From Candidatus Uhrbacteria bacterium (GTDB lineage: Bacteria; Patescibacteriota; Patescibacteriia; JACRJV01), in the NCBI GenBank assembly GCA_016215325.1, contig JACRJV010000015.1:1-51518 (forward strand): DNA of 51,518 bases, in the 5' to 3' direction. Numbering within the stretch: the stretch's first letter is position 1; each line of letters starts with the position of its first letter. A program made the translations under genes and the position numbers. The notes below the pieces were generated by a model. The model was not told the DNA's origin. It was given only the letters and a program-made list of their open reading frames with translations, and searched no databases. Below are positions 1 to 51,518 of this stretch, one piece after another.

Positions 1-2574
1 CGTGTGCCCTCCAGATGATAGTGCTCCAGCAGCGTCGAGCAAAACCGTGCCAGTCCAGGGCGAGGGAACGAGGGCGGCATCGATCACACTTTTTACCAGT
101 TTGTTATCAACGAGAATATCAATGCGTCGGACGCCGCGCGGCGCGACCGCTTCTATCGATAGAGATAGGGACAGAGAGTTGAGAATTTGCCCATCCGAAA
201 CCCCTTGGACGCGCACGGTGGGAGTATTGGCCGGGATATGAACATCATCGAACTCTGTCGGCGGATTCGTCCCCTCGATTGGCGGGGTCTGTGCTTTTGT
301 CCACTCCAAAACTGCATTCTCCCAGTTTTGGTACTGGGGGTCCTGGGCGGGGTCTGCCGGAACAGCCCCTCGCGGGCCATCCTTGTTGAGCCAGTACAGT
401 ATGGAGTGCAGGGGGTAGTACTTGCGCTCTTCCACGAACGATGCGGGCGTCCGATCCGTTGCGAGCTTGCCGCTGGCTTTATCGATGTTGACCGTGGTGG
501 CTCCTGGTCGTTCCCCTTTGAGCACGGGTTTATCCACGGCAATGGGCTGCGGCGGAGTAAACTGTTCGACCACGGTGCCTTCGAGCGCCCGGCGCATATA
601 TTCATTCCAAATGGGCGCCGCCACAACCGAACCGTCGGCGCCGTTGTTCATCTCTTTGTTATTGTTATTGCCGACCCAGACCCCGGTGGTCAGCGACGGC
701 GTGAACCCCTCCAGCCACGCATCTCGGTTGTCATTCGTTGTCCCTGTTTTTGCGGCAACCGGTCGATCCGGTAAGGTCAGCAGGTTGTTCGCACCAAAGA
801 TATAGGCGCGCGCGGCATTGTCGGTGAGGATGCTCGTGAGCTGCCGCGTAATTTCTGGCTCCACAACTTGGCGGGGCTGATCGCGGAATTGCTTGAGCAC
901 TGTCCCGCGCGAATCTTCTACCTTCAGGATCGCTTGTGCTGGGTGATAGACACCTTCTTGCGAAAATACGCTAAACGCGGCGGTGTGTTCGAGCAAGGTC
1001 ACCTCGCCGCCGCCCAGCACGAGCGACAAGCTGAATCGGCTGCGGTCTTTGAGCGTGCTATATCCGAGCCGTTCGGCAAAATCCAGCACGCGCGGGACCC
1101 CGGTGAGGTACAGCGTTTTCACCGCCGGGATATTGAGCGACCCGGCTAATGCTTGGCGCATCGTGACCAGACCGTATGTTTTGCCGGTGTAATTTTGCGG
1201 CGTGTAATCTTGGGGGATATTTTTGAATGTGGTGATCACGTCGTAGAGCAGGGTGTCCGGGGTATATCCTTTCTCAAACGCTGCGGCATAGACAATCGGT
1301 TTGAACGACGACCCCGGCTGGCGCGGGCGCAATGCCACGTTGACTTTGCCGTCGATCGAATCGTCAAAAAAGTCGCGCGATCCGACCATGGCAAGAATTT
1401 GACCGGTCTTGGGGTCCAATGAAACCAGCGCGGCGTTGCTCGCGTTGTACTGTTTAAGCTTTGCCTCCCCATGGCCCACGGCCTCCTCGGCAATGCGTTG
1501 TTTGTCCACGTCCAGCGTGGTCGTCACAATCAACCCCCCTTGTTCTACCGCATCGGGGCCGAATTCTTGCTCCAGAAGGTCGCGGACGTAGAAGACAAAA
1601 TGTGGGGCAATGATGGTTTCGCGCGAGGGGGCAAATACCAGTTGTTCCGCAAGCGCTTGCTTGAGCTGCTCATCGGTGATGTGGCCGGCTGCGCGCATTT
1701 GATTGAGAATATATTGCGACCGCGCGATCAGGATATCCTTATGGCTGCCATAGGGCGAATAGTAGCTGGGGGCTTGCGGCAGTGCCGCCAGGATCGCGGC
1801 CTGGGCGAGCGTGAGATCACGGGCGTGCTTGCCAAAATAGGTTTGCGTGGCTGCCTCGATCCCGTAGGCCAATCGGCCGTAGGGGATTTCGTTAAAGTAC
1901 ATTTTAAGTATTTGATCTTTGGTGAATTTTTTTTCGATTTTGTAGGCGAGTAAGAGTTCGCGGATTTTGCGCGTCCAGGTTTTCTGGTTGGTGAGCAGTG
2001 CGTTCTTGACGAGTTGCTGGGTAATAGTTGAGGCCCCTTGCGCCTTGGAGAGCGTGAAGACATCCTTGATAACGGAACGAATGATCCCTTTGATATCAAA
2101 ACCGCTGTGCGAATAAAAATCTTTGTCCTCGGCAATGAGTGTTGCTTGTTTGGCATACACGGGGATGGCATCGAGTTCAATTTCGGTGCGCTTGAGTTGG
2201 TCGTGTATGTCGTAGAGGATCGTCTTGCCCGTGCGGTCGTAGATTTTGGTGCTTTGGGGCACCGTGCGTTGCGCAATCATGGTGGGGTCGGGCAAGGTTG
2301 CATAGATAATGAGCACCGTGATGGCGGCAACGGAAAACCCCCCAATGAATACAGAGGGCCAAATGCGTTTGGCGCCACGGCTCAACACCAGCCGGATAAT
2401 TGGGGCCACGAGCGCGCGCAGGAGCAGTCCAACCGCAACAACCACCGGGAACAACAATTTGAAGAACGAGGCGAGTGAGGCAACTGCGCCATTGCCATTC
2501 CTACGGCGAGGACTATAGGCAAGGGGAGTGCGTCGGGAAGATGATGAATGTCCGCGGTGTCGAGATAAATTCAT
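1..2574 (-). CDS. Class A penicillin-binding protein (PBP1A-type), 3' end outside window
   Basis: Bifunctional peptidoglycan synthase: an N-terminal GT51 glycosyltransferase polymerises lipid II and a C-terminal transpeptidase cross-links it at the outer face of the membrane. Reading the minus strand from the ATG at 2574 gives 858 uninterrupted codons to the window edge. A basic N-terminus is followed by two hydrophobic stretches (about residues 38-64 and 73-92). GT51 motifs are EDKDFYSHSGFD (148-159) and GASTITQQLVKN (179-190). The transpeptidase SxxK is SSFK (422-425) and KTGT is at 609-612. An extra C-terminal Ig-like or linker region begins near 750 and is cut by the edge. The start overlaps the ROK stop as ATGA, so the two are probably translationally coupled. 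Confidence 0.95.
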   Translation of the reverse strand, partial: MNLSRHRGHSSSSRRTPLAYSPRRRNGNGAVASLASFFKLLFPVVVAVGLLLRALVAPIIRLVLSRGAKRIWPSVFIGGFSVAAITVLIIYATLPDPTMIAQRTVPQSTKIYDRTGKTILYDIHDQLKRTEIELDAIPVYAKQATLIAEDKDFYSHSGFDIKGIIRSVIKDVFTLSKAQGASTITQQLVKNALLTNQKTWTRKIRELLLAYKIEKKFTKDQILKMYFNEIPYGRLAYGIEAATQTYFGKHARDLTLAQAAILAALPQAPSYYSPYGSHKDILIARSQYILNQMRAAGHITDEQLKQALAEQLVFAPSRETIIAPHFVFYVRDLLEQEFGPDAVEQGGLIVTTTLDVDKQRIAEEAVGHGEAKLKQYNASNAALVSLDPKTGQILAMVGSRDFFDDSIDGKVNVALRPRQPGSSFKPIVYAAAFEKGYTPDTLLYDVITTFKNIPQDYTPQNYTGKTYGLVTMRQALAGSLNIPAVKTLYLTGVPRVLDFAERLGYSTLKDRSRFSLSLVLGGGEVTLLEHTAAFSVFSQEGVYHPAQAILKVEDSRGTVLKQFRDQPRQVVEPEITRQLTSILTDNAARAYIFGANNLLTLPDRPVAAKTGTTNDNRDAWLEGFTPSLTTGVWVGNNNNKEMNNGADGSVVAAPIWNEYMRRALEGTVVEQFTPPQPIAVDKPVLKGERPGATTVNIDKASGKLATDRTPASFVEERKYYPLHSILYWLNKDGPRGAVPADPAQDPQYQNWENAVLEWTKAQTPPIEGTNPPTEFDDVHIPANTPTVRVQGVSDGQILNSLSLSLSIEAVAPRGVRRIDILVDNKLVKSVIDAALVPSPWTGTVLLDAAGALSSGGHT

Positions 2575-3620
2575 ACTAAGGTTGCGGCGCCGATTAATTG
2601 AGCGTCATCCCCCAGTTTGCTTAGCAGGATTTTTGTTTTTACGGGGAAAGGCAGGAATGTACCCACTTCTGCATTCAAGCCATGGATGAGCGGCTTCATG
2701 CGGATGAGTCCCCCGCCTAGTATAATAGCATCAGGATTGAGTCCAATCATAATGTTGGCCAACCCTTGGGCAATTGCAGATCGTACATTGGCAACAGCGG
2801 CGATAGCGATAGGGTCATGGTCGTACCATCGCTGTTCGATTTCAAACGTGGTTAGGCTGACAGACCTTGGATCATGGAACCCTCCGTTTGTCATTGCGGA
2901 CTTGATCCGGGACCCACGTCTTTTGTCGTTGCTGGATCCTCGGGGCACCCCGACTCTGGCCAGAGGCGGGGGCAAGCCCGAGGATGACAGAAGGGGGGTC
3001 TGCTTCGAAAGTAAGCGATACCATTGTCGGATCGCCTGGCCAGAGCCGTACTGTTCAAAATGTCCGGGCAGCCCGTCGGCGCAGCGTTTTGGGAGTCCGT
3101 TTGGTGGGAATATTGTGGTATGCCCGAACTCTCCGGCTTTGTTTTCGACGCCTCGGATCAATTGGCCGTCCAGCGCAATGGCGCCACCAATGCCGGTCCC
3201 GAGCGTGATGGCAACCACCAGAGGATACGTGCGCGTGCTGCCCAAAGCGCATTCTCCCAACAGGAACCCATGCACGTCATTGTCTACCATGGTCGGAGCA
3301 TGGCAGCGGTTCGCTAACCACCGACGCAGCGGGAACACTCGCTTTCTCATGTTGATATTCGGGCTCCATCGGACAACGCCACTGGGCCACCATACTTGCC
3401 CGGCCACCACTGCCCCGCAGCCGATAAGGTTCCAACGGTGTTGCTGGGCCTGCGCGCGCAGAGCGTCTACCGTTGCTGCAATAGCTGGCAGCAATTGTTT
3501 CTGGTGCGGCTTGCTAGAGATTTTTTTGGCACGATACACTATGCGCAACGTTTTTGCGTCGACGAGAGCGCCGTTGATTTTTGTTCCGCCAATGTCGAGA
3601 GAAAGAATGACTTTGGTCAT
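2571..3620 (-). CDS. ROK family sugar kinase / NagC-like protein with in-frame repeat insertion
   Basis: ROK proteins phosphorylate hexoses such as glucose or N-acetylmannosamine with ATP; some are repressors, but no DNA-binding domain is present here. The N-terminal phosphate motif LSLDIGGTK, the ITLGTGIGGAI segment and the C-terminal AIILGGG motif are clear. The usual zinc motif CxCGxxGCxE reads CADGLPGHFE, so two of the three cysteines are replaced by Asp and His. Roughly 40 residues rich in Ser/Pro/Arg are encoded by a palindromic repeat (2890-2988) inserted in frame. I start at the ATG at 3620, just before the domain. The frame is also open to an ATG at 3698 that overlaps the ruvC stop, but those 26 extra residues are translated repeat. 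No SD is seen at either start. Confidence 0.85.
   Translation of the reverse strand: MTKVILSLDIGGTKINGALVDAKTLRIVYRAKKISSKPHQKQLLPAIAATVDALRAQAQQHRWNLIGCGAVVAGQVWWPSGVVRWSPNINMRKRVFPLRRWLANRCHAPTMVDNDVHGFLLGECALGSTRTYPLVVAITLGTGIGGAIALDGQLIRGVENKAGEFGHTTIFPPNGLPKRCADGLPGHFEQYGSGQAIRQWYRLLSKQTPLLSSSGLPPPLARVGVPRGSSNDKRRGSRIKSAMTNGGFHDPRSVSLTTFEIEQRWYDHDPIAIAAVANVRSAIAQGLANIMIGLNPDAIILGGGLIRMKPLIHGLNAEVGTFLPFPVKTKILLSKLGDDAQLIGAATLV
2890..2988. repeat. GTCAT...ATGAC palindromic repeat inside the ROK gene
   Basis: The element begins GTCATTGCGG and ends CCCGAGGATGAC, with internal palindromic parts (for example CGGGGCACCCCG). It keeps the ROK frame open. It is the same general type as the copies at 5136, 16208, 29251 and 31044. 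The protein it adds looks like the tracts produced when Rickettsia-type palindromic elements enter genes; that comparison is by analogy. Confidence 0.75.
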
Positions 3621-3629
3621 AGTACTAAT

Positions 3630-3711
3630 TGATCCGAATCTAAACCGAATAGAACCAAATCGAGGCCCATCGTTTATTCGGATGTATTTGGGCGTCATTC
3701 GGATCGATTCG
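3630..3711. repeat. ATTCGGAT-type imperfect hairpin at the ruvC/ROK junction
   Basis: The words GATCCGAAT and CCGAAT on one side face ATTCGGAT and ATTCGGATCGATTCG on the other, giving an imperfect stem across the junction. The right arm enters the last codons of ruvC (the residues STNRSE), so the repeat supplies that protein's tail. Confidence 0.55.
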
Positions 3712-4183
3712 TACTCTGCAGTTGTGCCGCTGTCAGTGCAATCGCGATCGCATCTACTTCGTCGTCGAGGCGTTTACCGGTGGGCAAGTCTTTGGTGATC
3801 AGCCGCACCATCTTTCCTACCTGTCGCTTATCGGCTGCGCCAGAGCCCGCCACGGATTGTTTGACCTGATTGGGCAACACTTCAATGATGGGGACGCTTT
3901 GGCTGGCCACCACGTACAGGATCACTCCGCGCGCTTGCCCCACCATCATGGCGGTTTTGGCGTTTTTGGCAAAAAATAACTGTTCCACGCCGACACGGTC
4001 CGGTTTGTATTCTGCGAAGACCGCTTGTAATTGTTTTCCAGCCGACAGCAAGCGGTCGGTCTGTGAATCGCCTCGCATCGTACGGATGCAGCCGCTGGCG
4101 ACCCATCGGTCTTCGCGCGGCGAGTGTTCAACCACCGCCCAGCCCAAGCGGTCCAGGCCAGGGTCGATGCCGAGTATACGCAT
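3695..4183 (-). CDS. ruvC: Holliday junction resolvase RuvC
   Basis: Dimeric endonuclease that cuts Holliday junctions symmetrically, working with RuvAB; ruvB is at 41291 in this window and ruvA is not seen. The 162 residues match the usual family length. The RNase H-like active site is present: D7 in GIDPG, E67 in VEQLFF, and the acidic pair D141/D144 in the DDEVDAIAIA helix. It lies downstream of yebC, a common arrangement in bacteria. The start at 4183 (MRILGIDPG) is unambiguous. The leader just upstream is a short-period hairpin (4191-4268) like the one in front of the TrmB gene at 36540. Confidence 0.97.
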   Translation of the reverse strand: MRILGIDPGLDRLGWAVVEHSPREDRWVASGCIRTMRGDSQTDRLLSAGKQLQAVFAEYKPDRVGVEQLFFAKNAKTAMMVGQARGVILYVVASQSVPIIEVLPNQVKQSVAGSGAADKRQVGKMVRLITKDLPTGKRLDDEVDAIAIALTAAQLQSTNRSE

Positions 4184-4190
4184 ACGTAAA

Positions 4191-4268
4191 CGAGCGAGAT
4201 AAGCAAGATAAGCAAGATAAGCAAATTAAGCACACGAAACGTCGGCGCAGCTTGTCTCGCTTAATTTA
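4191..4268. repeat. AGATAAGCA short-period hairpin between yebC and ruvC
   Basis: Three tandem copies of AGATAAGCA followed by AATTAAGC face GCTTGTCTCGCTTAATTTA, giving an imperfect hairpin that fills the whole yebC-ruvC gap and reaches the yebC stop. The same word family recurs at 36548-36635 in front of a trmB-like gene. Confidence 0.7.
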
Positions 4269-5018
4269 CTCTAAGGCTGCATTCGTAAATACCGCAATGA
4301 CGTCATCATGCTCCTCCAGGCTCTGTAAGAATTCTGCCACGCGTTCTTGCGCGGCGGGGTCACTAATGGCGATGGTTTCTTTGGCGATCCATTCGAGGTT
4401 GAACTCATCGATTGTGAGATCGAGGCGCTCGACCGCCTCTTTGAGGTGCTGGAGGTGTTCTGGGGCCGTGAGGATGGTGATGATATCATCGTCCGTGCGG
4501 ATGTCGTCTGCGCCCGCGTCGATCAGGGCGAGCTCGATGTCATTGGAAATTGGAAATTGCCTGCCTGCCGGCAAGGCAGGGAAATTGGAAATTCGTATCA
4601 CGCCTTTTTTCTCAAATTGCCAGGCGACGCTGCCGGTGCCGCCCATGGTTCCGCCGCCAGCGGTAAAGAGATGTTTCACTTCGCTCACCGTGCGATTGCG
4701 GCTGTCGGTGGTTGCCTCCACCATCACGGCAATTTTTTCTGGGCCGTAGCCCTCAAACAAGAGCTGTTCCAGCGCTGCCCCGCCGGCCTTGCCGGCGCCG
4801 CGCTGGATTGCCCGCTCGATATTTTCTTTGGGAACATTTTGAGCCCGAGCTGCGTCGATGGTGAGGCGCAGTTTAAAGTTGGAATCCGGGTCTGGTCCGC
4901 CCCCTTCTTTGACCGCGATGGTGATGTTATTGGTGAGCTTGGTAAACGCCGCGCCCTTTTTGTTGTCAGTTACTTCCTTTTTGCGTTTAATCTTGGCCCA
5001 CTTGGAATGCTTGGACAT
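4266..5018 (-). CDS. yebC: YebC/PmpR family protein with a repeat-encoded insertion
   Basis: YebC/PmpR proteins are about 240-250 residues and are described as DNA-binding regulators and, for some members, as translation factors that relieve stalling. The N-terminus MSKHSKWAKIK, the tract RAQNVPKENIERAIQRG and the TAGGGTMGGTGSVAWQF segment are diagnostic. The start is set at 5018, where the family begins, although the frame is open further upstream. About 16 residues (around FPALPAGRQFP) are encoded by a repeat at 4545-4593, lying between two conserved domains, so the fold may tolerate it. No SD precedes the start. ruvC follows. Confidence 0.95.
   Translation of the reverse strand: MSKHSKWAKIKRKKEVTDNKKGAAFTKLTNNITIAVKEGGGPDPDSNFKLRLTIDAARAQNVPKENIERAIQRGAGKAGGAALEQLLFEGYGPEKIAVMVEATTDSRNRTVSEVKHLFTAGGGTMGGTGSVAWQFEKKGVIRISNFPALPAGRQFPISNDIELALIDAGADDIRTDDDIITILTAPEHLQHLKEAVERLDLTIDEFNLEWIAKETIAISDPAAQERVAEFLQSLEEHDDVIAVFTNAALE
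4545..4593. repeat. In-frame repeat insertion in yebC
   Basis: Two direct copies of GGAAATTGGAAATT flank a GC-rich palindrome (CCTGCCTGCC facing GGCAAGGCAGG). The flanking word is the one used in the intergenic hairpin at 13085-13169. The frame is maintained. Confidence 0.8.
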
Positions 5019-5082
5019 ATCAGGAGATAAGGAGATGAGGAGGGGAAGAAGCTGAATCAAATTGTATCAGAATTGGAATAGA

Positions 5083-5111
5083 TTGACAAATATTAAGAAA
5101 TATGGTATAGT
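5083..5111 (+). promoter_or_regulatory. Sigma70-type promoter for the GC-rich gene
   Basis: TTGACA at 5083-5088 and TATAGT at 5106-5111, separated by 17 bases: a near-consensus promoter facing the gene at 5245. The leader would be about 125 bases and includes a palindromic repeat and an SD-proximal hairpin. Confidence 0.75.
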
Positions 5112-5135
5112 TATTTGTTTTAGAATCGAGCTTTT

Positions 5136-5181
5136 GTCATCCTGAACGACGCGAAGGATCTTTCACTGCGTTCAGGATGAC
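5136..5181. repeat. GTCATCCTGAACG palindromic repeat in a leader
   Basis: Perfect 13-base inverted arms, GTCATCCTGAACG (5136-5148) and CGTTCAGGATGAC (5169-5181), with a 20-base loop. The GTCATCCTGAAC type is a dispersed repeat seen in many bacterial genomes. Here it sits between the promoter and the start of the GC-rich gene, so it is transcribed. Confidence 0.85.
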
Positions 5182-5204
5182 GAAATTCCTTTCTAAAACT
5201 TGAC

Positions 5205-5235
5205 CCTCGGGCAACCGCCCGGGGATTTGGAGGTG
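5205..5235 (+). promoter_or_regulatory. Leader hairpin followed by a strong SD
   Basis: An 8-base-pair GC-rich hairpin (5205-5224, loop AACC) lies 4 bases before the consensus SD GGAGGTG (5229-5235), which is 9 bases from the ATG at 5245. The same order (GC hairpin, then SD, then ACC before the start) occurs at 36824-36850. Most core genes here have no SD. Confidence 0.6.
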
Positions 5236-5244
5236 CACGTTACC

Positions 5245-6057
5245 ATGTTCACGAAGATCGCGTTGTTCGCCCTGGTCGCTCTGTTTGTCGTCGTCGCCCC
5301 GGTCGCTGCCCAGCCCCCGTACAACCCGTACAGCAACTACGGGTACGGCGGGGGCTACTACGGTGGCAACTACGGCGGCCAGTCCAAGTTTGGGGAGATC
5401 CTGGGCGGCATCGCCCAGATCACCGCGGCCCGTAACATCGGCCGGGCCGAGCGGGAAGCCGCCCGCGCCCAGGCCGAGGCCTACCAGGGCCAGTACTACG
5501 GCCCCGAGGCCCAGGCTAAGGCGGACCGGATCCGGGCCATGACGGCCCAGGAGGCCCGCGTTAGCGACGCGGCCGCGGACCGGACCCTGGCCGGGGCCGA
5601 CCTCACCTACGACGGGGCGGTCACTGCCGACGGCGGCAGTTCCCGCTCCATCCACGTGAGCGGCGGGGCTCCGATCGCCACCCGGCGGTACATGGTGGAG
5701 CGGGGGGATTCCTCCGGTTCGCCCGCGCCGCGCCACCGGTTCTCCTACGGGCAGGCTATTACAGCTGCCCTGGACCGGCTCCAGAACAGCCGGTCGGGGA
5801 GCAACGAGAACCTGCCGGCCCCCCAGTGGCGGTTCCTCGGGCGCGAGGAATCCGGCCACAAGGTGGTGAGCATGGCCGGCGGTCGGCCGCACGAGGTCGC
5901 CTCGACCGAACAGACTAACGCCGATCCGCCCCCGAAGCCGGCGCCGAAAAAGAAAAAGCCGGCAAAAAAGCACAAGCCGGCTGCTCCCGCGCCCCCAGTG
6001 GAGCGGGGGGAGGGTCGCAGCTGCGATCCCTACGATGAGGGCGATGAGGGGCCGTAA
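5245..6057 (+). CDS. GC-rich predicted secreted protein, unknown function
   Basis: I do not recognise this protein. The start at 5245 follows a strong SD and yields a signal peptide: MFTKIALFALVALFVVVAPV then AAQ, a good signal peptidase I site. The mature N-terminus is a Gly/Tyr/Asn-rich tract (YGGGYYGGNYGG type). An Ala/Arg/Glu-rich probable helix or coiled coil follows (about residues 55-115), then a middle region with no motif I know, a Lys/Pro/Ala-rich basic tail (PAPKKKKPAKKHKPAAP), and an acidic end. Codon third positions are almost all G or C, far from the neighbouring genes, which suggests acquisition or special codon selection. It is flanked by its own promoter and a likely bidirectional terminator. 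Confidence 0.7.
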   Translation: MFTKIALFALVALFVVVAPVAAQPPYNPYSNYGYGGGYYGGNYGGQSKFGEILGGIAQITAARNIGRAEREAARAQAEAYQGQYYGPEAQAKADRIRAMTAQEARVSDAAADRTLAGADLTYDGAVTADGGSSRSIHVSGGAPIATRRYMVERGDSSGSPAPRHRFSYGQAITAALDRLQNSRSGSNENLPAPQWRFLGREESGHKVVSMAGGRPHEVASTEQTNADPPPKPAPKKKKPAKKHKPAAPAPPVERGEGRSCDPYDEGDEGP

Positions 6058-6102
6058 CCCCCTCACTCTCTCCCCGCGGGAGAGGGAACATCGGGGAAAC
6101 AA

Positions 6103-6156
6103 AACGTCCCGGTCGGTTGGATGCCACTCACTGGCAGTCAATCGATCCGGGACGTT
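6103..6156. terminator. Probable bidirectional terminator between convergent genes
   Basis: Perfect 10-base arms AACGTCCCGG (6103-6112) and CCGGGACGTT (6147-6156) enclose an inner hairpin TGCCA/TGGCA (6122-6136). T-rich sequence follows on the plus side and on the minus side, where transcription arrives from the opposite gene. Another palindrome, CTCTCCCCGCGGGAGAG, is at 6067-6083. Confidence 0.55.
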
Positions 6157-6168
6157 GTTCTTTTAGTC

Positions 6169-6621
6169 CTATTTTTTGGTTCCGGCGCCGCCGTTTTGCG
6201 TGGTATTGTAGACGCTGTTGATCACAAACGTGACAATGGCGTACGAGGCAATAATAATGGCAATGCCGATGATGGAGCTCGTAATGGTCTTCTTGGCAAT
6301 CTCTACTTTTTCTTCCTCTCCCATGGCGGTCATCCAGTTGTACCCGCCGTAGAGCATCATACCTAAGAAGATAAGACCTAAGAGGAAGAAGAACGTCCGA
6401 ATAATGCGGTACGCAATTTCCCACAAATTCGATGACGGGAAAATTCCTCCTTCGCCATTGCCCGTGCCCCCTTGGCCGGTTGCTTCGCCAACCGAATTTT
6501 TGACATTATCAAGAATTGTTTTTGAAATGCCTCCCGTAGCACCAACAGACAATGGTGCGGCTACCAAAGAAAACAGCATGGTGGTAGAAATAAGTATTCG
6601 GGCGAGGCGAGAAGTCGACAT
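6169..6621 (-). CDS. T4SS-pilin-like (VirB2/TrbC-type) membrane protein 1
   Basis: 150 residues: signal peptide (1-28), a Gly/Asn/Gly-rich linker, membrane helix 72-92, the short loop YGGYNWMTAMGEEEKVE (91-107), membrane helix 113-134 and a polar tail. This topology and loop are typical of the CPR family annotated as type IV secretion pilin (PF18895-like), distantly resembling VirB2. Whether it forms a pilus is unknown. I start at the ATG at 6621, two bases after the upstream gene's stop, because it gives a clean signal peptide. It is the last of a run of paralogues transcribed together. Confidence 0.85.
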   Translation of the reverse strand: MSTSRLARILISTTMLFSLVAAPLSVGATGGISKTILDNVKNSVGEATGQGGTGNGEGGIFPSSNLWEIAYRIIRTFFFLLGLIFLGMMLYGGYNWMTAMGEEEKVEIAKKTITSSIIGIAIIIASYAIVTFVINSVYNTTQNGGAGTKK

Positions 6622-6623
6622 AA

Positions 6624-6971
6624 TCAACCCACAAGATTCTCTATCACGAATTTGGTAATGGCATAGGCTGCGATGGCAACACACAAGCCAATCGTTGCCC
6701 AAATAATTGTTTTTTTGCCGGTCTCTACCTTGTCTTCCTCCCCCATGGACGTCATCCAGTTGTATCCACCGTAGAGCATCATGGCAAGGAATAGCACCCC
6801 AATGAACCCAAAGGCATTACCAAGGATTCCTGCAACCGCCTTAGGAATATCTTTGTCTAAGTCGTATTTTGCCAGTTTTGCGGCTTCATCCAGGCCGTAA
6901 TTGCCTGCAGCGAGTGCGGTTGTTGGGATAGCTGCGAGGACGCAACGGATAACGGAGCGGATGACGCGCAC
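6624..6971 (-). CDS. T4SS-pilin-like membrane protein 2
   Basis: 115 residues starting at a GTG (6971). Signal peptide about 1-22 (ending ALAA), a short charged segment, membrane helix near 50-66, the conserved loop YGGYNWMTSMGEEDKVE, and a second membrane helix near 88-110. Closest in the window to pilin 1: the loops differ at three positions. It overlaps nothing and is separated from pilin 1 by two bases, so the two are co-transcribed. The role is inferred from family only; no VirB4, VirB6 or VirD4 gene lies in this window. Confidence 0.83.
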   Translation of the reverse strand: MRVIRSVIRCVLAAIPTTALAAGNYGLDEAAKLAKYDLDKDIPKAVAGILGNAFGFIGVLFLAMMLYGGYNWMTSMGEEDKVETGKKTIIWATIGLCVAIAAYAITKFVIENLVG

Positions 6972-6996
6972 AGAGTTTATCGGGAGAATCGAGAGA

Positions 6997-7470
6997 CTAG
7001 ATCGTTTTCGAAATAACCGTGTTGATGACGAAGGTGACGATGGCGTATGCCGTGAGGATGATCACCAACCCAATGATGCCAGCACCAATGAGCTTCTTTG
7101 CCTCCTCCACCTTCTCTTCGTTGCCCGCAGCAGTCATCCACTTGAACCCGCCGTACAGGATGATGACTACCGCAACTAACCCAAGGAAACCCATTGCGAT
7201 GTTAATGAGACCCAAAATAATTGAGCGTGGGCTTTGAGCATTGCTCAAGCCCGTTCCCGCACCCACTGTTCCTCCTTCATTTTGTCCAGAACCCGACGTA
7301 AACCCTTTGCATCCAAAAATATCCTTCCCGCTTGGCCCGCAGCCGACTTCGCCGGCTGCCGTTACTTGGGTCGGAGTGAATGATACGGCCATGGCAAACG
7401 CCAACGACAGGCTCATGGCCAACGCTACGGCGATGCGCATTGCGCGTTGATTGATCGTGAGCAGAGACAT
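6997..7470 (-). CDS. T4SS-pilin-like membrane protein 3
   Basis: 157 residues from the ATG at 7470; an internal ATG at 7440 is an alternative. It has an extended signal peptide ending near VTAA, a Cys/Gly-rich stretch with two cysteines (CGPSGKDIFGC) that could form a disulphide outside the cell, a membrane helix, the loop YGGFKWMTAAGNEEKVE and a second membrane helix ending at the C-terminus. The loop is the classic form of this CPR family. A perfect 14-base direct repeat sits immediately upstream (7476-7505), followed further out by a TATAAT on the minus strand. Confidence 0.85.
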   Translation of the reverse strand: MSLLTINQRAMRIAVALAMSLSLAFAMAVSFTPTQVTAAGEVGCGPSGKDIFGCKGFTSGSGQNEGGTVGAGTGLSNAQSPRSIILGLINIAMGFLGLVAVVIILYGGFKWMTAAGNEEKVEEAKKLIGAGIIGLVIILTAYAIVTFVINTVISKTI

Positions 7471-7475
7471 ACGTA

Positions 7476-7505
7476 AGAGATAAAGATATGAAGAGATAAA
7501 GATAT
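7476..7505. repeat. Tandem 14-base direct repeat in the leader of pilin 3
   Basis: AGAGATAAAGATAT occurs at 7476-7489 and 7492-7505 with two bases between. It belongs to the same style of short-period words found at other junctions, but no facing complementary arm is obvious here. Confidence 0.7.
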
Positions 7506-7522
7506 TCGAGAGATTATTGTAT

Positions 7523-7528
7523 ATTATA
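7523..7528 (-). promoter_or_regulatory. Possible -10 element for the pilin operon
   Basis: TATAAT on the minus strand, about 50 bases upstream of the pilin 3 start. The best -35 candidate (TTGTGT at 7549-7554) is 20 bases away, longer than usual, so this is only a candidate. Confidence 0.35.
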
Positions 7529-7578
7529 ACAAAAAACGCGTATGAAGTACACAAGATATCCACACGGCGGTTCAATAA

Positions 7579-7938
7579 TCATCGCGGATTGACCAGGACC
7601 GCCTTATTCGCCGTTTGGATGATGAATGCAGCAATAGCGTATGCGCTGCCGATGACGATCATCCCCACAACTGTCCAAACAATCATCATTTTACCCTTCT
7701 CAACCTTGTCCTCTTCGCCGCGGGAGGTCAGCATGAGCACTACGCCGTACATAATCACAATGACGGCCATGACACCGGAAAGTGTAAAGATCAGAGCGGC
7801 AAAGCGCGCATAGAGCTGGGGGCTGGTCAACGCTTGGGATCCGCCGGTGAGGGGGTTGTTGATGGCGGTGAGGGCGTAGACTGCGGTGGGTAGAAATGGG
7901 ATCCCTAAAATAGTGATGCTTAATAGCTTTTTTACCAT
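7579..7938 (-). CDS. T4SS-pilin-like membrane protein 4
   Basis: 119 residues: signal peptide about 1-22 (ending VYA), a short exposed segment, membrane helix about 48-68, a loop reading LMLTSRGEEDKVEKG in place of the usual YGGxxWMT version, and a second membrane helix about 83-108. It keeps the GEEDKVEKG signature but has lost the aromatic YGGY/W motif, so it is the most diverged of the short members. It lies upstream of pilin 3 in the same orientation and just downstream of the repeat-flanked four-helix-bundle gene. Confidence 0.8.
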   Translation of the reverse strand: MVKKLLSITILGIPFLPTAVYALTAINNPLTGGSQALTSPQLYARFAALIFTLSGVMAVIVIMYGVVLMLTSRGEEDKVEKGKMMIVWTVVGMIVIGSAYAIAAFIIQTANKAVLVNPR

Positions 7939-7954
7939 ATGGCCTTAAGATGGT

Positions 7955-8445
7955 GAGGGGATAGGGATAGAAAGGGACAAAGGGGTATATAGGATATGTA
8001 GATCACCGATCGCGTTTGGTTATAATATATCGAATAAATTTATTCATCCCTATCTTCAGGCCTTCGTAACGATCTACGAGTTCCTGGGCACGGATATCTG
8101 AAATAAATTTTTTGGATGCGAGCGAAAGGATATGGTTCTCTGTCTCGGAAAGTTCTTTGCGAGCCGTATAAAACCCTTTAAGCTTATCGTTATAGTAGTA
8201 TGATCCATACCCCTCGGCAATATTATCGGGCACGGATGAGGACGATCGTTTAATTTGCGACATCCGTTCTCTTTCGTTGTTTGGGAGAATATTAGCAATA
8301 CCATGACAGATGACCATTAAAGCGTGAGCTTCTTGCCAAATTCGTAGTTCTTGGAATGATGCGTGGCGGGGCGTCTTCATAACGTTATCGTCCGTTTGCC
8401 TTTATACCCTTAATATCCCCGGTCCCTTTACATCCTTTGTCCCTC
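7955..8445. mobile_element. Candidate element: four-helix-bundle gene between inverted arms (locus 1)
   Basis: The left arm (7955-8000) and right arm (8399-8445) are imperfect inverted repeats: GAGGGGATAGGGATAGAAAG on the left faces the complement of CTTTACATCCTTTGTCCCTC on the right, both built from words such as AAAGGGAC and GGATAT. The four-helix-bundle gene occupies the loop almost exactly (stop at 8003, start at 8380). It interrupts the pilin operon between pilins 4 and 5. No transposase is present. The same word family forms the insertion at 15711-15837. Calling it mobile is inference. Confidence 0.5.
8003..8380 (-). CDS. Four-helix-bundle protein (S23/IVP family)
   Basis: 125 residues, the usual length for this family, which was first seen as ORFs in intervening sequences of 23S rRNA and is related in fold to Avd of diversity-generating retroelements. 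The motif order fits: ELRIWQEAHALM at the first helix, IKRSSSSVPDNIAEGYG at the second, then FYTARKELSETENHILSLA and a basic C-terminus. The biochemical role is not established; the family's basic surfaces suggest nucleic-acid binding. It is flanked on both sides by inverted arms (7955-8000 and 8399-8445). Compare the second copy at 11039. Confidence 0.88.
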   Translation of the reverse strand: MKTPRHASFQELRIWQEAHALMVICHGIANILPNNERERMSQIKRSSSSVPDNIAEGYGSYYYNDKLKGFYTARKELSETENHILSLASKKFISDIRAQELVDRYEGLKIGMNKFIRYIITKRDR

Positions 8446-8456
8446 AATGCCAGTCA

Positions 8457-9059
8457 TCACTCATTCTGGATGTGCCGCGAGCCCGTTGTCGTTTGCTGCC
8501 CGACATTGCCTATGCCGCAGACGTTCTGGAACGGATTCGCATTGCCGGTGAGTACTGTCAAGATGACCGCCACCAGTTGCCAAGCGAGGAGCACAAGGAT
8601 AATGCCAGCCAGCGCATTCCACATCGTTGTGCGCGCTTCCTTGATTTTTTCGTCATCGCCGCGGGCTACGATAAATCCAAAAGCTGCCCACGCACCAAAA
8701 AAGAGGGCAACTGCTCCGGCAATGGCAAGGATAAAGTTCCCGACATTGACTCCAACCTGGACAATATCGCACATCGAACATTTCCCCGCGTCTTTGCCTT
8801 CTTTTTTTATGCATTGCACGTTAAAAAGGAGCCCCCCTTTGAACTCGTTAATCGTGGGTTGCCCGGCGGGGACATTGCCATTAGCGCGGGTAGTGTCGGG
8901 GTCGGGGACTGCTGACGTGGGAGGCGCGCTTACTCCCGGCGTTGGATTGGTGGAGGACGTCGGGGGGGCGCTTTCAGCTTGAACGATCTGGATAGCATTG
9001 AGCGCCACGGTCAGAAGGCTGATCGCGAGGATAGAGAGGAAGCGTTTTTTGAGGAACAT
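8457..9059 (-). CDS. T4SS-pilin-like membrane protein 5 (long, cysteine-containing)
   Basis: 200 residues: signal peptide about 1-28, then a Pro/Ser/Thr-rich extracellular linker (about 30-65), a cysteine cluster (CIKKEGKDAGKCSMC), membrane helix, the loop FIVARGDDEKIKEARTTMW, a second membrane helix, and a C-terminal tail with one more cysteine. The loop keeps the GDDEKIKEA signature but not YGG. Four cysteines outside the membrane suggest disulphide-stabilised surface exposure. It is separated from pilin 4 by the four-helix-bundle element. Confidence 0.8.
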   Translation of the reverse strand: MFLKKRFLSILAISLLTVALNAIQIVQAESAPPTSSTNPTPGVSAPPTSAVPDPDTTRANGNVPAGQPTINEFKGGLLFNVQCIKKEGKDAGKCSMCDIVQVGVNVGNFILAIAGAVALFFGAWAAFGFIVARGDDEKIKEARTTMWNALAGIILVLLAWQLVAVILTVLTGNANPFQNVCGIGNVGQQTTTGSRHIQNE

Positions 9060-9068
9060 AAGTTTAAT

Positions 9069-9150
9069 TGGTACTAGGTATTTGGTATGAGGTATTAGGT
9101 ATGTGCAGCGACAACGACACGTATACTTTATACCTCATACCGTATACCCG
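9069..9150. repeat. GGTAT-type short-period hairpin downstream of pilin 6
   Basis: GGTACTAGGTATTTGGTATG and AGGTATTAGGTATG on the left face TATACTTTATACCTCATACC and GTATACCC on the right. It fills the pilin 5-pilin 6 gap. The same word family is at 9441-9626 and 14877-14968. Confidence 0.75.
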
Positions 9151-9153
9151 TCG

Positions 9154-9540
9154 TTACTGTCCCGTAAACACAACGATCACGTACTTGATGACCACGTAGA
9201 CCATGAACAACAATCCAACCCCGACTGCTGTGTAGAGGAGTATATTTTTTCCTCGCTCGACTTTTTCTTCATCGCCGGCAGCGGTGACCATGAGGAAGCC
9301 GCCGATGATGATAAACGTGAGTGCTGCTGCGCCGATGATAGCAAAAAAGGAATTTACCAAGATTCCAACCAATCCAACAAGGTTGTTCGCCTTAACAGGG
9401 TTATCGAGCTGTTTTGCGTGGGCGGGGAGCGCCGTACCAAGTATAAGGTATAAGGTATAAGGTATAAGGTATAAGGTATTATGTATAAAGTATAGAATCG
9501 CTGAACGAATTTTAGGAACACTATATTGAATGTACGGCAT
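9154..9540 (-). CDS. T4SS-pilin-like membrane protein 6 with repeat-derived signal peptide
   Basis: 128 residues. The mature part has a membrane helix, the variant loop GGFLMVTAAGDEEKVERG and a second membrane helix ending at the C-terminus, as in the other paralogues. The N-terminal region is unusual: the hydrophobic stretch LYLIPYTLYLILGT is the translation of the tandem word GGTATAA on the opposite strand, yet it ends in LPAHA followed by KQ, a plausible signal peptidase site. So the export signal appears to be built from an intergenic-type repeat. No internal ATG offers an alternative start. Confidence 0.78.
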   Translation of the reverse strand: MPYIQYSVPKIRSAILYFIHNTLYLIPYTLYLILGTALPAHAKQLDNPVKANNLVGLVGILVNSFFAIIGAAALTFIIIGGFLMVTAAGDEEKVERGKNILLYTAVGVGLLFMVYVVIKYVIVVFTGQ

Positions 9541-9626
9541 ACGAAATATTTATACCTTATACCAAATACCTATATACCGTATACCCACATCATACCTAAT
9601 ACTTTATACCCCATACCTTATACCCG
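9441..9626. repeat. GGTATAA tandem words facing ATACCTTATACC arms
   Basis: Tandem GGTATAA copies (9441-9480) continue into GGTATTATGTATAAAG; the other side (9551-9626) carries many TATACC, CATACC and AATACC words. The arms could pair over more than 40 bases with mismatches. The left arm lies inside the 5' coding part of pilin 6 and the right arm fills the gap to the solute-binding protein gene. The direct repeats are not CRISPR-like because there are no unique spacers. Confidence 0.8.
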
Positions 9627-9628
9627 AT

Positions 9629-11011
9629 CTACGGCCGTTGTCGCACGAGCGTGGACGAAATTTGTCCAGCCGCTTGTTTGGTAAACTTGAGATAATCAAG
9701 ATCGTCGCGCGGGGTTGTTACAGCATCAACGAGGGTTGCAAATGCCTGTTCTGCTGATGCCGGATCCTCTCCATGGTACCATGTTTGGGCCGTGAGTACC
9801 GCATCGGTGAATATCGAAAGCGGGTGTGCGAGATCGTTTGCCCGCTTGGCCAGGTCTCGCAACGCTGTTGGTTTGCTGGTCGCGGTAAGGTAACTGCCCA
9901 CGATATCTGCATTGGTCGCAAATTGTACAAACCCCCATGCTTCGTTGGGATGGGCTGTTTTACTGCTTACGCCTTCTACCCAGTAATTGGCATATTCTAC
10001 TCTGAAATTGGGATCTACTTGGGGTAAAGACGCTACATCCCAATCGATGTGCGGGGCCGAGATCTTGAGTTGGTCCGCGGTGTAGGAATACCCCAGCATC
10101 ATGGCGAGCCTGCCTTGGGTGAATAGTTCAAAGGCATTGGGCATGTTGTTATTCCATGTATAGGTGGTTTTTGTTGGGTTCGCAAAGTCGCTGTAGAATT
10201 GCAGGGCTTGTACGCCGGGGATCACAAACGACTGCGAATTCGGCGGCAGCTTATCAAACAGTGGCGATCCGTCATTGGCCGCCATCAGCGCGCCATTTTG
10301 CATCATCAGCACGGACAAAATATCGAAGGCACGAGGGACGTTATCGGACCCGCCCAGGGCGATCGCGGATTGGATGATGGCGCCCGTATCGCCAATTTTA
10401 GTCAGTTTTGAGGCGATGTCTTGGACCTCTTGCCACGTTTTGGGAGGTGAGGCAACGCCCCCTTGGGCAAGTAACGATTTATTGTAATAGAGCGCCATGG
10501 TATCCAGTGCCAGCGGCAGCGCCAGTACCTTGTCGCCTAAGATGACGTCGCCTGCCACGGTATCCACAAACATTGTTTGAACATCGCGCGGGCGGAAGCC
10601 TGACGTACGCTGATATTCAACCACCTGTTCCTTTTTGATTGTGCCGGTTGTTTTGAGCACCGGCAGCACGGTTTCGGCCGGAGCCGGCATGAGTTGGCGG
10701 CTATACCGCGCGACCCAGGAGTTTGGGATGCTAAAGATGTCGGGCGCACGGTCTTCGGCAAATGCACTCAACAACTGCTGCTCATACTCATCGTATCGGA
10801 ACTTCCGATAGACAATGTCAATGTTCGGGTGCAATGTTTTGTATTTGCCGATGATATCGGTCATCGTGTCTTCATTATCGAACACGCGCCAGTATTGGAG
10901 GGTGACAGGCGTGAGGCTTTGCACGGTTTGTTGGTTGCAGCGGAAGCCGAAGCCGGTGGATAGGAGTAAGAGAAGTGCGCTAAAGGCAATTTTAGAAATA
11001 ATGGTTTTCAT
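9629..11011 (-). CDS. Extracellular solute-binding protein, family 1 (sugar ABC transporter type)
   Basis: 460 residues, about the usual size for family 1 binding proteins that deliver sugars or oligosaccharides to an ABC permease. An N-terminal hydrophobic signal (SALLLLLSTGFGF) is followed by a cysteine at 25, preceded by Arg, so the lipobox is poor and lipidation is uncertain. Typical elements follow: VTLQYWRVFDNEDTM at the first strand, FRYDEYEQQLLSAFAEDRAPDIF, ALPLALDTMALYYNKSLL, and LFTQGRLAMMLGYSY near the hinge. No permease or ATPase gene is adjacent, so partner and substrate are unknown. It is upstream of the pilin run in the same direction. Confidence 0.88.
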   Translation of the reverse strand: MKTIISKIAFSALLLLLSTGFGFRCNQQTVQSLTPVTLQYWRVFDNEDTMTDIIGKYKTLHPNIDIVYRKFRYDEYEQQLLSAFAEDRAPDIFSIPNSWVARYSRQLMPAPAETVLPVLKTTGTIKKEQVVEYQRTSGFRPRDVQTMFVDTVAGDVILGDKVLALPLALDTMALYYNKSLLAQGGVASPPKTWQEVQDIASKLTKIGDTGAIIQSAIALGGSDNVPRAFDILSVLMMQNGALMAANDGSPLFDKLPPNSQSFVIPGVQALQFYSDFANPTKTTYTWNNNMPNAFELFTQGRLAMMLGYSYTADQLKISAPHIDWDVASLPQVDPNFRVEYANYWVEGVSSKTAHPNEAWGFVQFATNADIVGSYLTATSKPTALRDLAKRANDLAHPLSIFTDAVLTAQTWYHGEDPASAEQAFATLVDAVTTPRDDLDYLKFTKQAAGQISSTLVRQRP

Positions 11012-11029
11012 ACTCGGTATGTTCTCGGA

Positions 11030-11476
11030 ATATAGAATCTAGAATTTAGAATCTCTGTGAGACGGTGTGATGGTCATCTTTGTGCTTTTGATTGGACCTT
11101 GAGTTATCTTGGCGGCTTCAATAGTTTTGTTGGCAATTTGATTAAATTCATCTTGGGTCATGTAGCCCACATCTCGAGCGATCAACAGCTGGTTTTGGAC
11201 CTCCGTGAGAGATCCGATAGCCATGTAATAAAATTGTAATTTTTCTTTGTAAGAATTGCGACTAAATCCTTCTGCGATATTTGATGTAAACGATACAATC
11301 GCGCGACGGAGTTGATTTGTTAAGCCAAACATTTCTTCTTTTGGGAATTTTTTTGTTTGAGAATAAATGTCGATCACTATTTTATGACCTTTTTGCCAGG
11401 CATGGAGATCGGTGAACGAGCGAATGCTTCCATTACTCGTCATATTCTAGATTCTAAATTCAATATTCAAGATTCT
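11030..11476. mobile_element. Candidate element: four-helix-bundle gene between inverted arms (locus 2)
   Basis: Left arm 11030-11055 (ATATAGAATCTAGAATTTAG then AATCTC) faces right arm 11441-11476 (CATATTCTAGATTCTAAATT then CAATATTCAAGATTCT). The arms are inverted copies of the word AGAATCTAGAATTTAGAATC. The four-helix-bundle gene fills the loop. Its last codons lie in the left arm, and the last codons of galU lie in the right arm. A word of the same family (AATCAAG x4) is inserted in copA. Mobility is inferred; no transposase is seen. Confidence 0.5.
11039..11443 (-). CDS. Four-helix-bundle protein (S23/IVP family), second copy
   Basis: 134 residues with the same motif order as the gene at 8003 but clearly diverged: FTDLHAWQKGHKIVIDIY, then EEMFGLTNQLRRAIVSFTSN, IAEGFSRNSYKEKLQFYYMA and LTEVQNQLLIARDVGY. 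The C-terminal residues (RDSKF) are encoded by the inverted arm, so the tail is repeat-derived. It sits between galU and the solute-binding protein gene, both on the same strand. The two copies use arms with quite different words, so the arms are not copies of each other although the arrangement is the same. Function unknown. Confidence 0.88.
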   Translation of the reverse strand: MTSNGSIRSFTDLHAWQKGHKIVIDIYSQTKKFPKEEMFGLTNQLRRAIVSFTSNIAEGFSRNSYKEKLQFYYMAIGSLTEVQNQLLIARDVGYMTQDEFNQIANKTIEAAKITQGPIKSTKMTITPSHRDSKF

Positions 11477-12323
11477 TCAGGAATTTCCGAAATTCTTTCC
11501 CAATTTCTTCATGTTTCAAAGCGTACGCCACCATTGCTTTGGCAAATTGGAGCTTATTGCCGCAATCATAGCGGGTACCCTCAAACGCGTAGGCATATAC
11601 CGGGCCGTGGTTGAGTTGTTCGCGTAGTCCATCAATCAATCTCCACTCGCTATGATGGCTGGGGGTGGACCGCTCTAAGCATTCAATCGTTTGGGGAGTG
11701 ATGATGTATTTGCCCACGATGCCTAATCGGGAACGAGTATCGGTGGATTTCGGTTTTTCGAGTAATTTTTTGATTTGCCAGAGTCCGGGCGCGACTTCTA
11801 CCCCTTCCACAATGCCATACATTGAAAGTTCATGGGTTGGGACGGGCATGACTGCAACAACGGGGGCATGATATTGTTCGTAAATTTTGGAAAGTTGTTT
11901 AATCACCGGAGTTTTGGAGTCAATAAGGTCGTCCCCAAAGAGCACCGCAACGGCTTCATCGCGAATGAGGTTTTTGGCCGAAAGAATCGCGTGCCCATCG
12001 CCCAACTGCTGCCGCTGGCGGACATAATAAAAATTGGCCATGTTGCTAATCCGCTCGACCTGCGCAAGCAATTCGAGCTCGTCCTTTTCTTTAAGGCGAG
12101 TTTCCAGCTCGTTATTGCGGTCGAAGTGGTCTTCGATGGCGCGTTTGTTGGCCCCTGTAATAAGGATAATGTCGCTGATCCCGGCTGCGGTAGTTTCTTC
12201 AACGATATATTGGATGACCGGTTTATCAACAATCGGGAGCATCTCTTTGGGCTGCGCTTTGGTGGCCGGCAAGAATCGGGTGCCCAATCCAGCGACGGGG
12301 ATGATAGCCTTTGTAATGGACAT
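11460..12323 (-). CDS. galU: UTP-glucose-1-phosphate uridylyltransferase
   Basis: Makes UDP-glucose from glucose-1-phosphate and UTP for envelope polysaccharides. The nucleotide-binding signature GLGTRFLPATKAQPKEMLPI (12-31) and the IQYIVEE, LITGANKRAIEDHFD, GDGHAILSA, FGDDLID and KPKSTDTRSRLGIVGKYI tracts are all typical of GalU. The 287 residues are the usual length. The final codons lie in the inverted arm that flanks the four-helix-bundle gene. Nearby downstream-reading genes (GT2, DedA) fit an envelope theme. No SD is visible; an AT-rich hairpin lies upstream. Confidence 0.96.
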   Translation of the reverse strand: MSITKAIIPVAGLGTRFLPATKAQPKEMLPIVDKPVIQYIVEETTAAGISDIILITGANKRAIEDHFDRNNELETRLKEKDELELLAQVERISNMANFYYVRQRQQLGDGHAILSAKNLIRDEAVAVLFGDDLIDSKTPVIKQLSKIYEQYHAPVVAVMPVPTHELSMYGIVEGVEVAPGLWQIKKLLEKPKSTDTRSRLGIVGKYIITPQTIECLERSTPSHHSEWRLIDGLREQLNHGPVYAYAFEGTRYDCGNKLQFAKAMVAYALKHEEIGKEFRKFLKNLEY

Positions 12324-12330
12324 ACAGGCA

Positions 12331-12427
12331 ATTAATTTTCAATTTTTAATTAAAAATTTTCAGTGAATGAATAAATGAAACATTGAAAATTCAATGAAAA
12401 TTGATAATTGTAAATTGCAAATTAAAT
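12331..12427. repeat. TTGAAAATT-type hairpin between DedA and galU
   Basis: ATTAATTTTCAATTTTTAAT on the left faces CATTGAAAATTCAATGAAAA and TTGATAATTGTAAATTGC on the right, giving an imperfect hairpin. The same word family fills the gaps at 34190-34312 and 42326-42437. Confidence 0.72.
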
Positions 12428-12435
12428 CCACCCTA

Positions 12436-13056
12436 TTATAGATTCTTTCTCATATTTCGAGAAGTGGACTTCTTCCAATACCACGCCACGAGAACCATAC
12501 AGACAACTAACAGCGCCCACCCGGCACGCTCGGCCCACGCGACGATGGGTTGCCATTGTGAGCCGAAGAAGTATCCCAAGGGGTAAAACACCGCCGCCCA
12601 CAAGACGGCGCTGGCGACATTGTAAAACCAGAATATTTTTTTGGGCATCCCAAGAACCCCGACCACCAATGGGATCACCGTGCGCAAGGGGCCGATAAAG
12701 CGCGCGAGGATAATGCCCTTGCCGCCATGGCGGTCAAAAAAAGCGCGGGCTGTCTCGAATTGTTTATGGCGGGGCGCCCATCGGTAGCGCATCAACCGCA
12801 TCCCACTCCAGGTCCCGATATAATACCCCATCGCATCACCCACGATGCCCCCGAGGGTTGCCCAGAGTGCGGCCTGCCAGAATGAAATATATCCTTGAGC
12901 AGCCAGAGCGCCGGCCAATACGGCCACGGGAGTTTCTAACACAATGACGCCAATCACTGGAACCGTGGTGAGCGCAGCGTCCAAGAAAAGGAACCCGTAT
13001 ACCAACGGGGGGTTGGAGACCAACGATTCCAGCAGAGAGGTGAGGAAGCCGAGCAT
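12436..13056 (-). CDS. DedA family membrane protein
   Basis: 206 residues from the ATG at 13056. DedA/SNARE-associated proteins are inner-membrane proteins, several of which are linked to undecaprenyl-phosphate or phospholipid translocation. The family hallmarks are present: an N-terminal hydrophobic segment, GALAAQGYISFWQAALWATL, GGIVGDAMGYYIGTW, the amphipathic FDRHGGKGIILARFIGPLRT motif with its conserved R-x-x-P, then VVGVLGMP and NVASAVLWA. A C-terminal membrane helix and a basic tail follow. The frame is open upstream of 13056, but that part is not family sequence. Confidence 0.93.
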   Translation of the reverse strand: MLGFLTSLLESLVSNPPLVYGFLFLDAALTTVPVIGVIVLETPVAVLAGALAAQGYISFWQAALWATLGGIVGDAMGYYIGTWSGMRLMRYRWAPRHKQFETARAFFDRHGGKGIILARFIGPLRTVIPLVVGVLGMPKKIFWFYNVASAVLWAAVFYPLGYFFGSQWQPIVAWAERAGWALLVVCMVLVAWYWKKSTSRNMRKNL

Positions 13057-13084
13057 AGAACATGGTTGATAGAAGATGGATATT

Positions 13085-13169
13085 GGCAATGGAAATTGGA
13101 GAGCGGAAATTAGATAGACGTTTCCTTGTTCCGCATTCTATTTTCCATTACCAGTTTCCGATTTCCAGC
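13085..13169. repeat. GGAAATTGGAG-type hairpin between GT2 and DedA genes
   Basis: GGCAATGGAAATTGGAGAGC and GGAAATTAG face CATTCTATTTTCCATTACC, TTTCCGATTTCC and related words. The word GGAAATTGGA is shared with the insertion in yebC (4545-4593). Confidence 0.68.
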
Positions 13170-13171
13170 AA

Positions 13172-13813
13172 CTATTTCCTTATTAATAATCGGAGGCTTA
13201 CCTGGATTAATTCCCCGATCATGGTTATCCGGGCAAGCAGCCCTCGAGCGAGCCCCATCTTCTGTTCTTTGCGTCGGATGGAGAGGCCAGGCAGGAAGAC
13301 GGGTTGCACAGGCAGCCCCTGGGAGCGCGCATAATGGTTGAGCGCGAGCTCGATTTGGAATCCTTTTTTGAATTGTGCCGGAACGGATCCCCAGAGGGAT
13401 TTTGGAAGGCAGCGCTCGCCCGCAATCCAGGGGCCGAGTTGGGCGTTCAGTTTGTTGATCAGCCCCCCGCGGTCGCGTATGGCGATTGTCATGTCGGCAG
13501 CGTTCGCGACAATGGGGTTGATCAGGTTTGTCAGATGATCTGCGGTAAGCCCTTTGAGATCCGCATCAAGAAACAATATCATGTCATTGCGCGCGGCGGC
13601 AACGCCCCGATCCATACTTTGCGCTTTGCCGATGTTGCGATTGTTCCGGATGACCGTGGCCCCAGCAGTGCGGGCAATGTTTGCGGTAGAATCTGTGGAA
13701 CCATCATCCACAACGATCACTTCGCTGATCAGCGGGTGATGCGCAGCGATATCGACAAGAGCACCGATCGTCGCCGCTTCATTCCACGCCGGGATAATGC
13801 AAGAAACCGTCAT
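13172..13813 (-). CDS. Family 2 glycosyltransferase
   Basis: 213 residues from the ATG at 13813, which overlaps the upstream gene's stop as ATGA (translational coupling). GT-A fold: VSCIIPAWNEAATIGALVD, then VIVVDDGSTDSTANIARTAG with the UDP-binding DDGS, NIGKAQSMDRGVAAA, and FLDADLKG carrying the metal-binding DxD. It lacks the long C-terminal extension of processive enzymes, so it resembles short dolichyl-phosphate-mannose-synthase-like transferases without membrane helices. The acceptor is unknown. It probably works with the neighbouring nucleotidyltransferase-like protein or with envelope genes. Confidence 0.9.
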   Translation of the reverse strand: MTVSCIIPAWNEAATIGALVDIAAHHPLISEVIVVDDGSTDSTANIARTAGATVIRNNRNIGKAQSMDRGVAAARNDMILFLDADLKGLTADHLTNLINPIVANAADMTIAIRDRGGLINKLNAQLGPWIAGERCLPKSLWGSVPAQFKKGFQIELALNHYARSQGLPVQPVFLPGLSIRRKEQKMGLARGLLARITMIGELIQVSLRLLIRK

Positions 13814-14871
13814 AGTCCCCATTGCCGTGCGGCGTTGACATATTGATCGAGGCGCCATTGATAGGATTGCTGCCAATCCGGCCGAAAGGTATAGGCGACG
13901 CGGTGGGGGCCGGTGAGGGATCTCCAGCTTTCCATAATATCCCAGGGGTGTATGAGCGGCGCATGGATGTCCAAGAGTTGTTTGTTGCCATTGACGCATG
14001 CAGTATAAAGATCGGGGCATCTCCGTTGCAACGCTTTGATGATGGTACGTTCGGATGGCCCTCGTTGACCATGTTGGATCAGATCGACTTGGAGTCCAAA
14101 CGCATTGATGGCATTGCCGACGCGCTGGAGCGCGGGCGATTCGGCCGTACTGCCATGGGGGATGATCATCAGGTCAAGATCTTGCCCGTGAACAGAAGCA
14201 TACGCATTGTCCAAGCGCGGGCCGATGGCGCTCGATCCGCACACGACAATGCAGGCCAGATGCGACCCTCTGTCGGGCGATGCACCGGGCGGGGGCAGTC
14301 CGTCGTGGCCAGGGTGATCCCCGACATGGGCTGTAGCACCCGAGAGGATTTCGGCAATCGGCCAGCGCGAATCGTCGATCATTGTTTGAAACGCGCAAGC
14401 GAATGTGGTGATCCGTTCCTGTTGTTCGGCAAAAAACGCTTTACCCCTCACGTCATCGGTGTCGAATGATAAGAAGTACTGTCGGGAAAATTCTTCCCGC
14501 ATGGCGCTGTTGAGGTGAGCGTGGAGGAATTCACGCATGCCGAATTCCGGTTGTACAGTGAGATCCACCTCTTCGGCGTTGCCGCGCTGGGCTGGATCAC
14601 CGGGCCTTCGCCCTTGTTCGTGGGGGATACGATTTAAGAGTTGGAAATATTCTCTCTTCAAATGTTGGGGGAGGTGCTGTTCAATGATCGATCGGAATAG
14701 GTGGTAGTCCCGGGTGAGTTTGCTTTGTCCGACGGTTTCGGCAAATTCCCTCATCCAAATGTTGCGCACATCGGCGGGGACATTTTTTCGCCACCATTGA
14801 ATTGCCTCTCTCCCCTTGAGAAGATTGTAGCGTTCGGCAATCTGTTGGGCGACAGGGGGTTGTTCGGGCAT
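13810..14871 (-). CDS. Nucleotidyltransferase-fold-like protein, otherwise unknown
   Basis: 353 residues; I do not recognise the family. The first ~190 residues are helical-looking (AERYNLLKGREAIQWWRKNV type), with a Pro/Gly-rich disordered stretch about 185-205 (PGHDGLPPPGASPDRG). The central part reads IVVCGSSAIGPRLDN then GQDLDLMIIP, and later LQVDLIQHG. This matches the nucleotidyltransferase-superfamily pattern GS...DxD followed by a third Asp, so a catalytic fold is likely though the substrate is not. It overlaps the GT2 gene by ATGA, and a GGTAT-type hairpin separates it from the divergent oxidase gene. Confidence 0.65.
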   Translation of the reverse strand: MPEQPPVAQQIAERYNLLKGREAIQWWRKNVPADVRNIWMREFAETVGQSKLTRDYHLFRSIIEQHLPQHLKREYFQLLNRIPHEQGRRPGDPAQRGNAEEVDLTVQPEFGMREFLHAHLNSAMREEFSRQYFLSFDTDDVRGKAFFAEQQERITTFACAFQTMIDDSRWPIAEILSGATAHVGDHPGHDGLPPPGASPDRGSHLACIVVCGSSAIGPRLDNAYASVHGQDLDLMIIPHGSTAESPALQRVGNAINAFGLQVDLIQHGQRGPSERTIIKALQRRCPDLYTACVNGNKQLLDIHAPLIHPWDIMESWRSLTGPHRVAYTFRPDWQQSYQWRLDQYVNAARQWGL

Positions 14872-14876
14872 ACTGG

Positions 14877-14968
14877 TCTATGGTATGTGGTATATGGTAT
14901 AAGGTATTAGGTATGCGTATCGGCGCAATCTGAGTACCATATGCATGATACCTTATACCTTATACCCG
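14877..14968. repeat. GGTAT-type hairpin between divergent genes
   Basis: Words TATGGTATGTGGTATATGG and TATAAGGTATTAGGTATG face ATGATACCTTATACCTTATA. Same family as 9069 and 9441. It fills the intergenic space completely, so any promoters for the two divergent genes must lie within it. Confidence 0.78.
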
Positions 14969-14969
14969 T

Positions 14970-16511
14970 ATGATGCAAAAACGCATCGCGGTGGTGGGCG
15001 CCGGCATCAGCGGCCTTACGTGTGCTTGGGAGCTCCAGAAGGCCGGGCATGACGTGACGGTGTTTGAAGCCGCCGACCGCGTGGGCGGGCGCATGGGCAC
15101 GCGCCTCAAGGATGGGTTCCATTTTGATACGGGCACGAATTTTTTTATTGGGCAATATACGCAGACCAAGAAGCTCGGTGAAGAGCTTGGTGTTGGCGAT
15201 CGATGGCAGCCCATGGTCAAGGGGCGTCATGGATTGTTCCGGCATGGCAAGATCCATTGGCTTTCGTTAGAGCCTAAAAATTTTTTATCCGCCTACTCGT
15301 TTTTGTCGCCGGTCGCGAGGATCCGTTTTGTGTTGATGGCAGCCATCGCATATCGGAAATTCCCGGGAACAGATTTTTTTGATCTTTCGAACTGTCCGCC
15401 AGAACTGGACACCACGAGTGCCTATGATTTTGCACTCCGGTGGGGCGGGAAAGAAGTGGCGGATGCGCTCATCGATGGATACAATGCAACCTACGAGTTC
15501 CACAGCGCGAAGGAAATGAGCGTGACCGGACTTGTCGCGTTGCTGGGGTTGATGCTCAAAGACAACGAAGGATTTGCCATGTGGCATACCACCGGCGGGG
15601 AGATGCAAGTGCTGCCAGATGCGCTAGCGAGGAAGTTGACGGTACGGCTTCAATCACCTATTACTTTCATAAGGTCAACCGCCAAAGGCATTATTGTGCA
15701 TACCAGTTTAGGATATCAAGGAGATAAAGGGACAGAGGATTTACAGGATGCAAAGGGATTTGAGTCCCGCGAAGCGGGACAACCATACCCTTTATACCCT
15801 CGATATCCTCGGTCTCTCGATACCCTTGATACTCCTCCACAGAGCTACGACGCCGTCGTCCTGGCCACTACTGCGGACGTTACAAAAAAAATCTACCTCA
15901 ATCCTACCCCACCACAACGGAAGCTCCTTGATAGTGTCCACTATTCTTCAACGATTACGGTGAGTTTCCGCGTGCCATTGGAACGCGTCAAAGACTTGGC
16001 GATTATTACAGTACCGCATATTGAAAGCAAGATCATTAGTTCCTACAGCAACGAATCGACCAAAGGGACGACTGTGGGCGATCGGACCTTAGTGAATGTT
16101 TGGATTTGGGAGGACTACGCGCCAGAGCTGCTCAAAAAGACAGACGAAGAAATTTTTGCGATTGTTGGGGAGGAGTTACAACGGGTATGCCCCCCGTTAC
16201 AATCGCTGTCATTCCGGCCCGGGAGCCGGAATCCAGAAACGGCGACGTGGATCCCCGATCAGGTCGGGGATGACAATCGAACTGTGATCACCCCCCACGA
16301 TCTTGAGCGCCTCCCGGTGTCCATGCCCAAATATGAACATGGCTATATCACGAAGGTGGCGGAATTTTGGAAGAAGGGCGAAGCCCCGCAACATGCGGGG
16401 CAAGGCGACAATAATGTTTGGTTTTGCGGAGATTATTTAAACGCTCCCTGGGTGGAAGGGAGCGTTCGGATCGGTCAGCGAGTGGCTCGAATCATTCATG
16501 GCACCATCTAG
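14970..16511 (+). CDS. FAD-dependent amine-oxidase / protoporphyrinogen-oxidase-like protein with two repeat insertions
   Basis: 513 residues. The N-terminal Rossmann motif VVGAGISGLTCAWELQKAG and VFEAADRVGGRMG, and the C-terminal GDYLNAPWVEGSVRIGQRVA, are typical of flavin amine oxidases, phytoene desaturases and HemG/HemY-type oxidases. The substrate cannot be told. Two in-frame insertions interrupt the protein: a repeat at 15711-15837 (Pro/Tyr/Asp-rich, around YPLYPRYPRSLDTLDTP) and a palindromic repeat at 16208-16274 (around FRPGSRNPE and WIPDQVGDD). Without them the length would be near 445, normal for the family. The stop overlaps the opposite gene's stop in the palindrome CTAG. Confidence 0.85.
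   Translation: MMQKRIAVVGAGISGLTCAWELQKAGHDVTVFEAADRVGGRMGTRLKDGFHFDTGTNFFIGQYTQTKKLGEELGVGDRWQPMVKGRHGLFRHGKIHWLSLEPKNFLSAYSFLSPVARIRFVLMAAIAYRKFPGTDFFDLSNCPPELDTTSAYDFALRWGGKEVADALIDGYNATYEFHSAKEMSVTGLVALLGLMLKDNEGFAMWHTTGGEMQVLPDALARKLTVRLQSPITFIRSTAKGIIVHTSLGYQGDKGTEDLQDAKGFESREAGQPYPLYPRYPRSLDTLDTPPQSYDAVVLATTADVTKKIYLNPTPPQRKLLDSVHYSSTITVSFRVPLERVKDLAIITVPHIESKIISSYSNESTKGTTVGDRTLVNVWIWEDYAPELLKKTDEEIFAIVGEELQRVCPPLQSLSFRPGSRNPETATWIPDQVGDDNRTVITPHDLERLPVSMPKYEHGYITKVAEFWKKGEAPQHAGQGDNNVWFCGDYLNAPWVEGSVRIGQRVARIIHGTI
15711..15837. repeat. In-frame short-period hairpin in the FAD oxidoreductase gene
   Basis: Left arm GGATATCAAGGAGATAAAGG with later GGATG and AAAGGG words; inner perfect hairpin GTCCCGC-GAA-GCGGGAC (15764-15780); right arm CCCTTTATACCC, CGATATCC and ATACCCTTGATACTCC. 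The words are the same as those of the arms around the four-helix-bundle gene at 8003. It contributes about 42 residues and keeps the frame. Confidence 0.8.
16208..16274. repeat. GTCAT...ATGAC palindromic repeat in the same gene
   Basis: Starts GTCATTCCGGCC, ends CGGGGATGAC, with an inner ATCCCCGATCAGGTCGGGGAT-like palindrome. It translates in frame near FRPGSRNPE and WIPDQVGDDN. This is a second, longer class of repeat, distinct from the short-period hairpins. Confidence 0.8.
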
Positions 16512-16852
16512 TTGGGATTTTCTTTGAGAATGCGGACGATTTCCTGGATTGCCTCATGCAACTGCCGTTGTTCTGAAGGTTCGCTGCTGTTTTCTTTCGG
16601 CGCTCCGGGGTCCCACGCGCTCAAATAATCACTAAATTTTGAATTACCCCGAATCTCCTTAGCCGCAAGCTGGCGTGACGAAGGGCTTAATTTTTGGAGT
16701 TCGTCGATGATAAGAGCGCGCAAATGGCGCGCTGACGGAGCCTGTTTAATAGAGTATGTGTCCGCAAGCGTGGTAATTTCCCGCGCTACACGATGCGGAT
16801 CACGTTCGGGTGGAGTAACTTTTTGTTCTCCGACGGGCATCTTTGGATCCAT
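16508..16852 (-). CDS. Hypothetical protein, 114 residues
   Basis: I do not recognise this protein. It is charged and helical-looking: a Pro-rich N-terminus, IDELQKLSPSSRQLAAKEIRG in the middle, and a Glu/Ile-rich C-terminal helix (LHEAIQEIVRILKEN). No signal peptide, membrane segment or cysteines. It is read in the same direction as the phytoene-desaturase-like gene ending 8 bases upstream of its start, so it is probably in that operon. Its stop overlaps the stop of the convergent FAD gene. Compact packing on both sides supports it as a real gene. Confidence 0.65.
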   Translation of the reverse strand: MDPKMPVGEQKVTPPERDPHRVAREITTLADTYSIKQAPSARHLRALIIDELQKLSPSSRQLAAKEIRGNSKFSDYLSAWDPGAPKENSSEPSEQRQLHEAIQEIVRILKENPN

Positions 16853-16859
16853 AGGGGAA

Positions 16860-18554
16860 CTATAAATTGATATTAATAAGTTCTTTCTTCTGTTGGATCG
16901 CAGTGCGAATGCGCCCTACCAGTTCATCATCGGTGGGTGCTGTTGTTGTATCGTAGAATCGATCGCCGGTCAACTGCATATAGAGGTTCATCCCCGTGCC
17001 GGTCGTCCCATGGAATCCCGCAAAGCCGCTGGACGCATTGCACCAAAAGAGATTCGGGAAGGGGGTTTCCGCCTTGAGGCGTTTGAGGCCGACTTGTCGG
17101 GGGCTGAGGGAGGATCCGTACGCAGTGCCGAATGGAGCCATGCAGAAATCTTCGTTGGTCGTGGAGGTTCCGACGCTCTTGACCGCAATATGCTGGCGCA
17201 GGTTTGGGATGTAATGTTCTTGAACAAGGTCGAGGAGCCGGTCGGCGAGCATCAATTTTTCTTTGTTATACTCCACATAACTTTTTTCTTGGAGTTTTTT
17301 AAAGTACTCGTAGCTGGCGAGCGTCGCAATCTCCATGTTCTGGGCGCCGGGGGGAGTATTGCTCGGGTCGTTAGTATGCAGCGCCGGGGTAGAAATAAAA
17401 AACCATGGATTGGTAAAGTTGTGTTCTTGGAGCTGCTCTTTCCACATTTGATTCATGTCCCATTGCTTCAAATGCCAGATATTGAATTTTCCAAAGCCGT
17501 GCGAACGCAAGTCAAAGCCGGGCTTGAGTCCAAGATAGATCATCATTCCTGCGGGGGAATACGCATACTCGAGAGACTCGCGGTAGGAAGGGGGGAAATA
17601 GTCGCGGCCGATAAGATTGTTGGCCGCGCGTTGCGGATCGCCGTTGCAGATATACGTCGTTGCGGTAAACACTTTACCGTTGGCTGTTTCTACGTTTGCA
17701 ATACGCCCACTCTCCACGTTGATTTTTGTCACGGACGTTTCATAGTAAATGTCATTGCCGTGGTCCGTGATAAATTGCGCGTAGCGGTCGATCACGCCCT
17801 TAAAATGCTTTGTGGGATAATATGCGCCGGTATTGTACCCGCCAAATAACCCGACAAATGAAAAAATCGACAATTCGTTGGGGGGCGCCATCATGTCGCC
17901 CGCATTGGCAATGAGTACGGCTTGTGCTTGTTTGGACAATCCGCAGTGATTAAAGACATCTTGGAGTGTAGCGTTTTTGAGCCATAACCAAAGGTGCATG
18001 GGCGCTTGGAATGGGCCCCGCAGCGGAATTTCCCACCACCGGATTTTTCGGTCCGGCAGATTGCGCCCTTCGCGTCGGATTGTTTGGAGGGCGTGCACAA
18101 ATCGTTGCATCGGACCCCGCTGGTCTGGGTATGCTGCCACAATATTCTCGATAAGTTGATCGTACCCATAGGGGATGGTGACGGTCTTCCCATCCGGCAG
18201 TGCCATGTGGTCGTACCCCTTGGGATCAAAGAGCTCAAAGGTGAGTTCTTTTTCCAGTCCGATTTTTTTGAGGAATTCATAAATGCGACCACCCGGAGCG
18301 CACCCCCAGATGTAATGGATTTGGGCGCAGAAGTGATAATCGCCCATCTTAAAACTATGGGCATACCCTCCTGGCAAATCATGCGCTTCGAGCATACAAA
18401 CGCGTTTTCCTGCGTTGGCAAGGAGGGCCGCGCATGTGAGCGCGGAGTTGCCCGTGCCAATAAACAAGTAGTCGTACTCACGACCCTCTTTAAATCGAGC
18501 ATCTTGAGCGGCGCGTTGTTCTGGGGTGAGTGCGCCGGTGGAATGGTGCTTCAT
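16860..18554 (-). CDS. Phytoene desaturase / carotenoid-isomerase-like FAD protein
   Basis: 564 residues. Dinucleotide-binding motif DYLFIGTGNSALTCAALLAN followed by the acidic strand end VCMLEAHDLPGGYAHSF; C-terminal GFHGTTGTGMNLYMQLTGDR closes the FAD site. The architecture is that of the CrtI/CrtISO/RetSat-like family. No other carotenoid genes are in the window, so the substrate may be another polyprenoid or lipid. The gene follows msrB on the minus strand (start at 18554, msrB stop at 18556), an oxidoreductive pairing. No repeat insertions are visible in this one. Confidence 0.85.
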   Translation of the reverse strand: MKHHSTGALTPEQRAAQDARFKEGREYDYLFIGTGNSALTCAALLANAGKRVCMLEAHDLPGGYAHSFKMGDYHFCAQIHYIWGCAPGGRIYEFLKKIGLEKELTFELFDPKGYDHMALPDGKTVTIPYGYDQLIENIVAAYPDQRGPMQRFVHALQTIRREGRNLPDRKIRWWEIPLRGPFQAPMHLWLWLKNATLQDVFNHCGLSKQAQAVLIANAGDMMAPPNELSIFSFVGLFGGYNTGAYYPTKHFKGVIDRYAQFITDHGNDIYYETSVTKINVESGRIANVETANGKVFTATTYICNGDPQRAANNLIGRDYFPPSYRESLEYAYSPAGMMIYLGLKPGFDLRSHGFGKFNIWHLKQWDMNQMWKEQLQEHNFTNPWFFISTPALHTNDPSNTPPGAQNMEIATLASYEYFKKLQEKSYVEYNKEKLMLADRLLDLVQEHYIPNLRQHIAVKSVGTSTTNEDFCMAPFGTAYGSSLSPRQVGLKRLKAETPFPNLFWCNASSGFAGFHGTTGTGMNLYMQLTGDRFYDTTTAPTDDELVGRIRTAIQQKKELININL

Positions 18555-18555
18555 A

Positions 18556-18954
18556 TTATTTTTTTATAAAGCAGAGTGCCCCCGAATTAATACAATATCG
18601 TTTGCCAGTGGGGGTTGGACCATCGTCAAATACATGGCCGAGGTGCCCACCGCAGTGGGAGCAGACAACTTCGGTGCGAACCATCCCATGAGATCGGTCC
18701 TCGCGTAATTCCACGCGACCCTCTTGTGCAGCCTGATAAAAGCTTGGCCATCCAGTGCCGGAATCAAATTTGGTTTCTGAAGTAAATAAATCCATTCCGC
18801 ATCCGACGCATTGATACATCCCTGTTTTGTGATTATTGTAGAGTTCTCCGCTAAACGCCGGCTCGGTGCCTTTTTCGCGTAAGATTTTGTATTGTTCGGG
18901 CGTGAGTTTTTTCTTCCAGTCGTCGTTGGTCATTCTTGTTGAGTCGCTGCTCAT
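18556..18954 (-). CDS. msrB: Peptide methionine-R-sulfoxide reductase MsrB
   Basis: Reduces R-methionine sulfoxide in proteins. 132 residues. Zinc-binding cysteines C49/C52 (CVGC) and C98/C101 (CSHC), the [11 protein letters not shown] tract, GHVFDDGP, and catalytic C121 in RYCINS are all present. A second ATG at residue 8 ([10 protein letters not shown]) would also give a full domain. It lies 19 bases after the DNA glycosylase gene and immediately before the phytoene-desaturase-like gene. Its downstream neighbour starts one base after its stop. Confidence 0.96.
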
Positions 18955-18973
18955 AGAGGGTAGGGTGTATTGA

Positions 18974-19678
18974 TCACTGTCTCATGTATGCGCGTCGTTT
19001 CGCCTCAGGCAGCCGCTCAATGGCATACCGCAACATTGTCCTTGGCATGGCGGGCGCATGCCGGTTCAAGAATTGTTTGAGAGTTGCTTCATCGCGTTTG
19101 CCGACCTCCCTCAACATCCATCCGACTCCTTTTTGGATTAGGTCGTGCGGGTCCTGTAAGAGAATTGTAGCAATTGAGAGTGTGGTGTTAAAGGATCTGT
19201 GAGCGATAAAGTCCAGAGTGGCAATAATTGAAATGCGACGTTCCCAGACGTTTTTGGAAGCCGCCATGCCTGTAAGGACATCATGGGGTTTCTCGCGGAG
19301 ATATCGCCCGACAATTTTATGGGCTGAGCAGTCCACCAAATCCCAGTTGTTGATCCATCGCGTGTTGGCTAGATAGAAGCGGTACTGGTGTTTCTGTTGG
19401 ATGGATGAGGATCGACCGAATTGATCCACAAGAATGTAGAGCGCAATCTGCCGTTGTTCATGGTAAGGGTTTTTGAGCAACCGTTGGAGATCCGGCAGTG
19501 GCAGCAACCGAAATTCTTTCGCAATGTCGTGCATTTGGCGACTGGTAAGGCCGAGGAATTGGTCGCCTTCCCCATACTGTCCTTTCCCTGTTTTAAAAAA
19601 CCACCGATTGGTGGCGGCGCGCTTGGGGTCGGCCAATGCTTTTGTTTTTCGTTGGAGTTGAGTTACGAGCTCATCCAT
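18974..19678 (-). CDS. DNA alkylation repair protein, AlkD-like HEAT-repeat glycosylase
   Basis: 234 residues. AlkD-type enzymes excise N3- and N7-alkylpurines using stacked HEAT-like repeats rather than base flipping. Diagnostic residues are W112 and D116 in NNWDLVD and W187 in [14 protein letters not shown], which match the catalytic-site positions known for the family; GEGDQFLGL near the N-terminus is also characteristic. It heads a minus-strand operon with msrB and the FAD protein, perhaps a damage-repair theme. The gene begins about 38 bases downstream of tRNA-Ser in the same direction. Confidence 0.92.
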
Positions 19679-19715
19679 ATACCGCTATCAAAATCGATGG
19701 CATCAAAAGTCGATT

Positions 19716-19801
19716 CGGAAGGGGAGGGATTCGAACCCTCGAAGGCTTTCGCCTTACCGGTTTTCGAAACCGGCGCACTAGACCAACTATGCGACCCTTC
19801 C
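19716..19801 (-). tRNA. tRNA-Ser (CGA)
   Basis: Read on the minus strand: acceptor GGAAGGG pairs with CCCTTCC, the anticodon arm is CCGGT-TTTCGAA-ACCGG (anticodon CGA), a long variable arm (AAGGCGAAAGCCTT) marks class II, and the T arm is GAGGG-TTCGAAT-CCCTC. The discriminator is G, as usual for serine. CCA is not encoded. Confidence 0.95.
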
Positions 19802-19886
19802 AAGTATTTGCATCAAATTCGGTTGATGTGTTCGTACCAACGATTGTACTGAAGAATCCCTGTTCAGTCCAGTAAGAGCGAGAGCC

Positions 19887-19915
19887 TTGTCGATCCATCT
19901 AAAACACTCTATACT
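19887..19915 (+). promoter_or_regulatory. Promoter of the copper operon, nearly leaderless
   Basis: TTGTCG (19887-19892) and TATACT (19910-19915) separated by 17 bases, 12 bases before the ATG at 19928. Transcription would start about 5 bases upstream of the start codon. A small palindrome ATACT-ACG-AGTAT (19911-19923) overlaps the -10 and could be an operator; that is a guess. Confidence 0.6.
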
Positions 19916-19927
19916 ACGAGTATTACT

Positions 19928-20341
19928 ATGATGTCGTCCTCGTTATCATCAATTGGTAAAATTATCGCCACGGGCGCAATGGCATCGGTTTTGGTATTGT
20001 CCACCGTAGGGATGCATGGCATGATGGGATCTGATGGGTCGATGGCTTCCTGCCCCTTTATGAGCGATGCAAAGGTTGTGTGCTCGATGCCCGTCATGGA
20101 GCACCTTTCGCAATGGCAGGCAATGACCCGTTCGGTGGCCCCCGAGGGGGGAGCGCTCTTAGCACTACTGCTGTTGTTGGTATTTGGGGCCATTCAATCC
20201 ATCCGTCCATTACAATTGCTCAACCCGCCGAATTCACCCCCGAGTGCTTTCCTTCGCTGGTATCAGTTACGGATTCGTTCTTTGGATCGAATTTTGATTG
20301 CTTTTTCACACGGAATCCTCAACGGCAGACTCTTCGCCTAG
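19928..20341 (+). CDS. Small Met/Cys-rich membrane protein of the copper operon
   Basis: 137 residues, family unknown to me. N-terminal hydrophobic segment (about 8-30), then a likely copper-binding exposed loop rich in Met, His and Cys (MHGMMGSDGSMASC, followed by CSMPVMEH), a strongly hydrophobic second membrane segment (ALLALLLLLVFGAIQSI) and a basic C-terminal tail. The Met/Cys/His loop and the position as first gene before an HMA/SafE/cupredoxin fusion and CopA suggest a periplasmic-side copper sensor or chaperone. The promoter is directly upstream. ATG 19931 is an alternative start. Confidence 0.7.
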   Translation: MMSSSLSSIGKIIATGAMASVLVLSTVGMHGMMGSDGSMASCPFMSDAKVVCSMPVMEHLSQWQAMTRSVAPEGGALLALLLLLVFGAIQSIRPLQLLNPPNSPPSAFLRWYQLRIRSLDRILIAFSHGILNGRLFA

Positions 20342-20414
20342 TTCAACCGCGCTCAGTGCATTGATGCATGAGAGGTGTTTTGGATTAGGTTTTTTATTTC
20401 TTTATGAAGACTGT

Positions 20415-22064
20415 ATGCACGTCATTAAGCTCATCGTTGGGGGACTCGGTGGTCAGCAAGAGAACGCACAATTAGCGATAGCGTTGCTCAAGGGATACCG
20501 AGGGGTTACCCAAGTGGATGTGAATATTCAGAAAGGACTTGTGCGCATCGTGAGCACCGAACCTGTGGAGATCTCTCGACTTCAAGGACTCCTTCGGCCG
20601 CACCATCTCGACCTCCTCCCGATTGCTGCGCAGCCGGTTAATGCCGATAGTTCTACTCCAGCGTCTTCTCAGATTTTAAAAGTCGCTATCGAGGGCATGA
20701 CCTGCCACAGTTGCGAGGTGATGATTGAACGCGCCTGGAAAAAATTACCCGCAATAAAAAAAGTCGAGGTGGATGCAACACGGGGACGAGCGCGCATCAT
20801 CACCCATGGAATACCCCCGATGATTGCCCAACTCCAAAATGCTCTAGGCGAAGAAGAATATCGAGTCAAAGCCATTCTTCACCAAGATCGTCCAGCATCT
20901 CCTTCTGCCAGCCCTTCGCGACCATCCATGATGCAATTAGTGGGGATCTTCGCTTTGGTGCTGCTGCTGGGAAAACTGTTCTTCCGGTTGGGGCTCCTAC
21001 AACCCACAGTGACGCTCGGAGCGTCCATGACGGTCGGCGCGGTGCTTCTTCTTGGATTGGTTGCCGCGAGTTCTTCGTGTATTGCCGTTTCCGGTGGGCT
21101 TCTCCTTTCTTCAGCAGCGACATTCAATCGGCGGTATAGCTCGACAATCTCTTCTGTCCAACGCATGCGTCCGGTGCTCCTATTTGTGGGTGGCCGTTTG
21201 CTCTCGTATGCACTCCTCGGCGGCATCATCGGACTCGTGGGCAAAGCGCTCACCCCCTCACCGCTTGTCGTCGGGGCCGTCACCATCCTTGCCGCCGTAT
21301 CCATGCTCGTAATGGGGTTAGAAATGTTGCACCTCTCTCCCGCATGGCTCAAGCGCATCCTCCCGCACAGCCCCAAGCGCCTCTCGCATGCCGTGATGGA
21401 CATGGAAAATGGAACTCCGCGATGGTGGACGCCGGTTCTTTTGGGCGCTGGAACATTTTTTCTTCCTTGCGGGTTTACACAAGCTCTTCAACTTTACGCG
21501 CTCACCACTGGGAGCGCACTCACGAGCGGAATGTTGCTCTTTGCTTTCGCGCTTGGCACGGCACCGGCGCTCTTGGCGCTGGGTTGGGCATCCAATTCCC
21601 TCAAAGGGGCTGCCGGACGATTCTTCTTCCAATTCTCCGGGGCGCTCGTTGTGGTGTTGGGTTTCTGGAACATTCAGAATGGGTTTGCGATTACGGGCTA
21701 CCCGCTTTCGCTACCAACATGGGACAAGATTGCTGTGGCTCGTGGGATCAATACTGAATTCTCCGATCCGTATGTAACGTTTGATGGCAAGCAGCAGGTT
21801 GTGAAAATGACCGTTACCAATACCGGATACACACCAGAGCAATTTACGCTGCGCTCTGGGGTTCCCACGCGATGGGAGGTGGATGCCAAGAACACCGGTG
21901 GGTGTCTGACGGTCCTTCAAGCGCCGCAACTGGGCATCCGGAAATTATTACAGCCCGGAACAAACACTATTTCCTTCACTGCCCAACAGCCCGGGACGTA
22001 TGCCTTTAGCTGCTCCATGGGGATGTATCGGGGCACGATCACCGTTGTTGCCCATGGCTCCTAA
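20415..22064 (+). CDS. HMA - SafE/TauE-like membrane - cupredoxin fusion protein
   Basis: 549 residues. Layout: residues 1-70 are a degenerate HMA-like fold without CxxC; residues ~88-155 are a heavy-metal-associated domain with GMTCHSC (C97, C100); ~170-440 are six or more membrane helices resembling the sulfite-exporter TauE/SafE or UreH-like transporters (GGRLLSYALLGGIIGLVGKA; FFLPCGFTQALQLYALTTGS); ~445-549 are a cupredoxin with CLTVLQAPQLGIRK and a terminal CSMGMYRG copper site. It probably hands copper across the membrane, next to CopA. The frame is open about 117 bases upstream of 20415, but HMA-like sequence starts there. Confidence 0.85.
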   Translation: MHVIKLIVGGLGGQQENAQLAIALLKGYRGVTQVDVNIQKGLVRIVSTEPVEISRLQGLLRPHHLDLLPIAAQPVNADSSTPASSQILKVAIEGMTCHSCEVMIERAWKKLPAIKKVEVDATRGRARIITHGIPPMIAQLQNALGEEEYRVKAILHQDRPASPSASPSRPSMMQLVGIFALVLLLGKLFFRLGLLQPTVTLGASMTVGAVLLLGLVAASSSCIAVSGGLLLSSAATFNRRYSSTISSVQRMRPVLLFVGGRLLSYALLGGIIGLVGKALTPSPLVVGAVTILAAVSMLVMGLEMLHLSPAWLKRILPHSPKRLSHAVMDMENGTPRWWTPVLLGAGTFFLPCGFTQALQLYALTTGSALTSGMLLFAFALGTAPALLALGWASNSLKGAAGRFFFQFSGALVVVLGFWNIQNGFAITGYPLSLPTWDKIAVARGINTEFSDPYVTFDGKQQVVKMTVTNTGYTPEQFTLRSGVPTRWEVDAKNTGGCLTVLQAPQLGIRKLLQPGTNTISFTAQQPGTYAFSCSMGMYRGTITVVAHGS

Positions 22065-22073
22065 TAAAAATAT

Positions 22074-22271
22074 ATGACAAATTCTTCTGTTCCTTTCGAT
22101 CCTGATTTCGATGGAACACCATCGACACCATCGTCATCGCATACTCCGAATCGCGGAGTATTCGGTGCGTTGTCGGCAAAGCAGACATTTATTGTGGGAG
22201 TGCTCACAACGTTTGGGATTGCCTGTGCGATTGGATTTTTCGTGTTGTTAAAAATGATGTTGCAAATATGA
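22074..22271 (+). CDS. Small single-pass membrane protein, 65 residues
   Basis: A polar Pro/Ser/Asp-rich N-terminus (1-35) is followed by a single hydrophobic helix (about 38-62, FIVGVLTTFGIACAIGFFVLL) with one cysteine. No known family. It starts 10 bases after the fusion gene stop, inside the copper operon, and its stop codon overlaps the next small ORF by ATGA. The function is unknown; the operon position suggests a subunit or accessory of the copper transport machinery. Confidence 0.65.
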   Translation: MTNSSVPFDPDFDGTPSTPSSSHTPNRGVFGALSAKQTFIVGVLTTFGIACAIGFFVLLKMMLQI

Positions 22272-22333
22272 ATCACGACCATGACCCTCCAGAGGGAGTG
22301 TTTGTGTGTCCAGAATGCGGATTTGACAAATAG
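22268..22333 (+). CDS. Candidate 21-residue His/Cys mini-protein
   Basis: ATG at 22268 overlaps the upstream stop (ATGA) and encodes MNHDHDPPEGVFVCPECG then FDK, ending at 22333. The CPECG knuckle with two flanking histidines resembles half a zinc ribbon or rubredoxin-type metal site. Such overlap usually means translational coupling. It is too short for routine gene finding. A perfect hairpin follows immediately. Metal-handling within the copper operon is a reasonable but unproven role; it could also be a chance ORF. Confidence 0.5.
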   Translation: MNHDHDPPEGVFVCPECGFDK

Positions 22334-22353
22334 GATATAGGGGTATATCCTAT
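22330..22353. repeat. Perfect 10-base hairpin with GGGG loop
   Basis: ATAGGATATA (22330-22339), GGGG, TATATCCTAT (22344-22353). It follows the mini-protein stop and lies inside the operon, so it could be an RNA-processing or attenuation structure; no U-run follows. The GGATAT word resembles the arms of the 7955-8445 element. Confidence 0.7.
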
Positions 22354-22387
22354 AAATGTTTCTCTATTCATAAGCGCCAGTAATTTT

Positions 22388-22750
22388 ATGGTATCGAGCA
22401 ATCTTATTGTTATAATAGCCGGTTTTACGGGCATTATCTTCACGTATTGGTTTTTCTTTATGAAACAAGATACCGAAGTCATCGTCACTGATGCCGTCGA
22501 TATTACTGTGGAGGGAGGGTATTCTCCCGCATCGATTGTTTTACAAAAGGACAAAATGACCAAAATCACGTTCCTACGGAAAGACCCCAGCCCGTGCTTG
22601 GAGGAAGTCGTACTTTCTGATTTCAATATCCGAAAAACGCTACCATTGAACCAACCCGTGACAATCGAACTCACGCCCCGCAAAACCGGTGAATTCCCAT
22701 TCTCCTGCGGCATGAACATGTTCCATGGGAAAATCATTGTCAAAGATTAA
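22388..22750 (+). CDS. Membrane-anchored cupredoxin
   Basis: 120 residues. One N-terminal membrane helix (about 5-24, [19 protein letters not shown]), then a cupredoxin-like domain: [42 protein letters not shown] and a terminal [12 protein letters not shown] that supplies Cys, Met and His ligands (C, M, H). Very similar in pattern to the C-terminal domain of the fusion protein at 20415 (CSMGMYRG). It likely delivers or buffers copper outside the membrane and precedes copA. Confidence 0.88.
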
Positions 22751-22838
22751 CGAAAAACGAATCTGGTACGAATTTACGAATAAACATTCGTCGTATTTGC
22801 AACAATCAAATAGCAATTGCCGATTCGTTAATAGGCGA
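22750..22838. repeat. ACGAAT-type imperfect hairpin upstream of copA
   Basis: Words ACGAATCTGG, ACGAATTTACGAATAAAC on the left face ATTCGTCGTATTTGC and CGATTCGTTAATAGGCG on the right. It fills the cupredoxin-copA gap. The pairing is weaker than in the other hairpins. Confidence 0.5.
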
Positions 22839-22847
22839 TTATCCTCT

Positions 22848-25076
22848 ATGAAGAAAACATTCCCGATCAAAGGCATGCACTGCGCTTCGTGCGTAGGGCG
22901 AATTGAGAAATCACTTAAGAAAGTATCCGGCATCTCGACTGCCACAGTCAATTTGGCGACAGAACAGGCAACCGTAGAGTACGACCCCGCGCGCGTCCAC
23001 GATGAGCATTTAAGCGAGGCGGTGTCGGGTGCTGGTTATCAAGCAGTGTTGGGCGGTACAGAACTTTCATCCGATCAACAGCAGCTGGAACGCACCAAAG
23101 AACTACAATATCTGGGCCGCATGGTGGCAATGAGTCTCACACTCGGCGGGCTCATTCTTTGGGGGAGTTTCCCCGGTCTCATGGAAACCGCTCCTCTGTT
23201 CTTGCGACAATTCTGGGTTCAGCTTATTCTCGCCACTCCCGTTCAATTCTGGGCAGGGTGGGGATTTTATCGCGCCACGATTTCGGCACTCAAACATCGC
23301 AGTGCGAACATGGACACGTTGGTGGCCATTGGTACCACCATGGCCTTTGGGTATTCGACGGCCGTTGTCTTCCTGCCCAATCTTTTCAAGCAACTCGGTA
23401 TTGATCCCATGCCGTACTTTGATGTTTCGACGATTATTATCGGACTCATTCTCTTGGGGCGGTACTTTGAAGCAAAGGCAAAGGCGGGAACGTCGGAAGC
23501 CATTAAAAAACTCATGAGTCTTCAGGCGAAAACAGCTCGCGTGGTGCGAGCGGGGAAAGAAGTTGATATCCCGATCGATCAGGTAGCGATCGGCGACATC
23601 ATCCGCGTGCGCCCCGGGGAAAAAATTCCGGTGGACGGCGTAGTCAGCGAGGGCGAATCGTCGATTGATGAATCCATGGTCACCGGAGAAAGTCTGCCCG
23701 TAGAAAAAACAGTGGGCGATACGGTTGTGGGTTCCACAATCAACAAAACGGGTTCATTCCTGTTCCGAGCAACCAAGGTGGGCTCCGAAACAATGCTTGC
23801 TCGAATCATCAAACTCGTGCAAGAAGCGCAAGGCAGCAAAGCGCCGATCCAGAGACTCGCGGATCTCGTATCATCATACTTTGTTCCGGTTGTCATCATG
23901 CTCGCTATTGCCACGTTTGTCGTTTGGTATGTGGTTGGTCCTTCCCCGGCCCTCCTCTATGCGCTGCTCAATGCCATCGCGGTGCTCATCATCGCTTGTC
24001 CCTGTGCGATGGGGCTTGCCACCCCCACTGCGATTATGGTGGGCACTGGCAAAGGCGCAGAGCACGGAGTGCTCATTAAAGATGCGAAAAGCCTCGAAAC
24101 CGCCCACAAGGTAAAGACCGTGATTTTTGACAAAACCGGAACGCTCACCAAAGGAAAACCCGAGGTAACCGATGTGATCGTGAATCAAGAATCAAGAATC
24201 AAGAATCAAGAAGCACTCCTTCAATTGGCGGCGAGTATTGAAAAAGGATCAGAACATTCGTTGGCAGAGGCCATTGTGAAAGCGGCAGAAGAGAAAAAAT
24301 TGACATTGAGCACGGTCACAACGTTCAAAGCGATTCCTGGTCATGGGGTTGAAGGCATCATTGATGATAAACGGATTGTGTTTGGCAATAGACGATTCAT
24401 GGAGAAAGAACATATTACTATCGCAAACGCCTCCGCACAAATTGAATCGTTAGAAAACGATGGGAAAACGGTCATGATGCTTGGCGCCGAAAAAACGCTC
24501 CTCGGCATCATTGCGGTTGCGGATGTCGTAAAAGAAAGCGCCATCGACGGACTTAACGCATTAAAAAAACTCGGCGTTGAGGTCGCGATGATCACGGGAG
24601 ATAATACGCGCACGGCCAATGCGATTGGCAAGCGTCTGGGCATCGCGCGTGTTCTCGCGGAAGTTCTGCCGGATCAAAAAGAAGCAGAAGTGCGCAAAAT
24701 TCAAGCGGAAGGAAAAGTGGTGGCCATGGTCGGCGACGGCATCAACGATGCGCCGGCGCTGGCCGCCGCCGATGTGGGCATTGCGATGGGTAGCGGCACC
24801 GACGTCGCCATCGAAGCCGCGGACATTACGCTTATCAACCAAGATCTGCGCTCAGTCGCCATGGCGATTACCCTTTCCAAACAAACCATGCGCACCATCA
24901 AACAGAATTTGTTCTGGGCGTTTGGATACAACATCATCCTTATTCCCGTAGCGATGGGAATTCTCTATCCCTTCTTCGAAATCTTGCTGAACCCCATTCT
25001 AGCCTCAGTCGCCATGGCCAGTTCTTCGGTGTCCGTCGTAACGAACTCGTTACTGCTCAAGCGAAAGAGTATCTAA
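22848..25076 (+). CDS. copA: P1B-type copper-exporting ATPase
   Basis: 742 residues. Starting at 22848: an N-terminal HMA domain with GMHCASC (C12, C15), eight predicted membrane helices, phosphatase motif TGES (279-282), ion-binding CPC (384-386) in the sixth helix, phosphorylation site DKTGT (D428) and hinge motif GDGINDAP (629-636), finishing with the soluble C-terminal [13 protein letters not shown]. This is a monovalent copper exporter of the CopA subgroup. An AATCAAG repeat (x4) is inserted near residue 446, in a surface loop after the phosphorylation site. The frame extends upstream, but the family begins here. Confidence 0.95.
24183..24210. repeat. Four tandem AATCAAG words in frame in copA
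   Basis: AATCAAG x4 adds roughly [11 protein letters not shown] to the nucleotide-binding loop region and keeps the frame. The word AATCAAG is the arm word of the 11030-11476 locus (AGATTC/AAGATTC). Confidence 0.75.
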
Positions 25077-25180
25077 AATGGGGCATTCCAAGGACGTTCT
25101 GCAACAAAATAACACTCCCCGCCGATACCTTCAAACTCTGGTTTGAGCAACTCTGGTGCAGTCTTTAAGCTTGCATAATT

Positions 25181-25225
25181 CCTTAATATGGTATAGTATA
25201 AATAATACAGTAAACCATATTAAGG
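25181..25225. promoter_or_regulatory. Perfect 11-base inverted repeat around a promoter, upstream of fic
   Basis: CCTTAATATGG (25181-25191) and CCATATTAAGG (25215-25225) are perfect inverted copies. The 23-base loop contains TATAGT (25192-25197), 15 bases after TTGCAT (25171-25176). This looks like an operator overlapping a promoter, or a strong leader hairpin. The start codon of fic is 20 bases downstream. Confidence 0.55.
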
Positions 25226-25245
25226 AACCCCCGATATTTTTGCTT

Positions 25246-26193
25246 ATGTCTTATTTGCCAGAACTCCCCAAACAGCGCTTAGAAGAAAAACTCAATACAC
25301 TCAATGCCCTCCGTCCACTCCCAGCATCGGCAGTGCGGAAACTACGAGAACAATTCCAGATAGAAATGACGTATCACTCCAATGCCATTGAAGGGAATTC
25401 CTTAACATTGAAGGAAACATTTCTCGTTATCAATGAGGGTATCACTGTTAGGGGCAAGCCCCTCAAAGATCATTTGGAGGCGAAAGACCATCATGCCGCA
25501 CTGGAGTACCTGTATGACTTGATAGAGAAAGACAAGAAGCATACGATTTCAGAACTATTGATACGAACGCTCCATCAAATCATCATGCAAGACACCGACA
25601 GGGAATGGGCAGGCAGGTACCGCAATGCCAATGTCATGATCGGCGGGGCCACCCATACTCCTCCTGATGCACTGGAAGTCCCTCACAAAATGCGAGAGCT
25701 CATCGCTTGGCTCAATACTCAAAAGACGAAGCACCATATCGTTGAACTCTCCGCGCTATTGCATCATAAACTTGTTCACATCCACCCGTTCTTTGATGGG
25801 AATGGCAGAACCGCACGCCTTGCGATGAATGTGTTACTGATGCGGGCAGGCTATCCTCTTGTTGTTATCCTTAATAATGATCGAAAAAAGTATTATGACG
25901 TACTGGCAAAAGCTGATACGGGTGTTTATGAACCACTTATACGATTTATCGCTCAATCTGTGGGGCGATCGCTCGATATTTATCTTAAAACACTCACTCC
26001 GGCCACAACAAAACAAGAGAAATTTATCCCGCTTTCTAAAATCGCCAAACATGCCCCATTCTCCGCAAAATATCTTAACCTTCTTATTCGACAAGGTAAG
26101 CTTGAGGCGCATAAAGAAGGGCGGAACTGGTTGGCCTCCAAAGAAGCGGTGGAACGGTACATTAAGAACAGGGAGAGACAACGAAACAAATAG
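25246..26193 (+). CDS. Fic-family protein (AMP-transferase type), class II
   Basis: 315 residues from the ATG at 25246, which I chose because MSYLPELP begins the domain; the frame is open further up. The core motif HPFFDGNGRTAR (180-191) is the canonical HxFx(D/E)GNGRxxR active site. An N-terminal inhibitory motif of class II type, SNAIEGN (S45-E49-G50), should block ATP in the resting state. C-terminal to the Fic core is a winged-helix-like segment (SKIAKHAPFSAKYLNLLIRQ). Fic proteins transfer AMP or other groups to target hydroxyls. No antitoxin gene is adjacent, so it may be self-regulated. Confidence 0.93.
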   Translation: MSYLPELPKQRLEEKLNTLNALRPLPASAVRKLREQFQIEMTYHSNAIEGNSLTLKETFLVINEGITVRGKPLKDHLEAKDHHAALEYLYDLIEKDKKHTISELLIRTLHQIIMQDTDREWAGRYRNANVMIGGATHTPPDALEVPHKMRELIAWLNTQKTKHHIVELSALLHHKLVHIHPFFDGNGRTARLAMNVLLMRAGYPLVVILNNDRKKYYDVLAKADTGVYEPLIRFIAQSVGRSLDIYLKTLTPATTKQEKFIPLSKIAKHAPFSAKYLNLLIRQGKLEAHKEGRNWLASKEAVERYIKNRERQRNK

Positions 26194-26211
26194 ATTGAAC
26201 TGCACAGGTAA

Positions 26212-26277
26212 CGATCATTTCTCGGATCGGCCGTCACCAACTCGCTGTTTTTCAAGCGAAAGAGTATAAATTACTAA
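26212..26277 (+). pseudogene. Remnant of a second copA 3' end
   Basis: The frame reads RSFLGSAVTNSLFFKRKSIN then Y and stop, closely matching the end of CopA ([16 protein letters not shown]). At the DNA level CAAGCGAAAGAGTAT is shared. It lies downstream of fic, so fic is bracketed by copA tail sequence on both sides, at 25032-25073 and here. No start codon or upstream ATPase sequence is present. Either a tandem copA copy was deleted, or an insertion duplicated the tail. Confidence 0.6.
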
Positions 26278-26284
26278 AGTATCT

Positions 26285-27124
26285 TCACGACAGGGTTGTA
26301 ATTGGCCGGCTTTGCAAAATATAAAAATTTCCATTCTCAAAGGCCCATTCAATATCACAGGGAAATCCAAAGTGGTCTTCGATGCGCAGAATAATCTCTG
26401 AAAGTTCCACAATCTCTCTATCGGATAACACTTGTTGCGCACGTTGTTTTCCCGTGATGGTTCGCCATTTGATTCCTCCGTTTTTTCTGCGATACAGAGC
26501 GCGGGATTGCGGGGGAGTTCGTTTATCGACGATCTGCCGCGACCGTTTGTCTACCACGTAACTGTTGGGCGTTATTTGCCCGGAGACGATCGCTTCCCTT
26601 AAACCCCATCCCGCTTCGATGATGAGTTGATTGTTGTCGTGCGTGACCGGATGCACGGAAAATGCCGTCCCAGATTTTTCACTCTCAATCATTTTTTGGA
26701 TCACGACGGCAACGAGGATGTTTTCTTTGGCCCCCTTTTTCATTCGATAGGCGAGAGCGCGGGCGCTGGAGAGCGAAGCCCAGCAATCTTTCACGTGTTC
26801 GAGGAGGGTGTCTTTTGTGGTATAGAGAGAGGTTGCCAGCATCCCAGCCCACGCCGCACTCGTTGAGTCTTCGGCGGTGGCTGAGGATCGCACAGCGACA
26901 AAAGATGAGCCGAGGCTCTGGAAAGATGTCTGGATTTCTTGGGCGACAGCAGAGGGAATTTCTGTTTTTCGTGTTGTCCACCATTCAAAAGCATTCGTGA
27001 GGATGACAAACCCCGGCGTGACCGCAACTCCCGCTTTCATCAATTCTCCGAGTGATGCGGCCTTCCCTCCAGCACGGGGGGTATCGTTTTTGTCGATCTG
27101 GTGCAATTGTTTGACGTACTTCAT
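26285..27124 (-). CDS. PEP-synthase-like ATP-grasp domain protein (N-terminal half of a split enzyme)
   Basis: 279 residues. N-terminal PPDK/PEP-synthase ATP-binding domain: GGKAASLGELMKAGV, AVRSSATAEDSTSAAWAGM, MIESEKSGTAFSVHPVTHD and the SRPITTL end (QSRPIT). These enzymes phosphorylate a swivelling His domain, which then donates phosphoryl to pyruvate or to rifampin. Here the ATP-grasp part is a separate gene. It overlaps the next gene (27121) by ATGA, and that gene carries the His domain. It lies at the end of a minus-strand operon. No pyruvate-binding TIM barrel is encoded nearby. Confidence 0.85.
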   Translation of the reverse strand: MKYVKQLHQIDKNDTPRAGGKAASLGELMKAGVAVTPGFVILTNAFEWWTTRKTEIPSAVAQEIQTSFQSLGSSFVAVRSSATAEDSTSAAWAGMLATSLYTTKDTLLEHVKDCWASLSSARALAYRMKKGAKENILVAVVIQKMIESEKSGTAFSVHPVTHDNNQLIIEAGWGLREAIVSGQITPNSYVVDKRSRQIVDKRTPPQSRALYRRKNGGIKWRTITGKQRAQQVLSDREIVELSEIILRIEDHFGFPCDIEWAFENGNFYILQSRPITTLS

Positions 27125-28491
27125 AGCGAGGTAACGGTCACCGTCCCGTGCGTCGCATCGACACGAATGCGCTCACCGTTATGCAGGACTCTCGTCGCAT
27201 TGCCTGTGCCGGCAATGCAAGGGATATTGAGTTCTCGCGCAACAATGGCGGCATGCGAGGTGAGGCCGCCCTCATCGGTGACAATAGCTACGGCGCGATG
27301 CATGGCGGGTACAAAATCCGGGTGCGTGGTAACGGCAACCATCACATCTCCCTTTTGGACCTTCGTGAGATCGCTGATGCCCCGAACAATCGCCACTGGT
27401 CCCGTAGCTCTACCCGAACATGCGGGTGTGCCTTTAAGCGTTTTGGTTGTGGTCTCTCGTTGAATGAACTGGTCTCGGAATTTCTGAACCTCCTGAGGAT
27501 TGGCTGTCGTCAGGATTTGGTTGTTTTTCCAATGAATCAAAAATCCTTTTTGGCGATGTTCCGCTTCGGTGGGGGAAAGGGTGCTATTGTTTCGCAGTGC
27601 ATCAATAATTTCGGTTGACGTGAAATAGGCGATCTGTTGTCGGCTGATGCCACACCGTCGCGCGATTTCGTCAAAGAGCGGAAGAATAGCCCAGATGCCT
27701 CGCCGTCGGTACTCATCGCGCATGTCTTTGACATATACAAGCTCGCGAACCAAATCAAACCACGTTTGTTCGTTCGGAGAAAGTACCGCTTCTTTGATCG
27801 CAATCTCAAGCGATATCCCTTCTGTTGGTTTCTTGAAAGAGAGAAAGAAGCTCTGAACATCCTCGGCCGTCCAAGGGGAATTCTGGATATCAAGACAAGG
27901 AATCCAAGCGAAGTTTTTGAGAATGTCCTCGATCTGTTTCGGGGAGAGCATCGGGCTGGTGATTTGTGAAAGTGTTGTTTGGAGCTCAAGAATACCGGTG
28001 CGCTTACTCGGAGACAGCAGCGCACCTTCTACTGCATCGCGATTGCTAATAGATTTCGTATTCAGGATCGTCTTGGCTTGATCGGTATAAATGTTATTGA
28101 GGAGATATCCCATCCAAAGGTAACTGCTGTAGACGATAAGTGCCTTCTGATATTGTTCATACCGCTCGATGAGTTCGTGGGCGCTGAGATTTTGAAGTGC
28201 CCCAACACTCGACGTTGTTGCTGAGGCAATATACTGCCTTCCGTATATATGGAATCGGTCAATCAGTCCTTCTATCGAAGCGCCCGGGGCAAATGTGATG
28301 GTGAGTGTGTGGTTGAAACTATTCCACTCCTTGGGGTCCGCGTAACACGTTTCATTGGGCGGCTCTGACAACCAGCATTGACTGAGCAAGAGAGCAGGAA
28401 CATGGTTGCGGACTTCCGGCCCAACCGACCGCAAAGAAGCCTCGGTGTATTGCACGCTGTATTCGCGGGAAAACAATTTTACCAATTTCAT
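27121..28491 (-). CDS. PEP-utilising/His-domain protein (second half of split enzyme)
   Basis: 456 residues from the ATG at 28491. About 360 residues are helical and match nothing I know by eye. The last ~95 carry the PEP-utilising mobile domain with the phosphoryl-carrier histidine in GGLTSHAAIVAREL, followed by IPCIAGTGNATRVLHNG. This order (ATP-grasp in the next gene, helical domain, His domain last, no TIM barrel) resembles rifampin phosphotransferase rather than PEP synthase or PPDK. The split gene pair is translationally coupled by ATGA. The target is unknown. Confidence 0.75.
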   Translation of the reverse strand: MKLVKLFSREYSVQYTEASLRSVGPEVRNHVPALLLSQCWLSEPPNETCYADPKEWNSFNHTLTITFAPGASIEGLIDRFHIYGRQYIASATTSSVGALQNLSAHELIERYEQYQKALIVYSSYLWMGYLLNNIYTDQAKTILNTKSISNRDAVEGALLSPSKRTGILELQTTLSQITSPMLSPKQIEDILKNFAWIPCLDIQNSPWTAEDVQSFFLSFKKPTEGISLEIAIKEAVLSPNEQTWFDLVRELVYVKDMRDEYRRRGIWAILPLFDEIARRCGISRQQIAYFTSTEIIDALRNNSTLSPTEAEHRQKGFLIHWKNNQILTTANPQEVQKFRDQFIQRETTTKTLKGTPACSGRATGPVAIVRGISDLTKVQKGDVMVAVTTHPDFVPAMHRAVAIVTDEGGLTSHAAIVARELNIPCIAGTGNATRVLHNGERIRVDATHGTVTVTSL

Positions 28492-28499
28492 ATAATATT

Positions 28500-28548
28500 G
28501 CCCGAGCTTGTCGAAGGCCAAAATTTACCACATTCGAAAGGCTCAGTG
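28500..28548. repeat. Degenerate CCTTCGACAAGCTC-type palindromic remnant
   Basis: CCCGAGCTTGTCGAAGG on the left and CATTCGAAAGGCTCAGTG on the right resemble the halves of a dispersed palindromic repeat (GAGCTTGTCGAAGG). It lies in the gap between the HD-domain gene and the split-enzyme gene. Confidence 0.5.
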
Positions 28549-28562
28549 ATTAAATTTTCGAT

Positions 28563-29129
28563 TTACAAGTCCCACTGTTTATCATGCGGTAATCCAAGTT
28601 CGGCACGAACCTTTTGAATTCGAGCAAAATAATGCGCCACAATTTCTGAAGACTTTTGTTCACGATAGGCATCGTAGGCACCTTCTAACAAACTACAGTC
28701 GAACACATCAGCATCTTTCACCAATTCCACCAGCGAATCAGCGGAGATTAAATGTTTATTACTGTGCTCTCGTACCAATAAGGCAATATGGCCAATTTCT
28801 TCATCGGAGAACACTCCCATGCGCTGGAGTATGGGAGTAACAATGTTTGCGCCATTGATCGCATGATTGGTGGCAGAACCGGTTTTAAACACTGCGATAT
28901 CATGGAGCACGGCTCCGAGCACGGCCATTTCCTGATTCAGACCGCGTTTCTGGGCGAGCATGCAGGCTGTTTGAACAACCGACGAGCTATGTTTGAGTTC
29001 AAACACCTTACTCCAGTCACGCTTTTCGTCGGGGACAGGACTTTGGAGAATGGCTTCCACCACCATGCGCTGGACAAGCTCTGATCGCGAAAGATGGTTC
29101 CCTTTGAAATGAGTGTATTTTTGAGACAT
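28563..29129 (-). CDS. HD-domain phosphohydrolase
   Basis: 188 residues from the ATG at 29129. Metal-binding pattern H47...H76-D77...D139 in KHSSSVVQTA, AVLHDIAVFKTG and VELVKDADVFDC, plus the H/N-rich SATNHAINGA. HD proteins hydrolyse phosphate esters (nucleotides, (p)ppGpp, cyclic nucleotides); the substrate is unknown. The closest type by pattern is the uncharacterised small metal-dependent phosphohydrolases. It is upstream of and in the same direction as the split PEP-utilising enzyme. A TTG at 29147 is an alternative start. Confidence 0.9.
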   Translation of the reverse strand: MSQKYTHFKGNHLSRSELVQRMVVEAILQSPVPDEKRDWSKVFELKHSSSVVQTACMLAQKRGLNQEMAVLGAVLHDIAVFKTGSATNHAINGANIVTPILQRMGVFSDEEIGHIALLVREHSNKHLISADSLVELVKDADVFDCSLLEGAYDAYREQKSSEIVAHYFARIQKVRAELGLPHDKQWDL

Positions 29130-29250
29130 ATGCAAAGAGTGTATCAAAAAACAAAGAAATGTAAATTACTAATTTACATTTCAAGTAAATTGTTACTATT
29201 TATTGATAATATAGTGTATTTTTGTAGTAAAGTTATTTACAACAAATGGT

Positions 29251-29331
29251 GTCATTGCGAAGGAGGCCATGCCGACTGTGGCAATCCATGCCGTCCGCGT
29301 TCTGGATTGCTTCGCTTAAGCTCGCAATGAC
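29251..29331. repeat. GTCATTGCGA...TCGCAATGAC palindromic repeat
   Basis: Perfect 10-base inverted ends GTCATTGCGA (29251-29260) and TCGCAATGAC (29322-29331), with inner GGATTGC/GCAATCC words. This is a classic dispersed repeat form. The right end supplies the last codons of the TrmB gene (SLRA). Confidence 0.85.
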
Positions 29332-30137
29332 AGTATTTTTGGATACGGCTTGTTTTGCACCTCATCTTTCGCATGCAGCCACCCAAACTCAAAGATTTTT
29401 CGTTGTGTGTCGGCGATTAAGGGGACAATAACGGTGACGCCGCGCATTTCTTTTGGCAGCGCTATGCTAAAACAATCGTTAAAAATGATCATGAATCCAG
29501 GAGTATCAAAGAGTTCTTGTGGGATAAATCGCGCTTTCATCGGGGAAGATGTTGGATCGTTCAGGTAGCGCGTCTGCACATATCGGCGGGACTTTGGCGT
29601 ATCGATAAAAATAAATCGACTTGGGATTTGTTTGCGGAATTTTTCGGGGAAGTAATAGACGCGCAGATATTCTTCAAAGGGTTCTGTAAAGGATTCAATT
29701 CGAGTCCATTCCAACAATTCACCCTTTGTTTCGAGTGCATCGCTGGCCCAGTTCTTCATGCCTTCTTCGCCTTCAAAGTACACAATGTTTGTTTTGTTGT
29801 TTTTTTGTTTCATGAGTCCCTTGAGTTGGGGGACAAGGTCATCGAGTTCTTGTGTTTGGCGTTTAATCTTTTCTGCCCGGCGGCTCACAATATCATAAAG
29901 CTTAGTGGGGGAGAACGCCGCAACCCTTCGTTTATTGTTGGAATGTTGCTCGTGCAAGAATCCCTTTTTGGTGAGCACATCGACTACCGCATACGTGGTC
30001 ACGCGATTGAGATTGGCTTTCTCCGCAATGCGCCCTACCGATTCTGGACCCAATTCCAAACACGCCAGATACACACGCGCTTCGTGGTCGGTGAGATCAA
30101 ATGATTTGAGTTGGTCGTGAAGGGGCACAGTCAGCAT
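29316..30137 (-). CDS. TrmB-family transcriptional regulator
   Basis: 273 residues. TrmB-like: an N-terminal winged helix-turn-helix (LTDHEARVYLACLELGPES, VGRIAEKANLNRVTTYAVVD, VLTKKGFLHEQ), a coiled-coil linker (IKRQTQELDDLVPQLKGLMK) and a C-terminal domain starting TNIVYFEGEEGMKNWASDAL. Archaeal members sense sugars; ligands of CPR members are unknown. The C-terminal SLRA comes from a palindromic repeat. The start at 30137 is 6 bases below the Phd-type antitoxin, so it is probably in the same transcript. A second TrmB is at 35746. Confidence 0.9.
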   Translation of the reverse strand: MLTVPLHDQLKSFDLTDHEARVYLACLELGPESVGRIAEKANLNRVTTYAVVDVLTKKGFLHEQHSNNKRRVAAFSPTKLYDIVSRRAEKIKRQTQELDDLVPQLKGLMKQKNNKTNIVYFEGEEGMKNWASDALETKGELLEWTRIESFTEPFEEYLRVYYFPEKFRKQIPSRFIFIDTPKSRRYVQTRYLNDPTSSPMKARFIPQELFDTPGFMIIFNDCFSIALPKEMRGVTVIVPLIADTQRKIFEFGWLHAKDEVQNKPYPKILSLRA

Positions 30138-30143
30138 GCAGAG

Positions 30144-30326
30144 CTAAGATTTATTAGTCCAGTGCAACGATGCATATTTTTTCGTCATTTGAGGTGGGAT
30201 AGGGGTCACACGAAATAAAGGCTTTGAGTGTCTCGTGACGATGAATGTTTGCCCTTTCTCCGCTGCTTTGATGACTTTTTTTAATTCACTCCGAAATTGC
30301 TTGACTCCAATAACAATATCTTCCAT
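30144..30326 (-). CDS. Phd/YefM-type antitoxin, orphan
   Basis: 60 residues: VIGVKQFRSELKKVIKAAEKGQTFIVTRHSKPLFRVTPI is a Phd/YefM-type N-terminal DNA-binding domain; the C-terminus (QMTKKYASLHWTNKS) is short and would be the toxin-neutralising part. No matching toxin gene is downstream; the next gene is TrmB. The promoter lies at 30357-30383 and carries a tandem direct repeat that may be its operator. The same terminator-promoter unit precedes relB. Alternatively it pairs with an unlinked toxin. Confidence 0.8.
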   Translation of the reverse strand: MEDIVIGVKQFRSELKKVIKAAEKGQTFIVTRHSKPLFRVTPIPPQMTKKYASLHWTNKS

Positions 30327-30340
30327 AGGGGAAAGTTAAA

Positions 30341-30364
30341 CTTTAAGTGTACCTTTAGTGTAAC
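30341..30364. promoter_or_regulatory. Tandem operator-like repeat in front of the Phd gene
   Basis: CTTTAAGTGTAC (30341-30352) and CTTTAGTGTAAC (30353-30364) are adjacent near-copies, overlapping the -10 (TACACT on the minus strand). Phd family proteins bind such repeats. Assignment is inferred from position. Confidence 0.5.
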
Positions 30365-30383
30365 ATTTTTTGGCAGTTGTCAA
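30357..30383 (-). promoter_or_regulatory. Promoter of the Phd gene
   Basis: TTGACA (30378-30383) and TACACT (30357-30362) on the minus strand, 15 bases apart. The TATTGACA context is shared with the relB promoter at 30969-30996. Confidence 0.55.
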
Positions 30384-30395
30384 TACTGTGAACAG

Positions 30396-30423
30396 AACAC
30401 CCTCCGAATTTCGGAGGGTGTTT
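30396..30423. terminator. Terminator-like hairpin downstream of the toxin gene
   Basis: AACACCCTCCGAA pairs with TTCGGAGGGTGTT, 13 bases per arm; runs of T follow on the minus strand. Identical in its core to 31001-31031. In order on the minus strand: toxin, this hairpin, then the Phd promoter. Confidence 0.8.
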
Positions 30424-30427
30424 GGTA

Positions 30428-30688
30428 TTATCCATACAACTGTGCATGGGTGCCGATGGCCGCAAACTCTATAATATCATCGCCCCATTCTCGATAGACC
30501 GCCCGATAGTCGCCCGTGATGTTGATACTACGGTAATGAGCGTACCGACCATGGAGTGCATGATTTTGAAGTAAGGGGTCGAAGGGAGAGGAGAGGAAGA
30601 TATTCCTCCGCTGTTTGAAGTTTTCTCGCACATCCTGTGGGAGCTTTTTGTATTGCTTGTCAAATATTCGGGCATAGATGACCCTCAT
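30428..30688 (-). CDS. RelE/ParE-superfamily toxin
   Basis: 86 residues: MRVIYARIFDKQYKKLPQDV and SSPFDPLLQNHALHGRYAHY, RSINITGDYRAVYREWGDDI and EFAAIGTHAQLYG. This fits RelE/YafQ/YoeB-like mRNA interferases (or ParE-like), where a Y/H/R-rich face cuts or binds RNA. The stop precedes a strong terminator. It overlaps the antitoxin gene by ATGA, the classic toxin-antitoxin arrangement. Confidence 0.88.
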   Translation of the reverse strand: MRVIYARIFDKQYKKLPQDVRENFKQRRNIFLSSPFDPLLQNHALHGRYAHYRSINITGDYRAVYREWGDDIIEFAAIGTHAQLYG

Positions 30689-30960
30689 AATGAATCGAGA
30701 TGCTCATCCATTTCTTTAATTGTCGAGAAGGGGCCGGCATACCTGCCTCGTCGATGGTCGATTTCTACTTCGGCAATGATGTCTTCAAGATATGGTGTCA
30801 TCGTAAAGCCAGTAGTAAAGTGGACAGACCGCTTGCGGATGAGCTGTTTTAAGGAAGCGTTCACATAGGTGCTCAAAGAAAAACCAAGATCTTCAGCCGC
30901 TCGTTGCGCTTCGCGTTTCACCTTTGGATCTAACTTGACGTTGAAGGATGTTGTTTTCAT
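30685..30960 (-). CDS. RelB/DinJ-type antitoxin
   Basis: 91 residues. N-terminal ribbon-helix-helix: TTSFNVKLDPKVKREAQRAA, then EDLGFSLSTYVNASLKQLI. The C-terminal part (EDIIAEVEIDHRRGRYAGPF, STIKEMDEHLDSL) is acidic and would wrap the toxin. Neutralises the toxin by binding, and usually represses the operon. The start at 30960 follows a very close promoter, giving a leaderless or almost leaderless mRNA. The stop overlaps the toxin start. Confidence 0.88.
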   Translation of the reverse strand: MKTTSFNVKLDPKVKREAQRAAEDLGFSLSTYVNASLKQLIRKRSVHFTTGFTMTPYLEDIIAEVEIDHRRGRYAGPFSTIKEMDEHLDSL

Positions 30961-30968
30961 ATATCTAA

Positions 30969-30996
30969 AGTATATATTTATGGATTATTTTGTCAA
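30969..30996 (-). promoter_or_regulatory. Promoter of the RelBE-type module
   Basis: TTGACA (30991-30996) and TATACT (30969-30974) on the minus strand with 16 bases between, 8 bases from the relB-type start codon. The transcript would be leaderless or nearly so. Confidence 0.75.
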
Positions 30997-31000
30997 TACC

Positions 31001-31031
31001 AAAACACCCTCCGAATTTCGGAGGGTGTTTT
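31001..31031. terminator. Terminator-like hairpin downstream of pnp
   Basis: AAAACACCCTCCGAA pairs with TTCGGAGGGTGTTTT; T-rich on both strands. It serves as pnp's terminator and lies directly before the relB promoter. Same core as the copy at 30396-30423, with GTATTGACA following it in both places on the minus strand. Confidence 0.85.
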
Positions 31032-31043
31032 GTGGCTGTTTAC

Positions 31044-31132
31044 GTCATGCTGGCTTGCCGCCACCGTTGTGGCGAGTCTCGCTCGCAGGCGGGATCAGCA
31101 TCCAATCGGATCCTGGTCGGTGCCAGGATGAC
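31044..31132. repeat. GTCAT...ATGAC palindromic repeat downstream of pnp
   Basis: Starts GTCATGCTGGC, ends GCCAGGATGAC, with an inner GCGAG...CTCGC hairpin. Same class as the repeats at 2890, 16208 and 29251. Confidence 0.75.
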
Positions 31133-31138
31133 GGTCCG

Positions 31139-33355
31139 TTAGAAATTTCGTCGTGGAGGACGTGGGCCGTTGTTGAACGGTCTGGGCCCACTAGAGCGGA
31201 ATCCGCCGCCTCCGCTTTGGCGATCGGCATCTCGTTTGGCGCGATCTTCCGGCGTTTCTTCGGTCAGCGCTTTCATCGAGAGATTGATCCGACCAAGGTC
31301 ATCGATTTCTTTCACCCTCACTTTCACCATATCTCCCAGGTTCACTACGTCGGTTACTTTGTTCACGCGGTAATGGGCAAGCTCAGAAATATGCACCAAT
31401 CCTTCTTGTTTGGGCAGCACCTCCACAAACGCGCCGAAATCCATAATGCGCGTGACCTTGCCTTCGAAGATTTCGCCGGCCTCCACCTTCCGCGTGAGGT
31501 TTTTAATCCACGTGACGGCCTTTTCCACGTTGACGCTGTTGACGCCGGTTACGAAGACCGTTCCATCCTGTTCAATGTCGATCGTCACCCCTAAGGTGTC
31601 GATAATTTCGTTGATCATCTTCCCGCCGGGGCCGATGACGTCGCGGATTTTATCAACTGGAATGTGAATTGTGACCACGCGCGGCGCATACTCGGAGAGT
31701 TCGGGGCGCGGTTGCGCAAGCACTGCTTCCATCACATCGAGGATTTGCATGCGCGCGGTGAGCGCCTGCGCGAGCGTTTCATCTACCATGGTTTTGGTGA
31801 GTCCTTCGGTCTTTGTGTCCAACTGGACGGCGGTAATCCCTTTGCGCGTTCCGGTCACTTTAAAATCCATTCCCCCTTCGCCATCTTCCAGGTCTTGGAG
31901 GTCGGTAAGAATTTTGTAGCGGCCGGAGTTATCAGAAGCAAGCCCCATGGCAATCCCGGCGACCGGCGCTTTAATCGGTACTCCGGCGTCCATCAGTGCC
32001 AGGGTGGAACCGCAGGTCGATGCCATCGAGCTGGACCCATTGGAGGAGAGAACCTCGCTGACTACGCGAACCGTATACGGGAATTGCTCTTTCGGCGGCA
32101 GCACCGGCACCAATGCTTTTTCTGCCAGCATCCCATGGCCGATTTCACGCCGGCTGGTGGAGCGCATCGGGCTGGCTTCCCCCACAGAATAGGGCGGGAA
32201 GTTATAATGATGCATGTACCGTTTTTTGCCGTTGCCTTCAATGCCTTCGAGCGTTTGTTCTTCGCTGGGGGATCCTAAAGTCACCACAGATAACACTTGT
32301 GTTTCACCCCGTTCAAAAAGTCCGGAGCCATGCGTGCGCGGCAGTAGCCCGACTTCGGCATTGAGCGGCCGAATCTGGGTAAGGGCCCGGCCATCTACAC
32401 GGCGGCCTTCCTCCAAGATTGCGCGGGTGACTTCTTCTTCAATCCACCCATACACCATCGCAAGGATCGATTTGCGTTTGTCTTTCCCAACGCTGTCCGC
32501 AATGAGCTTTGCCTCAAGTTCTTTTTTGATCAGATCGATCTGATCTTTACGGCTTTTTTTGGCATCGTGTGTTTTACTGAACAGTGTTTCGGGCATGCGC
32601 TCGCGCACAAACACTTTTGCGCCTTCCACGAGCACATCTTCCAGCTCTTCTGGGGTCGGAAGGGTAATCTTTGGTTGGCCATGCGCCCCGGCGACTTCCT
32701 CGATTAACTGGATGACTTCCCGCAGATGCTTCTGTCCGAACGCAATCGCCTCTGCCACGGTGGCTTCGGGGACTTCGTTGGCGTCGGCTTCAATCATGAG
32801 CAGTCGTTCTGGCGTCCCCCCGATAACAAGATCCACGGTGCTTTTTTCCCGCGCTGCGTACGTGGGGTTGATGACCCATTCGTTATTGATCTGTCCGATC
32901 CGAATGCCCGCAATCGGCCCCTTCCATGGGAGGTTGGAAATTGCTAAGGCCGTGGTTGCAGCAATAAAGGAGGGGATATCGGGGTCATTTTCTCCGTCGA
33001 CCGAAAGGATAGTCAGCACGACTTGGACATCATTCTTAAGGCGATCGTCAAACAAGGGGCGAATGGCGCGGTCAATCATGCGGGCTGCCAGCACTGCCTC
33101 GTCGCTCGGGCGGGTTTCGCGTTTAATAAATCGCGAACCTTTAATTTTCCCGGCGGCATAGAGGCGCTCTTCGTATTCCACCATCAGGGGGAAAAAGTCG
33201 ATGCCTTCGCGCTGGGCTTTGCTCATCACCACGGTCGCAAGCACCACGGTGTCACCATAGCGGACGGTCACCGAAGCCGTGGCGTGCCAAGCGAACTTAC
33301 CGACTTCGATGGTCATGGTGCGGCCACCGATTTCAGCGCTATATTGTTGAGACAT
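31139..33355 (-). CDS. pnp: Polyribonucleotide nucleotidyltransferase
   Basis: 738 residues. PNPase degrades RNA phosphorolytically 3'-to-5' and takes part in mRNA turnover. Two RNase PH domains (starting IEVGKFAWHATASVTVRYGD and GGRALTQIRPLNAEVGLLPR-like), the helical linker, a KH domain (TIHIPVDKIRDVIGPGGKMI) and an S1 domain (FEGKVTRIMDFGAFVEVLP) are all present, with a Gly/Arg/Pro-rich C-terminal tail (GGGGFRSSGPRPFNNGPRPP). Length matches the family. The rpsO gene that is usually upstream is absent here. The start at 33355 follows MSQQYSAEIGG; TTG or GTG at 33367 is also open. Confidence 0.97.
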   Translation of the reverse strand: MSQQYSAEIGGRTMTIEVGKFAWHATASVTVRYGDTVVLATVVMSKAQREGIDFFPLMVEYEERLYAAGKIKGSRFIKRETRPSDEAVLAARMIDRAIRPLFDDRLKNDVQVVLTILSVDGENDPDIPSFIAATTALAISNLPWKGPIAGIRIGQINNEWVINPTYAAREKSTVDLVIGGTPERLLMIEADANEVPEATVAEAIAFGQKHLREVIQLIEEVAGAHGQPKITLPTPEELEDVLVEGAKVFVRERMPETLFSKTHDAKKSRKDQIDLIKKELEAKLIADSVGKDKRKSILAMVYGWIEEEVTRAILEEGRRVDGRALTQIRPLNAEVGLLPRTHGSGLFERGETQVLSVVTLGSPSEEQTLEGIEGNGKKRYMHHYNFPPYSVGEASPMRSTSRREIGHGMLAEKALVPVLPPKEQFPYTVRVVSEVLSSNGSSSMASTCGSTLALMDAGVPIKAPVAGIAMGLASDNSGRYKILTDLQDLEDGEGGMDFKVTGTRKGITAVQLDTKTEGLTKTMVDETLAQALTARMQILDVMEAVLAQPRPELSEYAPRVVTIHIPVDKIRDVIGPGGKMINEIIDTLGVTIDIEQDGTVFVTGVNSVNVEKAVTWIKNLTRKVEAGEIFEGKVTRIMDFGAFVEVLPKQEGLVHISELAHYRVNKVTDVVNLGDMVKVRVKEIDDLGRINLSMKALTEETPEDRAKRDADRQSGGGGFRSSGPRPFNNGPRPPRRNF

Positions 33356-33366
33356 AACGATACACA

Positions 33367-33476
33367 TCTTCCAGAATCAGTGCGCGTGTATCAGCCTTGT
33401 CATCGGCGTTAATCCTTAGTTAGGGATAAACGCGGATATCAACGCGGATAGACGCTGTTGCAGATACGTGGAAGAA
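33367..33476. repeat. Weak hairpin between divergent pnp and nth
   Basis: TCTTCCA (33368-33374) faces TGGAAGA (33469-33475); inner words TAATCC, GGATAAACGCGGATATCAAC and CGCGGAT are reiterated. The arms are short and imperfect. No clear promoter is seen in the 190-base gap apart from AT-rich stretches near 33480-33510. Confidence 0.4.
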
Positions 33477-33547
33477 CAATAAGGGATAAATATTGATCAG
33501 TACTATACCATAGACAGTCGCAAGAATCAAGGCTAGAATGGCTGGGT

Positions 33548-34192
33548 ATGAAAAGAGTACAATCCCGTTCCATTCGCCTTCCCAAAATTCTTTCGATCTT
33601 CAAAAAAACGTACGGTCGGGCGCATTGTATGTTGGAATACAAAACGCCATGGCAGTTGCTGGCCGCAGTCCAACTTTCAGCCCAATGCACGGACGTGATG
33701 GTCAACAAAGTAACGCCCGCGTTGTTTGCAAAATACCCCACGGCCGAGGCCACAGCCAACGCGCCGATCGAGGAGATTGAGCGGCTGATTCACTACACCG
33801 GGTTCTATCACAATAAGGCAAAGAGTTTGAAAGGTGCGGCACAGATGGTCGTGGAGAAATTTGGCGGACAGGTGCCGGCAGCCATGGACGAACTGCTAGA
33901 GCTGCCGGGGGTTGCCCGTAAAACTGCCAATGTTATTCTCGGCAATGCGTTTGGCGTGGTGGAGGGCATTGCCGTGGATACCCACGTGAGCCGCGTGAGC
34001 CAACGATTAGGCTTGACCACAAACACAAACCCTGAGAAGATTGAGAAGGATTTAATGCGGATACTTGCCAAGAAAGAATGGTTCGATTTTACCTATCGCA
34101 TCATCGATCACGGGCGAGCGGTGTGCAAGGCGCCAACGCCAAGATGTGAGATTTGTCTGTTGAACCAACTCTGTCCGTCGTCGACCGCTTAA
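33548..34192 (+). CDS. nth: Endonuclease III
   Basis: 214 residues. Excises oxidised pyrimidines and nicks the abasic site. Helix-hairpin-helix LPGVARKTANVIL with catalytic K125 and D144 in VDTHVSR, and a C-terminal 4Fe-4S cluster with Cys at 193, 200, 203 and 209 (Cx6Cx2Cx5C). Normal family length. It is divergent from pnp and followed by a repeat and an FNR-like reductase. The ATG at 33548 follows GGCTGGGT, a weak SD at best. Confidence 0.97.
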   Translation: MKRVQSRSIRLPKILSIFKKTYGRAHCMLEYKTPWQLLAAVQLSAQCTDVMVNKVTPALFAKYPTAEATANAPIEEIERLIHYTGFYHNKAKSLKGAAQMVVEKFGGQVPAAMDELLELPGVARKTANVILGNAFGVVEGIAVDTHVSRVSQRLGLTTNTNPEKIEKDLMRILAKKEWFDFTYRIIDHGRAVCKAPTPRCEICLLNQLCPSSTA

Positions 34193-34312
34193 TTAATTTT
34201 CAAGTCTCAGTTTAAAATTTTCATTGAATTTTCAATTGAAGAATTTAAAAACACTCGCCGTGATGAATTTATACAATTTAAATTTATTGGAAATTGGAAA
34301 TTGTAAATTTTT
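34190..34312. repeat. TTGAAAATT-type hairpin between nth and the FNR-like gene
   Basis: AATTAATTTTCAAGTCTC and TTTAAAATTTTCATTG on the left face GATGAATTTATAC, AATTTAAATTTATTGG and GGAAATTGTAAATTTTTG on the right. Same family as 12331 and 42326. Confidence 0.68.
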
Positions 34313-34315
34313 GGT

Positions 34316-35044
34316 ATGCCTCTCCCGCAGATCCTCCCATATAGAGTTACCCGCAACGAGTTTGTTACCGAGCACGTGATCCAACTGGAGTGCGTGTCCG
34401 CCGAAGGGGTGGAGCGCCCATCGTTTGTGGCCGGGCAGTTTATGATGCTCCACTGGAAGGACGAGCTGGGCGACCTCATCGATAAACCGCATGCCTATTC
34501 GATCGCCTCTGCGCCGCAGGAAGAAGGGTTCATTTTTTCGATTAAAATATACGGACCGTACACAACGCGCCTCTCTCAAGAACCCAAGCTCGGCAGCATC
34601 GTCCATCTTCAAGGGCCCTATGGTCTTTTTACATTACAGAAGGTTCAAAATGAGCGCGTGGTGTTATTAGCGGGTGGGGTTGGCATTGCGCCGTTCCGGT
34701 CAATGATCCTCGATGAATTAACACGAATACCAATACATTCCTTTCACATTCTCTATAGCAATAAGACCAAATCATCCTTCCCATTTAAAGAAGAGCTTGA
34801 CACGCTTTCACTTCAGCATCCCAAAAATTTGAAAGTCAGTTATACGATCACGCAGGACGGCGATCCGGATTGGACAGGACACCGCGGACGATGGACTGCT
34901 GAAAGCATCAAAAAAGAAATTGGCGATGGAGGAGAAACAACATTTTTCGTTTGTGGCCCGCCGCCATTTGTGGTAGAGATGCAGGATCAATTGGCGAAGA
35001 TGGGGGTGGAGAAGAATAAGGTGAAGGTAGAGAAATTCACGTAA
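34316..35044 (+). CDS. Ferredoxin-NADP+ reductase-like FAD/NAD(P)-binding oxidoreductase
   Basis: 242 residues. FAD-binding HAYSIASAP, phosphate loop GGVGIAPFRSM in the NAD(P) domain and VCGPPPFV near the C-terminus define the FNR superfamily. There are no 2Fe-2S cysteines, so it resembles simple flavin reductases or the FNR modules that feed multi-component oxygenases. The partner is unknown. The gene lies immediately before a CAGTGAA-type hairpin and tRNA-Leu, and just after nth. MPLPQI is the likely start. Confidence 0.9.
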   Translation: MPLPQILPYRVTRNEFVTEHVIQLECVSAEGVERPSFVAGQFMMLHWKDELGDLIDKPHAYSIASAPQEEGFIFSIKIYGPYTTRLSQEPKLGSIVHLQGPYGLFTLQKVQNERVVLLAGGVGIAPFRSMILDELTRIPIHSFHILYSNKTKSSFPFKEELDTLSLQHPKNLKVSYTITQDGDPDWTGHRGRWTAESIKKEIGDGGETTFFVCGPPPFVVEMQDQLAKMGVEKNKVKVEKFT

Positions 35045-35124
35045 TCAGTGAACAAGAAACAGTGAGCAGTGAACAGCATACAACAAACGATTTCTGTTTT
35101 CCGCTTCTTGTTTACTGTTTTCTG
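35045..35124. repeat. CAGTGAACAAGAAAC-type hairpin upstream of tRNA-Leu
   Basis: TCAGTGAACAAGAAACAGTG and AGCAGTGAACAGC on the left face CTGTTTTCCGCTTCTTG and TTTACTGTTTTCTGA on the right. A distinct word from all other junctions, but with the same overall shape. Confidence 0.7.
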
Positions 35125-35131
35125 AAACCGT

Positions 35132-35215
35132 GCCCGGGTGGTGGAACTGGTAGACACGACAGACTTAAAATCTGTTGGCCTCACGGTCATGCGGGTTCGA
35201 TTCCCGCCCCGGGCA
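35132..35215 (+). tRNA. tRNA-Leu (UAA)
   Basis: Acceptor GCCCGGG pairs with CCCGGGC; anticodon arm ACAGA-CTTAAAA-TCTGT gives anticodon UAA; variable arm TGGCCTCACGGTCA marks class II; T arm GCGGG-TTCGATT-CCCGC. Discriminator A, as expected for leucine. CCA is not encoded. Confidence 0.95.
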
Positions 35216-35226
35216 AAAACATTGAT

Positions 35227-35634
35227 ATGCCAAAGCCGGAATGGGCAAAATCACCGCCGCCGTGGGAAGGATTCCGTTGGGACTCCATGCGCGAAGCAGA
35301 ACACGCGCTGGATAATCTCGATCATCTCGCGGAGTTGATTCGCGACGGCGAAATTACCAGTAAAGATCCTTTAGTGGTCGAGCAGATGCTCACCCGTATT
35401 GCTGCTGCCCGCAAAGAAATGGAGCGATTGAATCTTGGGTTTGCGATCCCGTATCCGGAAGATGAAGAAGATGGAAACCAACTTGAGCAACTAAAAATGC
35501 TTACTGATCTGCGCACCTTTGGGAAGTTGTTAGATACCGCAATTGCCAACAGGAAACTCCATGAACTGATCCCATTACGGGATCTGCTCGCTCAAATCAA
35601 GAATTTATACGGCCGATTCCAACGCAAAGAGTAA
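35227..35634 (+). CDS. Hypothetical protein, 135 residues
   Basis: I do not recognise it. Charged, helical: MPKPEWAKSPPPWEGFRWDS at the start, then many Ala/Leu/Glu helices (AEHALDNLDHLAELIRDGEI; RIAAARKEMERLN), an acidic loop (EDEEDGNQ) and a basic end (NLYGRFQRKE). No membrane helix or cysteine. It follows tRNA-Leu by 12 bases, so it may be co-transcribed with the tRNA. The frame continues upstream through the tRNA, which I do not believe is coding. Confidence 0.7.
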   Translation: MPKPEWAKSPPPWEGFRWDSMREAEHALDNLDHLAELIRDGEITSKDPLVVEQMLTRIAAARKEMERLNLGFAIPYPEDEEDGNQLEQLKMLTDLRTFGKLLDTAIANRKLHELIPLRDLLAQIKNLYGRFQRKE

Positions 35635-35745
35635 AGTGCGATATCTACAACGTGGTAATAGATAATTGTCCCTCAAACGTAGCATATGCTATGAATGAAG
35701 GGCAATTTACTTTATCGCCGATGGATTCGAATTATTTATTTTTTC

Positions 35746-36540
35746 TTACTGTGGTTGGCGCTGTGGTTGGCGGATTTGCGCATCCAGCCGCTTGGCCTCT
35801 TTCCACGCCAGCTCAAAGATTTTCTTCATCGCATCCGCGATTTCGGCGCTTTCGATGGTGATGCCCAACTTTTCGCGCCAGGATGTAATCATCACCTTGT
35901 TGTCGTAGATATTGATCTCTGGCGAAAAGTTATACTGATCTGCCGGCACCAGCGCCGTTTCACGCAGTTCGCCCATGTCGTGGGCTGTGAGCGCGATGCT
36001 GTCCGGCGTATTGGGGAAAATTGCACGAATTGGGATTCCCTTTTTGGCGCGGCGTTTATAGTACAGGGGGAAGTAGTGGGGCAATGTCGCATGGATGTTG
36101 CCCACTTCTGCGTACGCTCTGATGGGCTCGTGTGAAGTAAGGGTATCTTCGTATACTTGCTCAAGCCCTTTCAAGCCCTCGTAGAACCGAACCTGCGGTC
36201 GGCCCCGCACGGTATACATCCCTTTGAGCTCTGGTAGGATTTTTTGGACTTCTTCTAATTGTTCGTCGGCTTCTTGCCGGCGTTTTTTTACAAACTCCAT
36301 AATGGCATCGGGCGATTCGGCCACATATTCTTGCTTCGGTTCTTTGCCGGAAATGCTCACCAGCCGTTTGGATGTTAACGAATCCAACACATCGTATCCG
36401 GTGGTGCGGTTAAGCCCTGCGCGGCGAGCAATCGTCGAAACCGTCCCCTTGCCCATCGAAAGCAGCACGATGTATACGCTGCTTTCTTTTTCGGGCAGCC
36501 CGATAGAGCCGAGGAACGCTTTGAGTTGGGAAGTGGTCAT
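35746..36540 (-). CDS. TrmB-family transcriptional regulator, second copy
   Basis: 264 residues. Winged helix-turn-helix (LPEKESSVYIVLLSMGKG; VSTIARRAGLNRTTGYDVLD), a coiled-coil linker (KKRRQEADEQLEEVQKILPE) and a C-terminal domain (VRFYEGLKGLEQVYEDTL) as in the gene at 29316. Together they suggest a regulator family that has expanded in this lineage. The C-terminal tail is Gln/Arg/Pro-rich. Its 5' leader is a hairpin of AGATAAG words, like that of ruvC. A possible -10 (TATAAT, 36635-36640) and -35 (TTGACA, 36661-36666) lie upstream but 20 bases apart. Confidence 0.9.
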   Translation of the reverse strand: MTTSQLKAFLGSIGLPEKESSVYIVLLSMGKGTVSTIARRAGLNRTTGYDVLDSLTSKRLVSISGKEPKQEYVAESPDAIMEFVKKRRQEADEQLEEVQKILPELKGMYTVRGRPQVRFYEGLKGLEQVYEDTLTSHEPIRAYAEVGNIHATLPHYFPLYYKRRAKKGIPIRAIFPNTPDSIALTAHDMGELRETALVPADQYNFSPEINIYDNKVMITSWREKLGITIESAEIADAMKKIFELAWKEAKRLDAQIRQPQRQPQ

Positions 36541-36547
36541 ACGCGCA

Positions 36548-36635
36548 CGAGCAAGATAAGCGAGATAAGTAAAGTAAGTAAATTAAGCTACGGCCGCTAC
36601 GATGCTTACCTTGCTTAATTTATTGATCTTGCTCA
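36548..36635. repeat. AGATAAG-type hairpin in the leader of the TrmB gene
   Basis: GAGCAAGATAAGCGAGATAA and GTAAATTAAGC face GATGCTTACCTTGCTTAATT and TATTGATCTTGCTC. Same words as the ruvC leader (4191-4268); both begin within a few bases of the start codon. Confidence 0.72.
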
Positions 36636-36746
36636 TTATACTACCACCAAAATCTAATTGTGTCAAATATTTTCCACAAAATTTAACAATTTATCGAATA
36701 ATATTATAAATATTGAACGAAATTGTATATATACTGACGGTAATCA

Positions 36747-36775
36747 TTGACGAAATGGTGAAACGCTGATATGAT
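36747..36775 (+). promoter_or_regulatory. Promoter of the three-gene island
   Basis: TTGACG (36747-36752) and TATGAT (36770-36775) with 17 bases between. The leader of about 70 bases ends in a GC hairpin (CTCGC-CGAC-GCGAG, 36824-36837), then AAAGGGG (36838-36844) and ACACC before the ATG at 36850. Confidence 0.75.
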
Positions 36776-36849
36776 AATAAGCTACCGAACCGGATAGTAA
36801 CTTAAAAATACGGCAATCGTAACCTCGCCGACGCGAGAAAGGGGACACC

Positions 36850-37302
36850 ATGGAAGACGAAGAGCTCAAAGGACTCTCTCCATCAGCCCGATCGTTCTAC
36901 CAGAAAAAGAAAGCAAAGCTCCGAGAAAAGGAACGACGGTTGCGGAGAAAAGTGATGGTGGTCGACCGCTATTTACAGAACATGTTGAGCGGTCTCGAGG
37001 CCGCGCTCAAACTGGCGCTCGAGGGGAAAGGAACATTCCACGGCAGTCCCGAGGCAACATACAAATTCAGGGAAGACTGGCCTGGGGACACCATCGTTGT
37101 CGACATCGAGGTCATCACTCACCATGAACCACCCGATGGCGAGGAATGGCACTGTGTAGACAGTTCTCTCGTTGACGAAGCGTTTCGCGAGTTCAACGAA
37201 CAGCATTTGGCTGTTCCCGTGAAGCGCAAGCGCATCGAGATCGAGTATCATCTCAGGGTGGATGACGAGTCCGGCTGTTCGGACGAGTATCTCTGCATAT
37301 AG
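36850..37302 (+). CDS. Hypothetical protein of the SD-rich island, 150 residues
   Basis: I do not recognise it. A highly basic N-terminal coiled-coil-like helix (SFYQKKKAKLREKERRLRRK) leads to a beta-rich acidic part (WPGDTIVVDIEVITHHEPPD), then VDEAFREFNEQHLAVPVKRK and a Cys/Asp-rich end (SGCSDEYLCI). No membrane helix. It starts after a strong SD, so it is expected to be well translated. GC content and codon choice are closer to the two genes that follow than to the core genes. It is first in a three-gene operon with a membrane protein and a small Cys-rich protein. Confidence 0.7.
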   Translation: MEDEELKGLSPSARSFYQKKKAKLREKERRLRRKVMVVDRYLQNMLSGLEAALKLALEGKGTFHGSPEATYKFREDWPGDTIVVDIEVITHHEPPDGEEWHCVDSSLVDEAFREFNEQHLAVPVKRKRIEIEYHLRVDDESGCSDEYLCI

Positions 37303-37324
37303 CACACAAAGGAGCGTGAACACC

Positions 37325-37936
37325 GTGAACGAAATATTACAATTGCTCGCTGGAGGATTCTATCTCCTCAATAAGATATTCCTGTGGCGCGCAGAGTGTT
37401 CCACTGAACTGGTTCGCTATCGACAATGGCGAATTTGGGCATGGTCCGTCTACATGGTAGGGCTTCCCCCTTGCGTCTGGTTGTTCCTGCGCAAGGACAA
37501 CTGGATCGCCGCTTCTGTGGAAGCGGCCGGCTTGCCCGCCATGGTTCTCGGTTTGATCCTTGCGCTCCGAGGTCGAGATCCTCGGCATCTTCCGCCATGG
37601 GTCACTGCTATCGATCGGGTTGCACTCTTGTGCATCCCATTCGGTTTCTGGAAGAGCATCCAGCGCCATGGCGGCCTCCATACCTTGGCTCAAGGCCTTG
37701 AGGTCGCCCTCGTGGTTGGGTTCTTGGTCGGAACATATTTACTGGCCAAGGAAATCGCACAAGGGTACCTATGGTTCGTGCTCATGCACGTGGCGTGCGG
37801 GTGGCTCATGGCGATTCAGCAACTTCCGCTCATGGTCGTGCAGCAGGTCGTCTCACTCATCTTCATCGTGGCGGCATATCGTAGAACACAACTTCGGAAA
37901 ATTCGGACAACAGCGGGAAAGGAGGTGAATGCATGA
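37325..37936 (+). CDS. Multi-pass membrane protein of the island
   Basis: 203 residues from the GTG at 37325, preceded by AAAGGAG and 11 bases. About five membrane helices. The C-terminal part (YLWFVLMHVACGWLMAIQQL; VSLIFIVAAYRRTQLRKI) vaguely resembles the last helices of PnuC-type nicotinamide riboside transporters, but I would not name it so. The middle carries a basic loop (RGRDPRHLPP). The stop overlaps the next start by ATGA. Confidence 0.7.
   Translation: MNEILQLLAGGFYLLNKIFLWRAECSTELVRYRQWRIWAWSVYMVGLPPCVWLFLRKDNWIAASVEAAGLPAMVLGLILALRGRDPRHLPPWVTAIDRVALLCIPFGFWKSIQRHGGLHTLAQGLEVALVVGFLVGTYLLAKEIAQGYLWFVLMHVACGWLMAIQQLPLMVVQQVVSLIFIVAAYRRTQLRKIRTTAGKEVNA
37919..37926 (+). promoter_or_regulatory. 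Consensus SD in the island
   Basis: AAGGAGGT, 6 bases before the ATG at 37933. This is a full-length anti-SD match, whereas core genes such as copA or fic have none. Confidence 0.85.
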
Positions 37937-38139
37937 CTCATCCAGCTGAAAAGATAACCGAGGAAGACTGCGTGCGGTCTGGTATGACTAAAAAGGAAGA
38001 GAGACTCTCCTGTAAATGTTGCGTTGGAGTGCCTCTGGAACTCCCTCACAACCGATACGAGGATGCGATCGGCTCGACCTGGATCTACTGCCAGACGTGC
38101 CATAAACTGTGTTTCTGGGAACTCGACGATCTGCCATAA
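37933..38139 (+). CDS. Small Cys-rich protein, 68 residues
   Basis: Unknown family. Cysteines form CKCC (27-30) and CQTCHKLC (53-60), which looks like a zinc-binding pair or small zinc ribbon. There are no membrane helices. It starts after a consensus SD and overlaps the membrane gene by ATGA. A terminator (38231-38263) ends the operon. Possibly a partner of the membrane protein, but no evidence shows what it does. Confidence 0.72.
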   Translation: MTHPAEKITEEDCVRSGMTKKEERLSCKCCVGVPLELPHNRYEDAIGSTWIYCQTCHKLCFWELDDLP

Positions 38140-38230
38140 GGAGGGGAGCGCGTCGATCGTCGACGAAATCGTGTGAGCTGGCACACGCATCAATTAATCC
38201 AGCATCTTTTCTTGAGCTCAAATACAAGGC

Positions 38231-38263
38231 AAAAAATCCTTCCAAAACCAGGAGGATTTTTTG
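38231..38263 (+). terminator. Intrinsic terminator after the island operon
   Basis: AAAAAATCCT (38231-38240) pairs with AGGATTTTTT near 38253-38262, with an inner CC/GG pair, followed by GTTTTTG. Ends the plus-strand island before yggT. Confidence 0.8.
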
Positions 38264-38340
38264 TTTTTGCATATCCGTGAAAGAAATTTGTTCATGCAGA
38301 GTCTTTAGTATTGTGTGATTATCCTTAACACAAATACGTT

Positions 38341-38709
38341 ATGCCACATGTGCTTGTCCATCACCACCCACTAGCGCGGCGATTGAGCGGAGTATCCGTG
38401 ATCTTGTCCGACATTGTATGGGTTGTGTTTACGCTCATCGAGAGCCTCTTGCTCATTCGCTTCATCTTCCGACTGTTGGGCGCAAATGCTGCGGCCCCAT
38501 TCACGCAATTCTTGTATTCGTTGGCCCAGCCGTTTGTGGCACCGTTCTTGGAAGTATTTCCTGCGACGCGGCTCTTTGTCGGGAGTTGGTCGGGAGTTGT
38601 TGACTGGTCGACTCTCTTGGCGATTCTTGTGTACTACGTGATCGCGTTGCTCCTGCTGCAGGTATTCTCCACAGGGGAGGACATTGCGGTGACATCGACA
38701 AAGGAATAG
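38341..38709 (+). CDS. YggT family membrane protein
   Basis: 122 residues with two membrane helices (about 22-45 and 85-107) around the YggT-type motif FRLLGANAAAPFTQFLYSLA and QPFVAPFLEVFPA. YggT proteins are small membrane proteins of unclear role, linked with osmotic or cell-division processes in some bacteria. The N-terminus is His-rich (VLVHHHPLARR). The gene is 5' of a slipin gene in the same direction, and both probably sit in one transcript. Confidence 0.9.
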   Translation: MPHVLVHHHPLARRLSGVSVILSDIVWVVFTLIESLLLIRFIFRLLGANAAAPFTQFLYSLAQPFVAPFLEVFPATRLFVGSWSGVVDWSTLLAILVYYVIALLLLQVFSTGEDIAVTSTKE

Positions 38710-38753
38710 TCCTTTGATACCATACAATTATTCGTTCTTTAAGCCTCTTGTGT

Positions 38754-39623
38754 ATGGCAAAATCATCGGATGCGTTAAGTTCCCTCATGGGGCTGGTTGT
38801 GTTTTTGATTGCGGGCGGGATTTTTGCGGTCAGTACCGATCTGCTTTCGGGCGCGACGGTCTTCCTTATCTTCGCAGCGTTATTCGTGATCGTTTTTTTG
38901 ATCGGCGGCTTGCGGGTAGTGGACCAATTTGAACGCGGGGTGATCCTGACCTTAGGGAAATATTCGAGCACCCGAAGCCCCGGCCTTACATGGATCTTGG
39001 TCGGCATCCAGCGCATGATCAAGGTGGATTTGCGCATTACAACGGTCGATATTCCCCAGCAAGAAGTGATTACCAAAGATAATGTCCCGGTTGGTATCAA
39101 CGCAGTGGTTTACTTTCACGTGGAGAGCGCAGAACACGCGATCCTGAACATCAAAGATTATCCAACAGCCGTGAGCCAGTATGCGCAAGCGGCGCTGCGT
39201 GATGTCATCGGTGGGGTGGAATTGGATTCACTGCTTTCGGAGCGGGCCGTGCTGAGTCAGGATATTAAGAAACTCGTGGACGAGGCCACAAAGGTGTGGG
39301 GCGTGAATGTCGTGGACATCAAAATCCAAGATATTGAATTGCCGGCGGACATGAAGCGCGTGATGGCCAAACAAGCCGAGAGCGAGCGTGAACGCCGAGC
39401 CGTAATCATCCGCTCCGAGGGGGAATACTCGGCAGCGGAAAAACTCGCGCAGGCCGCATATCGATTGAGCGAAGTCCCCGGCGGTATTGCCTTGCGTACC
39501 CTTGCAACCATCGAAAAAATTAATCCCGACCCGTCCAAGACCGTCATCTTTGCGCTGCCCATCGAATTCATGGAAGGGGTAAAATCGTTGGGCGACTATC
39601 TCAAGGTGAAGTCGAAGTCCTAG
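38754..39623 (+). CDS. SPFH/stomatin-like (slipin) protein
   Basis: 289 residues. N-terminal hydrophobic hairpin (LVVFLIAGGIFAVSTDLLSG; FLIFAALFVIVFLIGGL), then the SPFH domain: VVDQFERGVILTLGKYSST, DIPQQEVITKDNVPVGINAV and ALRDVIGGVELDSLLSER, and a coiled-coil C-terminus (AKQAESERERRAVIIRSEGE). Slipins organise membrane microdomains; in most bacteria they pair with an NfeD protease, not seen here. Start at 38754; a GTG at 38748 is also open. Confidence 0.93.
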   Translation: MAKSSDALSSLMGLVVFLIAGGIFAVSTDLLSGATVFLIFAALFVIVFLIGGLRVVDQFERGVILTLGKYSSTRSPGLTWILVGIQRMIKVDLRITTVDIPQQEVITKDNVPVGINAVVYFHVESAEHAILNIKDYPTAVSQYAQAALRDVIGGVELDSLLSERAVLSQDIKKLVDEATKVWGVNVVDIKIQDIELPADMKRVMAKQAESERERRAVIIRSEGEYSAAEKLAQAAYRLSEVPGGIALRTLATIEKINPDPSKTVIFALPIEFMEGVKSLGDYLKVKSKS

Positions 39624-39646
39624 CATGTTATTAACCTTTTCGACAT

Positions 39647-40132
39647 ATGGGAATCAGGTTTGATCAATTCCCGAGCGCGGGCACAGCGCCAGAATCTATT
39701 GATGCGGAGCAAGAGTCAACAAAAATCCAACAGCTACGGCGGTTGTTGGACGGGATGAGCAGAGGTGAATTGGAAGAGGTTGGACGTTTGCTTGAAGAGG
39801 CAACGGCGCATCAACAGGAGCGTGAGCAAGAGCGCCTCAATGCACCACGAGAATTGATCGTTGGCGATACCACCATTTCAATTATTGCTGGCGACGATAG
39901 AGGGAGCGCAGATCTCCGACTGACTGGAGGGGGCGTTGAACAACGCCATTCGTTTACCATGGTCACGGCAGACTTGTTGGACGAGTTCATGGATGCGATC
40001 CGCTCCCGATCGGCCAAGGGGGAGGATGCGCCAGCGATTCGCGCAGCGGTAGCATCGGCACTTGAAGGAGCTCCTCGCTTCGCTGGAAGGATCCCGCTCT
40101 CAATGTCACTTGTGGAAAAGGTCAGGGGGTAA
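39647..40132 (+). CDS. Hypothetical protein, 161 residues
   Basis: I do not recognise it. An N-terminal acidic coiled-coil region (DAEQESTKIQQLRRLLDGMS; LEEATAHQQEREQERLN) is followed by a small beta-rich part (TTISIIAGDDRGSADLRLTG) and two helices (VTADLLDEFMDAIRSRSAKG; AIRAAVASALEG). No signal peptide. It starts 23 bases after the slipin stop and ends just upstream of the next small gene, so it is probably in the slipin operon. Confidence 0.65.
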   Translation: MGIRFDQFPSAGTAPESIDAEQESTKIQQLRRLLDGMSRGELEEVGRLLEEATAHQQEREQERLNAPRELIVGDTTISIIAGDDRGSADLRLTGGGVEQRHSFTMVTADLLDEFMDAIRSRSAKGEDAPAIRAAVASALEGAPRFAGRIPLSMSLVEKVRG

Positions 40133-40136
40133 TGGT

Positions 40137-40469
40137 ATGGAGTGGACGAAAAAGATTGCGGGGAAGCTGATTAATGTCAGCACACAGTACTTTGTCAACG
40201 GTGTTGTCGGTAAGCGATGGGGAGACCTTCCGCCCGAAGTGCGAAGCGAGCTCGACAAAGACAATAACGATACCCCCGATGTCGTTGAAGCGCTCCACAA
40301 CGGCGAGACGATCAAGGGCTCGACGGTTTTTACCAGCAAGAGGAATGAGCCATCAGTGCAATCCGGCAGGTTGTCCGCGAACTCAGATTCTGCCGAACAT
40401 TCCCTGCGATTGTTTATTCTCTTGATGATCGTCGGGATCGCAGCCATTGCGTTGTTGCTTTGGATGTAA
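40137..40469 (+). CDS. Small protein with a C-terminal membrane anchor, 110 residues
   Basis: Unknown family. Soluble polar N-terminus (MEWTKKIAGKLINVSTQYFV; WGDLPPEVRSELDKDNNDT), a Ser/Asn-rich linker, and a C-terminal membrane helix (LRLFILLMIVGIAAIALLLW) ending at the last residue. It is a tail-anchored topology. The start at 40137 follows AGGGGGT. A second ATG at 40132 is in another frame. A strong terminator follows (40489-40513). Confidence 0.65.
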   Translation: MEWTKKIAGKLINVSTQYFVNGVVGKRWGDLPPEVRSELDKDNNDTPDVVEALHNGETIKGSTVFTSKRNEPSVQSGRLSANSDSAEHSLRLFILLMIVGIAAIALLLWM

Positions 40470-40488
40470 TACTGGGCTCGGTAATAGT

Positions 40489-40513
40489 AAAACACCCCTT
40501 TCCGGGGTGTTTT
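40489..40513. terminator. Bidirectional terminator
   Basis: AAAACACCCC (40489-40498), TTTCC, GGGGTGTTTT (40504-40513), with T-rich tails on both sides. Serves the plus-strand gene ending at 40469 and the minus-strand gene ending at 40512. Confidence 0.88.
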
Positions 40514-41213
40514 ATCGTATTTCTTTGAGGAATTCTTCGACAAGGCGAATTGTACCCCCTGTATTATTGAACACCGATTTCCAGACAACGGCGATGTCCG
40601 CGCCGTTAAAAATGGATCGCTGCACTTCGCGAGGCGTGTCGCCCCCGGCAATCGCAATCAGTACGTTCCGGCTCCCTTTGAGCCGCTGGATCTCGTGATA
40701 CGGAATTTGCTTTTCTCGATTAAACTCGGTTTCGTCGACCCCGCGGTGGAGGATCACCACCGGCGGCCAGGTTTTTAGGGCGCTTAACACCGTAAGAGGA
40801 TACTCTACATTCATCATGTCCACCATCGCATCGATGCCGCGGCGGCTGCACTCGGCGATGAATGCGTTGAGTGTTTCGGCTGGAGCACTGCCGAGGGCCA
40901 CCACGGCGCTGGCACCGGCTTGTTTTGCCATGGCCACTTCGGTAGAGCCGCGATCCATCGTTTTCAAATCCGCCACCACATATGGCTGGAGTTCTTCTTC
41001 GGATTCTAACAGACGATCTTCGTACCAGTTGTAGAGATCGCGCACCACGCCGATGCCATAGCGTTTAATCAGTGGTGTGCCAGCCTCGATGATGATGCGA
41101 TTGCTCGCGGGCAACTCCGCGATAATGTCGCGGGCATCCTCCAACGTGCTGTTGAATGCAACTTGAAGGTACCGTTGCCGGCGATTCAATATTGGCGGCG
41201 GAAGATAGGCCAT
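40512..41213 (-). CDS. OMP decarboxylase / hexulose-6-phosphate-synthase superfamily enzyme
   Basis: 233 residues. A TIM barrel with the family residues: E43 in IIEAGTPLIK, the DLKTMD motif (D82, K84, D87), and GASAVVALG, ILHRGVDE, AIAGGDTPREVQRS with the phosphate-binding C-terminal loop. The E43-GTPLIK plus ADLKTMD pattern fits hexulose-6-phosphate synthase or 3-keto-L-gulonate-6-phosphate decarboxylase better than OMP decarboxylase. No 6-phospho-3-hexuloisomerase gene is adjacent. The start is set at 41213, where the family begins. Confidence 0.85.
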   Translation of the reverse strand: MAYLPPPILNRRQRYLQVAFNSTLEDARDIIAELPASNRIIIEAGTPLIKRYGIGVVRDLYNWYEDRLLESEEELQPYVVADLKTMDRGSTEVAMAKQAGASAVVALGSAPAETLNAFIAECSRRGIDAMVDMMNVEYPLTVLSALKTWPPVVILHRGVDETEFNREKQIPYHEIQRLKGSRNVLIAIAGGDTPREVQRSIFNGADIAVVWKSVFNNTGGTIRLVEEFLKEIR

Positions 41214-41290
41214 ATGGTGGTAGTATAGGAGTAAGAACGAACAAGGACAATGGTTGCTGTCCCCTGATAAAGTTGTTACCATAGAAGCAT

Positions 41291-42331
41291 ATGACTGACG
41301 TAACGATTGCCGTTGCCGAAACACAACATTCTTCTCCTGCCAATGCTTCGCCGGACACGCAGTACGATGCCGCCATGCGTCCAAAAACGCTTGATGAGTA
41401 TGTTGGGCAATCCGCGATTAAGGATGGGCTTCGACTTGCTTTAGACGCGGCAATGATACGGAAAGAGTCCATTGAGCACGTCCTGATTTACGGCGGGCCA
41501 GGCTTAGGCAAAACTACCCTTGCGCATATCATCGCCCACCACATGAGCGCACCGTTGCGAGTGACATCGGGGCCAGCGATTGAACGAGCAGGGGATTTGG
41601 CGGCAATTCTTACCAATCTGGAACCGGGCAGCGTCTTGTTCGTGGATGAGTGCCATCGCTTGCCCAAGACGGTCGAAGAAATCTTGTATCCGGCAATGGA
41701 AGATCGGGCATTAGATCTGGTGATTGGCAAGGGGCCTGGGGCGCGGACGCTGCGTATTGATTTGCCGCCGTTTACACTTGTTGCGGCTACAACGCGATTA
41801 AGTTTGCTTTCTGCGCCACTGCGAGACCGCTTTGGTCATCATTTCCACATTGATCATTATACGCAGGAAGATGTTGCCGAAATTGTCCGCCGGAACAGCC
41901 AACGATTGGGGTTAGCAATGACCAATAGCGCACGGCTGCTTGTTGCCAGCCGATCGCGGGGCACGCCACGTATTGCAAATCGCATCCTGAAGCGTATCCG
42001 TGACCTGGCGCAGGTTTCCGGTCAAGGGATGCTTGATGAACAGTTTGTCGATTCGGCCTTCCGCCGTTTGAACATTGACCCCCTCGGACTCGATGGCGTT
42101 GATCGCAAGCTTCTCGATACCTTGATTTCAGTATTTCAAGGCGGCCCGGTGGGGCTGCAGGCGTGGGCAGCTGCAACAGCGCAGGAAATGAGCACGATTG
42201 AAGAAATCTACGAGCCGTTTTTGCTTCAGTTGGGGCTCGTGGATCGTACGGCGCGCGGCCGGGTCGCCACCAAACGGGCCTACGAACATTTAGGGAAAAC
42301 AATACCATCAGCTCAAGATCAACTTATTTAA
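41291..42331 (+). CDS. ruvB: Holliday junction ATPase RuvB
   Basis: 346 residues. Drives branch migration with RuvA, and RuvC (3695) resolves. Walker A GGPGLGKTT (68-76), Walker B DECH (D120-E121), sensor LVAATTRLSLLSAPLRDRFG and a winged-helix C-terminus (GLVDRTARGRVATKRAYEHL) are typical. The Walker B motif reads DECH instead of the common DEIH. It is divergent from the OMPDC-like gene, and an A/T-rich hairpin follows. Confidence 0.96.
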   Translation: MTDVTIAVAETQHSSPANASPDTQYDAAMRPKTLDEYVGQSAIKDGLRLALDAAMIRKESIEHVLIYGGPGLGKTTLAHIIAHHMSAPLRVTSGPAIERAGDLAAILTNLEPGSVLFVDECHRLPKTVEEILYPAMEDRALDLVIGKGPGARTLRIDLPPFTLVAATTRLSLLSAPLRDRFGHHFHIDHYTQEDVAEIVRRNSQRLGLAMTNSARLLVASRSRGTPRIANRILKRIRDLAQVSGQGMLDEQFVDSAFRRLNIDPLGLDGVDRKLLDTLISVFQGGPVGLQAWAAATAQEMSTIEEIYEPFLLQLGLVDRTARGRVATKRAYEHLGKTIPSAQDQLI

Positions 42332-42437
42332 TTTTCAATTTGCAAATATCCAATTTTCATTAAATTTTCAATGATCAAATTTAAGATTAACGTCCGTCAG
42401 CACGCATTGAAAATTGAAAATTTTAAATTGAGAATTC
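42326..42437. repeat. TTGAAAATT-type hairpin between ruvB and the small membrane gene
   Basis: TATTTAATTTTCAATTTGC and CAATTTTCATTAAATTTTC on the left face GCATTGAAAATTGAAAATTT and AAATTGAG on the right. Same family as 12331 and 34190. It reaches almost to the GTG at 42442. Confidence 0.72.
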
Positions 42438-42441
42438 GTTT

Positions 42442-42690
42442 GTGCCGCTCTCCCTTCTCCTCATCCCGTATATTCTATTTCTTGCCTTCTACGCCTTGTG
42501 GTCGCTGGTGCTTATGTTTCATGTCTTCCGCTATAGTTTCTTGAACATGCAATCATGGTTGCTTACCATCCTACACGGTGCGGTCACAATCCTGTTACTC
42601 TCTCTTTCCGTCGCGGCCATTGCAACTATTGATTGGTCGCAGCAGATCCCTATCCCCATCATGCCCTCAATTTCTTATGATGCATCTTAA
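42442..42690 (+). CDS. Small two-helix membrane protein, 82 residues
   Basis: Unknown family. GTG start at 42442. Two membrane helices (LLLIPYILFLAFYALWSLVL; WLLTILHGAVTILLLSLSVA) and a short outer tail. It overlaps the PH-domain gene by 14 bases. The pair probably acts together; no motif tells what it does. Confidence 0.6.
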   Translation: MPLSLLLIPYILFLAFYALWSLVLMFHVFRYSFLNMQSWLLTILHGAVTILLLSLSVAAIATIDWSQQIPIPIMPSISYDAS

Positions 42691-43219
42691 AGAATTGCTC
42701 CATCATAAGGATGAGCGGGTTGTTTATTTTTTACGGCACCATTGGATCGCCTACGCACTTCCCGGCGCGGCAGGGATTGTGCTGGCGCTGGTTCCGATCA
42801 TTATCGGGAGCGTCCTTTCTGCAACCGGGGCGCGTTTGCTCGATCAGTGGGCTGGAGTGGTCACAATCCTCTTGAGTGTGTATTATCTTTCGATCTGGCT
42901 CTTCTCTTTTACGACATTCCTGTCCACTTACTTGGACGTATGGGTGGTGACCACGCATCGTATCGTATATATTGAGCAACATTCGCTCTTCTCCCGCACA
43001 ATTGCGGAACAGCCGTTGTTCCGTGTCCAGGATGTGACCAGTACAATGGAAGGAGTTCTCCCTACCCTGCTCGGCTATGGCAATATTCGTGTCCAGACTG
43101 CGGGGACGAACGAACAATTTACGTTTAAAACAATAGCGCGTCCGCTGGACGTGAGTAGAACCATCTTCCAACTCGTCGAAGATGTATACGCCCGTGAGAC
43201 AAAATCAACCTCTTCATGA
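42677..43219 (+). CDS. bPH2-domain (YdbS-like) membrane protein
   Basis: 180 residues from the ATG at 42677. Two membrane helices, then a PH-like domain with the typical HRIVYIEQHSLFSRTIAEQP and RVQDVTSTMEGVLPTLLGYG, NIRVQTAGTNEQFTFKTIAR. Such proteins are linked to phospholipid or envelope stress functions (YdbS/YdbT). It overlaps the upstream gene and shares ATGA with the flippase gene downstream. Confidence 0.85.
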   Translation: MMHLKELLHHKDERVVYFLRHHWIAYALPGAAGIVLALVPIIIGSVLSATGARLLDQWAGVVTILLSVYYLSIWLFSFTTFLSTYLDVWVVTTHRIVYIEQHSLFSRTIAEQPLFRVQDVTSTMEGVLPTLLGYGNIRVQTAGTNEQFTFKTIARPLDVSRTIFQLVEDVYARETKSTSS

Positions 43220-44649
43220 GCACGCAATCGACAATTGTCCGACAAACACTAATCCAATTGGTTGGGCGAACATTGAGCGTTGCCATCAGCATCGTGAGTT
43301 TAGGGTTGATGACGCGCTTGCTTGGACCCGACCAATTTGGCGTATACGGAACAGCGATCGCGTATCTCCAGCTCTACGCTATTTTGATGGACTTTGGGCT
43401 TACCATTGTCACTCTTGATCTGTTGGCAAAAGAGCCGCCTAAGACACAAGGGAACCTAGTTGGAGCGATCCTGTTGCTGCGAGTGTTGAGTAGTGTCACC
43501 GTCATCGCCATAGCACTTGGCGTCCTCTATTGGATCCCCTATCCGTTACTGACGAAACAGGCAATCGTCGCATCAGCGTTGTTATTCGTCGGGTATTCGT
43601 TCCAACAAATATTCACCAGCGTCTTCCAATACGCGCATCGGACACTACCCATGATCATCGCCGAAGTGATAGGGCGAATCGTTACGCTGGCGGCGATTGT
43701 TTGGGCGGTGATTTCGCACGCCGGTTTATTCGCGGCGATTGGGGCGATGGTCGGGGGAACCCTCGTGACTGTTGCGATGATGGCGTGTACGAGCCGCAAG
43801 TTGGTCCCTTGGAGGTTGCGATGGGATCCGGTGCTGTGGCTCAAGGCCTTTCGGCAGTCCTATCCAGTGGCTATCACCATCGCCTTCAACCTCATCTATT
43901 TTAAAGCAGATACGATTGTATTGTCGTTTTTTGCGTCTGCGGCAGTGGTGGGGATGTACGTGGCACCCTATAAAATATTAGAAACTCTGATTGCGCTGCC
44001 ACCGTTGTTCATGGGGCTGGTATTGCCAAAATTAAGTCAGGCGGTCGCCGCTGGCAAAAACCAAGAATTTGCCCAATGGCTTGGATGGGCGCTCGAGCGC
44101 ATTGCGTTGTTGGTTTTCCCGATGATTGCTGGGGTTTGGGCGCTATCACAACCCATTATTCTGTTGGTTGCAGGGCCAGAGTTTATCGCATCAGCGCCGC
44201 TGCTGTCGATTCTCATCGTCGCCACAGGGTTAATCTTCTTTTCCAATGTCCTGGGATATGCCGTAGTCGCATTGGGACGCCAGTATCGGATGATCCCTGC
44301 GTATGCTTTTTGCGCAATTTTATCCATTTTTCTCTATGTAAAGACAATTCCGATTTATGGTGCTCTTGGAGCTGCATGGACCACTGTTTTTATTGAAAGC
44401 CTCATGCTATTGGCCAACGCAGTGACAATTTTCTCTGTACAAAAGGTTATTATTTCATTTCGACTCATCCTAAACGGGATCTTGGCGAGCTTGTGCATGT
44501 ATGTTGTATTAATACTTGTCCACACCATTATCCCCACAGCACTGTTGATAACTATTGGAATTGTTATCTATTCTGGCATTCTGCTCGCGCTTGGCGTTAT
44601 TAAAGCATCTCAATTAAGAGATTTATTGTTTTTTCGTTCACCCCCATAA
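43216..44649 (+). CDS. Wzx/MATE-like oligosaccharide flippase
   Basis: 477 residues with about 12-14 membrane helices. It begins TIVRQTLIQLVGRTLSVAIS and continues with MTRLLGPDQFGVYGTAIAYL, typical of polysaccharide-export flippases (Wzx/RfbX, MOP superfamily). It would move lipid-linked sugars for envelope glycans, in line with the GT2 and galU genes elsewhere in the window. It overlaps the PH-domain gene by ATGA and ends 74 bases before the giant gene. The function is by family only. Confidence 0.9.
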   Translation: MSTQSTIVRQTLIQLVGRTLSVAISIVSLGLMTRLLGPDQFGVYGTAIAYLQLYAILMDFGLTIVTLDLLAKEPPKTQGNLVGAILLLRVLSSVTVIAIALGVLYWIPYPLLTKQAIVASALLFVGYSFQQIFTSVFQYAHRTLPMIIAEVIGRIVTLAAIVWAVISHAGLFAAIGAMVGGTLVTVAMMACTSRKLVPWRLRWDPVLWLKAFRQSYPVAITIAFNLIYFKADTIVLSFFASAAVVGMYVAPYKILETLIALPPLFMGLVLPKLSQAVAAGKNQEFAQWLGWALERIALLVFPMIAGVWALSQPIILLVAGPEFIASAPLLSILIVATGLIFFSNVLGYAVVALGRQYRMIPAYAFCAILSIFLYVKTIPIYGALGAAWTTVFIESLMLLANAVTIFSVQKVIISFRLILNGILASLCMYVVLILVHTIIPTALLITIGIVIYSGILLALGVIKASQLRDLLFFRSPP

Positions 44650-44653
44650 TGTA

Positions 44654-44682
44654 TTGATTTTTTCGGGAAAAAATGATATAAT
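44654..44682 (+). promoter_or_regulatory. Promoter of the giant surface-protein gene
   Basis: TTGATT (44654-44659) and TATAAT (44677-44682) with 17 bases between, 41 bases upstream of the ATG at 44724. The leader is A-rich (AAAAGAAAAATTC) with no clear SD. Confidence 0.7.
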
Positions 44683-44723
44683 TGTTGTATAAAAGAAAAA
44701 TTCAAAATAAAAAGAAAAATCGT

Positions 44724-47700
44724 ATGCGTTCTCGAGTGTCGCTGGACTTTTTGGCGCCAGAGGGGCCAGAACAGTTATCAGGGCTATTGACCAAACGATC
44801 GCGATCACGGCGTTCGCCTCATCAGCGCACGCTTTTTTTGTTGCTGGGTCTGTTGGTCGTGATTTCCAATTCGTCCTTGCAACCGCTCCTTTCGCATGCG
44901 GCAACGGGTTCGGTATCGGAGGATTTTAGCGCGACAACAAATATCGATACCGTCAGTTCGACCGCAACGGTCGATACGGCGCATAATCAGGCTCGTTTAA
45001 ATACTTCGGACGCCTGGACGCAACGCATGGGATTTGACCCATCGGATGACATTTTGGACCTCCATTTCTTGGATGCAAACACAGGGTTTGCCGTCGGGAG
45101 CAACGGCGATGTTTACAAAACCATCGACGCCGGGGTTCTGTGGCGAAAGGTGTACGACGATGGGGTGTTAACGAGCACGCCTCCGAAACGCGGTGTCTAC
45201 TTTGCGAGTTCGAGCCTTGGATTCGTTGTCGGGGGGAACGGTTCAACGGGGATTATTCTGCGGACAACCGATGGCGGATCTACGTGGACGGCGGTCACAC
45301 CCAGTAATGCGCCGGGGATAACGGATGTGTATTGTACAAGCACGAGTAACTGCTGGGCAGTTGGATTTACTGGGAAAATATATCGAACGACCGATGGCGG
45401 AACGAGTTGGGTGAGCCAAACTTCTCCAACCTCCAACTTGCTCCGTGCGGTGTATGTGGACCCCACGGGAGAAAAGGGCATGATTGTCGGCAATGGCGGG
45501 ACGATTTTGCGCACGACCGATAGCGGGGCGACGTGGAGCGCCCGCGCGCCCGCCAATCCCGTAGAAAACACTATCCTCCCACTCGGCAATATCCGGGGCT
45601 TATTTTTCCTCAATGGCAATGATGGCTGGATTTTTGGCGATGGAGGGCTGATCGCGTTTACCACTGATCACGGAGATACGTCCTTCTCTGTTCAGTCGTT
45701 TGGGACGGTGCCGGATGCGGGCGCAGAAGCTTTTGTGGCGGGGTATTTAGCCGACCCCTTGGCGTGCGGTCCGGTATCAGGCAGTTGTGCAACGGCGCTG
45801 CGTTCCATCGGCAGTAGCGTTAGAGCCGGGTGGTTCCGCCCGGCGGGATTGATCGGGTTTGCCGTTAGCGAATATGGCAAGATCATGAAGTCGACCAACG
45901 GAGGGGTGTCGTGGAGCGAGCAAAATACGTACACGAATCGTAACCTTGTATCAGTTACGATGACGTCCGACACCGTTGTGTATGTGGGGGGTGATCAGAG
46001 CACGCTGCTGAAAACGACGGATGGAGGGGCGGGCACCGCCACCAGTTGGAGCACACGCAGTTATGGACGACTCAACGATTTATTGGATATTGGCTTTGCC
46101 AGTGCCACTGACGGCATGATTGTCGGCGGAGAGGGCATTATCCTAAGTACGAGCAATGGAACGGACTGGCACGGGATTGAATCGCCCAGCGGCGATCACA
46201 TTAATGCCGTGGCGGTCAAACCGAACACGGTCAATGCTTGGGTTGTCACTCAAGCAGGTGAAACGTACGCCAGCACGAGTTTTGAGGGTGAGTGGGGCGC
46301 CAATCAGACGAGTGGTAACACAACACCTCTCAACGACATCGATTGGGTGACTGCAAACACGCTCTATAGTGTGGGTAATAGTGGGAAGATATTGAAGACA
46401 ACCGATGGTGACACTTGGAGCGAGTTGGCCAGTGGTGTGACCGAAAACATCAACGCCGTCCATTTTCCGGTTGATGCCACGACTGGCTGGGCCGTTGGCG
46501 CCAATGGTACGATTCTCAAAATCACGAATAGTGGAAGTACAGTAGATGCACAGTCGAACTTTTTGGACTTAGTCGGGGATCCTATCGCAGTCTGGCCCGG
46601 CGGATTGCCGGAATTTAATGACGTCCAAATGGTCGATAACCAAAACGGATGGGTTGTGGGCGCTGACGCGTATTTATTTAAGACAACCGATGGCGGTGGA
46701 TCATGGCGACTGCAAGAAAGCAATGCTGGGGCAGAGATCAGCAACCTTATCGTTTTGGACCCCAACAACGTTTGGGCCACCACCCGCACCGACCGGTTGA
46801 TCCAGACCACGAATGGTGGAAACACGTGGGTGGCGCGTGACAATATCAGCACCTATGGATATTACTCCGGCGCCGCGGCATCAGCCACCAGCATGTGGTT
46901 TGTCGGCCAGCAATCGGGGGTAGTGCAATGGACTGACTCGGGCGACACTCTTACGCTCAAAAATATTGATGCCCACAAAGTACTGAAAGACGTTGATGGT
47001 GTTGGTGATACCGTCTACGCCGCGGGGTTTAACCGCCAGATCGTTAAAAGCACGGACGCTGGAGCAACATGGGTGTCGCTTGGGACAGAGCTCGCTGCCA
47101 GCAGCCAGGATCTCTATAGCATCGCTGTCGCGCGGGATAATGCTGATGTTGTTTGGGCCGGAGGCCCGGGGGGATATATCTTCAAGACGATCGACGGGGG
47201 AGGCGCTTGGAGTACGCAAACAGCGGCTGGCGGGTACAGTGGACTGTATCAAGATATTGACGCGCCATCGTCTTTGGTTGCTTGGGCCGTGGGTAACGAT
47301 GGGGCTGTTCATCGGACCACCACCGGAGGAGCAACATGGACCACCACCAGTTATAGCGGAGGAGTGAACATGCTTGGCGTTGAGGCATTAAATGATCAGG
47401 TCGCTATTGCCGTCGGTGCCGGTGGAACGATTATTCAAACCACCGACGGCGGAATCACTTGGGACACGCCGGATACCCAGTCATCCGAGGATTTGGTTAG
47501 CGTCTATTTTGTCAATGCCACGACCGGCTGGGCCGTTGGAGATGCCGGGACCATCCGGAAAACAACTGATAGCGGAGGCACCTGGACCATTCAAGCCAAC
47601 GGAGTATCCCCGACGTTGGGATTAACGGGCATCTTTTGCTCGGATACCATGACCTGTTTTGTCTCGACCAACGACGGCGTGTATCTCCACACGCTCAATG

Positions 47701-50700
47701 GAGGGACTGACTGGACGGCGGTAGACTTTACGGACAATACAGCGGGCGATATTTCGGCAGGCGGGGAGGCGGTCTGGGCGAAGGATTTTGAGACCGTAAC
47801 AATCGTCGGCGGTGGCAGCCACAGCGCGGCTCGTTATACGCCGAGTTATACGAGCCCAAGTATCGTCCTGTCCAACAACCTCCATACCGATACCAGAGAG
47901 GCAATCACCTCCGTGACGGTGAGTACTACCGAAACGCTCAATGGCGGAACTGTTTCTTATTATATTGCCAACGCAGATCCCACTGGCGTTTCGTGCGGAT
48001 CGGCAACCCCATGGATTGCGCCCGAGGGCGGCACTGTTAATTTTGGCAGCACGAGCCAAACAAAGCTCTATTGGTGCGCAGTGCTGACGAGTTCGAGTAC
48101 GATCACAAGCCCTCGAGTGAGCACAGTCAGTGTAAGTTATGAAACGCGTACGCTGGGTCATGGAGGCGGCGGCGGAGGAGACGGCGGAGGCGGTGGAGGG
48201 GGTGGCGGATGCACAAGCAATTGCACACCAGGGCCCCAAGCACCGGCGGCCGCCGAACCAACAGTACTTTCGTCGACATCAATCCAATGGAATTTTGCGC
48301 CGTCGACATTGGCGAATGAATACATCCTTTCTCAAGACAAGGGATCGGGAGTGTACGAGTCTTTGGTTGCCGTCCAAAATGGCAGTGTCAGCAGCATTAC
48401 CGAAAATAACCTTGCTCCCAACAAAGAATACAAGGATCGTGTTATTCAGGCCAAGAATAGCGCCGGCACTTCAGCCCCGACCCCCATGGCCAGCGCAACA
48501 ACGCTTTCAGAGTCTCCGGCTGTCGTGGAACTGGAAAGCGCATCCACCGCAACACGTTCACGACTCCTGCTCTCCAGAGGGAATAATCCGGACACGACAG
48601 ATTTTGCAATCCAGGAACGCGAACAAGGATTTGTGACCGCCAGTGGCGCGTTCAACAAGAATAGCAGCGATCCGCAATGGATTGCCTTCTCTAAATGGGG
48701 GCAACCGGCAACCAATCCTGATGGCTCAAAGAGTGACAAGGCGCATGTCATCGAGATGCCCCAGTTATTGCCGAATCGTGAATACCGATTGACTGCTATC
48801 AGTCGCAATTCACTACAGAAGCAGGCCACGCCATCACCCGAAGCGGTGATCGCAAGCCCCATTGAAGATGTTGTGCGGGTGATGGCCACAGAGCCGCAAG
48901 GGGGCGTATTGATGGTGACCGCGGCTTCGAGCGCGCCATCGGGCGAATTTAGCAACCGAAGTATTGCCAACTCTGGGCTGCTGTTTGAGCTCCAATCTGA
49001 ACGGATCCCAGAAAAGAACTCCGGGTGGATTCATGAAACTTCTTGGACCGTGAATGATGTCCCCGCTGGGACATATCGACTCGTTGTCCGGTCACGAAAC
49101 CAACAGGGCCGCGAAACAACGCCATTGACGACCAATATTGTGGTGAGCGGTTCGGTTACGCCGCCGTCGGGTGATGTGCACGCGCCGACCGTGCTCACGC
49201 CGACCTCGACTGCTGCAGTCGTCTCGCCCGTTGTTGTATCTGGAGAAGCTGATCGTGGCAGCGTGGTCACCCTCAACATCGATGGGGTGACATCCGTTGT
49301 CTCGGTCAACAGCCAAGGCCAGTGGCAGAGCGCCGCCCAGTCATTCGAGCCCGGCGTTCATACGCTCGCCGCGGTCGCCAGCATCGGTTCGGCCTCCAGC
49401 GCCCCGACGACGGTCCGTTTCCAAGTATCCACAACGCCAGCCCAGCGGCCGGGAGCTCCCACGATTGCTTGGCCCGAGAAGGATAATGAGATTGTCCACT
49501 CCAGCGATGTGGTGATCTCGGGGACCGCGCCGTCAAAAACAACAGTGATGTTGTCGATTGATGGCCGACAAGATGCCATCCCAACCCGATCGGATGGAAC
49601 GTGGTCTATCGTTGAACGGCTCAATGACGGGACGTACCGCTTGAGCGCCAGTACACGTAATAGTGCAGGGGCAACGAGTGAGGTTTCAGCGATTAGAACC
49701 ATTGTGATTGATACCAAGACGCCCCCACCCGATAACGGGCCATTGGCGCCGGTGATCCTTTCGCCAAAGAATCCATTTGAAAGTTTGTCGACGACCATTG
49801 TATTGAGCGGGAAGGGGCCCGTCAACACCATGACGATCGTCTCTTGGGAGAAACCCAAAGGGACTACGGTTGCAAAAGACGCCGCCCCAGTCCGACCCGA
49901 TGGCGCATGGTCAGTGAGCCGTGCCCTTGAGCTTGGCAATTATGTGGTTTCTGCCGTGGCCATGGTCCCCTCCGGCGCAGTCAGCGCGCCCAGCAATGCG
50001 GTGAGTATCCGCGTTGGAGAAGAAGGGGAGCAATTACCGACATTGATCGTGACTTCGCCGGTTAAACAAGCAACGATCAAAACAGACATTGTTGAATTCA
50101 AGGGGACCGCGACCAAGGGTTCTACTATTGAGGTGCGCTTTGCGGCAAAAACTCAAACAGCCACCGTTGCGTCCGATGGGGCATGGAAGACAACGATCGA
50201 CCTTTCTGATGTTGCAGACAGCACGCACGATGCCTGGGTTCAGGTGGTCGGCTCTGCTACCATCGTGCGCGTGACCGACCTTACGGTTCAGCGAACGCCG
50301 GAATCAGTGGTTGTTGCCGCACCGGTCGTTGTTACGCCCGGGCAGGGGGCCACCATCCGCGAACATTCCTTCACTATCGCGGGCACGGCAACTGCAGGGG
50401 CGGTGGTTGAGGTTCGATTCGCCGGGCTTGCACAGCGGACCGATGTGCTGAAGACTCCATCATGGCGATTGACATTTGATCTGACGAATATCGCTGATGA
50501 TACTGTTGGTCAAACAGTCTGGGCGCAAGCGTTTGATGTGAATAATATTGCGAGTGCCAACACAACGATCACGGCAGTCAAGATTGACCGCACGCCCATT
50601 GTGATTGTCCCCCCGGATAAGAAACCCATTGACGATACGGGCGATGATCAGACCGGCGATGATAGTACGGGCAACAAGGACTCAACGAACAACACGGACA

Positions 50701-51518
50701 CCGGTGGTCGCAGCACCGATTCGCAACGTTCAAATAACGGGGGTTCTGACAATGCAACGACGCCAGAGAGCAATGGAGCCAATCCGTCCGGTGCCGTTAA
50801 TGTACGCTCTGGCAGCCACGGGAATAATGGAGAACCCTCCGCGATTGGGCAAGAGCCGCCGACAGTGACGCTCGCCCCTGACCAGGCATTGGGCAACACC
50901 CGACAAGTGCAGTTAAGTGTGGGTGGTCAAGCGTTGACCTCTGGAAATACGCAGTTGCCGAATATTACGCTGCCGACCGACAACGCAACACTCTTTGTAA
51001 GCGGTCTTGCGCAAGAAGCGAATGCAACGATGGTATTGACAGTGTACAGTGCGCCGATGGCCACGACGGTGAAGGCCGACACCAGCGGCGCGTGGAACAC
51101 GACGATTGATCTTTCGGGCAAAGAAAAAGACAGCTCTCACACCCTCACGCTCAAAACGACTGATTCCAAAGGCCAAGCCCCAGAAACAACGATTGCCTTC
51201 CTCACGATCCCGTCTGTTCAAGCAGCAATAGTGTCCCAAGAGGAGCCCGCGACAACGGTCCAAGCAGTCGCTCAAACAATCCAAAAGACGGTTGTCGCGC
51301 CAACGGTGAAAGTGGTCGCCGCTACGGCGGTGGCGACGAAAAAAGCAGTCGTTGCCACGCATGAGGTTGTGGTGAAGGTCGAACCCCAAACCCAAGCCAC
51401 CCTCGCAGCGGTCCTGCCCACCGTGGCTCTTGTGAACCCCCCGGTGGTCGCGACCATCCCCCAGCTCCCCGTTATTCTCTCTCACGCCTTTACATGGATC
51501 CTGGGGTTTTTGGGGCTC
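44724..51518 (+). CDS. Giant YCF48/BNR-repeat surface protein (first 2265 residues, 3' end outside window)
   Basis: The frame from the ATG at 44724 stays open to the right edge: 2265 codons and no stop. Layout: a long basic N-region and a signal peptide (FLLLGLLVVISNSSLQPLLS, then HAATG); about 18 YCF48/BNR-like repeats, each with RTTDGGSTW-like turns (about residues 100-1000), which should fold as one or two beta-propellers; a Gly-rich linker (1147-1165); FN3/Ig-like domains (1170-1480); several Ig-like modules with GTATKGSTIEVRF-like turns (1480-1960); an Asp/Asn/Ser-rich linker; another module; an Ala/Val/Thr/Lys-rich stalk (2180-2240); and the start of a membrane helix (AFTWILGFLG). Probably surface-anchored and adhesive; not recognised in full. 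Confidence 0.85.
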   Translation, partial: MRSRVSLDFLAPEGPEQLSGLLTKRSRSRRSPHQRTLFLLLGLLVVISNSSLQPLLSHAATGSVSEDFSATTNIDTVSSTATVDTAHNQARLNTSDAWTQRMGFDPSDDILDLHFLDANTGFAVGSNGDVYKTIDAGVLWRKVYDDGVLTSTPPKRGVYFASSSLGFVVGGNGSTGIILRTTDGGSTWTAVTPSNAPGITDVYCTSTSNCWAVGFTGKIYRTTDGGTSWVSQTSPTSNLLRAVYVDPTGEKGMIVGNGGTILRTTDSGATWSARAPANPVENTILPLGNIRGLFFLNGNDGWIFGDGGLIAFTTDHGDTSFSVQSFGTVPDAGAEAFVAGYLADPLACGPVSGSCATALRSIGSSVRAGWFRPAGLIGFAVSEYGKIMKSTNGGVSWSEQNTYTNRNLVSVTMTSDTVVYVGGDQSTLLKTTDGGAGTATSWSTRSYGRLNDLLDIGFASATDGMIVGGEGIILSTSNGTDWHGIESPSGDHINAVAVKPNTVNAWVVTQAGETYASTSFEGEWGANQTSGNTTPLNDIDWVTANTLYSVGNSGKILKTTDGDTWSELASGVTENINAVHFPVDATTGWAVGANGTILKITNSGSTVDAQSNFLDLVGDPIAVWPGGLPEFNDVQMVDNQNGWVVGADAYLFKTTDGGGSWRLQESNAGAEISNLIVLDPNNVWATTRTDRLIQTTNGGNTWVARDNISTYGYYSGAAASATSMWFVGQQSGVVQWTDSGDTLTLKNIDAHKVLKDVDGVGDTVYAAGFNRQIVKSTDAGATWVSLGTELAASSQDLYSIAVARDNADVVWAGGPGGYIFKTIDGGGAWSTQTAAGGYSGLYQDIDAPSSLVAWAVGNDGAVHRTTTGGATWTTTSYSGGVNMLGVEALNDQVAIAVGAGGTIIQTTDGGITWDTPDTQSSEDLVSVYFVNATTGWAVGDAGTIRKTTDSGGTWTIQANGVSPTLGLTGIFCSDTMTCFVSTNDGVYLHTLNGGTDWTAVDFTDNTAGDISAGGEAVWAKDFETVTIVGGGSHSAARYTPSYTSPSIVLSNNLHTDTREAITSVTVSTTETLNGGTVSYYIANADPTGVSCGSATPWIAPEGGTVNFGSTSQTKLYWCAVLTSSSTITSPRVSTVSVSYETRTLGHGGGGGGDGGGGGGGGGCTSNCTPGPQAPAAAEPTVLSSTSIQWNFAPSTLANEYILSQDKGSGVYESLVAVQNGSVSSITENNLAPNKEYKDRVIQAKNSAGTSAPTPMASATTLSESPAVVELESASTATRSRLLLSRGNNPDTTDFAIQEREQGFVTASGAFNKNSSDPQWIAFSKWGQPATNPDGSKSDKAHVIEMPQLLPNREYRLTAISRNSLQKQATPSPEAVIASPIEDVVRVMATEPQGGVLMVTAASSAPSGEFSNRSIANSGLLFELQSERIPEKNSGWIHETSWTVNDVPAGTYRLVVRSRNQQGRETTPLTTNIVVSGSVTPPSGDVHAPTVLTPTSTAAVVSPVVVSGEADRGSVVTLNIDGVTSVVSVNSQGQWQSAAQSFEPGVHTLAAVASIGSASSAPTTVRFQVSTTPAQRPGAPTIAWPEKDNEIVHSSDVVISGTAPSKTTVMLSIDGRQDAIPTRSDGTWSIVERLNDGTYRLSASTRNSAGATSEVSAIRTIVIDTKTPPPDNGPLAPVILSPKNPFESLSTTIVLSGKGPVNTMTIVSWEKPKGTTVAKDAAPVRPDGAWSVSRALELGNYVVSAVAMVPSGAVSAPSNAVSIRVGEEGEQLPTLIVTSPVKQATIKTDIVEFKGTATKGSTIEVRFAAKTQTATVASDGAWKTTIDLSDVADSTHDAWVQVVGSATIVRVTDLTVQRTPESVVVAAPVVVTPGQGATIREHSFTIAGTATAGAVVEVRFAGLAQRTDVLKTPSWRLTFDLTNIADDTVGQTVWAQAFDVNNIASANTTITAVKIDRTPIVIVPPDKKPIDDTGDDQTGDDSTGNKDSTNNTDTGGRSTDSQRSNNGGSDNATTPESNGANPSGAVNVRSGSHGNNGEPSAIGQEPPTVTLAPDQALGNTRQVQLSVGGQALTSGNTQLPNITLPTDNATLFVSGLAQEANATMVLTVYSAPMATTVKADTSGAWNTTIDLSGKEKDSSHTLTLKTTDSKGQAPETTIAFLTIPSVQAAIVSQEEPATTVQAVAQTIQKTVVAPTVKVVAATAVATKKAVVATHEVVVKVEPQTQATLAAVLPTVALVNPPVVATIPQLPVILSHAFTWILGFLGL
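45030..47715 (+). repeat. YCF48/BNR repeat block in the giant gene
   Basis: About 18 repeats of roughly 45-60 codons, marked by KTTDGGxxW, RTTDSGATW, QTTNGGNTW and similar turns. The DNA copies have diverged, so no long direct repeats are seen by eye. YCF48 proteins in photosynthesis are short; this use as a long beta-propeller in a surface protein is a known theme in bacteria. Confidence 0.75.
48162..48210 (+). repeat. GGN-rich poly-Gly linker in the giant gene
   Basis: Runs of GGC/GGA/GGT/GGG codons give GGGGGGDGGGGGGGGG before CTSNC. This simple repeat can vary by slippage and separates the propeller region from the FN3/Ig-like part. Confidence 0.85.

Follow-up and report, generated by a model that had tools for sequence, protein, structure and literature searches.

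An S23/IVP gene located in a pilin operon of a Candidatus Uhrbacteria bacterium (positions 8003-8380 of the 51,518-nucleotide contig JACRJV010000015.1, hereafter the window) is enclosed by inverted arms built of degenerate 7-nt words. We think it probable that this gene is one copy of a widespread unit, the "heptad-arm S23 element", whose protein recognizes its own heptad arms and of which the intervening sequences (IVSs) of 23S rRNA are a special case. In this unit, about 0.45-0.6 kb long, tandem degenerate 7-mers would form a 5' arm, followed by an S23/IVP gene and then by the inverted complement of that arm; the whole would occupy intergenic gaps of operons and be transcribed in the same direction as the surrounding genes. 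Its transcript could adopt a long stem whose loop contains the ORF, like that of the 23S rRNA IVSs.

Results

An S23/IVP gene between inverted arms in a pilin operon

The protein encoded by the focal gene scores above the cut-off against both PF05635 (72.8 bits, 3e-20; cut-off 33.8) and TIGR02436 (70.9 bits, 9e-20; cut-off 24), and its AlphaFold2 model (pLDDT 94.6) has four helices. By HMM score and four-helix-bundle fold, it belongs to the 23S_rRNA_IVP/TIGR02436 family. Both neighboring genes (7579-7938 and 8457-9059) lie on the same strand and match T4SS_pilin, in agreement with a preliminary description of this DNA that placed the gene inside a pilin run. The arms were also correctly located in that description to within a few bases; they contain the GGATAT words reported there, alongside AAGGGAC words, and share an 11/11 complementary pair (AGGGACAAAGG / CCTTTGTCCCT). 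When the arms were compared with shuffled sequence, their score (16.5) exceeded the mean obtained from Markov-shuffled flanks (9.5; p = 0.0015), and the RNA fold of the element was somewhat better than those of shuffles (z = -2.1). The focal copy is among the weaker, more degenerate ones, with a mix of 7 and 8 nt in its arms. A scan of the focal region for RNA families yielded nothing beyond a sub-threshold miRNA match.

The resemblance to an IVS outside rRNA, also proposed in the preliminary description, holds for the architecture: a sense ORF sits in the loop of an inverted stem. The gene is found between T4SS-pilin genes, however, and not in a helix of 23S (or 16S) rRNA.

Table 1. S23/IVP genes, arms and ORF-less heptad hairpins in the window.
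Feature	Coordinates	Strand	Evidence or position
S23/IVP four-helix-bundle gene, 125 aa	8003..8380	-	PF05635, TIGR02436, AlphaFold2 model
5' arm (gene sense), degenerate heptad words AAGGGAC / GGATATT / AAGGGTAT	8403..8446		directly upstream of start codon
3' arm (gene sense), inverted complement of 5' arm	7954..7998		directly past stop codon
Second S23/IVP gene, like architecture, other word (TAGAATC)	11039..11443	-	E 1.4e-35
Arm of second S23 copy, gene-sense 3'	11028..11054		
Arm of second S23 copy, gene-sense 5'	11449..11475		
ORF-less heptad hairpin, GGTATNA words, in pilin operon	9070..9148
ORF-less heptad hairpin, AGGTATA words, around 5' part of ORF 9154-9540	9433..9624
ORF-less heptad hairpin, GGTATAA words	14873..14968
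ORF-less heptad hairpin, AATTGNA words	12333..12424

The focal genome (1.14 Mb in 27 contigs, 92.6% complete) harbors six S23 genes, all six with inverted arms that hug the ORF when inspected by eye, and the six copies carry six different words. In two of them, the 3' arm falls within the last codons. The 23S gene of the same genome (in L292) contains no S23 gene. Hairpins without ORF, which had been noticed before, are indeed present (at 9070-9148, 9433-9624 and 14873-14968, among other places), and most heptad hairpins lack an S23 gene. Close to its 5' end, ORF 9154-9540, called as a pilin gene, crosses a heptad array (9433-9494); because the pilin match begins after the array, the true start is probably downstream of the called one.

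Two other arrangements deserve mention. In contig C9 of the focal genome (L308:8177-8977), a PurQ-like gene, with no S23, lies in long inverted heptad arms with TTCGGAT words; its arm score of 56.5 is the strongest wrapping in the sample, and heptad arms may thus carry cargo other than S23. In the window itself (30392-31033), two palindromic ACACCCTCCGAATTTCGGAGGGTGTTT blocks, 94% complementary, face each other around the small ORFs 30428-30688 and 30685-30960, and are possibly paired terminators around a two-gene unit.

Inverted arms accompany the S23 family

Arms were called at a score of 16 or higher. When 345 genes were scored in about 405 kb of the focal genome, nine had such arms: all five S23 genes in this sample and 4 of 340 other genes, the latter being crude ORF picks (Fisher p = 3e-9). 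Two of those four are neighboring pilins. In broader samples, arms mismatched between loci were used as control. Arms were detected at 83% of 69 S23 loci from the focal genome and relatives of the same class (3.8% when mismatched), and at 78% of 78 loci retrieved in a scan of 84,980 species genomes (5.3% when mismatched), a set that spans Patescibacteria, Bacteroidota, Bacillota, Acidobacteriota, Pseudomonadota, Planctomycetota, Nitrospirota and others. Plasmid copies from cyanobacteria and Riemerella had arms in five of six cases. Altogether, 149 of 180 S23 loci (83%) were armed, against 4.1% of mismatched controls. The family is also abundant: of 381 genomes that were sampled within the class, 248 contain S23, with up to twelve or more genes per genome.

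These figures bear out the proposed association of inverted arms with the four-helix-bundle family. Loci that have the gene and no detectable arms of that score do exist (17% of the 180), and on balance the association stands. The data also support a far wider reach of wrapping, IVS-like architecture and ORF-less hairpins than the preliminary description knew; the 7-nt periodicity, the clade-specific words and the orientation rule described below are additions to it.

The arms are heptad arrays paired in register

Arms match themselves at lags of 7, 14 and 21 nt with frequencies of 0.50, 0.49 and 0.47, compared with 0.32 in shuffled sequence. The focal genome at large contains 35 tandem arrays of period 7 and no more than six arrays of any other period between 5 and 16. 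The 7-nt periodicity typical of STRR-like repeats is therefore a trait of the arm set, while the focal copy itself is degenerate. Pairing between arms reaches 0.795 in register and about 0.52 when one arm is slid by 7 nt in either direction, a gap that in part reflects selection because the register was optimized. Pairing in a single register is informative nonetheless: had the two arms been drawn independently from one degenerate word, they should pair about equally at every multiple of 7. On the sense strand, the 5' arm is rich in G (G>C in 46 loci, C>G in 9). We considered whether the 7-nt spacing might serve to place stop codons in all frames. TAG words are enriched in the arms, but in non-TAG arms periodic stops are no more frequent than in column-permuted heptads (0.31 vs 0.37), and this explanation was discarded.

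The heptad word follows the S23 protein clade

In a tree of S23 proteins, neighbors have words in common. TAGNNNN is the word of the largest sampled clade, found in many phyla and unrelated contexts. AATT-type words occur in the "IEAQAASS" clade, which holds both Patescibacteria and Bacteroidota, and other clade words are ATATTGT and GTTAACG, the latter at two loci (L028 and L004) of different families. Loci for a test of the TAG word were picked by protein, not by arms. With the TAG clade defined as proteins at least 45% identical to that of L014, and a TAG word as TAG recurring two or more times at 7-nt spacing, TAG words were present in 46 of 78 loci of the clade and in 4 of 84 more distant loci (p = 9e-15, a nominal value, as are all those relating word to clade, since the counts take no account of common descent among loci).

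A Mantel test over all S23 protein pairs was flat, with no correlation with word similarity, because word similarity saturates and the signal is lost below about 50% protein identity; hence our use of clade and nearest-neighbor tests. Nearest protein neighbors, limited to pairs without similarity in their flanking genes, had a word similarity of 9.7, compared with 6.7 for permuted partners (maximum 7.2), and division into identity bins revealed a gain in word similarity in the same orientation only. The fact that the word changes with the branch of the protein family suggests that the S23 protein and its repeats are one unit.

S23 elements occupy gaps in unrelated operons

At 103 loci, the S23 gene has the same orientation as both of its neighbors; at 4 loci it runs antisense to the two. 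The operons occupied are unrelated: reading of translated neighbors identified sdhA-sdhB, fadB-fadA and moxR-DUF58 gaps, and annotation revealed the arrangements cas6-S23-cas4 and cas10-S23-cmr3. In three loci from cyanobacterial plasmids (L335, L337 and L339), S23 genes are found within cas operons, with heptad arms in L337 and L339. At L007:1400-1960, an S23 element occupies the space between the preceding gene (hisS-like by reading) and a tRNA gene just upstream of a 23S rRNA gene. This locus is near, not within, the 23S gene, and none of the fetched loci had S23 inside a 23S gene.

The moxR-DUF58 gap of Chryseobacterium contains an S23 element in about 31 of 100 genomes. In other alleles of the site, the arms flank a decayed S23 gene (L246-L249, L264) or stand by themselves (L238-L240, L243, L245), or else the gap has an ORF-less hairpin with a different word, TAGGGAT (L230-L236, L241). 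A tree of the flanks requires 19 changes in gene presence, at least 13 of them on well-supported branches, and on this tree L108, with the gene, is placed next to the ORF-less L230. Such changes may be losses, gains or allele exchange between species. Where the gene is present, its dN/dS ratio of about 0.09 indicates purifying selection and hence a working protein rather than debris. Species-specific compensatory pairing at this site was weak: arms paired barely better within their own species than across species (p = 0.02 with the gene, 0.29 without), and covariation in ORF-less hairpins involved 3 of 14 pairs.

The preliminary description had suggested that the element might be mobile. Scattered contexts and the presence/absence of S23 at the moxR-DUF58 site support this claim indirectly; neither a clean junction nor a target duplication was found at any insertion, including moxR-DUF58, whose alleles have other arms or decay. 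The best within-genome duplicate (L167 and L168, 85% identical) is not a recent clean-ended copy either: about 600 nt are shared, including promoter- and terminator-like sequence beyond the arms, and it may be a cassette duplication. In these two loci and in L162 and L164 (genomes G053 and G011), a promoter-like TTGACA-N17-TAAAAT, best seen in L168, lies ahead of S23 along with a hairpin of the GGGCGTCC type that includes a T-run; L167 and L168 also have a block similar to this leader downstream. The leader looks like a genus-specific leader or a cassette junction. Concerning spread by phages, one S23 query was unmatched in 50,697 phage records.

Discussion

The closest structure to the model of the focal protein in the PDB is 2gsc; 2rld also matches, followed by entries for Avd and for ribonucleoproteins of diversity-generating retroelements (DGRs). 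The solved relatives 2gsc and 2rld have five chains per entry, and a Xanthomonas S23 protein has been described as a homopentamer (PMC4990558). The Avd match (4dwl) has a TM score of 0.76 with a sequence identity of only about 10%. As Avd acts in an RNA complex, RNA binding by S23 can be fairly inferred.

We propose a mechanism in three steps, with confidence falling from one to the next. S23, which is related to Avd in fold and whose solved relatives are pentameric rings, would bind its own heptads, probably as RNA. Host RNase III might then cut the stem from the operon mRNA, and insertion in an operon would be tolerated as a consequence. Lastly, the unit could spread as a selfish element by means of host enzymes, having no reverse transcriptase of its own, and would decay to ORF-less arms. 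A broader view is offered tentatively: S23/IVP could be a large protein family that reads heptads, with a separate 7-nt word recognized by each clade, and this code could underlie much of the heptamer repeats and the 23S IVSs, as one class of mobile hairpin element without a transposase or reverse transcriptase of its own.

Several known systems bear a likeness to the element. In the 23S rRNA IVSs of Leptospira and Coxiella, a long inverted stem likewise encloses a sense S23-family ORF in its loop; those IVSs are located in rRNA, however, whereas the elements described here are found in protein operons, in many copies per genome and each with its own word. IVSs with an ORF in the stem loop are cut by RNase III, and the Coxiella IVS, with a 28-bp stem cut by this enzyme, has GACAGAT heptads just before the S23p start (PMC4990558), an observation that connects the rRNA and operon forms. 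Passages of PMC4692102, PMC3488679 and PMC4679880 describe heptamer repeats (STRR, GGGAATC in Xanthomonas, GGGGA(T/C)T in Nostoc, TAACTGA in Beggiatoaceae and the P6b hairpins of the Nostoc tRNA-Leu intron) as degenerate tandem 7-mers between genes, partly in inverted pairs or hairpins; those passages make no link with S23, while here the word is tied to the S23 clade.

Avd has the four-helix-bundle fold in common with S23, with the low identity given above, and differs in the association of DGRs with a reverse transcriptase, for which the focal genome gave no match. REP/RAYT and MITE elements are dispersed short hairpins, some with a gene and most without. The S23 element resembles them in these respects, but it has no transposase, its arms are 7-nt periodic, and target duplication was unseen; the terminal inverted repeats conserved between copies that define transposons and MITEs are not found in the focal genome, where six copies have six words. 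TRAP is a ring-shaped protein with regularly spaced (G/U)AG triplets; its fold is unrelated, and the 7-nt spacing and paired arms of the S23 element set the two apart, so the likeness is an analogy only.

Might the arms be independent of the protein? Heptad hairpins could arise in operon gaps by polymerase slippage and inverted duplication, and harbor S23 because the hairpin insulates, their repeats being unrecognized. Slippage has been proposed for the abundance of heptamers (PMC4692102), S23 is absent from most heptad hairpins, a PurQ-like gene is likewise wrapped, and one and the same Chryseobacterium site also holds ORF-less hairpins. We nevertheless regard this explanation as unlikely, given that words track the S23 clade across phyla, in unrelated contexts and in one orientation, and that S23 is wrapped in 5 of 5 cases against 4 of 340 other genes. 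Alternatively, S23 might regulate the host operon by binding heptad leaders, as TRAP does on (G/U)AG repeats, and the unit would be kept for regulation rather than being selfish. A purine- and G-rich 5' arm in the sense strand (46 vs 9 loci), lying over the ribosome-binding region, fits such a role, as do sense orientation in operons, purifying selection on S23, the five chains of its solved relatives and the position of Beggiatoaceae TAACTGA heptamers just upstream of start codons (PMC4679880). Yet the host operons (pilin, sdhAB, fadBA, moxR-DUF58, cas) are unrelated, gene presence changes often at a single site (at least 13 times on well-supported branches), and a TRAP-like leader needs no inverted partner arms; regulation in cis seems to us quite unlikely as the reason for the unit.

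S23 could also act like Avd, together with a reverse transcriptase supplied in trans that copies the hairpin RNA. Its Avd-like fold and the sense orientation, which suggests an RNA intermediate, would agree with this idea. However, RVT_1 had no match in the focal genome (92.6% complete) nor in the S23-rich genomes G011, G053 and G014, and was present in the S23-free genomes G005, G009, G017 and G043. Dependence on a reverse transcriptase was thus rejected as a requirement, and the already weakened helper role appears very improbable. Recognition of the heptad arms by the S23 protein is the reading we prefer.

The components of this proposal had already been published separately: IVSs, S23p structures, heptamer repeats with their inverted pairs, and the occurrence of S23 in cas loci, with 18 genes inside cas operons (PMC4990558, PMC4692102, PMC3936711). 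In the open-access full text covered by our search, no paper apart from the Coxiella description connected S23 proteins with heptamer repeats. The S23 genes in cas operons look like insertions and not like Cas components, and the heptad-arm S23 element offers a reason for their presence there. Two old puzzles are thereby joined, namely the role of the S23 ORF in ribosomal IVSs and the abundance of degenerate heptamer arrays in bacteria. A word that tracks the S23 clade across phyla makes both puzzles amenable to a simple binding assay, and the S23 protein and its repeats, taken as one unit, provide a testable origin for both of these unexplained bacterial features.
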